48,126 bases of DNA from contig JAGXTJ010000036.1 of the NCBI GenBank assembly GCA_018333655.1, forward strand, positions 1-48,126, read 5' to 3'. The stretch comes from Bacillota bacterium. GTDB lineage: Bacteria; Bacillota; UBA994. Shown here piece by piece: positions 1 through 48,126 of this stretch. Made by a program: the position numbers and the translations under genes. The number at the start of each line of letters is the position of its first letter. Position 1 is the stretch's first letter. The notes under the pieces are model-generated. The model did not search any database, was not told the origin of the DNA, and saw only the letters and a program-made list of their open reading frames with translations.

Positions 1-498
1 GTGGTGCAAGCCTTAGGGTGTAACGAGGTAAACGTAGACTCTGTGTACCGTGTAGTGCGCGAAATAGCCGAGAAGGGGCGTCTTAAGCGCATTGCACAGG
101 AGAAACCCAGCTTGCAGGAGATGCGTCGCCGAGGGCTTGCCGCCGAGCGCGTGATACCGGCTATGCAGTTGGCTCTAAAATTAGCGCAGTGCCAAGGTGG
201 CGGGCTAGTTATCAATCGCGAACTGCGCGAGGTGCGTTTTCAAGGGCGCCTTCTGCCGCTTTTTCCACAAGAGATGCGCATTCTTTGCTTACTGGCCGCG
301 AATCCCGGGCGCGTGTTTACGCCTGGTCAGATTTATAGCGAAATTAGCGGCGGGCAGGGTGTGTATGGGGGAGAAAACAGTGTTAAGGCGCAAGTGTCGC
401 GTCTGCGCCAAAAACTACCTCATTCCGTGCCCTGGATTACTACCAAGCGCGGCCTAGGCTACAGTTTCAACTCCCAAGTGACATATGTACTCATCTAA
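1..498 (+). CDS. Winged-helix (OmpR/PhoB-type) transcriptional regulator, probably cut at the window edge
   Basis: The reading frame is open from the first base, so the true start is probably upstream; the GTG at base 1 could be a start but has no visible ribosome site. The last ~100 residues fit a Trans_reg_C winged helix: a short beta segment, then a helix around FPQEMRILCLL, a transactivation-loop region, a recognition helix around ENSVKAQVSRLRQKL, and the closing hairpin TKRGLGYSF. The first ~65 residues are helical and not a recognisable receiver domain, which may lie outside the window. Its likely role is DNA binding and gene regulation; targets are unknown. It lies just upstream of the ComK-like gene, and the hairpin between them could end this transcript. 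Confidence is high for the fold and low for the function. Confidence 0.75.
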   Translation: MVQALGCNEVNVDSVYRVVREIAEKGRLKRIAQEKPSLQEMRRRGLAAERVIPAMQLALKLAQCQGGGLVINRELREVRFQGRLLPLFPQEMRILCLLAANPGRVFTPGQIYSEISGGQGVYGGENSVKAQVSRLRQKLPHSVPWITTKRGLGYSFNSQVTYVLI

Positions 499-524
499 TA
501 ATGTCATAAATGTGAACAACTACT

Positions 525-574
525 ACCTCCCTGCAACATTGGCATCATATACTGCCAAGCAGGGAGGTGTTTTT
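525..574 (+). promoter_or_regulatory. Long hairpin that buries the ribosome site of the ComK-like gene and ends in a U-tract
   Basis: The left arm at 525-534 (ACCTCCCTGC) pairs perfectly with 559-568 (GCAGGGAGGT). An inner 6-bp stem pairs 539-544 (TTGGCA) with 553-558 (TGCCAA), leaving a 4-base bulge (535-538) and an 8-base loop. The right arm contains the Shine-Dalgarno AGGGAGGTG (561-569) of the gene starting at 575. Five T residues (570-574) follow, so the structure also has the form of an intrinsic terminator. It could be a terminator for the upstream regulator gene, an attenuator, a ribosome-site sequestering element, or several of these. Confidence 0.7.
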
Positions 575-1063
575 ATGTCCGTTGATTTTCTCTCAGCTCT
601 CGCATTCTATCCTGCCTATGCCACCCATGGCCTCTCCTGCCAAGTAGTTTATGCGTCAACTGCTGTGAGTGCCGATTTATGCATGGTCACCTTGGTGAAG
701 CACGCTTGCCGACAGTTCGCACTCGACAAAAAAGCCCTAGCCAATGCTGCGCAGTTTGTTTCCGGCAGGCGCAACCTTGTCCCCCTGACGCTGTGTGTGG
801 ACCGCACTTTTGTGCCACTAAAGGTGCTTACGCCACGCGTGGCAGGGGACTCTGCCTACGGGTATTTTCTCTTGCAGGCCATTAGCAGGGTAGAGGCGCA
901 GCGTGAGGGCAGCCTGCTGACCCTTGCAAATGGGGTCATGCTTCCCCTGGTCCAAAGTCGCCCTGTGGCTATGAATCATCTCGCTCGCGCAGCCCTCTTT
1001 GAGAAGGTGTTCTGGTCAAAGCGTCTGGGGTCGGCCTTTAGCGCGGCAGTAATTCATGGCTAG
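575..1063 (+). CDS. ComK-like competence transcription factor family protein
   Basis: 162 aa. ATG at 575 was chosen because AGGGAGGTG lies six bases upstream; an in-frame upstream extension has no ribosome site. Compared from memory with Bacillus ComK, the order of landmarks agrees: an early Cys-rich segment, an SGRRN segment (ComK has AGRKA), a run of hydrophobic strands, then LTLANGVMLPL (ComK: VTFSNGKTMELPI) and a closing helix ending in LFEKVF (ComK: LRTKF). ComK activates DNA-uptake genes by binding AT-box promoters. The resemblance is distant and this copy lacks the long C-terminal tail, so the target genes may differ. The ribosome site sits in a strong hairpin, suggesting tight post-transcriptional control. 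No competence genes are nearby. Confidence 0.5.
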   Translation: MSVDFLSALAFYPAYATHGLSCQVVYASTAVSADLCMVTLVKHACRQFALDKKALANAAQFVSGRRNLVPLTLCVDRTFVPLKVLTPRVAGDSAYGYFLLQAISRVEAQREGSLLTLANGVMLPLVQSRPVAMNHLARAALFEKVFWSKRLGSAFSAAVIHG

Positions 1064-1095
1064 AAAGCCTACTACTTGAGACTTAGGCGGATAAT
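1056..1095 (+). repeat. Imperfect ~40-base direct repeat, copy A
   Basis: This copy overlaps the stop codon of the ComK-like gene. It shares CTAGAAAGCCTA, then CTTAGG and GATAAT with the copy at 2458-2498, with about three quarters of positions identical and one gap. The two copies bracket the toxin-antitoxin pair and the small membrane protein genes. Confidence 0.55.
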
Positions 1096-1167
1096 CCCGT
1101 TGACACAACTGTTCTCGAGGCACTAGGACAATTACTCCTCAAAGAACTCGTAGCCACCTGCCACTGC

Positions 1168-1563
1168 CTAAGACATGAGGCGAACTGAGTGTTGCTTGAG
1201 CCATGCTGCCAAAGCAGATTCCGACACATTCCCTTTCGCTACCTCTAACATTAAGTCGACTACTTCGGGTTCTGGAGCATCTAAGCCATAACCATGAACG
1301 CCAAGAAACACATACATGGCCATAAAGCCCACTCGTTTGTTCCCGTCCACAAAACAATGGTTCCTTGTAAGTCCGTGCCCCAGTACTGCGGCCAGCATGA
1401 AGATACCGACCGTGGGCTCACGCAGCCAGTAATTCATGGGACGCGCTAGGGCGGACTCAAGCACTCGGGAATCACGTATTCCATAGTGGCCGCCGTGCTC
1501 TCTCACTTGCCGGATGTGGAGTTCCGGAATAACAGTTCTGCCCAACCATTTCGGCTGTTTCAT
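1168..1563 (-). CDS. Doc-type Fic-fold toxin (death-on-curing family)
   Basis: 131 aa, the normal Doc length. The Fic/Doc active-site motif HxFxDGNKR is complete: H69, D73, N75, K76, R77 within HCFVDGNKRVGF. Doc toxins phosphorylate elongation factor Tu and stop translation; related Fic proteins AMPylate their targets. The gene starts with ATG at 1563, four bases after the AbrB-type antitoxin gene, so the two form a co-transcribed toxin-antitoxin operon. The usual partner of Doc is Phd, but AbrB/SpoVT-type partners are known for Doc-family toxins. All catalytic residues are present, so the toxin is probably active. The operon lies between two direct-repeat copies, consistent with local acquisition. 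Confidence 0.9.
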   Translation of the reverse strand: MKQPKWLGRTVIPELHIRQVREHGGHYGIRDSRVLESALARPMNYWLREPTVGIFMLAAVLGHGLTRNHCFVDGNKRVGFMAMYVFLGVHGYGLDAPEPEVVDLMLEVAKGNVSESALAAWLKQHSVRLMS

Positions 1564-1567
1564 GACG

Positions 1568-1795
1568 CTACTTTGCTAGCTCTCGCAGAGCGTTTCGATA
1601 CTTCTTGGCACCCTTCTCATAAACGGCCATGGCCTCATCAAAGTCCGGGTCGTATGGAGTAATCAGTATGCCCAGAGCAGTTTCAGACACATATACCTCA
1701 TCACCTTTTTCAAGACGAAATCGTTCGGCAATTTCTCTGGGGATGGTCGCGCCAATGGAGCCCCCCATTTGACGCAAAACTATCTTCTTGGCCAC
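1568..1795 (-). CDS. AbrB/MazE-type antitoxin partner of Doc
   Basis: 75 aa from GTG at 1795, which has AGGAGGTG six bases upstream; an in-frame ATG 21 bases earlier would place that ribosome site inside the gene. The N-terminal half is a swapped-hairpin AbrB/SpoVT DNA-binding domain: short strands around KIVLRQ, the GSIGATIPREI motif, and the LEKGDEVYV strand. The C-terminal half (DFDEAMAVYEKGAKKYRNAL) is an amphipathic helix that probably wraps the toxin. The antitoxin comes first in the operon, as is usual. It probably neutralises Doc and represses its own promoter upstream of 1795; no operator was clearly recognised. Confidence 0.85.
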   Translation of the reverse strand: MAKKIVLRQMGGSIGATIPREIAERFRLEKGDEVYVSETALGILITPYDPDFDEAMAVYEKGAKKYRNALRELAK

Positions 1796-2025
1796 GCAAA
1801 ACACCTCCTGTTCCATTTTAGCATAAGTAGCACATTTATGCTACTTGCTATCAGCAAGAGAATACCAGTCGACAAAGTAGATGCAACCCTACCTGCTGCA
1901 AACGGTGAAACAGGCAATGCAAATAGGCATCTCGCACATTGCCAAACTGTTCAGTTCCTACGGCTTACTTGCCAACCACAACCAAACAATGGTATTGTGT
2001 AAAAAATAAAAAGGAGGGAACAACG

Positions 2026-2211
2026 ATGCCTATTCCGCTAATAATTGCATTTATAGTCCCATTTGCCTTCTGGGCCATGGTTGAAGATTACATACAGTAC
2101 AAAAAGGGCATAGGTACTCTTGTCAAGGTCAAAATCTTGGGGGGACTTATATTAGGATTCCACTTCATATTAATTGTGAGTATTGCCATGTGGTTTTCGG
2201 GAGCGCGATAA
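2026..2211 (+). CDS. Small two-helix membrane protein, function unknown
   Basis: 61 aa. ATG at 2026 follows AAGGAGGG with ideal spacing, which supports it as a real gene. Two hydrophobic segments (about residues 3-18 and 39-57) are separated by a charged stretch (VEDYIQYKKGIG), giving a helical hairpin in the membrane. There is no signal-peptidase site and no recognisable family. It follows the divergent toxin-antitoxin operon and is followed 23 bases later by an even smaller membrane peptide, so the two may be co-transcribed to the terminator at 2354. Confidence 0.6.
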   Translation: MPIPLIIAFIVPFAFWAMVEDYIQYKKGIGTLVKVKILGGLILGFHFILIVSIAMWFSGAR

Positions 2212-2234
2212 CCATGATTATGTGAGGTGGTCGC

Positions 2235-2339
2235 GTGAAGACATCGTTCCCAGTCGCAATTAGGGGCCTGTTCTGCCTGGCATTCTTTGTGATATTGATC
2301 GGTGCAAATGTCTTGGCTGGGAATAAGGAAGACGCTTAA
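2235..2339 (+). CDS. 34-aa single-pass membrane peptide
   Basis: GTG at 2235 with GAGGTGG just upstream, stop at 2337-2339. The product has a short basic N-terminus, one hydrophobic span (about residues 11-28, GLFCLAFFVILIGANVLA) and a charged end (GNKEDA). It is followed 14 bases later by a strong hairpin terminator, which supports transcription through it. It could be a small regulatory or stress peptide, or the decayed start of a longer secreted protein. Nothing in the sequence fixes a function. Confidence 0.4.
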   Translation: MKTSFPVAIRGLFCLAFFVILIGANVLAGNKEDA

Positions 2340-2353
2340 GACTAGTCGAAAGA

Positions 2354-2377
2354 CCGCGAGCATATTAGTGCTCGCGG
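2354..2377 (+). terminator. Hairpin terminator after the small membrane genes
   Basis: Perfect 9-bp stem (CCGCGAGCA with TGCTCGCGG) around a 6-base loop, followed by CCTTTCG. The T-run is short, so termination may be partial. Confidence 0.6.
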
Positions 2378-2457
2378 CCTTTCGCTAAGCAAGATCCATG
2401 GTCAACTCGAACCTCTAAGAAGAGAATAGCCCATTGCAGGACATGTCAGGAGTTTTA

Positions 2458-2498
2458 ATGCCTAGAAAGCCTATCATTTAGAAGCTTAGGATGATAAT
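2458..2498 (+). repeat. Imperfect ~40-base direct repeat, copy B
   Basis: Second copy of the element at 1056-1095, in the same orientation, ending about 30 bases before the phosphatase gene. It contains TATCAT...ATGATA complementary halves and ends in a TATAAT-like A/T-rich stretch, so it may also overlap a promoter. Confidence 0.5.
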
Positions 2499-2526
2499 AT
2501 ATGTAATTGAGAAATGAGAGCGAGGG

Positions 2527-3237
2527 ATGATTATGCTTGAAGTGAAGATCGCCGTGGCCAAGACCAACAAGTACGCCGTGTCTGAGAGTGGTGACTCCTT
2601 AGAGATTACCGAGCGCCCGCAGGGGGGTGTGTCGGTCATTATGGCGGATGCTCAAGGCAGTGGCAAATCGGCGCGCACGAACAGCAAATTAGTCGTCTCT
2701 AAGGCTGCTACCCTCATTTCCGAAGGGGCGCGCGACGGCGCTGTGGCTCGCGCTGTGCATGACATGCTGTATGCCCTGCGCGACGGAAGGATTTCTGCTA
2801 CCTTGGTTATTGCCTCCGCCGATTTTGAAACGCAGAGCGTGGTCATATCGCAAAATGCCGGGCCGCCTATCTTTGTCGTGCAGGGTGGAACGGCGATGAC
2901 TCTATCCCCTAGCGACCAACCAATTGGTGTACATCGCAGCATGAAGCCGGCCATCTGCGAATTTCCCTTAGAGCAAGGGCTGGCCATAGTCGGCATGACC
3001 GACGGAGTTTATCATGCCGGTAGGGCAAAGGGGCGGCCGTGGGCTGATGAAGAGTTTGTGGACTTTGTAAAGAGTAATGTGGATCACCCCGAATTTCTCG
3101 CCAATGCCCTTTTGGCTGAGGCGGTGCGCCGCGATATGCAGCGTCCCTGCGACGACATGGCTGTTTTCGTGCTGCGCGTGGGGGAATACGATGCTGAGAC
3201 CAAGGTGCGCACGATGAGAGTAACCTTGCAGTGCTAG
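2527..3237 (+). CDS. PP2C/SpoIIE-like serine phosphatase domain protein
   Basis: 236 aa. The fold is a stand-alone SpoIIE/RsbU-type PP2C domain: an N-terminal strand ending in MADAQGSGKSA (position of the family's VADGMGHG metal motif), ATLVIASADFE, QNAGPPIFVV, the VGMTDGVYHAG strand with a metal-ligand Asp, and the final CDDMAVFVL motif. These enzymes dephosphorylate anti-anti-sigma factors or other phosphoproteins. The first metal motif departs from DGMG (here DAQG), so activity may be altered. No sensor or membrane domain is attached. ATG at 2527 follows GAGCGAGGG; ATG at 2533 is an alternative. It overlaps the P-loop gene downstream by seven bases, implying translational coupling. Substrate unknown. 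Confidence 0.7.
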   Translation: MIMLEVKIAVAKTNKYAVSESGDSLEITERPQGGVSVIMADAQGSGKSARTNSKLVVSKAATLISEGARDGAVARAVHDMLYALRDGRISATLVIASADFETQSVVISQNAGPPIFVVQGGTAMTLSPSDQPIGVHRSMKPAICEFPLEQGLAIVGMTDGVYHAGRAKGRPWADEEFVDFVKSNVDHPEFLANALLAEAVRRDMQRPCDDMAVFVLRVGEYDAETKVRTMRVTLQC

Positions 3238-3575
3238 AGCGACGAGTGGGGGTCGTGGGCAACTGCGTCTCTGGCAAGACTACCCTCGTCAACAGTTTAC
3301 AAGCGCACGGCTACCGTGCCATCAACATCCCGCAAGAACATTCCGTATCCCCGCGCTTTTGGCGGCGTTTGGCACCCGATTTCTTGATTTATTTAACTTG
3401 CACCTTATCTACCGCGCAAAAGCGGCGACAGATACCATGGGGGCAAGAAACACTTGATGCGCAGTGGAAAATACTGTCGGAGGCCAGAGAAAATGCCGAC
3501 CTCATCATTCCGACTGACGAGCTCACTGCTACCGAAGTCTTGGCCAAGGCTCTAGATGCTCTCGGCTCGACATAG
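3231..3575 (+). CDS. Small P-loop NTPase, coupled to the phosphatase gene
   Basis: 114 aa starting at GTG 3231, inside the last codons of the phosphatase gene. Residues 7-18 form a Walker A loop (GVVGNCVSGKTT). Mid-protein there is a hydrophobic strand (DFLIYLTCTL) and later DLIIPTDEL. It lacks the NKxD guanine motif, so it is not a standard GTPase; the size and pattern fit a small nucleoside/nucleotide kinase-like fold. The seven-base overlap with the PP2C-like gene suggests the two act together, perhaps as a kinase/phosphatase or nucleotide-dependent switch, but this is inference from position only. Confidence 0.6.
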   Translation: MLERRVGVVGNCVSGKTTLVNSLQAHGYRAINIPQEHSVSPRFWRRLAPDFLIYLTCTLSTAQKRRQIPWGQETLDAQWKILSEARENADLIIPTDELTATEVLAKALDALGST

Positions 3576-3671
3576 GTGCATTTTTCAGGTTTGGGCCCAT
3601 GTTTTTCGCCATAAGAAAACTATAATTTGGTAACAAGTAATTAGTCGATACTTTCATTTTCGTTACATGCG

Positions 3672-3700
3672 TTGACCGCTCTCGCCATGCGGGCTATAAT
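3672..3700 (+). promoter_or_regulatory. Sigma-A-type promoter for secDF
   Basis: TTGACC at 3672-3677 and a perfect TATAAT at 3695-3700 with a 17-base spacer. It lies 39 bases before the GTG start of secD. Confidence 0.8.
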
Positions 3701-3739
3701 TATGCGGAGAGTTTAGAGCTAATCTAAGGAGGAACCAGA

Positions 3740-4945
3740 GTGAACATCAAGTATCTTCTCGTCCTATTGCTGGTCCTAGGTCTTATTGGGGGCGCAGCAT
3801 ATTATTCTTACCAGCCGCTAGGCGAAGCCATTACCTTTGGCCTCGACATTGACGGCGGTATTATGGTGCTGTTGGAAGCCGTCCCTAGCGAACAAGTGCC
3901 AACTATCAACGATGATGCTATGGTTAGGGCCGTGGCTATTCTCAGTCAGCGCGTCAATGGGCTTGGAGTTGCTGAGCCGGAGATCGTTCGCGAAGGCGCT
4001 CGTCGCATCCGCATTTCTCTCCCTGGCTTTGATGATCAGCAAGAAGTCCTTAATATGATTGGCAAAACCGCCTTACTTGAGTTTAGAAATACCGAAGGTA
4101 CTGTGTTTTTGTCGGGGGACCGACTACGTGATGCGCAAGAGCAGCTAGACGAACAGAACAGGCCGCATGTTTCGCTTACCCTTGATGAAGAGGGTGGTCG
4201 CCTGATGCGTGAGTATACCCGCGCCAATATTGGCGGCAGGCTAATCATTACCCTAGACGGCGAAATCCTATCTGCACCAACTATTGAGGGCGAGGTAGGT
4301 AGCGAAGGCTCTATCACCGGGCTTGGCTCCCTTGCCGAAGCGCGCAATTTGGCGATTATGCTGCGCTCTGGCGCCCTACCCGTAGAGCTTGAAACGCGTG
4401 ATTTCCGTGGCGTAGGCCCTACTCTGGGACAAGCTTCACTCGAGAGAAGTGTCTTCGCGGGGCTGATCGGACTTGCTTTGGTGCTGCTATTTATGGTTGC
4501 CGTCTATCGTGGGTTTGGCATGGCCGCTAACTTTGCCCTGGCCGTCTACACCCTGATGGTGCTGTGGTCCCTAGCCGCCATCAACGCGACGATCACCCTG
4601 CCTGGTGTGGCGGGTATAGTGCTCGGGATCGGTATGGCTGTGGATGCCAATGTCATTATCTTTGAACGTATTAAAGACGAAGTAAAAACAGGCCGCACTT
4701 TGCGTGCCTCGATTAAGGCTGGCTTCTCGCGCGCTATTTGGACGGTTATGGATGCCAATATCACCACCCTGATTGGTACAGGTGTTCTCTACTGGTTTGG
4801 CACCGGCCCCGTGCGTGGTTTCGCCGTAACACTTTCACTCAGTATCATTCTCAGTATGCTCACGGCGATCTTTGTCACCCGTCTCCTGCTAACACTCATG
4901 CTTAATGCCAAACTAGTAGCCAGTGCGAAAGCTCTCGGCGCGTAA
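3740..4945 (+). CDS. secD: Protein translocase subunit SecD
   Basis: 401 aa, the compact Bacillota length. SecD works with SecF to drive the late stages of protein export through SecYEG using the proton gradient. Seen here: an N-terminal membrane helix (residues ~3-23), the conserved GLDIDGG motif (~34-40; family GLDLxGG), a periplasmic-type P1 region with two alpha/beta subdomains up to ~225, and a C-terminal RND-type bundle of five helices (~235-395) including GIGMAVDANVIIFERIKDE, a hallmark of SecD. GTG at 3740 is preceded by AAGGAGGAACC. secF follows after 12 bases. A promoter at 3672 and a terminator after secF delimit a two-gene operon. Confidence 0.97.
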   Translation: MNIKYLLVLLLVLGLIGGAAYYSYQPLGEAITFGLDIDGGIMVLLEAVPSEQVPTINDDAMVRAVAILSQRVNGLGVAEPEIVREGARRIRISLPGFDDQQEVLNMIGKTALLEFRNTEGTVFLSGDRLRDAQEQLDEQNRPHVSLTLDEEGGRLMREYTRANIGGRLIITLDGEILSAPTIEGEVGSEGSITGLGSLAEARNLAIMLRSGALPVELETRDFRGVGPTLGQASLERSVFAGLIGLALVLLFMVAVYRGFGMAANFALAVYTLMVLWSLAAINATITLPGVAGIVLGIGMAVDANVIIFERIKDEVKTGRTLRASIKAGFSRAIWTVMDANITTLIGTGVLYWFGTGPVRGFAVTLSLSIILSMLTAIFVTRLLLTLMLNAKLVASAKALGA

Positions 4946-4957
4946 GGGGTGATGACG

Positions 4958-5857
4958 ATGAAGTTAAACCTTAATATTATTGGCCGCCGCAAAACCTTCT
5001 ATCGCCTGTCGGCTGTGCTCATCATCCTAGGTCTTGGGCTCTTGTTCTTTCGTGGGCTGAATCTGGGCATCGACTTTCAGAGCGGCACCCTGATTGAGAT
5101 GGACTTAAAAGCAGCTTTTACTACCGCGGAAGTACGCGAAGTTGTTCTGCCTTATTTTGATAAAGTTCAAGTGCGCGACGTGCGCGAGGGTGGCGAGACC
5201 ACCACTATGGTGCAAATACGTACCACCGAAACAGACGAAGCGAAGATCACCCAAACCATCGCTGCGCTTACAGCGAAGTGGCCCGGTGCGGAGCTCGAAT
5301 CTGCCGCCCGCGTTGACGCCGCCTTTAGCGGGGAACTAGTGCGTAATGCCATTATCGCCCTAATCCTAGCCTCAATCGGCATGATTATCTACATCACCAT
5401 TCGCTTTGAGATAAAATTTGCTATCTCGGCCGTACTCGCCTTGCTGCACGACGTCTTTGTGGTCCTGGTTGTCTTCTCTTTGCTTCAGGTTGAGGTCAAC
5501 AGTGAGTTTGTGGCGGCTATACTCGCCATAGTCGGTTACTCCATCAATGATACCATCGTTGTCTTTGACCGTATTCGCGAGAACCTGATCAAGGCTAAGC
5601 GTCATAGCGACGTGGAAGAGCTCGTCAATAGGAGTATTAACGAGACCTTGTGGCGTTCGCTCAACACCTCTATCACCACCCTCTTAGCCATTGGAGCCGT
5701 GTTCGTCCTTGGTGGGGTGACACTGCGCCCACTAGCTTTCGCCCTAGTCGTGGGTATTCTCGCCGGAACGTACTCCTCTATTTTTGTAGCTAGTTCGCTA
5801 TGGGTGGACTGGCGCGACGGGCACGGTAGCAGAGCTACCGAGCTCAAGAAGGCCTAG
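4958..5857 (+). CDS. secF: Protein translocase subunit SecF
   Basis: 299 aa. Partner of SecD in the export motor. It has an N-terminal helix (residues ~12-30), the GLNLGIDFQSGT motif (family GxDFxGG), a small extracellular domain, and five C-terminal helices including VGYSINDTIVVFDRIREN, the SecF counterpart of the SecD signature. ATG at 4958 was preferred because AAGGGG sits eight bases upstream; GTG 4949 and ATG 4952 are in frame but too close to it. The Asp in GIDF and the Asp in NDTIVVFD, implicated in proton use, are present. Followed by a strong terminator. Confidence 0.96.
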   Translation: MKLNLNIIGRRKTFYRLSAVLIILGLGLLFFRGLNLGIDFQSGTLIEMDLKAAFTTAEVREVVLPYFDKVQVRDVREGGETTTMVQIRTTETDEAKITQTIAALTAKWPGAELESAARVDAAFSGELVRNAIIALILASIGMIIYITIRFEIKFAISAVLALLHDVFVVLVVFSLLQVEVNSEFVAAILAIVGYSINDTIVVFDRIRENLIKAKRHSDVEELVNRSINETLWRSLNTSITTLLAIGAVFVLGGVTLRPLAFALVVGILAGTYSSIFVASSLWVDWRDGHGSRATELKKA

Positions 5858-5873
5858 CGAGTTCTCAAACAAA

Positions 5874-5905
5874 AAACCCGGTGGGCGTATGTGCCGACCG
5901 GGTTT
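5874..5905 (+). terminator. Intrinsic terminator after secF
   Basis: 9-bp stem AAACCCGGT with ACCGGGTTT, extended by an inner GGC/GCC pair across a G-G mismatch, then GCTTTAT. A-run before and T-run after mean it could act in both directions. Confidence 0.8.
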
Positions 5906-5944
5906 GCTTTATAATGTAGGGCAAGGGAGTGAAATTTTATCATT

Positions 5945-7018
5945 ATGCGATCACTAGTTTTGACATGCGACCCGCGCTTTGTACCACAGCTTTGTGCAGA
6001 ACTGACGCAGCGTTTCAGTAGTTGCCCCCTGCGTCCCTTAGGGTCAGGAGTTCTCTTAGCAGAGCCTAGTGGCACTGACGCAGTAAAGCTCTGGCAAGTA
6101 CTACAGCAAGATACCCCTATTTTTTTGCGGCATATGTTTCCCGTACAAGATGAGCTGGTGATGCAGCAAGATGAACTTGCTTTACCGCGCTTAAGAGAGG
6201 CCTGTGAGCCCCTTTTGGCGCAGGTAGAGCAAGGAAGCGCCGTGGCCGTGCAGTGCCGCCTACTAGATGCTATCCCTTCCTACCGCCCAGTGGATGTGAA
6301 GAGGGCTATTGATGGGGCGGTGCAAGGTAGGGGTTTACTTGCTACGGTAAAGGACCCGAGCCTAGTACTAAGTGTGCTTGTTGCCCACGAGAGAGCCTAC
6401 CTCGGTCTGTCTACGCCCCGCGAGAACCTGAGTAGTTGGAATGGTGGCGCGGCGCATTATGGCAAGGCCAAGGGTGCCCTAAGTCGAGCCGCGCACAAGC
6501 TTGAGGAGGCCTGTGAAGTCCTAGACGTTGATTTGCGAGGTATGGAGCAAGCGCTCGACCTTGGTGCTGCACCAGGCGGCTTTACATCTTTTCTGCTCGA
6601 GAGAGGGTTCTATGTTACCGCGATAGACACTGGTTTGCTAGACAGTGAGCTCCTAACTCACCCTCGACTTACGTACATACAGGCGAACGCCAAGAATATT
6701 AAGCCGCAAGAAGCCTCCTTTGACCTCATAACTTGCGACATCAGCCGCGATGCGTTGCGCACAGCAGACATGCTCATGGACTTAGCCCCCTGTCTACGCC
6801 CCATGGGCAAACTCCTGCTTACCGTTAAATTTATGGGGCGCGAGCCCCTGCCTTTAATTAGGCAATGCCTAAAACGAATAAGCCAAGAGTTTGTGTTTGT
6901 GCGCGGTAGGCATCTCTGGCACAACCGGGAGGAAGTAACTCTGTACCTAGTGCGAGAGGCCCGAGAGGGGGAGCAGAATGGAAAAAGTATTGGTCGTAAC
7001 AGCAGAGGCCGCCAATAA
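5945..7018 (+). CDS. THUMP plus FtsJ-like SAM-dependent RNA 2'-O-methyltransferase (RlmM-like)
   Basis: 357 aa. An N-terminal region (~1-160) has the layout of a THUMP RNA-binding domain (CDPRFVPQLCAEL..., SYRPVDVKRAIDGAV, SVLVAHERAYLGLS). A Rossmann methyltransferase follows: SAM motif LDLGAAPGGFT (~201-211), acidic strand ITCDISRDA, KLLLTVKF and the late Glu in HNREEVTLYLV, giving the K-D-K-E type tetrad of FtsJ enzymes together with a Lys in AAHKLEEA. The combination resembles RlmM, which methylates C2498 of 23S rRNA in proteobacteria; the exact target here is unknown. The last 41 bases overlap the Nudix gene in another frame, suggesting coupling. Confidence 0.8.
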   Translation: MRSLVLTCDPRFVPQLCAELTQRFSSCPLRPLGSGVLLAEPSGTDAVKLWQVLQQDTPIFLRHMFPVQDELVMQQDELALPRLREACEPLLAQVEQGSAVAVQCRLLDAIPSYRPVDVKRAIDGAVQGRGLLATVKDPSLVLSVLVAHERAYLGLSTPRENLSSWNGGAAHYGKAKGALSRAAHKLEEACEVLDVDLRGMEQALDLGAAPGGFTSFLLERGFYVTAIDTGLLDSELLTHPRLTYIQANAKNIKPQEASFDLITCDISRDALRTADMLMDLAPCLRPMGKLLLTVKFMGREPLPLIRQCLKRISQEFVFVRGRHLWHNREEVTLYLVREAREGEQNGKSIGRNSRGRQ

Positions 7019-7571
7019 TTTAATTAAGGGCGAAGGCCTAATTCGCTGCGGCGAAGAAAGTCTAGCGGCCCTGTCCGCCGTAAGCCTATTCCTGCCTCGT
7101 GATGAGGCCGAGGGTAATCCCCACTACCGACAGCTGATCCCCTATGTGGTAGTAGTAGATGCGCTTAGCCGCATCTTTGCCTGTACGCGGCTCGCAACGC
7201 AGTCCGAGGTCCGCCTGCACAGCAAAGTCTCCCTAGGGGTAGGCGGGCACATTAACCCGACTGACGGGCCGCTAGAGCCCGCTATCGTTAGGAGGGCTGC
7301 CTGGCGTGAGCTCCACGAAGAACTACATGTCTCCGCCGAAAACAGCGGGGAGCTCGTCTTTTGTGGGCTCATAAACGACTTAAGCACCCCCGTCTCGCGC
7401 GACCACTTGGGGTGCTTGTTGATATTAAAAACTCAGGGCCAAGTATCAGTAAGGGAGAAGGACAAGATGACGGGGGAATTTGTCAGAGAAGAGGTGCTGC
7501 TTAAGAATATGGCGCAACTAGAGAGTTGGTCTAGTCTCTGCCTGCTGGCTTTTCGCGAACTCGAACTCTAG
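6978..7571 (+). CDS. Nudix/MutT-like phosphohydrolase family protein
   Basis: 197 aa. A variant Nudix box is seen at ~90-117: GVGGHINPTDG, then E, then AAWRELHEELHV, matching the GGH...RELxEEL pattern with REL and EEL intact. Nudix enzymes cleave nucleoside diphosphates linked to other groups; the substrate cannot be read from the sequence. The GGHIN form and the N-terminal extension with a mid-domain FLPRDEAE segment fit the subgroup once described as predicted phosphoesterases of the MutT family (COG4112). ATG at 6978 has GGGGGAG upstream and lies 41 bases inside the methyltransferase gene. Confidence 0.75.
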   Translation: MEKVLVVTAEAANNLIKGEGLIRCGEESLAALSAVSLFLPRDEAEGNPHYRQLIPYVVVVDALSRIFACTRLATQSEVRLHSKVSLGVGGHINPTDGPLEPAIVRRAAWRELHEELHVSAENSGELVFCGLINDLSTPVSRDHLGCLLILKTQGQVSVREKDKMTGEFVREEVLLKNMAQLESWSSLCLLAFRELEL

Positions 7572-7589
7572 TAGTTAAGAATTTACTAC

Positions 7590-8846
7590 TCACTCGCCCT
7601 TGTGCAGCGTGACGGTTACAATGTCTACGCGCGAACCGTCCATAGTCTTAATCTTGAAAGCGGCGCCATTAACCTCGGCCGAGTCACCAACCATGGGTAT
7701 GGTGCCCAAGATGAACATCAGCATGCCCCCAACGGTGTCGTACTCGCCCTCTGGCAACTCCACGCCCAAGAGTTCCGATGCACCTCGTATGCCGATAGTG
7801 CCAGACAGCTCAATCGTATACTCATCTACATACGTAAATTCTGGGATTTCGTCGTCGTCATACTCATCGGCAATCTCGCCCAGTATTTCTTCTACTAAGT
7901 CTTCGAAGGTGATGAGGCCAGCCGTGCCGCCGTACTCATCCACGACGATGGCCATATGAATCTTCTTGCGTTTAAACTCCGCCAAAAGCTCACTGACTTT
8001 CTTAAATTCGGGCACAAAGTAGGGCGGTCTAAGAAAACTGATGAGCTCAAAACTGTCACTTGATACGCCAATCAAGTCTTTAACGTAAAGGATGCCCACG
8101 ATGTCGTCGATGCCTTTATCATATATAGGAATGCGCGAGTAGCCATTGTGGCGAACTATGGAGAGCAGGTCTTCATATTCGATGCGCAGGCTCACGCGCA
8201 CAATTTCGGTGCGTGGGGTCATGATATTCTTAACTAGTGTGTCGCCGAACTCAATGATGCTAGTAATCATATCTTTTTCTTCAATCTGTAGGATGCCTTC
8301 TTCTTGCCCGACGGTAACGAGGGTGCGCAGTTCGTCCTCGCTAAAAGTAGGCGCATTGTGTGTGACCGGCGCGCCGATTAAGTACAAGAGGCCTCGCGAC
8401 AGTGTTTCCATTAGGCTCGACAATGGACTTAGCAGAATGTAGATAATTCGCACGGTGGGGGCCCAGGTGAGGGCAATGCGCTGGCTGTGGTGCAGGCCGT
8501 AAGTTTTAGGGGTAATCTCACCGAAAATAAGCACCGTGATGGTCATGCCTACGGTGGCCACAGCAATACCGAGCGTCTCGCCAAAGTAGTCTGTGGCTAT
8601 AACGGTGCCCAGAGCAGTGGCGGCAATATTAACGAGATTGTTGCCGATAAGAATTGTGCCGAGCAGTTTGCCGGGAGAGGCTAGCAGTTGTTCCACAAGG
8701 CGAGAACCCTTGACATTTTCCTCCACCAAGTGCCGCACGCGTAGTCTACCGAGAGACATCAGCGCGGTTTCCATGGAAGAAAAAAAGGCCGAACTCCAGA
8801 TTAGGACAACCAAGATGCCAAACTGCAATAAAGGGATCGAATCCAT
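7590..8846 (-). CDS. CNNM/CorC (HlyC/CorC) family membrane transporter with CBS domains
   Basis: 418 aa. Domains in order: a DUF21/CNNM membrane domain with about four helices (~1-185; motifs FFSSMETALMSLGRLR and ILIGNNLVNI), a CBS pair (~200-320; IMTPRTEIV starts the first and VVDEYGGTAGLITFEDLVEEI closes the second), and a C-terminal CorC_HlyC domain (~330-415). The family handles magnesium and related cations, mostly in efflux or homeostasis. ATG at 8846 was chosen, with AGGAG ten bases upstream; TTG codons at 8849 and 8855 are in frame alternatives. It is convergent with the Nudix gene and divergent from the DUF6671 gene, so it forms its own unit. Confidence 0.93.
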   Translation of the reverse strand: MDSIPLLQFGILVVLIWSSAFFSSMETALMSLGRLRVRHLVEENVKGSRLVEQLLASPGKLLGTILIGNNLVNIAATALGTVIATDYFGETLGIAVATVGMTITVLIFGEITPKTYGLHHSQRIALTWAPTVRIIYILLSPLSSLMETLSRGLLYLIGAPVTHNAPTFSEDELRTLVTVGQEEGILQIEEKDMITSIIEFGDTLVKNIMTPRTEIVRVSLRIEYEDLLSIVRHNGYSRIPIYDKGIDDIVGILYVKDLIGVSSDSFELISFLRPPYFVPEFKKVSELLAEFKRKKIHMAIVVDEYGGTAGLITFEDLVEEILGEIADEYDDDEIPEFTYVDEYTIELSGTIGIRGASELLGVELPEGEYDTVGGMLMFILGTIPMVGDSAEVNGAAFKIKTMDGSRVDIVTVTLHKGE

Positions 8847-8983
8847 CAACCACAATCTCCTGCCGCTTTTTATATTCTTTTATCCGCGAGGGGTGCACTA
8901 CCAAGCAACTATATTGTAGGATAAGGCACTGTGCACGTCAAGGAAAGACAAGACCATGGCTATGCCGTAAGGGAGGAAGAACC

Positions 8984-9832
8984 ATGTTGTGCGCGTTTTT
9001 TGCGGGGCGCCAAGCTGCCCTTTTGACCATGCATGGCAAGGAGAGGGCCATCTCTCCCCTGCTTGCCCCAGTCTTTAAGGCCGAAATCAAAGTGATCAGC
9101 GGTTTTAACACCGACCATTACGGTACTTTTAGCCGTGAGGTGCCCCGTCTCGGGACTCAAATTGAGGCAGCGCGCCAAAAGGCAGAAAAGGCCATCGAAC
9201 TAAGCGGACTTGAGATCGGGCTAAGTAGCGAAGGCAGCTTCAGTGCGCATCCCATGTTGCCCTACTTGCCGTGGAATATCGAGATTGTCATGCTAGTAGA
9301 TAAGAAAAATGAGCTTGAATTAGTCGGCGAGCATGGCAGCGCCACGACAAACTACGCGCAAAAAACAGTACATAGCCAAGCGCAGGCGGAGGAGTTCGCC
9401 CGCCAAATTGGTTTCCCTAGCCACTACGTGATGGTGCGTCCACAGCATGCTAGTCACCCAGAACTTCAGAAAGACATTGACACTTGGGACACGCTAGCGC
9501 GAGCAGTGAACACGGCGCTCTCAGTTTCGCCAGACCATACAGTATTTATCGAGACCGACATGAGGGCCCATGCCAACCCGACACGCATGGCGAATATTTC
9601 TAAAGCCGCAGCAGATCTCGCCGCCAGAATGACCACCTGCTGCCCTCGTTGCGGAGTACCAGGCTTTTTCGCGGTGCGCAAAGTACGCGGTCTGCCCTGC
9701 GAGTGGTGCGATAGCCCCACCGAAGAGACGAAGGCGGTCATTCATGGTTGCCTAAAATGCGCCTATGAAGAAGTGCACGGCGTAACTTTAGCTAAAGCCT
9801 CGGCGGGTCGGTGCCAGCACTGCAACCCGTAG
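8984..9832 (+). CDS. DUF6671 family protein with C-terminal zinc ribbon
   Basis: 282 aa, starting at ATG 8984 after GGGAGG. The body resembles the DUF6671 family: the opening segment RQAALLTMHGKERAI, FNTDHYGTFSRE, SSEGSF and ETDMRAHANPTRM. The last ~75 residues hold cysteines arranged as CCPRCG, CEWC, CLKC and CQHC, which should bind zinc. No biochemical function is established that I can name. It is a single gene between the divergent CNNM gene and the SLH protein. Confidence 0.7.
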   Translation: MLCAFFAGRQAALLTMHGKERAISPLLAPVFKAEIKVISGFNTDHYGTFSREVPRLGTQIEAARQKAEKAIELSGLEIGLSSEGSFSAHPMLPYLPWNIEIVMLVDKKNELELVGEHGSATTNYAQKTVHSQAQAEEFARQIGFPSHYVMVRPQHASHPELQKDIDTWDTLARAVNTALSVSPDHTVFIETDMRAHANPTRMANISKAAADLAARMTTCCPRCGVPGFFAVRKVRGLPCEWCDSPTEETKAVIHGCLKCAYEEVHGVTLAKASAGRCQHCNP

Positions 9833-9916
9833 CAAATCATTTTTTGGTAAGTTTATGGAACATCATGGCGTATTGTACGTCTTAGTAAGTGTACTACGAC
9901 TGAGGAGTGATTAAAG

Positions 9917-12079
9917 ATGAAGAAATTTCTTGCCGCCTTTGTGGTCGCCGTCATGCTGCTAACTGTAGCTGCGCCGGCCATAGCAGCACAAAGTGACCCG
10001 AAGCTAAGAGAGGCCATTCTCTTGGCTAAGCGGCACTTTCCTGCCACCGATACTTTTCGTGAGTTCTTCACCTCGCAACAAAGTTTTGACAACCGGACCA
10101 TCTACTACTTGCAGTGGCAGGGTTCCACAAAAGACCCTGCTGGTCACAATCCCTCGTCGCTTTCAGTTAGCGTAGATTTAGAACGCATGCTAATCACCAA
10201 TTTCAACCACCAAGAGGCAACCCCGCGTGGTCGCGCAGTTAATTTCGCTCCCTTGCCAAAACTAAGCCAGGCCGATGCTGCCCGCGCGGCCGAGGCCCTA
10301 GCAGTAAAACTGGCACCGCAGCAATTTGCCCTGATGCGCTTGTTTCGTGTCAATGCCCCGACTGTGCGTATTGGTGTGCGCACTTGGCCCCACCACTACA
10401 CTTTTCACTACATCCAATTTGTCAACAACATTCCCTTTCCGGCTAATTCGCTGTCCGTCACTGTCAATGCCGACAGTGGCGAGGTTGTGAACTACCACCT
10501 CAACCATACGGAGTATGAGTTTCCTTCTCCGGCAGGGGCCATCTCGCTCGCACGCGCTGAGGAAGTGCTTAAGGGCGTGGGACTAAAGCTTGTTTACCAG
10601 CAGGGCTTCTCGTGGCGGCAGGGTGAGAGCAAACCCTTTCTCGCCTATGTGCTAGAAGACGGCAGGCAACTACACATAGATGCGTTTACGGGTGAGATTC
10701 TAAAAAACATCCCCGTTCTGCCCTGGCCTAGCGGTCTAGATTCTAAGCAAGACGGCAACTTAGCAGCGCAAAGAGAAGCCGGCTTAACCCCCTACGAGCA
10801 GAAAGAAATTGAGCTAGTGGCCGGGCTAATGCCACTTGCCGAAGCTGAAGCGCTAGCGCGCCTCATGCTTAACCTACCAGCAGAAGCAGTGCTACAGGGT
10901 TCGCGCCTCTACCTAGATACGCGCACAGAGCAGCGCTTGTGGACACTAAACTTCCGCACCCAGACAAACGACAAGGAGGGCTCCGCGAGTGTCACTCTTG
11001 ACGCCGCAAATGGTCAGCTAGAGTCACTCTTTTACCACGATCAAGTCGCTGATGAAGATAAACCCACCATGACCCGGGCCGCAGCCCTTGAAATCGCGCG
11101 TCAATTTCTTAGCCGCTATGTGAGCGCAAGATACCAGTCGGTGGTCCTCATAAGCGCCCACCAACCTGAGCTCGGAGAGGTTCATCACGCTCATGGTTTC
11201 ACCTGGAACCGCGAGGTGAACGGCATACCCGTCACCAATGACAATCTCTTTGTCTCGGTGCGCCATGATGGCAGAGTCACTAGTTTTAGTTCCAATTGGT
11301 ATCGTGGCGAGTTCGTATCCCCGCAAGGCGCACTCACCGGGGCACAAATGAGCCAGCGTTTTCTGGCCGACGTAGGGCTTGAATTAATGTACGTGGTGTC
11401 ACAGGTCGAGGTGAAGGGGCGTAGGCAGCCCGCGACGGAGATTAGGCTCATCTACTTGCCCAAAGAACTAGGGTCTTACTTCTTCGATGCCTTCACCGGC
11501 AAAAACGTCGACTGGCAGGGGCAGGCTGTAGTGCCGACCGTTAAGCCCAACTATACAGATATTGCGGCGCACTGGGCACAGGCGGACATTAAGCTTCTCG
11601 TCGATTGGGGCTTGCTCAGGCTCCCCGGCCATGAGTTTCGCCCTGACGCCACCATGAACCTAGGCGATTTGCTCTCACTCCTAGCTACCGCTGCAGGCTG
11701 GGAAGACTCTATCGGCATCAGGCCCCAATGGCTAAGCGGAGTCGCTAACGAGCGCAATGTTTCGGCATTAAGCTTCGCAGCGCACAACAACCTTATCCGC
11801 GAGGATGAGAAGATTGACCCAGAAGCCCTCGTCACCCGCGAGATGCTCGCCTTTTACTTAGCGAGGCTCACCGGGCACGGCGAAACGGCCGCTTTCGAAG
11901 GCATCTGGGCCGCACCTTTTGCCGATTTTGCGGAAGTGGCGGCCAAGTACCAAGGCAGTGTCGCCATAGTGCATGCCAAGAGACTTATGGCAGGTTCAAA
12001 CGGAAACTTTATGCCGCAGGCTCACACCACGCGGGCGCAGGTCGCTGTTATACTGGCTAGGATGCTGCGCGTTAAGTAA
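9917..12079 (+). CDS. Secreted S-layer protein: YcdB/PepSY-like domains plus three SLH repeats
   Basis: 720 aa with a classical signal peptide (MKKFLAAFVVAVMLLTVA..., cleavage likely after AIAA, ~24). The middle (~30-530) holds repeated YcdB/PepSY-like units, recognisable by recurring phrases such as VNADSGEVVNYHLN, IDAFTGEILKN, LDAANGQLESLF and FDAFTGKNVDW. PepSY-type domains are often linked with peptidase inhibition. The last ~185 residues contain three S-layer homology repeats (YTDIAAHWAQADIKLLVDW; NVSALSFAAHNNLI; FADFAEVAAKYQG...TTRAQVAVILARML) that anchor the protein to wall polysaccharide. GAGGAG precedes the ATG. A strong terminator follows at 12093. Confidence 0.9.
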   Translation: MKKFLAAFVVAVMLLTVAAPAIAAQSDPKLREAILLAKRHFPATDTFREFFTSQQSFDNRTIYYLQWQGSTKDPAGHNPSSLSVSVDLERMLITNFNHQEATPRGRAVNFAPLPKLSQADAARAAEALAVKLAPQQFALMRLFRVNAPTVRIGVRTWPHHYTFHYIQFVNNIPFPANSLSVTVNADSGEVVNYHLNHTEYEFPSPAGAISLARAEEVLKGVGLKLVYQQGFSWRQGESKPFLAYVLEDGRQLHIDAFTGEILKNIPVLPWPSGLDSKQDGNLAAQREAGLTPYEQKEIELVAGLMPLAEAEALARLMLNLPAEAVLQGSRLYLDTRTEQRLWTLNFRTQTNDKEGSASVTLDAANGQLESLFYHDQVADEDKPTMTRAAALEIARQFLSRYVSARYQSVVLISAHQPELGEVHHAHGFTWNREVNGIPVTNDNLFVSVRHDGRVTSFSSNWYRGEFVSPQGALTGAQMSQRFLADVGLELMYVVSQVEVKGRRQPATEIRLIYLPKELGSYFFDAFTGKNVDWQGQAVVPTVKPNYTDIAAHWAQADIKLLVDWGLLRLPGHEFRPDATMNLGDLLSLLATAAGWEDSIGIRPQWLSGVANERNVSALSFAAHNNLIREDEKIDPEALVTREMLAFYLARLTGHGETAAFEGIWAAPFADFAEVAAKYQGSVAIVHAKRLMAGSNGNFMPQAHTTRAQVAVILARMLRVK

Positions 12080-12092
12080 GCTGAACCCTCTG

Positions 12093-12132
12093 CACGAAGA
12101 CCGCGCCTAGATACTATGGCGCGGTCTTCGTG
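12093..12132 (+). terminator. Strong terminator between the SLH gene and the peptide island
   Basis: Perfect 15-bp stem (CACGAAGACCGCGCC with its complement) around a 10-base loop, followed by TTGTT. It separates the surface protein gene from the radical-SAM peptide locus. Confidence 0.85.
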
Positions 12133-12226
12133 TTGTTAAGTCTTGCACTCGAGCAACAAACAAAAAAAGATCTCCTCCCGTCAAGGTGACAATATCTCAG
12201 TCCGACGACAGAGTGATTGCGGATGG

Positions 12227-12254
12227 TTGACACTCACCATTTTTTCTGTATAGT
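12227..12254 (+). promoter_or_regulatory. Promoter for the radical-SAM peptide locus
   Basis: Perfect TTGACA at 12227-12232 and TATAGT at 12249-12254 with a 16-base spacer, 41 bases before the peptide start codon. Confidence 0.75.
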
Positions 12255-12295
12255 GCAATTAGAGTAGTGGGATAAATTTCAATGGAGGGATTGCC

Positions 12296-12442
12296 ATGAA
12301 AATATTAGAATATGGCAGAGATCTATTGGCTTTAAAGCAAGTAACTATCACTGCTGGTTGTTGCAGCAGCTCTTTGTGCGACTTTTACGGGGTACACTCG
12401 CCAATAGCTGAAGAAGACGTTCAAGAAGAAAACAAGACGTAA
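12296..12442 (+). CDS. 48-aa Cys-containing candidate RiPP precursor peptide
   Basis: ATG at 12296 follows GGAGGG with a six-base spacer. The peptide has a leader-like N-terminal half (MKILEYGRDLLALKQVTI), a core-like stretch TAGCCSSSLCDFYG with Cys22, Cys23 and Cys28, and an acidic tail (EEDVQEENKT). It comes first in the operon, 56 bases before a radical-SAM/SPASM-type maturase gene, the standard order for thioether (sactipeptide/ranthipeptide-like) or related modified peptides. The AG before the first Cys could be a leader-cleavage site, but no C39 peptidase is in the locus. I do not recognise a named family. The function could be a bacteriocin or signalling peptide; this is inference from context. 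Confidence 0.7.
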   Translation: MKILEYGRDLLALKQVTITAGCCSSSLCDFYGVHSPIAEEDVQEENKT

Positions 12443-12498
12443 ATCATTAACACTCGACCCACTACTCTTGTATTGTCGAAGTCGGGGGGCGTTAGCCA

Positions 12499-13791
12499 AT
12501 GATTGTTGGAACGTATAACGTAGTAATCACTTCCCGTAGAGAACCTGATAAACTCTATGTTTTCAACCTCTTGTCCGCTGCAACAGTCTCTCTCTCGACC
12601 TCAGCATTGGAAAACTGGCTCAAGGGAGACTTTTCTCAGCTTAATGAAAGAGAGTTTGAGTTCCTGAAGGACAAGCTCTTTATAGTTGAGAATAGAAAGC
12701 AAGAGAGAAACTTGGCCATGTTTCGGCTACAGGAACAGAAGAATACTAATGTGGTCAATCTTACAATATATACTACATACAACTGCAATTTTGCATGTTT
12801 TTACTGCTACGAGGCGGCTGGAAAGGTACTTAATCAAGGCAGCATGAGTCTTGATACTGTGAGCAGCGTTTGCGCTTGGCTAGAGCATTATATGGATGGC
12901 AGGGTGTTCAAACACTTGAATTTGACTTTTTATGGTGGTTAGCCTCTTCTCAACATGCCAGGCCTTCTAGCTGTCGCGAATCACCTTAGTGCTCTGTGTC
13001 AACAACACCTAGCGGAACTCAGAACATTGCTTATAACCAATGGTTCGCTTCTAACTCCAGATGTGTTGAATCATCTGCGAAAATATAATCTTAGCCAAGT
13101 CCAAATCACTTTAGATGGAGCGGCAAACATACATAACCAGACAAGGCCGTTCGTTGATGGTAGCCCAACTTATAATGTGATCAAAGCGAATCTAGATCAA
13201 GTGGTTGATATTTGCCCGGTATCTTTAAGAATGAACACAGACCTCTCAAAAATACATTCAGCATTTTGCATGCTAGACGACCTGTGCGCATCGGGCATTG
13301 TTCGAAATAATAATATTTTTCTGGAGGTAGCTCATATTATGGACTGTGGGCGCGGGCAGGTTCCTGAATCTTTGTCTCCAGAGTTTGTAGCTGCTAGGCA
13401 TTCAGTTATAGAATATGCTGTAAAAAATGGCTTCAGGGTGCGTAACCCATTGAAGCTAGCACCATGTCATGCGCGCACTCCTGGCTGCTTTAGTATTTTG
13501 CCCGATGGGCGCATATTCAACTGTTTCTTACTTGTAGACAGGCCAGAGTGCCAGTTAAGTTCTGTTAAAAAGTTGTCCTTTGAAAACATTTACTATGAAT
13601 TGGTAACTCATCAAAGTTATGATGAGGCTTGTCTTGAGTGCAGCTTTTTACCAACTTGCATGGGCGGGTGTCGCGCTGCGGCACTCAAGCACAACGGAAC
13701 CCTGTCTTCGAAAATGTGCAACCTTAGTTACTACAGGCAAGTCGTAGTTCCTGATCTTGAATTGCATTTTGATTGTGGCAGTTGGGAATAA
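12499..13791 (+). pseudogene. Radical-SAM/SPASM-type peptide maturase interrupted by an in-frame TAG
   Basis: 431 codons in one frame, broken only by TAG at 12940-12942. Residues 96-103 carry the radical-SAM cluster motif CNFACFYC (CX3CX2C). The TAG replaces the Glu of the GGEP motif that helps bind SAM: the frame reads FYGG-stop-PLLNM, whereas the second copy reads FYGGEPLLNM. A single G-to-T change (GAG to TAG) explains it. Downstream, LLITNGSLL and the QITLDG strand follow, and the C-terminal ~100 residues carry nine cysteines spaced like a SPASM/twitch domain for extra iron-sulfur clusters. The ATG at 12499 has a GGGGGG ribosome site. The intact C-terminal frame means a recent mutation or a sequence error. 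The 5' part alone could not be active. Confidence 0.88.
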
Positions 13792-13795
13792 ATTG

Positions 13796-14458
13796 ATGTT
13801 TGGAACCTACAATGTAGTAATGCCTACTGAGATTGGAGACTTCTTAGTCTATAATACTCTTAGCAAAGCCGCAGTCTCTCTTAAGGCATCAGAATTTCAA
13901 CGTGTGCATGATGGCATTGTGACGAACTCATTCTTGCGCCGCTCTCTAATCGTCTGTGATCGTGTAGACGAGGAGCAAGCTCTGCAGCGCTACATTCATG
14001 CAGTTTTACACCGAGACGAGCTTCATGTTGCTATAACGCTAACGCGCAAATGTAATTTCTCATGCGCCTACTGTTTTCAGGTTAGTGAAAAAAACGTCGA
14101 TATGTGTGATGAGACAGCGAATAAACTCATAGACTGGATCTCGACCCAAGTTAATGGTAGTAGGTACAGCGTTGTACACATAGTTTTCTACGGTGGGGAG
14201 CCTCTTCTTAACATGCAGAGACTCACCGACATGGCCAAAAGCATAAGTTGCGCGGTGGGCGAGACACGACTACGTATGAGTATCATTACTAATGGCTGGT
14301 ACCTTATTCCTCCGATTATCCAAGAACTCGTTGCAGTCGGCGTGGATTCCGTGCAAGTTACTCTTGATGGACATGCGTCCACGCATAATGCAAGGCGTCC
14401 TTTGATGGACGGTTCAGGTACACAAGCCCAACGAAGCTTGCAGAAGGCGCGAATATGA
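13796..14458 (+). pseudogene. Second radical-SAM maturase copy, truncated after the SAM barrel core
   Basis: 220 aa from ATG 13796, four bases after the first copy's stop. It is clearly a paralogue: GTYNVV N-terminus, CX3CX2C at residues 86-93 (CNFSCAYC), intact FYGGEPLLNM, SIITNGWYL, QVTLDGHASTHN and RRPLMDGSGT. After GSGT the similarity to the first copy (which continues PTYNVIKANLD) stops abruptly and 11 unrelated residues lead to a stop. The SPASM-like half is therefore missing, and normal maturase function is unlikely. Unlike copy one, its GGEP motif is intact, so the two copies have complementary damage. No obvious internal frameshift was seen in the remaining part. Confidence 0.85.
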
Positions 14459-14773
14459 TATGCTGCGTGATTGCATACTGCCGCATTGTTACTAAGCATG
14501 CTTTGCCCTCGTAGTTACGAGCGTGATTCTCATCGTTAACTGCGCTTTCAATCAATTGACCATAATGCAATCGACTAATATCGCATTGCAAGTTACAAGG
14601 CAGTGTCGCGGCAATGTGGAGCTTAAAATGGCACTAGCGGCAAAGACGAGACAAGTGGAGCTTGGTCATGTCCGCCTTGCTGTCGCCACATGACGACGTC
14701 AGGGGAAAGTGGTGGGAAAGCAGAAGCCATTGGGCCGACGGCTGCTTGGAGCCTAGGATGCAAGCTTCCGATT
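14459..14773 (+). other. Gene-free remnant between the truncated maturase and the transporter
   Basis: No supported gene on either strand. The stretch contains GTGGAGCTT twice, about 45 bases apart, and begins where similarity between the maturase copies is lost, so it is probably the scar of a deletion or a decayed mobile element. I could not match it to a named insertion sequence; group II intron end motifs are absent. Confidence 0.5.
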
Positions 14774-14801
14774 AAGTACCACAAGGTCAGAGGAGGTACT
14801 T
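14774..14801 (+). promoter_or_regulatory. Inverted repeat overlapping the transporter ribosome site
   Basis: Perfect 7-bp arms AAGTACC (14774-14780) and GGTACTT (14795-14801) around 14 bases. The right arm overlaps the AGAGGAGGT ribosome site of the TTG start at 14806 and is followed by pyrimidine-rich sequence. Confidence 0.4.
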
Positions 14802-14805
14802 TTCT

Positions 14806-16236
14806 TTGATCAAACTAGCGTATTCCAGTATGCGTCACCGACTAACTAGGACTATAATCACCATTTTTGCCATGGCTATCGCTGCGGCAGTCGTTACGAG
14901 TGGTATGGCGCTCTCGCAAGGCATTGCAAGGAGGGCATATATTGAGTATCGTACGTATTATCAAGGCGATATCTTGGTCTTTACCCCAACCTATGTAGGT
15001 GCTGCCATGCTTCATCAAGTGAACAGCCGTATAAAACAGGCCATACTGTATGATTCAGGCTTTAATTCGTTACTTAGGCTATATCCTCACTTCGGTGCCA
15101 CAGGATATCTGGCATATGAAGCTTATCCGTACGTCCCCATTTCTCTCGAACAAATAGGACGCCTGCGCACCTTTTCGGGAATCCAATCAGCAGAACCAAC
15201 TTTGCTGATGCCGGGCCGCGTTGGGCAGATAGATATCACCCTCAAGGTCACAAACAATGATCTGGAGAATCACTTAGTTACGGGAAGAGTTCCACATGCG
15301 AATGCTCACAATTACGGGTCTTTGGAGATTGTCGTGAACGCTCATGGTGGCATTCCAGCAAACCTGGGGAATATTGTGACAGTTACGGTGCCAGCGTTCG
15401 GGGTGGGCGCATCTGGGATACCATTCGTAGATTTCAGTTCTGCTCCACAGGAGTACGCTGCAAAGGTTGTTGGCATTGCCGAGTGGCCTACAAGGGAGCT
15501 GTCATACTTTCCGCCAGGTGTTGGTGGCGAGCCCATATATGAACAAGGCTATGTACATAGCGCAGAAATCTACTTGGCCCCTAGCGCGTGGGAACAAATT
15601 TGGCACAGACAGGCGGAAAATTTGGCGTATCCTGTTCTTTCGGCATCCCTGAGGGTAGACAATCTCTCGCGGCTTAATGTCATTGCAGCACAACTTCGGT
15701 CAGCGTTCCCTGAGTTGACCATTAAGACGGTTCCCGAGGTGGCGCGTCATGTTGAGCGGTACAACCTTCTTGATCATTTCTACACGTTGCCGTCACATGT
15801 ATGGCAAGTGTCATCTGATGCCGTCACCCACGAACATGTGCCTGTTGAGTTCGGATTGGCTGTTTCCCTTCTTCTCTTTGCTAACGCAGGTATGCTTCTC
15901 GCTGGACAGATGCTTTCAGGCGTTGCAGAAAGAAAGAAGGAAATCGGTATTCTTAAAACGCTAGGAGCTCGACGCAGTGACATTGTCGGCATGGTCTTAA
16001 TTGAAGGTTTTCTTTTGGCCTCGATAGGTTCACTTCTCGGCTTTAGCTTCATACGATTACTGGCTACAATTCGCGAATTTGGCAACCAAGCTGGTGCATT
16101 GTCTGTCATATACTCTACAGCAAAGGAATTCCTCACGGTCATGAGTCTCACGACACTAGTGTCCCTGATATTTAGCGCGATTCCTGCAGCGTGTATGGCT
16201 AACTTAACGGTGATGGAGGTGCTTCGCAATGAATGA
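14806..16236 (+). CDS. FtsX/MacB-type ABC transporter permease 1
   Basis: 476 aa. TTG at 14806 has a full AGAGGAGGT ribosome site. One N-terminal helix (~15-38), a large extracellular MacB-like domain (~40-345), then a C-terminal FtsX domain with three helices (~350-470). The cytoplasmic coupling loop GVAERKKEIGILKTLGARRSDI is the family signature, and the end VMEVLRNE matches the usual xPxExLR tail. Such permeases export peptides or lipids, or confer resistance to antimicrobial peptides, rather than import solutes. It overlaps the ATPase gene by eight bases. Located directly after the peptide and maturase genes, it is the likely exporter or immunity pump of that system. Confidence 0.88.
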   Translation: MIKLAYSSMRHRLTRTIITIFAMAIAAAVVTSGMALSQGIARRAYIEYRTYYQGDILVFTPTYVGAAMLHQVNSRIKQAILYDSGFNSLLRLYPHFGATGYLAYEAYPYVPISLEQIGRLRTFSGIQSAEPTLLMPGRVGQIDITLKVTNNDLENHLVTGRVPHANAHNYGSLEIVVNAHGGIPANLGNIVTVTVPAFGVGASGIPFVDFSSAPQEYAAKVVGIAEWPTRELSYFPPGVGGEPIYEQGYVHSAEIYLAPSAWEQIWHRQAENLAYPVLSASLRVDNLSRLNVIAAQLRSAFPELTIKTVPEVARHVERYNLLDHFYTLPSHVWQVSSDAVTHEHVPVEFGLAVSLLLFANAGMLLAGQMLSGVAERKKEIGILKTLGARRSDIVGMVLIEGFLLASIGSLLGFSFIRLLATIREFGNQAGALSVIYSTAKEFLTVMSLTTLVSLIFSAIPAACMANLTVMEVLRNE

Positions 16237-16909
16237 AATTATCATGCGTACTGAGCGCCTTAATAAGGCCTTTAGTCTAGGTGAGACCATTTACGCCGTC
16301 TCAGATGTATCGCTCTATATCCCTGCAGGAAAGATAGTAGCAATTGTAGGCCCCTCAGGTTGTGGCAAGAGCACCTTGCTGAGCCTGCTTGGCGGCTTGG
16401 ATCGCCCTATGAGCGGCGACATCTTCTTAGAGAGACAGTCTTTTCGTATGCTTTCTGAGGATGGCTTAGCCATGCTGCGACGGAGGAAGCTAGGATACGT
16501 GTTTCAGTTTTTCAATCTTATTCCGCACCTAACAGCCATAGAGAACGTCATGCTGCCAATGTCATTCATTGGCGTGAGCCGCCTAAATGCGAAGAAACGG
16601 GCCGCAGAATTGTTGGCTCAAGTGGGTCTAACAAAAAGATTGAACCATCTTCCGCTTCAGCTCTCTGGGGGAGAACAACAGCGTGTCGCAATTTCCAGAG
16701 CCTTAGCCAACAACCCTGCACTAGTACTGGCAGATGAGCCTACGGGAAATTTAGATAGTAGCTCCAAAAACGACGTCCTTGATCTGTTCAAGATGTTCAA
16801 CGCGATGAATGGCCAAACTTTTGTGTTAATTACACACGATGCGTCGGTAGCGGGCATTGCCCAGAAGGTTGTTCGTATGGTTGACGGAAGAGTACTTGAG
16901 GAAAAATGA
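16229..16909 (+). CDS. ABC transporter ATP-binding protein (MacB/LolD type)
   Basis: 226 aa, the standard length. Walker A GPSGCGKST (~40-48), the Q-loop around FQFFNLIPHLTAIENVMLPM, signature LSGGEQQRVAISRAL, Walker B LVLADEPTGNLD with the extra TGNLD typical of MacB/LolD/YknY ATPases, and the H-loop in LITHD. All catalytic residues are intact. ATG 16229 lies eight bases inside permease 1, and the stop overlaps the permease 2 start by four bases (ATGA), so the three transporter genes are translationally coupled and form one complex at the membrane. Confidence 0.95.
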   Translation: MNEIIMRTERLNKAFSLGETIYAVSDVSLYIPAGKIVAIVGPSGCGKSTLLSLLGGLDRPMSGDIFLERQSFRMLSEDGLAMLRRRKLGYVFQFFNLIPHLTAIENVMLPMSFIGVSRLNAKKRAAELLAQVGLTKRLNHLPLQLSGGEQQRVAISRALANNPALVLADEPTGNLDSSSKNDVLDLFKMFNAMNGQTFVLITHDASVAGIAQKVVRMVDGRVLEEK

Positions 16910-18249
16910 TACAGCTAGCCCGGCGAATCTTTATAAAAAGTTGGCGCATACAGTTGGCGATTACCTGCTTATTTGCGGCTTCAGTTGCCTTGTTAGTAAT
17001 TTATGGCACCTACCTGCAGCGGGAAATCAATCTGCTAGAGGTGAGGATGGATGGGGGACTCCAAGACAGTTTTATACGAGTGGAGCTAAATGACTCACAG
17101 AGAGGCCCGAGTAAGTTGCGCCCGTCTCGCGGTCTTGGGACTGTGCCGTTGCAGTATCTCGGTTCGTGGCAGACAGGTGTTGTTGATACAAGCCATGGCC
17201 GCTTGCCTGTAGCTATGGTGACGCAGGATACTGGCCTCAATTTAGGGATAGGCAGTGCAGAAGTGCTTGTACCGCAAGTTTTGGCCAGTGAGCATAATCT
17301 CGCAGTTGGCGACAAACTGGTTGTCGTTACTAAAGGAGCGCATGCACAGTTCACAGTGGCCCAAGTCCATGATGGCACCATCTATGGGCAACGAATAGTT
17401 GTTTGGGATAAAAATGCATTGGCCTCTAATGTTTTCTTGTATCGTCATGAGTCTGGAGCAGCATCTGCGGCAGTTACTTCCCTGCGGCGCACCTATCCAG
17501 CAGGAATTATTGCATATAGTGGTAGTACGCGCTCTGCTGCGGAAGAGGTCATTGATGCAGTGTACTCCCCAGGGATTAGGGCGCGTTTTGGAGTCATTCT
17601 CTTTATAACAATTGCGTTTCTCGCAGTAACAGTATTCAGTTTTTTAGGGAAACGTAAGGTGCTCGCCATAGTAAAATCCTTGGGCTTAAGATCTTGGGAG
17701 ATGGTCACCCTATTGTTTTACGAGGCAGTTTTACCTCCCTTGTTTGGTTCCTTGCTTGGTTGTGGCCTTGCCTATGTTACCCTGCGCTGGATGATTAGTG
17801 CTGGGCAGCAGTTTGCTATCGACGGTTCAGTCTTTATAAGCTCTGCGTTAAGTATCTGGCCAGCGGTTGCAATCGGCATAGCCATCCCAGCGCGCTTCAC
17901 TCAAGTAGCCACAGTAAATCAGCTACTGTATGAACGGCCGGTGCCCTTCCAAACAGTCATAATAAAGGAGTTGGGTAAACGTATCAGTGCGCTAGATGTT
18001 TATACTAGTCAAGGCATAGAATTTATCCATTTGCAGATGGAGTACGGGCACTTTAACGGTTCTGTATTTCGTCGTTTAGGTGATTATGTGAAGCAGGGAG
18101 AGGTGCTTGCTGTTGAGGAGCGATGGTGGGGGCTGCAGGTAGTGGAGTACCATGCTCCAATAACGGGCTATATAGTATACTTTCAGGATGAGTTAGGCCT
18201 TGTAGGTGTCTCTCCATTGCATTTTGGCGCTCGGTGTGGTAATACTTAG
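16906..18249 (+). CDS. FtsX-type ABC permease 2 with C-terminal lipoyl/HlyD-like domain
   Basis: 447 aa. N-terminal helix (~12-30), an extracellular domain (~35-215), and an FtsX domain with helices near 225-245, 265-290 and 300-330; the coupling loop GKRKVLAIVKSLGLRSWEM is present. The family usually ends just after LLYERP, but here about 110 more residues follow. Residues 380-447 look like a biotinyl/lipoyl or HlyD-type hybrid barrel: GSVFRRLGDYVKQGEVLAVEE, then EYHAPITGYIVYF. No Lys sits in the lipoyl-lysine position that I can identify, so it is probably an adaptor-like fold rather than a cofactor carrier. No separate membrane-fusion protein gene is in the operon. Starts ATG 16906 overlapping the ATPase gene. 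Confidence 0.85.
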   Translation: MIQLARRIFIKSWRIQLAITCLFAASVALLVIYGTYLQREINLLEVRMDGGLQDSFIRVELNDSQRGPSKLRPSRGLGTVPLQYLGSWQTGVVDTSHGRLPVAMVTQDTGLNLGIGSAEVLVPQVLASEHNLAVGDKLVVVTKGAHAQFTVAQVHDGTIYGQRIVVWDKNALASNVFLYRHESGAASAAVTSLRRTYPAGIIAYSGSTRSAAEEVIDAVYSPGIRARFGVILFITIAFLAVTVFSFLGKRKVLAIVKSLGLRSWEMVTLLFYEAVLPPLFGSLLGCGLAYVTLRWMISAGQQFAIDGSVFISSALSIWPAVAIGIAIPARFTQVATVNQLLYERPVPFQTVIIKELGKRISALDVYTSQGIEFIHLQMEYGHFNGSVFRRLGDYVKQGEVLAVEERWWGLQVVEYHAPITGYIVYFQDELGLVGVSPLHFGARCGNT

Positions 18250-18269
18250 CTAAAGGGAGGCGAAGTACA

Positions 18270-18584
18270 ATGATGTGCCCAGTCTGTGCTAATGTGGAAC
18301 TAAAGATGACCGAGCGGCAGGGTGTGGAGGTAGATTACTGCTCCAAATGCCGGGGCGTATGGCTAGATCGCGGCGAACTCGACAAAATTATTGAGTTGTC
18401 CTTAGAACAGAGGACCCCAGAGCGCGACCGCCGCGTAGAGAACGTACGCGACAGCCGCGACACCCGCAGTGACCGTGACACCCGCAGTGACCGCGACGAC
18501 CGTGACGACCGAGGCGACCGCGATGATGTGAATCGCAATCCACGTAGGCGCAAGTCACTCCTAGGTGACCTCTTCGATTTCTAG
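18270..18584 (+). CDS. TFIIB-type zinc-ribbon protein with Asp/Arg repeat tail
   Basis: 104 aa. The N-terminal ~42 residues form the zf-TFIIB domain: CPVC at 3-6, CSKC about 20 residues later, then GVWLDRGELDKII, the usual family ending. The remaining half is an extremely charged tail of alternating Asp and Arg (DTRSDR, DDRDDR) followed by NPRRRKSLLGDLFDF. The tail is built on an 18-base tandem duplication at 18459-18494. The family is common but of unknown function, possibly metal or nucleic-acid binding; the mixed-charge tail suggests a flexible interaction region. ATG at 18270 follows GGGAGG; ATG 18273 is an alternative. It starts 20 bases after the transporter operon. Confidence 0.85.
   Translation: MMCPVCANVELKMTERQGVEVDYCSKCRGVWLDRGELDKIIELSLEQRTPERDRRVENVRDSRDTRSDRDTRSDRDDRDDRGDRDDVNRNPRRRKSLLGDLFDF
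18459..18494 (+). repeat. 18-base tandem duplication inside the zinc-ribbon gene
   Basis: Two adjacent copies of GACACCCGCAGTGACCG plus one variable base (T then C) encode DTRSDR twice. The flanking GACGACCG units continue the pattern in degraded form. Confidence 0.85.
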
Positions 18585-18627
18585 GCTTAGGATCATACTC
18601 TGATCGCTGAGCGAGGCTAAAACGCTG

Positions 18628-18666
18628 CAGGTGCTTTCTCTTAGCGAAAGAGAAAGCACCTGTTTT
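18628..18666 (+). terminator. Intrinsic terminator shared by the zinc-ribbon gene and pckA
   Basis: Perfect 15-bp stem (CAGGTGCTTTCTCTT with its complement), 5-base loop, then TTTT. It sits between two convergent genes and ends at the pckA stop codon. Confidence 0.85.
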
Positions 18667-20217
18667 CTACGGTCTGTCCCCTAGGGGGCCTGCCGCGGCT
18701 AGCTCGATGGCGAGAGCACCAAATTGCTTGAAGTTGCCACGAAAACGCTCGGCCAAGTGGAGCGCTGTAGCCTCATACTTCGCTTTGTCGGCCCAGGCCT
18801 CGCGCGGAGTAAGGAAGGCAGGTGGTAGGCCGGGCACCCTCTCTGGCACCAAGAGCCTAAAGACCTCGTCCTCGCGGTAAGCACACTTATCTAGGTCGCC
18901 GTTTAGTATGGCCGTAATAATGGCGCGCGTATGAGCGATAGAGATGCGTTTACCTTCGCCGTAACCGCCGCCCACCCAGCCGGTGTTGACGAGAAAAACC
19001 CTCGCCCCATGTCTATCAAGTTTTTCACCTAGTAGATGCGCATAAACCGTGGGGTGAAGAGGCATGAAGGGGCTGCCGAAGCAGGCCGAGAAGGTGGCCT
19101 CGGGCGTGGTAACGCCGCGCTCGGTGCCGGCTAGTTTGCTGGTGTAGCCAGAGATAAAGTGGTACATGGCCTGTTCTTTAGTGAGACGAGCGACGGGCGG
19201 TAGAACACCAAAGGCATCGGCGGTGAGAAAGATAATCGTCTGTGGGTTGCCGCCCACACCACAGAGAGCGGCATTCGGGATAAACTCCACGGGGTAGCAG
19301 GCGCGGGTGTTTTCCGTCAGACTGTCATCGGCATAGTCGGGCATACGCGTGGAGCAGTCTAGTACTACGTTTTCTAAGAGGGAGCCAAAAGTAAGTGCAT
19401 TCCAGATTTGCGGCTCATGTTCTTTAGACAAACCAATGCACTTGGCGTAGCAGCCCCCTTCAAAGTTGAAGACGCCTTGGTCGCTCCACCCGTGCTCATC
19501 ATCCCCGATAAGTTTGCGGTCAGGGTCGGCCGAGAGGGTGGTCTTGCCCGTGCCAGACAAGCCAAAGAAGAGCGCTACATCATCGTACAGGCCAATATTG
19601 GCAGAACAATGCATGGGCAAAACATCGCGCTCTGGTAAGAGGTAGTTCATCACGGAGAAGAGAGATTTCTTTATCTCGCCCGCATACTCAGTGCCGCCAA
19701 TGAGCACCACCTTTAGAGAAAAACTAATTATAACAAAAGCCTCGGAGTTCGTGCCGTCAAGCTTCGGGTCAGCCTTGAAGCTTGGGCAGGAAATAACGGT
19801 GAAGTCGGGAGCGAAACCCTCTAGTTCGTGTTCTTCTGGGCGCCTAAAAATCTGTGTGGCAAACAAGCTATGGTAGGCAAGAGTGGTCACAACGCGCACT
19901 TTAAGGCGATATTCGGCCTCTGCACCGACGAAGCCATCAAAAACAAAGTTATCCCTTTGCTTCATGAACTCTGTCAGTTTCTTGTACAAAGCTTGAAAGT
20001 TATGCTCGTTAAAGGGCTTGTTGGTTTTTCCCCAGTCGATTTTGTCGCGCACCGCGGGCTCATCCACAATAAAGCGGTCCTCCGGAGAGCGCCCGGTATA
20101 CTTACCGGTGTTAACTGCTAGCGCGCCGGTCGACGACAATATGCCCTCGCGGCGCAGCAGGGAGTGCTCAATCAGTTTCGGTACTGTTAGGTTGTGGTAA
20201 GTGTGTCTTGTGCTCAC
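18667..20217 (-). CDS. pckA: Phosphoenolpyruvate carboxykinase (ATP)
   Basis: 516 aa. Converts oxaloacetate and ATP to phosphoenolpyruvate, CO2 and ADP: first committed step of gluconeogenesis, or reversed in some anaerobes to fix CO2. Recognised by [14 protein letters not shown] near the N-terminus, [14 protein letters not shown], the kinase-1a loop [11 protein letters not shown], kinase-2 LIGDDEHGW, and [10 protein letters not shown], all diagnostic of the ATP-dependent family and intact. GTG at 20217 was chosen because GAGGGGCGGG lies upstream and the family start aligns there; an upstream in-frame ATG at 20250 would put this site inside the gene. It stands alone, with terminators on both sides of the neighbouring segments. 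Confidence 0.97.
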
Positions 20218-20322
20218 AATGCAGCCCGCCCCTCGCCAGATATACACCAATTAACTATACAATACTATTCTAATCTGTCAATGGGCTAGCATATTTGCGC
20301 AATTATATATCACATTAGAGCG

Positions 20323-20357
20323 AACCGCTGCAGCCTGGCCAGCAGGTTGCAGCGGTT
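20323..20357 (-). terminator. Hairpin terminator after the glyoxalase-like gene
   Basis: 14-bp stem with one G-U pair (AACCGCTGCAGCCT with AGGTTGCAGCGGTT) and a 7-base loop, 13 bases past the stop of the minus-strand gene. No long T-run. Confidence 0.6.
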
Positions 20358-20370
20358 AAGGTTGGCCAAT

Positions 20371-20742
20371 TTAGCGTCGCGTGGGTAGTATCTCTAGCCA
20401 GTATCCATCGGGGTCTTCAATAAAGTAGATGCCCATATCCACGTTTTCGTAGCAGATACAGCCCATTTCCTTGTGCCAAGCATGTGCGGCCTCAAAGTCA
20501 TCGACTCTAAAGGCTAGGTGCATCTCATTTTCGCCAAGGTCGTAGGGTTTGTCCCTGTCTTTCATCCAGGTGAGCTCTAGGCGGTGCTCGCTAGTTCCGT
20601 CGCTCAAGAAAACCAGGGTAAAGCTGCCGTCCTTAGCTTCACGCCGCCGCACCTCTTCTAGTCCTAGTGCCTCCTGGTAAAACTTTAGGCTGCGAGTGAG
20701 GTCGAGCACATGAATCTCATTGTGGGCAAAAGTAAATTTCAT
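20371..20742 (-). CDS. Glyoxalase I-like VOC-family metalloprotein
   Basis: 123 aa. Two beta-alpha-beta-beta-beta units of the vicinal oxygen chelate fold. Likely metal ligands occupy the usual GloA places: His in the first strand (HNEIHV), Glu in HRLELTW, His in EMHLAFRV, Glu in YWLEILP. The opening LDLTRSLKFYQEALGLEE and closing FIEDPDGYWLEI are typical of lactoylglutathione lyases, which detoxify methylglyoxal. In a Bacillota cell without glutathione the thiol would differ, so the substrate is uncertain. It starts two bases after the MBL-fold gene with AAAGGAG, so the two are co-transcribed. Confidence 0.85.
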   Translation of the reverse strand: MKFTFAHNEIHVLDLTRSLKFYQEALGLEEVRRREAKDGSFTLVFLSDGTSEHRLELTWMKDRDKPYDLGENEMHLAFRVDDFEAAHAWHKEMGCICYENVDMGIYFIEDPDGYWLEILPTRR

Positions 20743-20744
20743 GT

Positions 20745-21461
20745 CTAAACTCCTTTCTTTTTATAGACTAGCTGCTGGCCACGGTGGGTAATAGCGGTAA
20801 TAGGGGGAACTAGTGACGGCAGACCTGTGGCAAAGCCCTGCACTGCGGCGTAGTTTTCACCAAAATGCATGGGTACAAAGAGCCTTGGCTTGACAAGATC
20901 AAGAAACCGCTGTGGCCCGAGGGCAAACTCACTCCCTAGTCTTGGGTCAACGGGGAAAAAGGCAATGTCAATATCTTGGCCAACTAAGGGGGCGAGGGCC
21001 TGCATAAACAAAATTTCGCTCTGCCGCACTTCCTCGGCGGTGGACTCTTCCTTCCAGTGCCACCAGTTTAAGTCGCCCGCATGGAAAATAGTGAGCCCAT
21101 CTGTAGTAACCACAAATGAAACGCCTAGGTCCGTGGAGTCATAAGTGGCTACTTCCGCGTCCGCAAAACTAAGCCTTTGTAGCGGTGACATGCGCGAGAT
21201 GTCGGGTCCGTTCTCTTGTACATCAGAGCTCAGTATGTAGCGTATCTTGGGGTTTGCTTCGCGCCAGCTCCAAATATGCGGGTTGTAGTGATCGGCGTGG
21301 CCGTGCGAGACAAACACTAGTGTATTCTTGTGGCGCACCTTCTCACCGAGCTTCACCTCTCCGCCATCCCTGATATAGTCAAACACCAAGAGATGCTCCG
21401 GAGTCTCTACCGCAAAACCGCTGTTTTCCAGATAGTAAATGTCGGCGCGGATTTCATTCAT
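20745..21461 (-). CDS. Metallo-beta-lactamase-fold hydrolase (UlaG/YtkL-like)
   Basis: 238 aa. HGHADH, the main zinc motif, lies around residue 54; a second His/Asp pair appears in IFHAGDLNWWHW and a late His in VPMHFGEN. The shape (GFAVETPEHLLVFDYI at the start, FFPVDPRLG and HFGEN late) fits the small MBL group with UlaG and YtkL rather than beta-lactamases. The substrate is unknown. ATG 21461 was chosen because AAGGAGG lies nine bases upstream; a TTG/ATG 24 bases further up would contain the ribosome site. Forms an operon with the glyoxalase-like gene, suggesting detoxification. Confidence 0.85.
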   Translation of the reverse strand: MNEIRADIYYLENSGFAVETPEHLLVFDYIRDGGEVKLGEKVRHKNTLVFVSHGHADHYNPHIWSWREANPKIRYILSSDVQENGPDISRMSPLQRLSFADAEVATYDSTDLGVSFVVTTDGLTIFHAGDLNWWHWKEESTAEEVRQSEILFMQALAPLVGQDIDIAFFPVDPRLGSEFALGPQRFLDLVKPRLFVPMHFGENYAAVQGFATGLPSLVPPITAITHRGQQLVYKKKGV

Positions 21462-21586
21462 TTCATTCGCCTCCTTAGAATACACGGCATGCGAGTCGAT
21501 CGTAGCTCCATTATACTCTAGAATTATCTGTCGCAGGCACTATGATGTGTTGATAGATTATGCAGCCCTTTCTTTTTAGGAGGTAC

Positions 21587-22882
21587 CTAGAGACAAAACG
21601 TGGCGTATAGCGGCACAGTCTTCTTCCTGTCCTCATAGCCATAGTTCCTAGTGCAGAGTTTTACTGCGTAGTCAGGGTTGTATGTTGTCATGAAAACGCT
21701 GAGACTTTTGGATTTGGTGTTGTCAGCAGACTTTACTTCAACGGGAATAATCTTGCCTTCACGCTGAATAAGAAAATCGACTTCTGCTCCGCGCTCCGAA
21801 GTCCAGTAGTAACTAGTATAGCCATTGACACTCAACTGAGCACAGACATAGTTCTCAGCCAAGCCGCCTTTGAAATCGTTCAGTTCATGGGAGAGCAGCA
21901 AGACGTCTGCCGGGACAATATCTTTCTTGGCGCATAGTAGACCCACATCGGATACATAGGTCTTAAAGGCATCGATATCTCTGTAGTTCTCAAGGGGTTT
22001 CATAGGAGAGTCCACCCGGTAGATGCGCGACACCAGGCCAGACAAGGCTAGCCACTCTATGGCATTCTCAAACTCTGCAGCCCTCGCTCCTGTCTTAATT
22101 AGTTTGTACTGAAAGCGCGTGTTCCTCTTCGAAAGTTGGACTGTAATGTTGTCATAGACCAGTCGTGTCTTCGCAATCTCCTTGGGCGCGTTATACTTAC
22201 TCATGTCGTTAAGATAGCTAGCAAGAATGTTTTTTTGTGTATGGCGCACGAGGTTTAAATCTCTTGTCTCTAAATATTGTTTGACGCAGTCGGGCATGCC
22301 GCCGACGACTAAGTACACACGATAATGTTCTAAGGCAGCTTCATGTAGGGCAGTGGGCATAGGGGCGTTGTTGTTAAAACACTCACGAATCATTTTCACC
22401 AGAGCCTCTTCACCGCAGGCTAGCAGGAATTCCTCCGTGTCCATGGGATGGAGGGTGTAGAGGTCGACTTTGCCGACCGGAAACGAGTAATGCTCTCTGC
22501 TTACTGCCACGCCGAGTAGGCTCCCTGCTGCGATGACATGGTATTCGGGAGCGCTCTCGCAGAAGTATTTGAGAGAAGTGAGCGCACGCTCGCAGAGCTG
22601 AATCTCATCTAGGACAAGTAAGGTCTTTTCGCGGATTATTGTCTGGCCTGCCAAGCGTGAAAGTAGGGGGATGAGGTACAAGGGGTCGATGCTTTCCGCA
22701 AAGGTTTTAGTGAGCTGCGGCGTTGTTTCAAAGTTAAAGTAGGCTACATTTTCGTAGTGTTCTCGTCCGAATTGCAGAAGGGAATATGTCTTTCCTACTT
22801 GCCGGGCCCCCTGCATGACAAGTGGCTTGCGATAAGGGCTCTCTTTCCACTGTTTCAGATACTCGCTTGCCTTTCTGTACAT
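21587..22882 (-). CDS. AAA-type ATPase with C-terminal DUF4143
   Basis: 431 aa. N-terminal AAA_14 domain: Walker A GARQVGKT (~25-32), Walker B LLVLDEIQ, sensor-like VIAAGSLLGVA; then a DUF4143 domain (~200-380) whose end carries a PD-(D/E)XK-like core: GAEVDFLIQREGKIIPVEVKS. Proteins of this group are widespread in bacteria, often in variable copy number, and have no firm function. ATG at 22882 has AGGAGG ten bases upstream; an upstream in-frame start at 22933 is less likely. Single gene, divergent from addB. Confidence 0.88.
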   Translation of the reverse strand: MYRKASEYLKQWKESPYRKPLVMQGARQVGKTYSLLQFGREHYENVAYFNFETTPQLTKTFAESIDPLYLIPLLSRLAGQTIIREKTLLVLDEIQLCERALTSLKYFCESAPEYHVIAAGSLLGVAVSREHYSFPVGKVDLYTLHPMDTEEFLLACGEEALVKMIRECFNNNAPMPTALHEAALEHYRVYLVVGGMPDCVKQYLETRDLNLVRHTQKNILASYLNDMSKYNAPKEIAKTRLVYDNITVQLSKRNTRFQYKLIKTGARAAEFENAIEWLALSGLVSRIYRVDSPMKPLENYRDIDAFKTYVSDVGLLCAKKDIVPADVLLLSHELNDFKGGLAENYVCAQLSVNGYTSYYWTSERGAEVDFLIQREGKIIPVEVKSADNTKSKSLSVFMTTYNPDYAVKLCTRNYGYEDRKKTVPLYATFCL

Positions 22883-23128
22883 GAATGTATCGCCTCCTAG
22901 TAGGATTGTATCCAAGGTTGGTGCAAAATACAACGTAAAATAGCGATTTTTTCACGGTAATCAACATCAATTTTTCGGCTCTTTTAGCACTAAAACGCAG
23001 ATACCAAACAGCGGAGTAGGGAGCAGGTACAACCGACAACTGTTGCAGCAGGATGTCAGGGGAGGTAGGGCGAACTCATATGGGTGTAGCACAAGGTTCC
23101 GCATAACAGGCGGGGAGGGAGCCAGTCA

Positions 23129-26100
23129 GTGTCTCTTAGATTAATTATAGGTGGGGCGGGCAGTGGAAAAACCCAGGCCATACTTGAGGAAATCGTAGCC
23201 GAGGTGCGCCGCGATCCTTTTGGCCAACCGCTCTGGCTGCTCGTGCCAGAGCAGGCTACTTTTCAGGCGGAGCAGGCACTGTGCCTGCGGCTTGGGGGTA
23301 TTATGCGGGTGCGCGTCGTTAGCTTTCAGCGTCTGGCCTACTTAGTTATGCAGCATGTTGCCGGTGCAGCCTTAACGCCCATTAATGAACTCGGTCTCAC
23401 CATGTTGCTGCGTAAAGTGATAGAGGAGTCTAAGAGCGAGCTCAAGCCCTTTGCCCGCGCCACGCGCCAGGTGGGTTTTGCCGCGCAACTAGTAGAGATT
23501 GTTTTGCAGCTTAAACGCCAGTGTATTGAGCCTAAGCACCTGCGAGAACTTCTCGACCACAAAGGGGCGCACCTGTCGCTACCGGTGGCCGACAAATTGC
23601 GGGATATACTCATAATTTACGCCAAGCTGCAGGACACACAGCATCATAAGCAGATTCTCGATAGTGAGGACAGTATTGCTTGGCTGGCTAGGCATGTAGG
23701 TGACTTTGGTGACATACAAGGAGCATCCATATGGTTGGATGGCTTTACGGGCTTTATGCCCCAAGAATATGCCGTACTCAGTACACTCATCGCTATGGCA
23801 GAGGTACAAGTTAGCCTGTCTTTGGCGGGCGAGCTTTATGACCGGCACCTTGCCGATGACCATCTTTTCTTTCCTACTTGGGATACCGCGCAGAAATTGC
23901 GGCATCTAGCGAGGACGCGTCAGGCAGAATTTCATGCTCCTCTACGCTTAGGGCCGAGAAATCGCTATGCAGAGGGCTCAGCCCTGACGCGAATCGAAAA
24001 ATTCTTTAGCGAAGATGACCGTTCTCTAGCTAGAGTGCCCTCCACAGGGCTAAAGGTGATTGCTGCCACGACCCGCAGATTAGAAGTCGATGCCGCCGCG
24101 CGGGAGATTGTGCGACTATGTCGTGAGCAGGGGGTACGGTATCGGGAGATATGCCTCGTGGTGCGCGACCTGGCCATTTACGAGAGTTTACTGCCTACGA
24201 CCTTTAGAGACTATGGTATTCCTATCTTTATCGACCAAAAACGCCCTATCAGGCATCATCCCCTGCTCGATTTGCTACGCTCCGCCCTCAGCCTAGTAGA
24301 AGACAACTTCCCCTACGAGGCGGTGATGCGCTGTCTTAAGGGGGGGCTCTTTCGCTTAGACATAGCCGCCATCGACAAGCTAGACAACTTTCTTCTGGCT
24401 ACAGGTTTTAGGGGGACACGCTGGCTAGCGGGTGAAGACTGGGTGTTCCGCGTCCCTGATGATGCCTCGGAGCCGCACCCCTTAGCCGACGAACTAAACG
24501 CGCTGCGCAGAGAAATCGTGCCTCATTTCGCCGACCTCCACAGCAAAATTGTGGCGGGCAAGACGGTGCACGACTTTAACGCGGCTCTCTTTGACCTGCT
24601 CGAGCGTCTAGGCGTGGCCGAGACCATAGAGAAATGGGCAGAAGAAAGTGAGGCCGAGCATGATGTTTTAGCGGCGCGGCTTCATACCCAGGTGCTCGGG
24701 GCGGTGCTAGATTTGCTCGAACAACTAGAAGAAATCCTCGGTACTAGTGAGACTACCCTAGCAGAATACGCAGGCATCCTTGAAACGGGGCTAGAGGGGC
24801 TGAGACTTGGGCTCATTCCCCCTAGCCTAGATCAAGTTGTGGTGGTCGAGGCAGGCCGGTCGCGCGCACCAGAAGTAGAGTATTCCCTAGTACTAGGGTT
24901 AAACGACGGCATCTTCCCAGCGCGAGCACCTCTGCAGGGCCTGTTTTCAGACAGCGAAAAAGAGAGTTTGGCCGTGCTCGGCCTAGACTTAGGCAGCACA
25001 GCGCGCCGCAAGGTCTATGAAGAGCAGTTTCTCCTGTACACGGCGCTTACACGCGCCAAGCGGGGCCTCTATCTTAGCTACACCGTGGCGGATGAAAAGG
25101 GTGCTACCCTCCTGCCAGCAGTTGAACTAAAGACTCTGCTCTCTTTGTTCCCTGATTTGCGGGTACAGCCCGAGGCCATTGAAGTGCCTAGGGACAGCGA
25201 GGACATGCTAGCGCGCCTGTCCCATCCGCGCACTACCTTGCAAGCGCTAGGCATCAGTTTGCGCCAAGCAAAAACAGGCCATTTCATTTCTCCTCTCTGG
25301 TGGGACGTGTACAGTCATCTGCTCTGTTCTGCCGAGTGGAGAAGGGAGACAGAGCAAGTAGCACAGGCCTTGTTCTACACTAATGCCGAGCCTCCACTAG
25401 CGCCTGAATTTGCGCGAGGTGCTGCGCGACGTGTATGGCGGGGCAGTGTCTCGCGCCTCGAGAAGTTTAATGCCTGCCCCTTCGCCTACTTTTCTGCCTT
25501 TACCCTTAAATTGCGCGAGCGCAAAATATATAAATTAGCAGCTGTCGACATAGGCAACTTTTATCATCTCGCACTAGAGAAGTTTGGTGACAAACTAGCA
25601 GAACGCCATATAGCATGGGCAGACCTCGATGAACAGAGCTGCCGGGACATAAGTACGGAGCTCGCTACTAACCTGCAACCGATAATTCAGGATAATATTC
25701 TTACTAGCACCAAGCGCCACAGCTACTTAGCACGAAAGCTGCAAAGGGTGGTGGAGCGCTCCGCACTCGTCTTGGCTCGTCATGCCAGACAAGGCCGTTT
25801 TATACCTCTTAAGGCGGAGCTTGGCTTTGGCCATGGGGGAACTCTACCTGCCCTTACTCTTACCCTGGCCGATGGTACGCAGATGGAACTTACCGGTCGT
25901 ATCGACCGCGTGGACACCGCGAGCGGCAAAGAGGGGGCCTTTATCCGCATTATAGATTTTAAGTCCGGATCTAACAAATTGACCCCTCTTGAGGTTTACC
26001 ATGGTTTGCGCCTACAGCTTTTGACCTACCTTGAGGTAGCTTTGCGCTCGGGTCTACAACTGACGGGAAGCGAAGTAAAACCAGCAGGAGCGCTCTACTT

Positions 26101-26581
26101 TCAAGTGCATGACCCTCTAATTTCAGCCAATCGCCCTCTCAGCAAGGAAGAAGCAGAGGAACAGCTCTTGCTCGCTTTCCGCACTACGGGCATGGTGGTG
26201 GCCGACAAAGAGGCCATACCCCTTATGGATAGCAATATCGGCCAGAAGTCCGCCCTAGTACCAGTGGCGCTAAGTGCTAAGGACGGGTCGATCAAGAAAA
26301 CGGCAGAGGTATGGTCTGCCGAGCAGTTAAGTGCCATGCGCGGGCATCTTGAGGCCGTTTTAAGACAGGCCGGGCAAGCCATTACGAGCGGCGACATCAG
26401 CATTGCACCCAGCATTCTGGCTAAAGAGACGGCCTGCAAGTACTGTGAATACAAGGCAGTATGTCAATTTGACCCGCTTCTGCTCGGCAATCGCTATCGG
26501 GAGCTGCCAAAAATGAAGGCTGACGAAGTGTGGGCTGCTTTAGGAGTTGCAGAGAGCGGTGATGATAAAGATGTGGACTAG
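23129..26581 (+). CDS. addB: ATP-dependent nuclease subunit AddB
   Basis: 1150 aa, normal length. With AddA it resects double-strand breaks for RecA loading, replacing RecBCD in Bacillota. It has a vestigial helicase N-terminus with an intact Walker A (GGAGSGKT, ~8-15) and a C-terminal RecB-type nuclease: GRIDRVDT, then IIDFKSGSNKL and the QLLTYL helix. Four cysteines suited to the AddB iron-sulfur staple are present: one in NACPFAYF (~783) and CKYCEYKAVC (~1103-1112). GTG at 23129 follows GGGGAGGG. addA begins inside its 3' end, so the pair is coupled. Confidence 0.97.
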   Translation: MSLRLIIGGAGSGKTQAILEEIVAEVRRDPFGQPLWLLVPEQATFQAEQALCLRLGGIMRVRVVSFQRLAYLVMQHVAGAALTPINELGLTMLLRKVIEESKSELKPFARATRQVGFAAQLVEIVLQLKRQCIEPKHLRELLDHKGAHLSLPVADKLRDILIIYAKLQDTQHHKQILDSEDSIAWLARHVGDFGDIQGASIWLDGFTGFMPQEYAVLSTLIAMAEVQVSLSLAGELYDRHLADDHLFFPTWDTAQKLRHLARTRQAEFHAPLRLGPRNRYAEGSALTRIEKFFSEDDRSLARVPSTGLKVIAATTRRLEVDAAAREIVRLCREQGVRYREICLVVRDLAIYESLLPTTFRDYGIPIFIDQKRPIRHHPLLDLLRSALSLVEDNFPYEAVMRCLKGGLFRLDIAAIDKLDNFLLATGFRGTRWLAGEDWVFRVPDDASEPHPLADELNALRREIVPHFADLHSKIVAGKTVHDFNAALFDLLERLGVAETIEKWAEESEAEHDVLAARLHTQVLGAVLDLLEQLEEILGTSETTLAEYAGILETGLEGLRLGLIPPSLDQVVVVEAGRSRAPEVEYSLVLGLNDGIFPARAPLQGLFSDSEKESLAVLGLDLGSTARRKVYEEQFLLYTALTRAKRGLYLSYTVADEKGATLLPAVELKTLLSLFPDLRVQPEAIEVPRDSEDMLARLSHPRTTLQALGISLRQAKTGHFISPLWWDVYSHLLCSAEWRRETEQVAQALFYTNAEPPLAPEFARGAARRVWRGSVSRLEKFNACPFAYFSAFTLKLRERKIYKLAAVDIGNFYHLALEKFGDKLAERHIAWADLDEQSCRDISTELATNLQPIIQDNILTSTKRHSYLARKLQRVVERSALVLARHARQGRFIPLKAELGFGHGGTLPALTLTLADGTQMELTGRIDRVDTASGKEGAFIRIIDFKSGSNKLTPLEVYHGLRLQLLTYLEVALRSGLQLTGSEVKPAGALYFQVHDPLISANRPLSKEEAEEQLLLAFRTTGMVVADKEAIPLMDSNIGQKSALVPVALSAKDGSIKKTAEVWSAEQLSAMRGHLEAVLRQAGQAITSGDISIAPSILAKETACKYCEYKAVCQFDPLLLGNRYRELPKMKADEVWAALGVAESGDDKDVD

Positions 26582-29500
26582 CGAGCAGAGAGAAGCTATT
26601 GAGAAGCGCGGCAGTAATCTCTTAGTGGCGGCAGGAGCGGGCGCCGGTAAGACGGCGGTGCTAGTGGAGCGCATTCTAGCGCGTTTGACCGACGCGAAAG
26701 ACCCTATCGACATCGATAATTTCCTGGTAGTGACCTTTACTAATGCTGCGGCTAACGAAATGAGGGCGCGCATTGGCGAGGCACTAGCCCGCCTGGCGGT
26801 ACAAAATCCTACTCTGCCTAATTTGCGGCGGCAGCAGCTCCTCTTAAATAAAGCCTCCATCAGCACTCTACACTCTTTTTGCTTGGATATTTTGCGGCAG
26901 CACTTTTACCGCCTAGAGCTTAACCCGGCCTTCAAGATTGCCGACGAGATTGAAGGGGCTTTGATCAGGGCGGACGTAGTCGAGAAGGTGTTTGAGGGGC
27001 ATTACGATACGCTGAGCGAGAGCTTTGCTCTGCTAGTCGAAGGCTTCGGCGGCAAACATGACGACGCTGGGCTTAGTAAGCTAGTGCTTGGTTTGGCAGA
27101 ATATAGTCGTAGCCAGGCCGATCCTTCGCAATGGCTCGAGGGCTTGACCAAGAACTATGAGTGCGGTGATGATGGCGAGAGTTACACGCGGCATGCCTGG
27201 TACGCCGAGCTAAGGCACGCCATCGCTGACCGCCTGCAGGCTGCGATCAGTAGCCTCAGTATGGCACAGACCCTAGCCGCCCTGCCCGATGGGCCGTTCG
27301 CGTACAGTGATACTCTGGCTGCCGAAAAGAGCAGTCTGCAGAGCATTCAGAGTGAGCTGCCTAGCCTAACTTGGGACGAGTTGCGCAGTAGAGTAGCGCA
27401 AGTGGAGTTCTGTCGGCTCCCAGCGGCGCGGGGGGGCGCGAAAGAACACAAGGATCGTGCCGTACTCTTTCGCGACCGGTGTAAAAAGATTGTCAAGAAG
27501 GATCTTATCGAGGGACTACTGGCGCAAAGTGCGGACGAAGTGCGACACAGCCTAAAAGTAACTAGGGCCATGGTGGAAGAGATTTGTCAGCTCGTCGCCG
27601 AGTTTCAAGCCGAGTACCAAAAAGCCAAGCGAGCCAAGAACCTGGTTGATTTTAGCGACCTCGAACACATGGCACTGGCTATTTTGTCGGCAGAGGGTAG
27701 CCCTGTGCAAGCTGATTTGCAAGTGCGCTTTAAGGAAATTTTAGTAGATGAGTATCAAGACATAAATGGCGTGCAAGAAAAGATACTTTCACTCGTAAGT
27801 TCGGGGACCAACTTGGTGATGGTGGGGGATGTAAAGCAAAGCATTTACCGGTTCCGCCTCGCCGAACCGCGCCTTTTCCTCGAAAAATATGCGGCGTATA
27901 CCGATGATTCGCCGCTCGGGCAGAGAATTCACCTAGCCAGCAATTTTCGCAGTCGCCCCCACATCATCTCGGCTGTCAACTATATTTTCGGCCAGCTGAT
28001 GTCCCCGACCATCGGTGAAATTGCTTATGACCACTCTGCGGCCCTCATTCCCGCGGCGTCTTACCCCCCTCTCCTTGAAGACCCGGCCGTAGAATTACTG
28101 CTACTAGATACGAGTGCTAGCGACCCCACGGAAGATGAAGATGAGGATGATCTCGATACACCTACCAAGGAAGCGCGCGCCATAGGCAAGAAAATCGCCG
28201 CGATGGTGCAGGGCGGTAAGTGCCAGGTTTGGGACAAGGCCGCGGGCCAGATGCGCCCACTTATCTTTCGCGATGTAGTGGTGCTCCTTAGAGCGACCAA
28301 GGGTTATGGCGAGGTGTTCGCAGAAGTATTTCGTCAGATGTCGCTGCCCGCCTACGTAGAGGTGGGCACCGGGTATTTCGCCACGACCGAAATCGCCGTG
28401 ATGTTAAGTCTGCTCAAGGTTGTCGACAACCCCGAGCAGGACATTCCGCTCGCGGCGGTACTACGTTCGCCCTGTGTAGGGCTTTCGGGCAGCGAGTTGG
28501 CCGCTATTCGCCTGGCGGAACCCCAAAGAACTTTTGCCACCGCGGTGCAAAAGGCCAGTCAAGGTGGCGATGCCCTGGGAGAAAAACTATCTCGCTTCCT
28601 GGCTCAATTGGCCGTCTGGCGTAAGTTGGCCGTGCGTGGTAGTCTGCCTGAGCTCATATGGCGGCTCTACCGCGACACTGGCTACTTTAACTACGTCGGA
28701 GCCCTGCAGAGCGGCACACAGCGTCAAGCGAATCTGCGGGCGCTCTATGATCGTGCCTGTCAGTATGAGGCTACGTCTTTTAAGGGGCTTTTTAGATTCT
28801 TGCATTTCATAGAGCGGCTGCAGGAAGAAGAGAAAGACATGGGGCAGGCGCCTGCCCTTAGCGAGAGCGAAGATGTGGTGCGCGTTATGAGCATACACAA
28901 AAGCAAGGGTCTCGAGTTCCCGGTGGTGATAGTGGCTGGTCTCGGGCGCAAATTTAACATGACGGACTTTGCTGGCCCCATGCTCATTCAGCGCGACCTA
29001 GGTCTCGGCCTACGTGCTGTCGATCTAGATACGCGCTGCAAGTACCCCACAGGGGTCTATCACGCCTTGAAGCACCGCCTACAGAACGAATTGCTGTCAG
29101 AAGAGATGCGTATTCTCTACGTGGCCCTTACGCGAGCGAAAGAAAGGCTCATTTTGGCGGGGTCAGTGGCCAAACTAGCAGACAAACTGGCCACCTGGCA
29201 GGGCCAGGTAGATGCCGCACAATTACCCGTGTGGCAAGTCGCCGAGGGGCGCACTTTTCTCGATTGGCTTGGTCCGGCTTGCATACGACAATCGAGCAGC
29301 AACATTCGCTTCAGTATTATCGGAAAAGAGGCAGTGTCTACTAGCGCTACGTCTTCCTACGACTACAGGGAGGAACTTTTGGCGGTGAAAGAGGGGCTAC
29401 CGTTACCCGACCAAGGCCATGGCGAACAAGTTCTCCGCCGCTTAGCCTGGGTCTACGAGCATGCTGCTAGTACCACCACCCCGGTAAAAAGCTCTGTCTC

Positions 29501-30107
29501 GGAACTAAAACGCCGGCTCGCCCCGCCAGATGACTTAGCAATGACCCCCCTTAAAGCACCGAGGCCTCTAACTAGGCAGCGCGGTGCCCGACTAAGCCAG
29601 GCCGAGATTGGCTCGGCACTACATATGTTTATGCAGCATGTCGATTTGGGGCAAAGAGTAACGAGGGAGAACTTAGAGCAACAACTGGACTCCATGCTGG
29701 AAAAGAAGCTGTTGACAGTAGTCGAGGCAGAGAGCGTCGACTTAGAGCGAGTCCTAGGGTTTTTTGGCAGCAACTTAGGCGAGCGCTTGCTGGCCGCAGA
29801 ACAGGTCTGGCGAGAAGTTCCGTTTGGGCTGCGTTGTGACGCCAGCAAAATACACCCCGGTGTAGAAGGTGAATACATCTACATTCAGGGTGTTATCGAT
29901 TGTCTGTTTATGAGCGGGGGCCAACTAGTACTCGTTGATTTTAAGTCGGACCGGGTAAGTGAAGAGACCAAGAGCCTTATCGTCGATAAGTACCGGGGGC
30001 AAGTCGCCATCTACGCGCAGGCCATTGAAGCCATCCTCGGGCAGAAGGTCGCAGAACAGTATCTCTACTTCTTTGCGCTAGGTGCCGCCATTAGCCTTGG
30101 CACTTAG
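26562..30107 (+). CDS. addA: ATP-dependent helicase/nuclease subunit AddA
   Basis: 1181 aa. UvrD-type helicase with a C-terminal nuclease. Motifs in order: EQREAIE Q-motif, Walker A AAGAGAGKT (~22-30), Walker B VDEYQDINGVQ (~396), VGDVKQSIYRFR, ASNFRSR, MSIHKSKGLEFPVV, ALTRAKERL, and near the end GVIDCLF plus VDFKSDRV (~1126) with the YRGQVAIYAQAI helix that completes the nuclease site. All helicase and nuclease residues seen are intact. Start is uncertain between ATG 26562 (GAGAG five bases upstream) and ATG 26571, which aligns best with family starts; both overlap addB. Its stop overlaps the convergent transporter stop by four bases. Confidence 0.97.
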   Translation: MIKMWTSEQREAIEKRGSNLLVAAGAGAGKTAVLVERILARLTDAKDPIDIDNFLVVTFTNAAANEMRARIGEALARLAVQNPTLPNLRRQQLLLNKASISTLHSFCLDILRQHFYRLELNPAFKIADEIEGALIRADVVEKVFEGHYDTLSESFALLVEGFGGKHDDAGLSKLVLGLAEYSRSQADPSQWLEGLTKNYECGDDGESYTRHAWYAELRHAIADRLQAAISSLSMAQTLAALPDGPFAYSDTLAAEKSSLQSIQSELPSLTWDELRSRVAQVEFCRLPAARGGAKEHKDRAVLFRDRCKKIVKKDLIEGLLAQSADEVRHSLKVTRAMVEEICQLVAEFQAEYQKAKRAKNLVDFSDLEHMALAILSAEGSPVQADLQVRFKEILVDEYQDINGVQEKILSLVSSGTNLVMVGDVKQSIYRFRLAEPRLFLEKYAAYTDDSPLGQRIHLASNFRSRPHIISAVNYIFGQLMSPTIGEIAYDHSAALIPAASYPPLLEDPAVELLLLDTSASDPTEDEDEDDLDTPTKEARAIGKKIAAMVQGGKCQVWDKAAGQMRPLIFRDVVVLLRATKGYGEVFAEVFRQMSLPAYVEVGTGYFATTEIAVMLSLLKVVDNPEQDIPLAAVLRSPCVGLSGSELAAIRLAEPQRTFATAVQKASQGGDALGEKLSRFLAQLAVWRKLAVRGSLPELIWRLYRDTGYFNYVGALQSGTQRQANLRALYDRACQYEATSFKGLFRFLHFIERLQEEEKDMGQAPALSESEDVVRVMSIHKSKGLEFPVVIVAGLGRKFNMTDFAGPMLIQRDLGLGLRAVDLDTRCKYPTGVYHALKHRLQNELLSEEMRILYVALTRAKERLILAGSVAKLADKLATWQGQVDAAQLPVWQVAEGRTFLDWLGPACIRQSSSNIRFSIIGKEAVSTSATSSYDYREELLAVKEGLPLPDQGHGEQVLRRLAWVYEHAASTTTPVKSSVSELKRRLAPPDDLAMTPLKAPRPLTRQRGARLSQAEIGSALHMFMQHVDLGQRVTRENLEQQLDSMLEKKLLTVVEAESVDLERVLGFFGSNLGERLLAAEQVWREVPFGLRCDASKIHPGVEGEYIYIQGVIDCLFMSGGQLVLVDFKSDRVSEETKSLIVDKYRGQVAIYAQAIEAILGQKVAEQYLYFFALGAAISLGT

Positions 30108-31189
30108 GGATGCAAGTAGAGTAGGAAAAGACTATACAGATGTGCGATCGTCACCTTTAGCACGGCGAACGTCGGGACGGCGAGAAAAATGCCCCAAAAA
30201 CCAAACAAGCTCCCTGCGATTAGCATGACGAAAAGGATTACCACAGGATGACTGCCCAGTTTCTTGCTCATGATGCGCGGTGAGAGAACGAGACTTTCGA
30301 GCTGTTGCACGACTAGCATCACGATTAGCCCTAGCCACGCCATGCTCGGGGACTGGACTAGACCCACGATCAAGACCGGAATTGTACCCACGATTGGCCC
30401 CACATAAGGGACGACGTTGGTTATGGCTACTACAACAGCCAACAGGAGCGCATACTCCATGCCAATCACTAAGAAGCCGACAAAGGCGAGTATTCCTACT
30501 ACGATGCAGATTACGGCCTGCCCTTGTATGTACTGACTGAGTGCTCGGTCCATCTCGCGCAGAATCTTTTTACCTTCCACATGTAGGCGGGCGGGTAGGA
30601 GGTAGTCGACAAGCGCCGGCGCTAATTTCTCACCATCGAGGAGCATGTAGAAGAGAATAAACGGCACGAGAAAAAGCAAGGTTAACACAGTGGTGGTCAT
30701 GCCGATTAAGTGGGTAATGTTCTGGCCGAGGGTGGCCAGTAGCGAGCTAACTAAGGCCGTAACTTGGTCGGCCAGACCGTCTAAGGCTAGTGCCTCCGGA
30801 CCAAAGAGGCGCACTATCCATTCGTTTTCTTCTAGCGCCAAGAGCCTTAACCGCAAGATCTCCATGAGTCGAGGTGCGTTGTTCACCATGCTCGTTAACT
30901 GCCGCTCTAAGGGTGTGCCTGTGGTGGCTATGAGAACGCCAAGGGCACCAAGAATTACTCCATAGACAATGACGATGGCGAGGCTCTGCGGCAGACGTAG
31001 CCTGCACAAGTACTTTACTACCGGACTCAGCCAGTAGTAAAGTAGCCCGGACAAGACCACGGGGACAAACACAGCACTCATCACCATACCAAGCGGACGG
31101 AAAAGAAAGGGCACCCTGCTACCCACGAGAGCAATAAGGAGCAGTAGCAATACCCAGACCGCGAGGCGAAAAGGCCGTGAATTAAGCAT
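30104..31189 (-). CDS. AI-2E family transporter (PerM/YtvI-like membrane protein)
   Basis: 361 aa with about eight hydrophobic spans: two near the N-terminus (~9-30, 36-55), one at ~62-85, a soluble stretch, then helices near 155-180, 210-265 and 300-345. The segment VVVAITNVVPYVGPIVGTIPVLIVGL and the end FGFWGIFLAVPTFAVLKV are typical of the AI-2E/PerM family. Members have been linked to autoinducer-2 export, Na+/H+ antiport or sporulation (YtvI in Bacillus); the substrate here is not known. ATG at 31189 has GGGGG upstream. The stop codon overlaps that of addA, leaving no room for a normal terminator. Confidence 0.9.
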   Translation of the reverse strand: MLNSRPFRLAVWVLLLLLIALVGSRVPFLFRPLGMVMSAVFVPVVLSGLLYYWLSPVVKYLCRLRLPQSLAIVIVYGVILGALGVLIATTGTPLERQLTSMVNNAPRLMEILRLRLLALEENEWIVRLFGPEALALDGLADQVTALVSSLLATLGQNITHLIGMTTTVLTLLFLVPFILFYMLLDGEKLAPALVDYLLPARLHVEGKKILREMDRALSQYIQGQAVICIVVGILAFVGFLVIGMEYALLLAVVVAITNVVPYVGPIVGTIPVLIVGLVQSPSMAWLGLIVMLVVQQLESLVLSPRIMSKKLGSHPVVILFVMLIAGSLFGFWGIFLAVPTFAVLKVTIAHLYSLFLLYLHP

Positions 31190-31209
31190 ATCACTACCCC
31201 CTTTAGCTA

Positions 31210-31233
31210 AAAAAGGACTAGGTTGCCCTAGTC
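31210..31233 (-). terminator. Terminator of the Lys-rich micropeptide gene
   Basis: Read on the minus strand: 7-bp stem (GACTAGG with CCTAGTC), 4-base loop, then C and six T residues. It begins six bases after the micropeptide stop codon, and separates this gene from the AI-2E-family gene. Confidence 0.75.
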
Positions 31234-31239
31234 GCTAAA

Positions 31240-31320
31240 TTAGTAGACCTTCTTCTCTTTTTTTGTCTTTTCTTGTTTTGGTTTCTTCGTTTCTTTCTTG
31301 ACAACCTTCTCTTTACCCAT
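31240..31320 (-). CDS. 26-aa lysine-rich micropeptide
   Basis: ATG (31320) with AAAGGAG seven bases upstream; stop TAA at 31240-31242; a clean terminator follows. The product is almost all Lys, Glu, Val, Thr and Gln (MGKEKVVKKETKKPKQEK, then TKKEKKVY), with 12 lysines and no hydrophobic segment. The ribosome site, stop and terminator make a complete mini-gene, which argues against chance. The charge suggests binding to RNA, DNA or acidic polymers, as for ribosome- or spore-associated basic peptides, but no family is recognised. Confidence 0.55.
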   Translation of the reverse strand: MGKEKVVKKETKKPKQEKTKKEKKVY

Positions 31321-31435
31321 GCTAAAGTCTCCTTTCTCTTATTACTGTATGATTAGTATGCACTTAGTATATCATGCCACTGTGGGGAGAGGAAAGAGGC
31401 TAATGGGCCCGCATAACCCAAAGGAGGTACGCAAA

Positions 31436-31948
31436 ATGAGCGATAGCGAGCTAGTAAAGAAAATCATGAGCGACATTGACAACGACCGCTCCGATAAGGA
31501 AGTTTTGCGCCTGCTGCTAGAACAACGCGTTGCCAACGATACTACCGGCCAGGAGGAGGCTACTGTAGGCCAGCGCGCCTCCGATCGCATTACTAATTTT
31601 ATAGGCAGTTGGTTCTTTGTCGGTCTCTTTGCTGGTTTCTTGCTTAGCTGGATAACATGGAATGTAATGAGGGGAGATGCAGCCTATGATCCCTACCCCT
31701 TTATTTTGCTCAATCTAGCGCTTTCTTGTCTAGCCGCTATTCAGGCGCCGCTTATTATGATGAGTCAAAACAGGCAAGAGAAGCAAGATAGACGTCGTGC
31801 TGAGAATGACTATATTGTGAACCTTAAGACTGAGATCATAACGGATGAAATCTACAAGAAATTAGAGACCCTGCTGCTACAACAAGGGCGGCTCAAGTCT
31901 GTTAACTACAGGACGATAACTAGAAGAAAGCGCCTTGTTAAGGAGTGA
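31436..31948 (+). CDS. DUF1003 family membrane protein
   Basis: 170 aa. ATG 31436 follows AAAGGAGGT; upstream in-frame starts lack a site. A hydrophilic N-terminus (~1-55), then two membrane helices separated by the family signature: GSWFFVGLFAGFLLSWITWN, DPYPFILLNLALSCLAAIQAPLIMMSQNRQ, and a charged helix QEKQDRRRAENDY. DUF1003 proteins are common in bacteria with no settled function. Its last 11 bases overlap the 3' end of the convergent RluD-like gene. Confidence 0.9.
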   Translation: MSDSELVKKIMSDIDNDRSDKEVLRLLLEQRVANDTTGQEEATVGQRASDRITNFIGSWFFVGLFAGFLLSWITWNVMRGDAAYDPYPFILLNLALSCLAAIQAPLIMMSQNRQEKQDRRRAENDYIVNLKTEIITDEIYKKLETLLLQQGRLKSVNYRTITRRKRLVKE

Positions 31949-32828
31949 GCAGCGCCGCAAAATCCGCAGGTGGCGGGGCGAAGAGCGAGATTTGCTCGCC
32001 TCTCTCTGGGTGCCTAAAGGACAGCCAAGCGGCGTGTAGGGCCTGCCTCGCGATAAACGGAGAAGCTGTGCCGTAGACTTCGTCGCCCACTAGGGGATGC
32101 CCGAGGTGGGCAAAGTGCACTCTTATTTGATGCGTGCGACCTGTGACTAGCGTGGCCTTTACTAGGGTAGTATCGGTACCCACCGACAACCTCTCCCACA
32201 AAGTGAGGGCGTCTTGCCCCAGAGGGGAGATGACCCGCGCGCGGCTGCCATTGCCCACTCGCTTAATGGGGGCACTGATGCGGCCCTTTGCTTCTGGCAG
32301 CACTCCGCTCACCACGGCCAAGTAGCTCTTTTGCCACTCCCCGGTATGGTGTTGCTCGGTAAGTCGGGCTTGCACATGGGGATTTTTGGCGATGAGCAGT
32401 AGCCCTGAGGTGTCCCGGTCGAGGCGATGCACAGGGCGGATGATAAACTCCTGCCCGCGCCCCTGATAGTAAGCTAGCAGGGCATTGGCCAGAGTGCCAT
32501 CCAGGTAGCCTTTAGTGGGATGAACAACCATAAAGGCCGGTTTGTTGACTACCACGAGGTGTTCGTCTTCGTAGGCAATGTCAAGCGGCATGCTTTGGGG
32601 CAGAAGCGACTGCTCTCTTTCCTCGCGAAGCACCAAAATCAGTTGGTCTCCTGCGCGAACTGTCTCGCGCATGTACACGAGCACGCCATTTTGCCGTACT
32701 TCGCCGCTGCGTCTCAGTCGTAGAAGCGTCTTTCGCGACATGCCGAGGCGCAAGGCAAGCACCTGACTAATCTTCTTATGGTCGTCTTCTGGATGCACGG
32801 TGTGGGTGAAGACATGCTCTGTCGTCAC
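31938..32828 (-). CDS. RluA/RluD-family pseudouridine synthase
   Basis: 296 aa. Isomerises uridine to pseudouridine in rRNA or tRNA. An N-terminal S4 RNA-binding region (~18-68; SRKTLLRLRRSGEVRQNG) precedes the catalytic domain with the HRLDRDTSG motif (134-142) whose Asp137 is the nucleophile; LVVVNKPAFMVVHP, GRTHQIRVHFAHLGHPLVGDEVYG are also family marks. Target uridines cannot be told. GTG at 32828, four bases after the ABC-2 permease gene, so it is probably the last gene of that minus-strand operon. Confidence 0.93.
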   Translation of the reverse strand: MTTEHVFTHTVHPEDDHKKISQVLALRLGMSRKTLLRLRRSGEVRQNGVLVYMRETVRAGDQLILVLREEREQSLLPQSMPLDIAYEDEHLVVVNKPAFMVVHPTKGYLDGTLANALLAYYQGRGQEFIIRPVHRLDRDTSGLLLIAKNPHVQARLTEQHHTGEWQKSYLAVVSGVLPEAKGRISAPIKRVGNGSRARVISPLGQDALTLWERLSVGTDTTLVKATLVTGRTHQIRVHFAHLGHPLVGDEVYGTASPFIARQALHAAWLSFRHPERGEQISLFAPPPADFAALLTP

Positions 32829-32832
32829 GAAA

Positions 32833-34509
32833 CTAGCCTTTCACTTCAAGGCGTGAGTACAATGCTTCGGCGCGGCCTAGAAGTAAGACGGTGGCAAGAA
32901 TGGCTAGAGCACTGTGCGTAAGGAGTAGCACGAGCAGGGTGGTCCAGGTTCCCTGGGCGATTAGTTGCCTGTACGCCAGAAAGCTCACAAAACCTAGTGC
33001 GGCTCCAAAGAGCATGGGACTAACGGCATTGAGATTATTTTTTACGGCGTGTTGGGGGTTAGTCCACGTTAAGAACGGCCGCCATATATCAAACCACAAA
33101 CCTAGGACTTGTGGTGTGAAACCAGCAGTTATGCCGAGAATATAGGCTGTGGCCAAATGTGCTGCCCCTGGCTGAAAGAGAAAAGCGTAGACACCCACTA
33201 GGGGGATGCTACTTGGTATGGCTGCGCCAAGGGCGAAGATTAGTTTGGCCGTTAGCTGCTTCTTAGCAGAAACCGGAAGAGTCTTAGAGATCCACAGATA
33301 CTTCCCCTCGCGGCTTATGGCTGTACTAGCGAGGGTGTTCAGGCTCGTCATAAAGGCGATGGCAGCCGCCACAACTAGGGTGGCCATGGCTAAACCATGG
33401 GGGTGATTGCGCGCCATTTCGGCTACTTGCGTCATGCCTGCCCCCTGCACTCCGAAAAAAGTGGGAAAAAAGGCCATAAGCGTGAAGAGAACTATGGTGA
33501 TAAAACCATTCATGACCCAGATGGGCATGCGCATAAAGAGCTTGAGCTCTCGGCTAAGCAGCGCCGACAAGGCAGTGCTCTCTACCGCGTGGCGGGCAAT
33601 GATCTGTTTGGTGTAGAGCGCGCCGCGGCGGGTTCTTTCGCTCCCACCTACCAGCCCGCCGTAAAATACCCTTTGTCCCACCGCCATAAAAGCGCCCACT
33701 GCCGCCGCCGAAGACAGGATGAGGTAGGCTAAATTGAGCATGCCCCTTGCTGTGCCGTGCTGTGCTACAGCCCTAGTCGCCCAGATGGCGGGAGGAAACG
33801 ATGCCCCGACGAACTCCACAAAGTCAAGGCGATTCATAACCAGGTCTTCTGCCGATATCTGCCCGGTCATACTCGCGGTAAAGTGGTATTGCAGGTATAA
33901 AATTAAGCTGAGTAGCGCGATGCTTGCGATTACCATGAGGATATCGCGGTGACGCCTATTAACGCCACGCATAACAGTGACAGCTAAGATACCAGCAAGT
34001 GCGAGAGGTATGGTGGGTAGAAATAGCATCGTCGCGAAAGCAGTCAACCAACCTAGGACACCAAGCGGTATAACTTGATTGTAGGCCAGCAGTGTGGGTG
34101 CAAGTATGACTACAACGGGGGCATACTCGACGATGTTGACCAAGGAGAGCTTGGTGGCCAGAATATGCCAAGCCTTAAGTGGCAGAGGTACCAGTATGTC
34201 GAGGTCGTTAGAGAAGTATAAAATAGAGATCATGGCAAAGAGGCCAAAGGTAAAGGCCATGATTTGTGAGAGCAATATGAACTGCGTCAAGACAAAGTCA
34301 GCTTGCCCGAGCATGGCACTGCCCCGCACCATGGTGAGCGCTAAGTAGTAGAACATGCTCCCAAAACTCAGGCCACCAGCCACTACGCCGAGGGCCACTA
34401 GCGCGGGTTCCCAAAGTTTCTCGCGCTTGTGTAGATATTTGACGCGCATGGCACTTAGCCCAAAGTAATTGCGGAAAGACAGGCGAAAGAGGCTCATGAG
34501 GGTACTCAT
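32833..34509 (-). CDS. ABC-2-type exporter permease (large, about 12 helices)
   Basis: 558 aa, almost all hydrophobic spans, arranged as two halves of about six helices each with a central polar region (~280-310; GGSERTRRGALYTKQIIAR). Segments such as ILYFSNDLDILVPLPLKAWHILATKL and ISKTLPVSAKKQLTAKLIFALG resemble putative ABC exporters of Bacillota, in which a DLDxLLPLP motif recurs. The substrate is unknown. Its start overlaps the ATPase gene by four bases (ATGA), so the two proteins form one transporter. Confidence 0.85.
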   Translation of the reverse strand: MSTLMSLFRLSFRNYFGLSAMRVKYLHKREKLWEPALVALGVVAGGLSFGSMFYYLALTMVRGSAMLGQADFVLTQFILLSQIMAFTFGLFAMISILYFSNDLDILVPLPLKAWHILATKLSLVNIVEYAPVVVILAPTLLAYNQVIPLGVLGWLTAFATMLFLPTIPLALAGILAVTVMRGVNRRHRDILMVIASIALLSLILYLQYHFTASMTGQISAEDLVMNRLDFVEFVGASFPPAIWATRAVAQHGTARGMLNLAYLILSSAAAVGAFMAVGQRVFYGGLVGGSERTRRGALYTKQIIARHAVESTALSALLSRELKLFMRMPIWVMNGFITIVLFTLMAFFPTFFGVQGAGMTQVAEMARNHPHGLAMATLVVAAAIAFMTSLNTLASTAISREGKYLWISKTLPVSAKKQLTAKLIFALGAAIPSSIPLVGVYAFLFQPGAAHLATAYILGITAGFTPQVLGLWFDIWRPFLTWTNPQHAVKNNLNAVSPMLFGAALGFVSFLAYRQLIAQGTWTTLLVLLLTHSALAILATVLLLGRAEALYSRLEVKG

Positions 34510-35231
34510 TGCTTGGTCAACTCCAAGAAGATACTTTCCAGCGAAGAATTTTGGTCAGAAGTTTGACGAAGCTCCGCCATCGTGCCACAAGAAATGAGCT
34601 GCCCTTTCTTAATGATACCCACGCGGTGACACAAACGCTCGGCTACATCTAGAATATGGGTCGAGAAAAAGACGGTCCTTCCCTGGCTACAGTGTTCGTT
34701 CATGAGTTCTTTAAAGAGATGGGCGGAGCGTGGGTCTAGCCCGACCATAGGCTCGTCGAGAATCAAGAGCGGGGGCTCATGAATGAGGGCCGCCGTCAAG
34801 GCCAATTTTTGCTTCATGCCATGTGAAAAGCTGCCGATTAGGTCGCCCATGGCACCCGCTATCTCGAAAATGTCAATTAAGCGCTCGAGGCGCCTTTGCC
34901 TCGTGGCGCTACTTACCTTGTAGATATCCGCGATAAAGTTGATGTATTCCATGCCAGTGAGTTTATCATAGAGATCTGGGTTGTCCGGAACAAAGCCGAT
35001 GCTCGCCTTAGTCTTCTGTGGGTCGACTAAGGTATCATACCCGTTAACGGTAATATGGCCTTGGTCCTGGCGCAGTAGCCCCACTACCATCTTGATAGAC
35101 GTCGTCTTGCCCGCGCCATTAGGACCGAGAAAGCCGAAAATCTCCCCTCTCTTCACTTCGAGGGTCAGTGCATCCACTGCCTTGACCTTTCCCTTTTGGT
35201 AGGACTTAGAAATTTGCTGAAAATGTAACAC
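34506..35231 (-). CDS. ABC transporter ATP-binding protein of the ABC-2 exporter
   Basis: 241 aa. Walker A GPNGAGKTT, Q-loop region FVPDNPDLYDKLTG, signature FSHGMKQKLALTAAL, Walker B LLILDEPMVGLDP, and H-loop FFSTHIL. The signature reads SHGMKQ instead of SGGxxQ, common in ABC-2 exporter ATPases. GTG at 35231 was chosen since AAAGGGGG precedes it; the frame extends 40 codons further up without a site. Powers the permease encoded immediately downstream; divergent from the GNAT gene. Confidence 0.92.
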   Translation of the reverse strand: MLHFQQISKSYQKGKVKAVDALTLEVKRGEIFGFLGPNGAGKTTSIKMVVGLLRQDQGHITVNGYDTLVDPQKTKASIGFVPDNPDLYDKLTGMEYINFIADIYKVSSATRQRRLERLIDIFEIAGAMGDLIGSFSHGMKQKLALTAALIHEPPLLILDEPMVGLDPRSAHLFKELMNEHCSQGRTVFFSTHILDVAERLCHRVGIIKKGQLISCGTMAELRQTSDQNSSLESIFLELTKQ

Positions 35232-35395
35232 TAAAATTCCCCCTTTACTACTACTTACTACGTGCTGAGAGGCCAAAAGTTCTGCGTTTACCAGACAAAG
35301 TGCGAAGTGAAAAAGAAACATCCGCCCCGGCAGGAATTCTTCTTGCCACAATGAATACTGAAATACAAGGGCACTGTCGTAGGAGGGGTAATGTT

Positions 35396-35875
35396 TTGAT
35401 TCGTAAAGGGACTAAGGCCGATATACCGGCCATTCAAGCCGTGGCGCGCGTAGCATGGGAGTACACCTACAAGGATATCATGCGACCAGAGACGCGCAGC
35501 CATTTTCTCGACCAGTTTTACAGTTATGAGGCTCTCGCGAAAGCCCTGGAGTTAAAGCCCGGCGGCCTATGGGTGGCCACTGTCGGTCTGCAAGTGGTGG
35601 GCTTTGTTCAGGTTGTGCCGATGATAGATAAGAGTGGGCTAGAAGTGACGCGCCTCTATGTTCTGCCGGAGTGTCAGCGGCAGGGTGTGGGTAAAATGCT
35701 CTTATCTACGGTCATGGTGGCTTACCCCGAGACAAAATGGTGGGCACTTGTCGAAAGAGACGACCACATGGCCGTCGCTTTCTATGCTAAGCATTTATTT
35801 TCTCGGCGGCGCGACTTGGTGCTAAACATTATGGGTGAAGATCTCGCCTTCGTAGAGTTTTTCCGGCAGGGCTAG
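35396..35875 (+). CDS. GNAT-family N-acetyltransferase
   Basis: 159 aa from TTG 35396, which has AGGAGGGG seven bases upstream. GNAT marks: IRKGTKADIPAIQAVARVAWEYTY at the start (split helix with a substrate-facing W), LYVLPECQRQGVGKMLL (the R/QxxGxG/A acetyl-CoA loop as QRQGVGKM), and AVAFYAKHLF near the end. It transfers an acetyl group to an amine of unknown identity; the N-terminal pattern resembles RimI/SpeG-like stand-alone acetyltransferases. Alone between the ABC operon and tyrS. Confidence 0.88.
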   Translation: MIRKGTKADIPAIQAVARVAWEYTYKDIMRPETRSHFLDQFYSYEALAKALELKPGGLWVATVGLQVVGFVQVVPMIDKSGLEVTRLYVLPECQRQGVGKMLLSTVMVAYPETKWWALVERDDHMAVAFYAKHLFSRRRDLVLNIMGEDLAFVEFFRQG

Positions 35876-35902
35876 ACTCTCGCCTTGAGGGAGCACCGTG
35901 GT

Positions 35903-37129
35903 CTATACTGGCTTTACATGTACAAATTGTTTCTTGCCACGGCGAACCTCAATCCGTCCCTCACGCACAAAGGTCATATTAATCACGAGGTCATCTTTAT
36001 CCACGCGCTTTTGATTTACTTGTAGGCCGCCACCTTGAATAAGGCGGCGTCCTTCGCTTTTGCTAGGCACAATACCGGTCTGCACTAGTAGCTCAACCAC
36101 GCTGCCGCCCCTCTCGAGCCACTCTTTAGCGATGGTGGCCATAGGTATGGTCGACAAGTCCTGCCCGCCTTCGAACAGGGCCTCGGCGGCTTGTTCTGCC
36201 TCTTTGGCTAGTTGTGCGCCATGTACAATGCTGGTAGCTTCAAAGGCCAGTATTTTTTTTGCTAAGTTGATGTCGCGTCCCTGTAGAGCGCTTAGGCGAC
36301 GCACTTCATCCATAGGTAAAAAAGTAAAGAAGGCCAAGAACTTAGCCACATCCGCATCGTGGGTGTTACGCCAGTACTGGTAGAAATCATAGGGGCTAGT
36401 GCGCGTAGCATTGAGCCATATAGCGCCTTCTTCAGTCTTACCCATCTTCTTGCCGCTCGCGGTCGTCACTAGGGGGTAGGTAATGCCGTAGACTTCGTCA
36501 CGCTCTACACGTCTAACCAGGTCTGCTCCGCCGAGAATATTAGACCACTGGTCATCTCCGCCCATCTGGAGTTTGCAGCCTAAGTTTCGGTAGAGGTGGA
36601 GGTAGTCATAGGATTGCAGCAACATGTAGTTAAATTCAATAAAAGAGAGTCCGGTATCGAGGCGTCCTTTGTAGCACTCGGCCGTTAGCATGCGGTTGAC
36701 CGAGAAGTGCACTCCTACTTCGCGCAAGAAAGCAATATAGTTAAGGTCTCGCAGCCAAGCCATATTGTTTAAGCAAAGAGCCTTATCATCCGTAAAGTCT
36801 AGGAAGCGGTCAAGCTGTGTGCGTATGCCACGTACATTAGCCTCAATTTGCGCCTCAGTCAACATCTGGCGCAGGTCAGTCTTGCCGCTTGGGTCGCCAA
36901 TCATGGCCGTGCCCCCACCCAGTATAACTACTGGTCGGTGTCCGGCACGCTGCAAATGGGCGGCAGCCATAATGGGAACAGTGTGCCCTATGTGCAAGCT
37001 GTCTGCTGTCGGGTCTAGGCCAACATAGGCGGTCACGACCTCGCGGCCGAGTAAATTTCTTAGCGGCTCGTCGTGCGTGATTTGTTTGACAAAGCCGCGT
37101 TCGCGCAGCACGTCAAGTGCGTTAACCAT
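35903..37129 (-). CDS. tyrS: Tyrosyl-tRNA synthetase
   Basis: 408 aa. Attaches tyrosine to tRNA-Tyr. The class I signatures are present: HIGH (in SLHIGHTV, ~46-49) and a KMSKS-position motif written KMGKT. The tyrosine pocket region GLDPTADS and the QMGGDDQW motif (QSYDYLHLYRNLGCKLQMGGDDQW region) are intact, and a C-terminal S4 domain (~340-405) starts with IVPSKSEGRRLIQGGGLQVN. The length and KMGKT are of the TyrZ-like/type-2 form that differs from B. subtilis TyrS. ATG 37129 follows GGAGG. A promoter lies at 37161-37189. No T-box leader was seen in the 5' region. Confidence 0.97.
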   Translation of the reverse strand: MVNALDVLRERGFVKQITHDEPLRNLLGREVVTAYVGLDPTADSLHIGHTVPIMAAAHLQRAGHRPVVILGGGTAMIGDPSGKTDLRQMLTEAQIEANVRGIRTQLDRFLDFTDDKALCLNNMAWLRDLNYIAFLREVGVHFSVNRMLTAECYKGRLDTGLSFIEFNYMLLQSYDYLHLYRNLGCKLQMGGDDQWSNILGGADLVRRVERDEVYGITYPLVTTASGKKMGKTEEGAIWLNATRTSPYDFYQYWRNTHDADVAKFLAFFTFLPMDEVRRLSALQGRDINLAKKILAFEATSIVHGAQLAKEAEQAAEALFEGGQDLSTIPMATIAKEWLERGGSVVELLVQTGIVPSKSEGRRLIQGGGLQVNQKRVDKDDLVINMTFVREGRIEVRRGKKQFVHVKPV

Positions 37130-37160
37130 CTTGCCACCTCCGGCTTAATGTATTTGCAAG

Positions 37161-37189
37161 ATTGTAACACGACAGAACTGATTGGACAA
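37161..37189 (-). promoter_or_regulatory. Promoter for tyrS
   Basis: Read on the minus strand: TTGTCC (37189-37184) and TACAAT (37166-37161) with a 17-base spacer, 31 bases before the tyrS ATG. Confidence 0.7.
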
Positions 37190-37198
37190 ATGAATCTC

Positions 37199-37235
37199 CA
37201 GGGACGGTTCTTTTCGATTCAGAGAACCGTCCCTG
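37199..37235. repeat. REP-like inverted repeat (GGGACGGTTCT type)
   Basis: Perfect 13-bp arms CAGGGACGGTTCT and its complement around an 11-base loop, between the divergent tyrS and kinase genes. The same GGGACGGTTCT core recurs near the right end (47965-47975). Confidence 0.8.
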
Positions 37236-37320
37236 ATAAGTCACAGTGATTTTGCGTTAGCCCTAGGAGGAGCGACCGCAATTTGATATAATGCCTTCAA
37301 TCGACAGAGGGGGAGTAAGC

Positions 37321-37935
37321 ATGTCACAGGCTATCTTATTTGTAGTAACAGGTCCTTCGGGGTCAGGCAAGGGTACCATCATGCGGGCCATCGTCGCGAC
37401 GTATAAAGACTTGGTTAAAATGGCTACTTACACGACCCGCATGCCTCGCCCTAACGAGGAGTGCGGTTTTGACTACAATTTCGTCACCCCAGAAGTGTTT
37501 CGAGCCAAGATAGAGCAAGGCGAAATTGCTGAGTATGAGCAGGTCTACCACGACCACTACTATGGCTCGCCGCAGTTTGACACCAATACTGGTCCTGACA
37601 GGCTGATGGAGTTAGACTACAATGGTATGTTTAAGTATAAGAAAACGACAAACCGCCTCGTCAGCATATTTATCGCTCCCCCTTCTCTAGAAGTCATCGC
37701 CGAGCGCATTACGCGCCGGAGCAGGGAAGCTAACCTAGAAAGACGCCTAGGTAACGCCTATGAACAGCTAGGGCAGGCGGCAAATTACGATTACATCATC
37801 ATCAACGATTCTGTGGAAGTGGCCTGTGCCGAAGCCATAGCCATAGTGCGCGCCGAGCGGGTCAAGCGCGACCACTCGCTACGTTCGAGTCTTATCAGGA
37901 CCATGTGTCAAGAAAAATGTGCGCCAGAGCATTAA
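37321..37935 (+). CDS. Guanylate kinase-like protein
   Basis: 204 aa. Phosphorylates GMP to GDP if canonical. P-loop GPSGSGKG (~11-18), the GMP-binding TYTTRMPRPNE (family S-TTRxPRxxE), FDYNFVTPEVF, GEIAEYEQVYHDHYYGSP, and MELDYNGMFKYK at the place of LDIDxQGA; YDYIIINDS closes the core. Residues are more divergent than in house-keeping Gmk and the gene is not beside rpoZ, so it may be a second, specialised kinase. ATG 37321 follows GGGGG; an extended -10 (TGATATAAT, ending 37292) lies just upstream. Confidence 0.85.
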   Translation: MSQAILFVVTGPSGSGKGTIMRAIVATYKDLVKMATYTTRMPRPNEECGFDYNFVTPEVFRAKIEQGEIAEYEQVYHDHYYGSPQFDTNTGPDRLMELDYNGMFKYKKTTNRLVSIFIAPPSLEVIAERITRRSREANLERRLGNAYEQLGQAANYDYIIINDSVEVACAEAIAIVRAERVKRDHSLRSSLIRTMCQEKCAPEH

Positions 37936-37964
37936 GCGCGAACTATAAAAGGATGTAAAAGGAT

Positions 37965-38996
37965 CTAGCCGTTAGGGACCACTCGGACGATAAATAAGTC
38001 CGAGTCGCGGAGCATAAGCTCGGACCGAGAATCGAGCAAGCGCACGCGAGGCTGTTGGGGTGCGCCGGGAGGGGTGTCGAGCACAATGGCTTTGGCACCG
38101 TCGTTTAGTTCAACCATTACACCGCTCGGGTAGGCGGCGATATTCTTTAAGAATACTTGGAGCAATTTCATATCAAAGGCCTTGTTGCCACTGGCAGAGA
38201 GGTACTCATAGGCCTCATGCGCCGGAAATCCTGTGCGATACTGGCGATGCGCCGTCAGGGCATCAAATACATCGGCCATGGCTACGATCTGACTAGTTTC
38301 GAAGATGCTACCACCCTTGAGCGAGAGGGGGTAGCCCGTGCCGTCCACGCGCTCATGGTGCTGGTAGGCAATATCTTTAATGGCGGGCATGTCCTTCAGT
38401 ATCGCAAAGCCATGGTCGGCATGGCGCTTGACTATTGCGTACTCCTCGGGGCTCAGGTGGCCAGGTTTGTTGAGGATTGGTTTCGGTACCATCACTTTAC
38501 CCACATCATGAAAGAGTGCGCCTAGGCCTAATTCCTGTAGTTTAGGCTTGGGGTAACCCAAGGCAATGCCCGTGAGTAAGGCCAAGACACATACATTCAC
38601 AGAGTGGGCGAAGAGGTAGTCGTCGTCAAGCCTGATGTCCGTTAGGTTGACTACGGCATGACTGTTTCGGAGCAGTTCTTGGACAATGTCTTGTACGCAG
38701 CGTAAAGCCCCATCGGCGCGCAGCGCGATGGTAGCGGTATTTGTGTCTAGCAGTATGTCGCGCACGCGCACCATGGCCGTGACGCGCGTTTCGTCTGAGA
38801 TAACGTCCCTAATGTCGGGCAGCTTTAAGTGGGGCTCGTGTATGTAGACGCAGGGAATGCCTAGTAGCTCTAAGCGACGAATGTAGTTAGCACTGAGTAT
38901 CGTGCCAGCCTTAAGGAGGGTCTGCCCCAAGCTATTGTACAGGCTTCGTCCGATGACCATGCCAGGAGTTAGGTGGGGCAAGTCTATGCGGCGCAT
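37965..38996 (-). CDS. HD-GYP domain protein, first of a tandem pair
   Basis: 343 aa. The N-terminal ~120 residues form a DUF3391-like region (PHLTPGMVIGRSLYNSLGQTLL, KAGTILSANYIRRLELLGIPCVYI); an HD-GYP domain follows (~130-270): HDVGK, HADHGFAIL, HHERVDGTGYP with intact HHExxDGxGYP, and MADVFDALTAHRQYR. HD-GYP proteins usually cleave cyclic di-GMP or cGAMP. A short C-terminal beta domain (~280-343) carries a PilZ-like or strand-rich tail. ATG 38996 has GGAGGTGG upstream. It lies 15 bases after the upstream paralogue's stop. Confidence 0.93.
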   Translation of the reverse strand: MRRIDLPHLTPGMVIGRSLYNSLGQTLLKAGTILSANYIRRLELLGIPCVYIHEPHLKLPDIRDVISDETRVTAMVRVRDILLDTNTATIALRADGALRCVQDIVQELLRNSHAVVNLTDIRLDDDYLFAHSVNVCVLALLTGIALGYPKPKLQELGLGALFHDVGKVMVPKPILNKPGHLSPEEYAIVKRHADHGFAILKDMPAIKDIAYQHHERVDGTGYPLSLKGGSIFETSQIVAMADVFDALTAHRQYRTGFPAHEAYEYLSASGNKAFDMKLLQVFLKNIAAYPSGVMVELNDGAKAIVLDTPPGAPQQPRVRLLDSRSELMLRDSDLFIVRVVPNG

Positions 38997-39011
38997 ACTA
39001 CCACCTCCGCT

Positions 39012-40112
39012 TTAAATTATCACACCCCGCAAGGCCGCAAATTCCTGTTCAGTCAAGACTTTGCGAATCATGAGGGAAGGGTGATCAAGAGTATTGATCT
39101 CGATAGGTGACTTGTAGGGCTGCCTGTCTTGATCAAAAAGAAGCCTTACACGGGGGTACTTGCTGAAACCAGGTGGGGTGTCAACCACTATGCCTACGCG
39201 CTGGTCAGAGAGCTCCACTATCGAGCCAGAAGGGTAGGCTGCGATGTTGCGCAAGAACTTCTGTACTAGGTCTAGGCTAAAAGCGCGATTGCCTGAGGCC
39301 GAGACCAACTCTACCGCTTCGTGGGGCGGGTGCGCCTCGCGATAGATCCTCGCCGAAGTGACCGCATCATAAACGTCGCAGATGGAAGCGATTTGGGCAT
39401 GCTGATGTATTTGCCGGCCCTGCTTGCCGTCGGGGTAGCCATTGCCGTCGTAGCGCTCGTGGTGTTCTAGGGCCACCTCGCGTCCATCTGGTATGTTCTG
39501 TAAAATCTCATACCCCTTGGTAGTGTGGGTCTTTACGGTTTCGAATTCATCAGCCGTGAGAGAGCCATTCTTGTATAGAATGTGGTGCGGAATTGCTCCT
39601 TTACCCACATCATGCAGTATGGCGCCCACCCCGAGGTTCACCAATTGGTCGCGTTTAAGGCCTGCCGTCAGGCCCGTAATAAGTGACAAAATGCATACAT
39701 TTACAGAATGCGAAAACAGGTAGTCATCTTCGAGTCGGATGTCTACCAGGTTAACCATGAGGTTGCGTTGACTAAGTAAGTCGCTGACAATGTCATGCAC
39801 CGCGCGCGAGGCTTGCTGGGTGCGGAGCAAGACATGGCTGGTCGGGTTAGGTGTCTCCACGGCGGCTACGAGGTTCCGCACTCTTTGCACAGCTTGGTGG
39901 CGAGTTTCATCGCGGATAACATCGGCTACGTCATGACCCTCAAGTAGGCCATCGTCAATATAGAGAAAGGGCATGCCCAGTTGTTTTAGCTGTGTTATGT
40001 AGCGGCGGGTGAGGATCAAGTTGCGCTGCAGCAACACAAGGCCTTCGCTTCCATATACTGGGCGCGCAACCTTCATGCCCGGCTGAAGTGCATAGACTGG
40101 AATTCTGCGCAT
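39012..40112 (-). CDS. HD-GYP domain protein, second of a tandem pair
   Basis: 366 aa, paralogue of the adjacent gene with the same layout: N-terminal LQPGMKVARPVYGSEGLVLLQRNLILTRRYITQLKQLGMPFLYI region, HD-GYP domain with HDVGKG, HHERYDGNGYP and CDVYDAVTSARIYR, and a C-terminal strand-rich tail with VVDTPPG shared with the other copy. GYP is intact. Likely a cyclic-dinucleotide phosphodiesterase. ATG 40112 has AGAGAGG upstream. The two genes form one operon transcribed leftward and probably arose by duplication. Confidence 0.93.
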   Translation of the reverse strand: MRRIPVYALQPGMKVARPVYGSEGLVLLQRNLILTRRYITQLKQLGMPFLYIDDGLLEGHDVADVIRDETRHQAVQRVRNLVAAVETPNPTSHVLLRTQQASRAVHDIVSDLLSQRNLMVNLVDIRLEDDYLFSHSVNVCILSLITGLTAGLKRDQLVNLGVGAILHDVGKGAIPHHILYKNGSLTADEFETVKTHTTKGYEILQNIPDGREVALEHHERYDGNGYPDGKQGRQIHQHAQIASICDVYDAVTSARIYREAHPPHEAVELVSASGNRAFSLDLVQKFLRNIAAYPSGSIVELSDQRVGIVVDTPPGFSKYPRVRLLFDQDRQPYKSPIEINTLDHPSLMIRKVLTEQEFAALRGVII

Positions 40113-40298
40113 GTCAAAACCTCTCTGTCGTCGATTGAGTTGCGTGCGAAAAGCTCACCATGTGCAATTCGACATATTTCTGCAATAACCTCTAGCTTGG
40201 TAATTATTTTTGCAAACGAATGATGCGTCCGCTCAGATCTCCGGTGATGGTGCGCTTAGCGTGGGGCGATGGACGTGAGGCGATTAACAAAACAGATA

Positions 40299-40318
40299 GG
40301 GGAGGACGTCTCCTCCCC
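40299..40318 (-). terminator. Hairpin terminator after the 72-aa gene
   Basis: 8-bp stem GGGGAGGA/TCCTCCCC with CGTC loop. On the minus strand TATCTGTTTTGTT follows. It separates the small gene from the HD-GYP pair. Confidence 0.6.
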
Positions 40319-40352
40319 ATGTGTTTTGGCTGGACTACTTTTGCCCTAGCTG

Positions 40353-40571
40353 TTACAGGACTCCGTTGACGACAGTGCAGTACTCGCGCCAAAGCTGGCG
40401 CAGTGCGTCAAGCGATACTTGGGCTTCAGCAGCATAGGTGCGCATGAGTAGGGCTACGTCCTCTGTAGGTGACAGACTGGCTAGGGCCATAAAACCACGC
40501 ACTGTAGACCTTTGGTGACATATTCCGCGGCGGATCAGACGGCAAAATCTGGCTCTCCGTGTGTGCATCAT
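40353..40571 (-). CDS. 72-aa hypothetical protein
   Basis: ATG 40571 follows GGGGGG with a seven-base spacer, and a hairpin terminator lies downstream, so expression is plausible. The N-terminal 25 residues are rich in Arg, Cys and His (TRRARFCRLIRRGICHQR), followed by two amphipathic helices (SPTEDVALLMRTYAAEAQVSLDALRQLWREY). No membrane segment or known family. The pattern could be a small DNA- or protein-binding factor. Confidence 0.5.
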   Translation of the reverse strand: MMHTRRARFCRLIRRGICHQRSTVRGFMALASLSPTEDVALLMRTYAAEAQVSLDALRQLWREYCTVVNGVL

Positions 40572-40754
40572 GACTAATCCCCCCTTTCCGTTACTACATT
40601 ACGCAGCTAGGGTCTCGGAGGGTACAAAGGGGACAAGCAGAAAGGTATTTCCACTATATGCTGCTTATTAGCGACCGCCTTTCGGCTCTAAAATGCAGGA
40701 AAACCGCTTTCTAGAGCGAAGTAGAGTAAGAGACAAGAGGAAAGGAGGGTGTCA

Positions 40755-42239
40755 ATGCGAAGACGCATCACCATAGTCGGGTTAATCATCATGCTGGTAA
40801 CAGTTTTCGTTTCTTCCGTAGGGGCAGCCACGCCAGGGACAGTCAACACAGCACTGCTCAATTTGCGCAGTGGTCCAGGCCCTGCCTTTAAGGTCTTAAC
40901 AACTCTGCCTGCAGAGACACCACTTGTCGTGCTGGCCCAAACGGGTGATTGGCGACAGGTTATGACTGCCGCGGGCAAAACAGGCTGGGTCTTTGGACAA
41001 TTTGTGGCCGCTGATGCGAACTTTAGAGCCTTGTCGCGTTCTGTCACAGTCACTATCGGTGTCAGGTCCCTCAATGTCCGTCAGGGGCCTGCCACCTCGT
41101 TCCCAGTAATATCTACCGTGCGAGAGGGGCAGCTTCTAAGCGTGACAGGGCAGCTAGGGAGTTGGCTTCAGGTAGAGAACTCGGGCAGACTCGGGTTTGT
41201 GCATGCCGACTTTGTTACGCAGGTAGCGCAGGAAGAACAGGCTGTGACCGTCCCCTTGGCACGTGTGACGGCTAGCTCGCTCAATTTGCGCGGTGGAGGG
41301 GGCACTCAGTTTCCCATTGTGGCGCGGCTAAATCGCGGCACTACGGTGGCTGTCTTAAGCGAAGGCGCCTGGGCAAGAGTAATGCTCGAGAACGGTGCTA
41401 CCGGCTTTGTCTCTAGTGAATTTATCGAGCAAGTCAGAGGCCAAGCGCAGGCTCGTATCACGGCCAGCGTGGTCAATCAGCGCAGTGGCCCTGGCACGAC
41501 CTTTCCTGTGGTAACGACTCATCCACGCGGGCAGACCATCGCCGTGTCAGGGCTAAGTGGCGAATGGGTCAAAGTATCGAGTGCGGGCGGGGCCGGGTAC
41601 ATCCTTAGTAATCTCCTGTCGTTTTCTTTTGCCCCTGGCGATGGTACTGCCCTTGTGCCCACGTCACCAACGGCCGCGGATCTATCTGGGTTTACCGTAG
41701 TCATTGATCCAGGGCATGGGGGTAGAGACCCCGGTGCCATAGCGGCCAGTGGCCTGCGAGAGAGCGACGTTAACTTGACCATGTCGGAGCAGCTTAGGGC
41801 CATGTTAGAGGCCGCTGGCGCACAGGTAGTTATGACGCGCACCACAGACATCGGGCTCACCCTTGCCGAGCGGATAGCGTTTGGCAATGCACCTGGGGTC
41901 GACCTCTTTGTAAGCGTGCACAACAATGCGCATACTAACCCGCAAATTTCGGGCACCCAAACTTTTTACGGAGTCACCGAGGGGAGTTTCGCGCTGGCGC
42001 TAGGCGTGCATCGTCGCTTAGTAGCGCTAGGTCTTAATGACAGGGCCGTGTTAACAGCAAATTTCGCTGTCTTGCAACGGACTACTGTGCCGGCCATTCT
42101 CATTGAGACAGCGTTCTTGTCTAATCCCCATAACGCAGCTCTCTTGGGGCAGGCGTCTTTTGTTAGTAGAGCGGTAGAGGCTCACTTCGCGGGAATCAGC
42201 GAGTGGCTGCTCAGTAGAAGAAACCAGCGGGCAGATTAG
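40755..42239 (+). CDS. Secreted N-acetylmuramoyl-L-alanine amidase with four SH3b repeats
   Basis: 494 aa. Signal peptide (~1-27, cleavage near SVGAA). Four bacterial SH3 domains follow (~30-90, 97-157, 170-228, 235-290), each opened by LNLRSGPG-like motifs (LNVRQGPATSFP, LNLRGGGGTQFP, VNQRSGPGTTFP), that bind wall peptidoglycan. The Amidase_3 domain (~310-490) has all zinc/catalytic residues: H in DPGHGG, E in RESDVN, H in SVHNNA, E in IETAFLSN. The enzyme cleaves the amide bond between MurNAc and L-Ala, acting in cell separation or sporulation. ATG 40755 after AAAGGAGGG. Confidence 0.96.
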   Translation: MRRRITIVGLIIMLVTVFVSSVGAATPGTVNTALLNLRSGPGPAFKVLTTLPAETPLVVLAQTGDWRQVMTAAGKTGWVFGQFVAADANFRALSRSVTVTIGVRSLNVRQGPATSFPVISTVREGQLLSVTGQLGSWLQVENSGRLGFVHADFVTQVAQEEQAVTVPLARVTASSLNLRGGGGTQFPIVARLNRGTTVAVLSEGAWARVMLENGATGFVSSEFIEQVRGQAQARITASVVNQRSGPGTTFPVVTTHPRGQTIAVSGLSGEWVKVSSAGGAGYILSNLLSFSFAPGDGTALVPTSPTAADLSGFTVVIDPGHGGRDPGAIAASGLRESDVNLTMSEQLRAMLEAAGAQVVMTRTTDIGLTLAERIAFGNAPGVDLFVSVHNNAHTNPQISGTQTFYGVTEGSFALALGVHRRLVALGLNDRAVLTANFAVLQRTTVPAILIETAFLSNPHNAALLGQASFVSRAVEAHFAGISEWLLSRRNQRAD

Positions 42240-42288
42240 TCGCTACACCGAAGTAGCAACAGCGAAGACCTATCGATATGCAGTATAG

Positions 42289-42318
42289 AAAAAGACCGAC
42301 TATTTTGTCGGTCTTTTT
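42289..42318 (+). terminator. Terminator after the amidase gene
   Basis: 12-bp stem AAAAAGACCGAC/GTCGGTCTTTTT with a 6-base loop. A and T runs on both sides allow function in both directions. Confidence 0.88.
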
Positions 42319-42407
42319 CCTCTTTGTCCAGTTGTCGCTTGAGGCTGGACTTTATCCATCTTCAATTGCTTGCCTATTCCTAGTAGCTTCTTGCATTTTG
42401 TGCCCAT
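42300..42407 (-). CDS. 35-aa basic peptide (tentative)
   Basis: ATG 42407 on the minus strand, with a run of seven G and TGACGAG upstream as ribosome site and TATAAT about 18 bases further. The product (MGTKCKKLLGIGKQLKMDK...TGQRGKRPTK) has 8 Lys and 2 Arg with no membrane span. Its stop is within the loop of the amidase terminator, whose reverse strand would act as its own terminator. The reading frame is short and no homologue is known to me, so it may be chance. Confidence 0.3.
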   Translation of the reverse strand: MGTKCKKLLGIGKQLKMDKVQPQATTGQRGKRPTK

Positions 42408-42520
42408 CTCGTCACCCCCCCGAAGATTATATCATGCTGACCCCGCGGCGCATAGCGGCAATGTATTGACGGCAAGGGTAGGTGGTATCCTACAGAGTAG
42501 TTAGGCTGTGAGGTGAGCGA

Positions 42521-42961
42521 ATGAGTATTGTGGGCGCGGCCATGGCTTTTGTCTCCGGTGTTTTAATGGCAGTTCAGGGCAGTATCAATGCGGGCTTAGG
42601 TAAAGATGTCGGCGTCCTGCGAGCTACTCTCGTCGTACACTTGGTAGGGTCAGTTGTCGCGCTGATGCTAGTGCTGCTTCCGTTTTTGCGCGCGCCCATG
42701 TCACAGAAATGGACTGAGGTACCTTGGGTTTACTACCTAGGGGGTGTGCTGGGAGTGGCCATTGTCTACTTAGTAGCGATAAGTATACCGCCACTTGGCG
42801 TAGCGGTTGCCACTACCATGATTATTGTGGGTCAAGTTGGAACGGCCCTCCTTATTGATCACCTAGGAGCGCTAGGCCTGAATCGTCTGGCGTTCACTTG
42901 GCAGAAGGGTATGGGGCTTATCTTGCTGGCCGCAGGGGCAGGGCTATTGCTAAAGAAATAG
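42521..42961 (+). CDS. DMT-family (DUF606/YdcZ-like) membrane protein
   Basis: 146 aa with five hydrophobic helices (~4-24, 32-56, 70-90, 93-116, 128-145). AFVSGVLMAVQGSINAGLGK at the start and GVAIVYLVAISIPPLGVAVATTMIIVGQ are typical of the DUF606 half-size drug/metabolite-transporter group, which works as dimers or in pairs. The substrate is unknown. GAGGTGAGCG precedes ATG 42521. Confidence 0.9.
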   Translation: MSIVGAAMAFVSGVLMAVQGSINAGLGKDVGVLRATLVVHLVGSVVALMLVLLPFLRAPMSQKWTEVPWVYYLGGVLGVAIVYLVAISIPPLGVAVATTMIIVGQVGTALLIDHLGALGLNRLAFTWQKGMGLILLAAGAGLLLKK

Positions 42962-42992
42962 GCGAACTCACCAATCGCGAAAGCAAAAGAAG

Positions 42993-43011
42993 AAAAAAAA
43001 AGGGGGGGGGG
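42993..43011 (+). repeat. A9-G10 homopolymer tract at a ribosome site
   Basis: Nine A residues followed directly by ten G residues; the last G is the first base of the GTG start of the Cys-rich gene. Such runs slip easily in replication. Confidence 0.9.
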
Positions 43012-43172
43012 TGAAGACTTTGACCATAAAATGTAGCACGAGCGAATGCAAATGGGCCGGAGAAAACGAACAGTGTAGTAATCAGCGCCTAATCAATAAT
43101 GTCAAAACTGGCGCCGTGAGTTCGGCCCACTGTTCAGGAAAAAACTGTCATGGATATCAGTTGAGGGGTTAA
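43011..43172 (+). CDS. 53-aa Cys-rich DUF1540-like peptide
   Basis: GTG 43011, ribosome site provided by the G-run immediately upstream. Five Cys at 8, 13, 22, 41 and 46 with IKCSTSECKW, a QCS step, and HCSGKNCHGY give the C-x4-C...C...C-x4-C spacing seen in DUF1540 small Cys-rich proteins of Bacillota, which are thought to bind metal or form disulfides. This would be a single unit of the domain. A strong terminator begins eight bases later, which supports a complete gene. Function unknown. Confidence 0.65.
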   Translation: MKTLTIKCSTSECKWAGENEQCSNQRLINNVKTGAVSSAHCSGKNCHGYQLRG

Positions 43173-43179
43173 GGAAGCG

Positions 43180-43207
43180 CGGCCGCCTAGAATCATCTAG
43201 GCGGCCG
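43180..43207 (+). terminator. Terminator after the Cys-rich gene
   Basis: 11-bp stem CGGCCGCCTAG/CTAGGCGGCCG with 6-base loop, then TAATCTTTT. Confidence 0.85.
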
Positions 43208-43255
43208 TAATCTTTTCGCACTGCGAAAATAATGGTAAAATAAATAAATTGGAGC

Positions 43256-44464
43256 ATGACGCACGCGACAGGAGCTGAGCCTTACTTGGAGATAAAAATA
43301 TGTCTCGCCGATTTCACCAGAGCGCTATCGCTCGCTCTTGATTTGGCCGAGTACCAGACATTTATGCAGCACGGACACAGGGTGACCTACATGGCCTTGC
43401 GGCTAGGCAAAATGGTAGGTATGGACAGCGAATCATTAACACGGCTGTACTTCGCAGGGCTACTGCATGACATCGGGTTGACTTCTATGGGCGGCATGAG
43501 ATTACTGCATGATGAGCAGTTTTTGCGGGGACACACTGCGGTCGGCAAGGAGCTGGTGCTACAATTACCTATTCCAGGAATCGCCGAGCTAGTTTTGTGC
43601 CACCATGAGAATTTTGACGGCTCCGGGGTCTACGGCCACAGTGGAGAGAGCATCGCCCTGGGGGCAAGAATTCTCTCCATGGCCGATAGCATCGATGCCG
43701 TGGGGAGAAATGCCACCACCATGCGTCAGGCTCGCGAAGATATTGCCATTCATGTTAGTACATGCAAGAACAGCAGGTTCGACCCCTACCTGAGCGACAC
43801 TTTTGCAGTTTTAAGTAAACAAGATAAATTTTGGTTAGATCTAGAGGGGCGTAATCTACCTTTCGCTCTAGCTGCTCTGCAGCCAAGTAATGCTTGCTTT
43901 GTCGACCAAGAGAGTATAGTAGATATAGGGCGCGTCTTCGCCAAGATTATTGACAGCAAGAGTCGCTTTACGGCCAATCACTCGCGGGGGCTGGCGGAGC
44001 TTTTGCGGCGTGTCGCCGAGAGTTCACCCTTACTCTCAGGGAAAGAGCGCTGTTTGTACACCGCTGGCCTGTTGCATGACCTAGGGAAAATGGTTGTCCC
44101 TACAGAACTGCTAGAGAAGCCCGGCACTCTTACTCCGGAGGAGTACACAGTTATGAAATCTCATGTTTACTACAGCAAGCTTATCCTGAATCAAGTCCCT
44201 GGTTTAGAAACTATAGCGAGTTGGGCAGGTAATCACCACGAACGGCTAGACGGGCGAGGCTATGCTGAACGCGTTCCGGGGCAGGAGCTCACGCTAGAAG
44301 AGCGGCTAGTGGCCGTTTGTGATGTATACCAAGCGTTGACCGAGGAAAGACCCTATCGGTCGGGTGAGTCCCCCGCAAAAGTTTTTGGCATAATAGAATC
44401 AATGGTGAAAAGCGGCGGTTTATGCTCCGACGCCGCCCGCATGGTCGCCAATGTAGTGCTTTAG
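43256..44464 (+). CDS. Double HD-domain protein with degenerate GYP motifs
   Basis: 402 aa. Two HD-GYP-type domains in one chain. The first (~20-190) has HGHRV, LLHDIGL, HTAVGKEL, HHENFDGSG and then VYG instead of GYP. The second (~225-400) has NHSRG, LLHDLGKM, MKSHVYYSKL, HHERLDGRGYAE, and CDVYQALTEERPYR. Metal-binding His/Asp pairs look intact in both, but GYP is GVY and GYA, so cyclic-di-GMP cleavage cannot be assumed; one domain may sense and the other act. ATG 43256 with TTGGAG upstream. DUF896 gene follows after 11 bases. Confidence 0.88.
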   Translation: MTHATGAEPYLEIKICLADFTRALSLALDLAEYQTFMQHGHRVTYMALRLGKMVGMDSESLTRLYFAGLLHDIGLTSMGGMRLLHDEQFLRGHTAVGKELVLQLPIPGIAELVLCHHENFDGSGVYGHSGESIALGARILSMADSIDAVGRNATTMRQAREDIAIHVSTCKNSRFDPYLSDTFAVLSKQDKFWLDLEGRNLPFALAALQPSNACFVDQESIVDIGRVFAKIIDSKSRFTANHSRGLAELLRRVAESSPLLSGKERCLYTAGLLHDLGKMVVPTELLEKPGTLTPEEYTVMKSHVYYSKLILNQVPGLETIASWAGNHHERLDGRGYAERVPGQELTLEERLVAVCDVYQALTEERPYRSGESPAKVFGIIESMVKSGGLCSDAARMVANVVL

Positions 44465-44475
44465 GAGGAGAAAAA

Positions 44476-44691
44476 ATGTTATCACCAGAGAAACTTAGCC
44501 GTCTTAACGCTCTCGCACAGAAGCAGCGTGCCGACAACTTAACTACTGAGGAACGGGAAGAACAGCGTCAGTTGCGTGAAGAATACCTAGTAAATTTTCG
44601 CGGTAGATTTACCGCCGAGCTCGAAAACCTCGGCCTAACCAAAATAGAGCAGCCTACTTGCCCTTGTTGTGCGGGCAAACACCAACACTAA
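44476..44691 (+). CDS. DUF896/YnzC family protein
   Basis: 71 aa. ATG 44476 follows TAGGAGGAG, 11 bases after the HD gene. The N-terminal ~55 residues are the DUF896 helical hairpin: INxLAxKxK-like LSRLNALAQKQRADNLTTEEREEQ, then LREEYLVNFRGRF. In B. subtilis the group includes the small LexA-linked YneB-operon protein YnzC. The tail carries CPCC and HQH, a possible metal-binding end not present in most members. Probably co-transcribed with the HD protein. Confidence 0.88.
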   Translation: MLSPEKLSRLNALAQKQRADNLTTEEREEQRQLREEYLVNFRGRFTAELENLGLTKIEQPTCPCCAGKHQH

Positions 44692-44731
44692 GTAGGTATT
44701 TTCGGTAGCCTGGCCGGTCACCCGCGGCGTG

Positions 44732-45547
44732 CTAGTTTTTTGCGGCTAGGGTAATCATGGCCCGTAGCCCTTGAAAGGCCGTTACATAGTCAGATGCGGT
44801 GTATGTCAATGTGCGCCCGTCTAGGCGCTGTGCCTGCGGCAAGAAGCCCGCCGCATCTGCCATGCCGGAGTTAAGCAGCTCGAGGCGCATGGTTACCGGA
44901 GTGGCAAAGACAAGTGGCTGCAACGTGGGTAGCGCGCGAAGTGCCTTTTCGGCTTGTTGTTTGATGTGCAGCGTAGCCCGGCTAGGGTGCATATTCTTGG
45001 CGCTGTAGCGGGTTATGGCTTCTTTTACAATGGCGACCTCCACACCCTTTAGCAGGGCTTGCGCTTCAAGGGCGGTGTCTTTGTCCCCACTCACTAAGGC
45101 AATGGGCACGCCAAAGTGACCTGCGAGCCCGGCATTGATGCCGATTTCGCCACAGAGCACGTCATTTACCCAGACATTGCTCACCACGCCGCCACTAATG
45201 GTGTGGGATAGCACCCCGGCAGAATGCATACGGGCGTGGTAGCCAATCAAGAACGCGGCCTGGCATTCGCTATCTAGGCCTTCCATCATCATTAGGGGTT
45301 TGGGTGTTCCCAGGATGATGGTAGCAGCAGGATTGAGCTCCGCCGGAATAATATTGTTCATGCCTCCGTGGCTGTCATTGACGATGATCTCTGTGGCTCC
45401 CGCGGCTATAGCGCCCTCTATGGCCGCGTTTACTTCGGCCGTCATCTGCCGTCGCGCTTCATCATAAGTCTTGCCGGTGGGCCCGGTGCTGTCGCTGTTG
45501 ACCACGCAAGCTACGCCTTCAATGTCGACGCTGATAAATACCTTCAT
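44732..45547 (-). CDS. D-aminopeptidase DppA-like (M55)
   Basis: 271 aa. Zinc peptidase that frees D-amino acids from D-Ala-containing peptides, linked to wall recycling in spore formers. The zinc ligands of DppA are at matching positions: D8 and E10 in SVDIEG, H60 in NDSHGG, H104 in GYHARM, E134 in LCGEIG; His115 (LSHTISG), the proposed catalytic neighbour, is also present. The length is normal. ATG 45547; divergent from the HD phosphohydrolase. A dpp transport operon is not nearby. Confidence 0.93.
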   Translation of the reverse strand: MKVFISVDIEGVACVVNSDSTGPTGKTYDEARRQMTAEVNAAIEGAIAAGATEIIVNDSHGGMNNIIPAELNPAATIILGTPKPLMMMEGLDSECQAAFLIGYHARMHSAGVLSHTISGGVVSNVWVNDVLCGEIGINAGLAGHFGVPIALVSGDKDTALEAQALLKGVEVAIVKEAITRYSAKNMHPSRATLHIKQQAEKALRALPTLQPLVFATPVTMRLELLNSGMADAAGFLPQAQRLDGRTLTYTASDYVTAFQGLRAMITLAAKN

Positions 45548-45667
45548 TAGTTATTCGCCCTCCCTACTTGGTTTCGGTAGATTCATTGTTCCTAGAATCT
45601 TTCTTCATAAGTCTTGGTATTCCTGCCGCGAAGGGCAGGGCAGAAGTAGGGGAGGCCAGGTAGATAT

Positions 45668-46891
45668 ATGCGAGTGAGAGACCCCGTGCACGGTGATATC
45701 CTAATCGACCCCGCAGCCAAAGATGTCCTGGCTACCAAGGCTATGCAGCGTTTACGTGGCCTTAAGCAGCTCGGGCTTACGCATCTCGTCTACCCGGGTT
45801 GTGTGCACACCCGCTTTGACCATAGCTTGGGGACGTATCATATGGCTAAACGGCTATATCATAGTAGCGTAGACGAATCTTGTCGCGAGGAGCTCGCTGC
45901 GGTAAGTTGTGCCGCACTCTTGCATGATGCTGCGCACATGCCTTTTGGGCACACCCTAGAAGAGGAATTTGGGCTGTTCGGGCGTCACGACCGAGCCGAA
46001 CGCATGACCATGGTGCTAAATGATACGGAAGTCAAGTCAGCGCTCCTTGGCCACGGGCTTTATGACTTTGTCGTGAACATATTGCTTGATACCCTGCCTG
46101 AGTCTCGTCGCTACCTCACCGATATAGTGAAGAGCACCATAGATGCCGATGTCTTAGACTACTTGCGCCGCGACGCCTACTTTGCGGGGTTAGTGCATAA
46201 TTACGATGACCGCGTTCTAGAGAGCTTCACCGTGGTGGATGGCCGCCTGGTGTATCGGCTAGTGCACAAAGGCCTTCCGCGACCTGATGCGCGCTCAGAG
46301 TTAGTCCATCTGCTTCGTCTGCGTTACTACTTGACAGAGCGCCTCTACTACCATCACGCCAAAATTGCTGCCAGCGTGATGCTGGCCAAGGTGGTGCAGA
46401 AGGTGGGCTTTAGCGAGGCTCATCTCGCACAGCTGACCGATGAGTTGCTGCTTGAGGATTGCCGCAGGCATGCTGTAGAGAGCTCTGATCACGACTTGCT
46501 TTCTCTGTTTGAAGCTCTGAAGTGGCGGCGGCTCTACAAGCGGGCTTTTGTACACGCCGCTGATCAATCGCTTTTGGCGCGCTTTAACAACGTACGGCAG
46601 TTTGAGAGCCTCATTGCCCAGAAAACAGGGCTTAACCCCATAGAAGTTGGTGTGTATTGCGGGCCCCGAGGCGTGCTTAAAGAGGCTAATATCACCATCT
46701 TGACGCGCCGCGGTTGTGAACCCTTGTCGCAGGGCGAAAATGGCGACATAGGAGAATTAGCCGAGCAATATCGTCGTTTGCCGCGCTTCTATGTGTTTGC
46801 TCCGGCAGACAAAGTCGCGCCTGTTCGTTTGGCTGTCGAAGAGATGCTTAATTGCCGAAGCGAGTACCGTAAAGATTTAACGAGTTTGTAA
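45668..46891 (+). CDS. HD-superfamily phosphohydrolase (YwfO/SAMHD1-like)
   Basis: 407 aa. HD motifs: HTRFDHSLGTYH (~43-54), LLHDAAHMPFGHTLEEEF (~85-102) with the HD pair, and DADVLDYLRRDAYFAG (~168-183). This pattern is of the dNTP-triphosphohydrolase group (SAMHD1, B. subtilis YwfO). Likely substrates are dNTPs or other nucleotides. ATG 45668 has GGGGAGG upstream with a longer spacer. It is the first gene of a rightward pair with the GerMN lipoprotein, though an inverted repeat lies between them. Confidence 0.92.
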   Translation: MRVRDPVHGDILIDPAAKDVLATKAMQRLRGLKQLGLTHLVYPGCVHTRFDHSLGTYHMAKRLYHSSVDESCREELAAVSCAALLHDAAHMPFGHTLEEEFGLFGRHDRAERMTMVLNDTEVKSALLGHGLYDFVVNILLDTLPESRRYLTDIVKSTIDADVLDYLRRDAYFAGLVHNYDDRVLESFTVVDGRLVYRLVHKGLPRPDARSELVHLLRLRYYLTERLYYHHAKIAASVMLAKVVQKVGFSEAHLAQLTDELLLEDCRRHAVESSDHDLLSLFEALKWRRLYKRAFVHAADQSLLARFNNVRQFESLIAQKTGLNPIEVGVYCGPRGVLKEANITILTRRGCEPLSQGENGDIGELAEQYRRLPRFYVFAPADKVAPVRLAVEEMLNCRSEYRKDLTSL

Positions 46892-46912
46892 CCCGAGTCG
46901 CCCTGCCACGGA

Positions 46913-46929
46913 GGTATACTAGGTATACC
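46913..46929. promoter_or_regulatory. Perfect palindrome upstream of the GerMN gene
   Basis: GGTATAC at 46913-46919 and GTATACC at 46923-46929 separated by TAG, ending 19 bases before the TTG start. The form suits a dimeric repressor; the protein is not known. Confidence 0.55.
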
Positions 46930-46948
46930 AAGGCGGGGAGGTGGTGAG

Positions 46949-47929
46949 TTGCGCGTGTGGACCACAATGTTTATTATAATTGCACTCGTACTCTTTACTG
47001 CCGTTGGTTGCGTGAATGTCCCTAGGCAGGGCCAGGAAGTGACTGAGCCAAGTGCCCCGATTGCCTACCTTACGCAAGGGCATGCCCCCTTTGTTAGTAT
47101 CTTCGTGCAGCAAATTGCCAGTGGCTTCCTGGTCCCGGTAAGCGTCTATCGTAAAGTTGGCGACCCACCGCCCATACAGCAAGCAGTAGCACTGCTAAAC
47201 GGTGAACTAGGTAGTACCGAGTATCGTCTCCTTGGTGGTGCACCAGCAAAAATACAGAGCGTAGCTCTCCACAATGGTGTCTTAGATATAGAGATGCCGC
47301 CGGAATTTCCTTCCTGGGTCTTGCGCAATCAGACTGAAGAGCGCGCCTTTATCGGCGCAGTCATACTCACCTTCACCGCTTTTGACGACGTAGAAGCCGT
47401 TCGTTTTATGGTTCTGGGCCGCCCCATACAAGGCATGGTGGGCGGTTTGAACCTTTCGGGTCGTTTAGTGCGTCCAACGCTCGTTAATTATCCCAAAGTA
47501 GCTCCCTCGCACAAAATAGCTCTCCCACACGCCGTTGTTTACGCCAGAGTAAAGGGCAGTAATGTCCTAGTGCCAGTGACGCGTAGTTTGCCGCGACGCG
47601 ACCCCGCAGCAGCACTGCAGGCCTTGCTGGAGTTTGCTCCTGCAGATAATCTCATCTCGCCCTTGCCCCAGGGTATACGCCTGCGTGCTGTTACCGTTGA
47701 GGGTGGCGTGGCCATAGTCGATCTTGACCGCAGGGTGGTTAACCTCTTTTTGCAAGGGGCCTTTAATGAGCAAATCGTGGTCGACGCCCTAGTTCACACC
47801 CTGCTAGAATTTCCAGAAATCAGGCAAGTGCAGTTTCTCATCGATGGTCGCGTGCTTGGCCCCGTGAGTGCTAACGTTGACTTGAGTCGGCCCTTGAGCA
47901 GAACTCCTATAAATGTCATTGCGCCCTAG
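46949..47929 (+). CDS. GerMN-domain lipoprotein (spore germination type)
   Basis: 326 aa. TTG 46949 with GGGGAGG upstream. Lipoprotein signal: hydrophobic 6-19 then FTAVGC, acylated Cys at 21. Two GerMN domains follow (~50-180 and ~195-320), each with the strand-helix pattern ending in VTVEGGVAIVDLD / HNGVLDIEMP and a VRFMVLGRPIQG or VQFLIDGRVLGP closing hairpin. The architecture is that of GerM, a sporulation protein that aids engulfment and germination, and supports a spore-forming host. Functional residues are not known in detail. Confidence 0.9.
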   Translation: MRVWTTMFIIIALVLFTAVGCVNVPRQGQEVTEPSAPIAYLTQGHAPFVSIFVQQIASGFLVPVSVYRKVGDPPPIQQAVALLNGELGSTEYRLLGGAPAKIQSVALHNGVLDIEMPPEFPSWVLRNQTEERAFIGAVILTFTAFDDVEAVRFMVLGRPIQGMVGGLNLSGRLVRPTLVNYPKVAPSHKIALPHAVVYARVKGSNVLVPVTRSLPRRDPAAALQALLEFAPADNLISPLPQGIRLRAVTVEGGVAIVDLDRRVVNLFLQGAFNEQIVVDALVHTLLEFPEIRQVQFLIDGRVLGPVSANVDLSRPLSRTPINVIAP

Positions 47930-47955
47930 CGCAGGCAAGCGACAGAGGTGACGTT

Positions 47956-48021
47956 GCGACAGAGGGGACGGTTCTTTTTGTCGGTATTTTGCGACGGAAA
48001 GAAGAACGAAATCGCTGTCGC
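47956..48021. repeat. Degenerate REP-like element with GGGACGGTTCT core
   Basis: GCGACAGAGGGGACGGTTCT at the left, and AAGAAC...GCTGTCGC at the right, approximately complementary. A partial copy of its left end (GCGACAGAGGTGACGTT) precedes it at 47939-47955. The core also occurs at 37200-37211. Confidence 0.65.
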
Positions 48022-48046
48022 GATAGCTTAACTTAAAAGAATAAAA

Positions 48047-48115
48047 CGAAAAGGCAACCCCTTTTGTGGTATTGTTTAATCGCCAAACAAAACAATACAA
48101 AGGGGAGCCTTTTCG
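48047..48115. repeat. Long imperfect inverted repeat containing a ribosome site
   Basis: Left arm begins CGAAAAGGC, AACCCCTTTTG and runs to ATTGTTT; right arm is AAACAATAC, AAAGGGGAG, CCTTTTCG. The right arm contains AAAGGGGAG before the ATG at 48117. It is either the terminal repeat of a mobile element or an RNA structure controlling the next gene. Confidence 0.7.
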
Positions 48116-48116
48116 C

Positions 48117-48126
48117 ATGATGATCA
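48117..48126 (+). CDS. Possible start of a gene continuing beyond the window
   Basis: ATG ATG at 48117-48122, with AAAGGGGAG upstream in the right arm of the inverted repeat. Only three codons are visible, so the product cannot be named; a transposase is possible given the repeat. Confidence 0.3.

Follow-up and report, generated by a model that had tools for sequence, protein, structure and literature searches.

A ~6.16-kb segment of the analyzed DNA (a stretch of 48,126 nucleotides, here called the window) is best explained, with reasonable though not high confidence, as a RiPP cassette in decay, in which the maturase genes are broken while the precursor, its promoter and the exporter are intact. 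It probably represents a new small RiPP family, with a putative thioether-type chemistry. The gene order of the original prediction (promoter, 48-aa peptide, two radical-SAM genes and three exporter genes) was recovered as follows:

12093..12132, + strand: perfect 15-bp inverted repeat with a 10-nt loop, a possible terminator at the left cassette edge
12227..12254, + strand: promoter TTGACA-16-TATAGT (11 of 12 consensus matches, the best in the region)
12258..12274, + strand: 5' leader block ATTAGAGTAGTGGGATA, conserved in G004
12296..12442, + strand: precursor peptide, 48 aa, MKILEYGRDLLALKQVTITAGCCSSSLCDFYGVHSPIAEEDVQEENKT (homologues and substitution pattern)
12499..13791, + strand: rSAM1, a broken radical SAM/SPASM peptide maturase with an N-terminal RRE-like domain (profile matches, alignment and model)
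13796..14425, + strand: rSAM2, a truncated tandem paralogue (homology comparison)
14426..14805, + strand: 380-nt single-copy segment between truncated rSAM2 and the exporter (repeat and remnant searches)
14806..16236, + strand: FtsX/MacB-type ABC permease 1 (profile matches and G004 comparison)
16229..16909, + strand: LolD/MacB-type ABC ATPase (profile matches and G004 comparison)
16906..18249, + strand: FtsX-type ABC permease 2, its last few codons overlapping sequence that the insertion site also has

The segment is flanked by a PepSY/SLH gene on one side and, on the other, by a zinc-ribbon gene beside pckA. Homology with a genome of the same genus (G001) ends near 12069 and restarts near 18235, within the last codons of permease 2, from which ~6.16 kb would have been inserted here or else lost from relatives. 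In G001 the PepSY/SLH gene is followed by ~72 bp, the zinc-ribbon gene and pckA, leaving the insertion point empty, and in two further relatives (G004 and G007) the PepSY/SLH gene adjoins pckA with the cassette absent between them. Because this point is empty in all three relatives, the segment is, as judged from the genome alignments, an inserted cassette of ~6.16 kb. G004, which belongs to another genus of the same family, carries the cassette at a different chromosomal site, and this favors movement over simple loss as the more likely history. Neither a target-site duplication nor a transposon was seen at the cassette edges. These comparisons used one genome per species, with assemblies accepted as given. 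The predicted A/T-richness is borne out by a G+C content of 0.469, vs. 0.527 and 0.529 in the two flanks, and the 2.5-kb interval with the lowest G+C across all 48 kb begins at 12101. The strong terminator predicted upstream was recovered in part: the perfect 15-bp stem at 12093-12132 is present (and missing from the empty site of G001), but its T-tract is too short for the terminator scan to have listed it.

Both of the predicted SPASM-type maturase genes are present with their GTYNVV N-termini, but rSAM1 carries an in-frame stop and rSAM2 has no SPASM domain, so that the cassette contains no intact maturase frame. In rSAM1, the radical-SAM motif CxxxCxxC (CNFACFYC) is kept, and the SPASM cysteines, also present in the maturase of a more distant genome (G012), are found when the stop is read through. 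The stop itself (TAG at 12940-12942, codon 148) falls in the SAM-binding GGEP motif, at a position occupied by Glu in 19 of 19 other aligned maturases. The gene is otherwise intact-looking, departing at 1 of 27 near-invariant positions; given this single lesion and the 26 positions kept, rSAM1 may be recently broken, polymorphic or misassembled. Decoding of TAG as an amino acid was ruled out, as more ORFs of the window end in TAG than in any other stop (23 of 40), and rSAM1 alone is interrupted by a stop among the genome's 24 radical-SAM matches (the searched Pfam segment being partial for some of these genes). In rSAM2, CNFSCAYC and GGEP are kept and homology stops after ~210 residues, corresponding to the radical-SAM core. 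Searches of the following segment (14426-14805) found no recognizable same-strand maturase sequence and no repeat, IS or Rfam element; a reverse-strand maturase match (E 0.0015), retaining two of the three motif cysteines, was set aside as probable chance. The lesions in the two genes would be expected to abolish maturase activity. With neither cassette maturase gene intact, modification of the peptide in this genome is doubtful, and the modification step has probably been lost here.

A comparable state is found in G004. Downstream of its peptide come ~350 nt, in which a remnant resembling rSAM1 is split between two frames (residues 216-232 and ~232-268, respectively), and next the orthologous exporter; the lesions differ from those of the window. 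Since the maturase of G004 is a frameshifted remnant, maturase decay appears, from these alignments, to have occurred twice, with the peptide, promoter and exporter retained. Maturation in trans by other family members of the window's genome was considered and rejected: the C9 enzyme is immediately preceded by a small Cys peptide of its own, and C8 is also frameshifted. The strongest competitor of the decay reading, to which we assign a clearly minor probability, holds that the cluster is alive, with the TAG of rSAM1 due to faulty sequencing or assembly or to polymorphism among strains, with rSAM2 as a redundant duplicate and with a single maturase sufficing. The single-base nature of the lesion in an otherwise intact gene, the sister-copy relationship of rSAM1 and rSAM2, and the pairing of the peptide with a single maturase in G012 would all fit such a cluster. 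Decay is nevertheless common in this lineage, as indicated by the frameshift in C8 and by the almost complete deletion of the G004 orthologue, and the lack of internal stops in the other radical-SAM matches (again with a partial Pfam segment) argues against an error-ridden assembly.

The predicted 48-aa peptide with Cys22, Cys23 and Cys28 was confirmed as the ORF at 12296-12442, which has a good ribosome-binding site, and a database search, as the original prediction proposed, yielded relatives with conserved GCCS and YGVH in two genomes. The G004 peptide (58% identity, E 7e-13) lies directly upstream of the maturase remnant and the orthologous exporter, and the G012 peptide (32% identity; positions 1813-1926 of the public contig PWPR01000218.1 from a Clostridia MAG, isolate CSSed10_434R1) lies just upstream of a single intact maturase at 2096-3427. 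Thus, related peptides do occur beside a homologous maturase, in G012, and beside its remnant plus the exporter, in G004, a linkage on which the original prediction had depended. These three are the true members known from 398 genomes of the phylum; the weaker matches that were looked at lay within or antisense to other genes, or had no adjoining maturase. Invariant in all three peptides are M1, E5, G7, GCCS (21-24) and YGVH (31-34), hence including Cys 22/23. The third Cys occupies position 25 in both relatives and position 28 in the window. Between the window and G004 peptides, 80% of synonymous vs. 24% of nonsynonymous sites differ (Fisher p about 1.5e-8, from rounded counts), giving a pN/pS of 0.30, with 0.17-0.42 for the exporter genes. 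This substitution pattern shows that the peptide has been under purifying selection since the divergence of the two genera, and on the same comparative grounds the peptide is a true gene.

The upstream region is likewise shared. The strong promoter of the original prediction is the top-scoring one of its region, G004 has a TTGACA-16-TATAGG promoter at the equivalent place, and the conserved leader block at 12258-12274 pairs with 12445-12468, just 3' of the peptide stop. An mRNA hairpin around the peptide is nonetheless unproven, because its z value is 0.3 in G004 vs. -2.7 in the window. As a regulon site the ATTAGAGTAGTGGGATA block was rejected, having a single exact copy in the genome and near-matches at control level.

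The persistence of the peptide, promoter, 5' leader block and exporter in two genera that lost their maturases differently, together with the pN/pS of 0.30, would also fit a rather improbable alternative, namely that the Cys peptide, exported without modification, has retained or acquired a role of its own (as a signal, thiol peptide or antimicrobial) and that precursor, promoter and exporter stayed under selection once the maturases had become dispensable. If true, a RiPP precursor would have outlived its maturases in two genera after independent enzyme loss. Two sequences and a distant third cannot separate selection before from selection after maturase loss, and rSAM1 has one lesion only, so the peptide would have had little time to decay. 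Either way, two related genomes with their maturases lost and the precursor kept provide a natural case for studying unmodified RiPP precursor function.

The predicted three-gene FtsX/MacB ABC exporter is present and intact (14806-18249), with Pfam scores above the cut-offs for both permeases (PF02687, 40.3 and 32.4 vs. 25.5) and for the ATPase (PF00005, 121.2 vs. 25). It shares FtsX permeases and a LolD-like ATPase with MacB/LolCDE-type exporters, while differing from them in scoring 232.8 bits against the LolD model (cut-off 307.75) and in having two separate permeases, of which permease 2 carries at its C-terminus a conserved tail with weak similarity to biotin/lipoyl and HlyD-type adaptor domains. 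In G007 the exporter stands alone at a third chromosomal place with the peptide absent, and orthologues at 25-30% identity stand alone in other families; given these occurrences, the exporter is, by its genomic distribution, not strictly specific to the peptide. With the G004 cassette at another site and the G007 exporter alone, the peptide can be said, from gene neighborhoods, to travel with the exporter, yet the exporter can exist without the peptide. The predicted RiPP island with its own transporter is upheld for the ancestral cassette, but in the present one the maturases are broken and the exporter is not strictly dedicated. The same solitary orthologues, along with the failure to find an exporter within the short contig of G012, could be taken to mean that the exporter serves another substrate and has no relation to the peptide and maturase genes beside it; this is less probable still, given that in two genera, at different chromosomal sites, the exporter is immediately preceded by the peptide and a maturase or maturase remnant. 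That the 48-aa ORF is a chance frame and the maturases act on another substrate is very improbable: the peptide has no NCBIfam or Pfam match, but GCCS and YGVH are invariant in two relatives that precede a maturase or its remnant, and the alignment and strong synonymous excess contradict such a reading.

Under the favored reading of a decaying cassette, the intact form would have worked as follows: the precursor would be expressed from the strong promoter, its leader (MKI(L/M)ExGRD...) would be bound by the RRE-like domain at the N-terminus of the maturase, this enzyme would cross-link the GCCS...YGVH core at Cys, most likely through thioethers, and the FtsX-LolD-FtsX exporter would move the product out. 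In the subsequent decay, rSAM2 would have lost its second half and rSAM1 gained one nonsense codon in the SAM-binding motif. The leader-binding role is suggested by a structure predicted for rSAM1 with its stop read through (pTM 0.86, mean pLDDT 88.5), in which the N-terminus has a predicted beta-beta-beta-alpha-alpha-alpha order resembling an RRE. Compared as a whole, this model has the thioether-forming maturase CteB as its best solved match. A leader-removing protease was not identified within the cassette. Points at odds with the decay reading are the single rSAM1 lesion, the exporter orthologues without the peptide, and the set of just three peptides with a shifted third Cys.

As to the kind of enzyme, it is families of peptide maturases, and not a non-peptide enzyme family, that give the highest scores, the top NCBIfam models being CefB, geopeptide, TIGR04463, Clo7bot and PapB, all far under their cut-offs. 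CefB (NF038107) and Clo7bot (TIGR04334) are top-scoring neighbors that align with the window maturase over its full length, at 189.1 and 142.6 bits, respectively (cut-off 600 for each). The PapB ranthipeptide maturase model (NF047865) gives 116.3 bits (cut-off 340), and the geopeptide model (TIGR04280) 183.1 for rSAM1 and 197.3 for the G012 maturase (cut-off 400). The suggestion of a new RiPP class was accordingly not sustained, these being ordinary RRE + radical SAM + SPASM maturases of the geopeptide/CefB/Clo7bot/PapB neighborhood; the kind of enzyme is already known, and the new part is a small precursor/maturase subfamily with the core GCCS...YGVH, unnamed by current NCBIfam models, which this analysis adds.

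For the alternative suggestion, a divergent sactipeptide or ranthipeptide, the one hint in the sequence is Cys in the core. A thioether joins Cys to an alpha carbon in sactipeptides and to a different carbon in ranthipeptides, and the linkage type here can be read in more than one way. PapB substrates contain Cys-Xn-Asp (PMC9413430), resembling the Cys near Asp/Glu in the window core, which would fit PapB-like Cys-Xn-Asp linkage as well as sactipeptide chemistry. CteB/SCIFF maturases have the RRE, radical SAM and SPASM domains in common with the window maturase, which shows 16-18% identity to CteB and stays below the TIGR03974 cut-off; SCIFF and PapB substrates have six Cys or six CX3D repeats, whereas the window core is short, with GCCS. 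Thuricin CD and thuricin Z/huazacin are sactipeptides with two radical-SAM enzymes and an ABC transporter (PMC8172795). The cassette matches them in its short Cys-containing precursor, two radical-SAM genes and ABC exporter, and differs in that both maturases are broken and the transporter is of the FtsX/LolD type, the comparison being one of gene content.

In a tree of 27 maturases, with many deep branches weakly supported, rSAM1, rSAM2 and the G012 enzyme group together in a clade (86/90) that does not include the geopeptide maturases, and the two window genes are sister copies. Plasmids and viral contigs held only distant maturase relatives, and a first scan of genome contigs with rSAM1 alone as the query found none. 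Geopeptide maturases resemble the window enzymes in being equally long radical SAM/SPASM proteins encoded next to a very short peptide bearing a C-terminal CC motif, and differ in forming a separate clade and in the GCCS...YGVH core of the window peptide. The maturases that pass TIGR04280 (L066 and L071) adjoin short CC-containing peptides, and since several distant relatives adjoin very short peptides of this kind, short CC-peptide substrates seem to be shared by this maturase group.

Additional loci of this type are found on other contigs of G000, the genome to which the window belongs:

G000:C9:155-232 and 297-1616, second radical-SAM RiPP locus (L022)
G000:C15:1991-3583, third RiPP-like locus (L023)
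G000:C8:935-2247, frameshift-split maturase (L024)

In the C9 locus, a tiny peptide, MVKIVKRARPLCQAMGCGCFCGKSA, closely precedes the gene for a geopeptide-type maturase with an intact reading frame. An apparent truncated transposase end lies upstream of this pair, at the point where the contig begins. The C15 locus combines a candidate peptide, MRIRKGRFSLTKNEIDVCDGCPGRMVCGGKSR, with an intact maturase and ABC transporter genes. The C8 locus gives G000 a second defective RiPP maturase: here the frameshift falls exactly at the CxxxCxxC motif, and small Cys-rich ORFs (e.g., ...WDCAWFGLCCADGFCCKGITP at 2370-2489) adjoin the gene.

Three further elements were noted in the window cassette and in a related locus of the Clostridia MAG G012:

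window 12261-12284 and 12445-12468, inverted repeat flanking the peptide ORF
window 17923-18246, conserved C-terminal tail (~100 residues) of exporter permease 2
L065 (PWPR01000218.1):1931-1985, near-perfect palindrome separating the G012 peptide from its maturase

The repeat reflects complementarity between a conserved 5' leader block and the sequence directly 3' of the peptide stop; this putative pairing is stable in the window (z -2.7), while its counterpart in G004, another genus of the same family, is not significant. The G012 palindrome is perhaps a terminator or processing site setting the peptide-to-enzyme ratio. The permease tail, unusual in an FtsX permease, is kept in every orthologue seen and bears a weak likeness to biotin/lipoyl or HlyD-type domains.

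Nitrospirota geopeptide loci (L066, L071, L072, L080-L083) encode TIGR04280-type maturases with very short peptides upstream, which display C-terminal CC motifs (TTCCAGALIRI, ACCPGG, TAVCCAGG) and, in several cases, lysine-rich repeat leaders.
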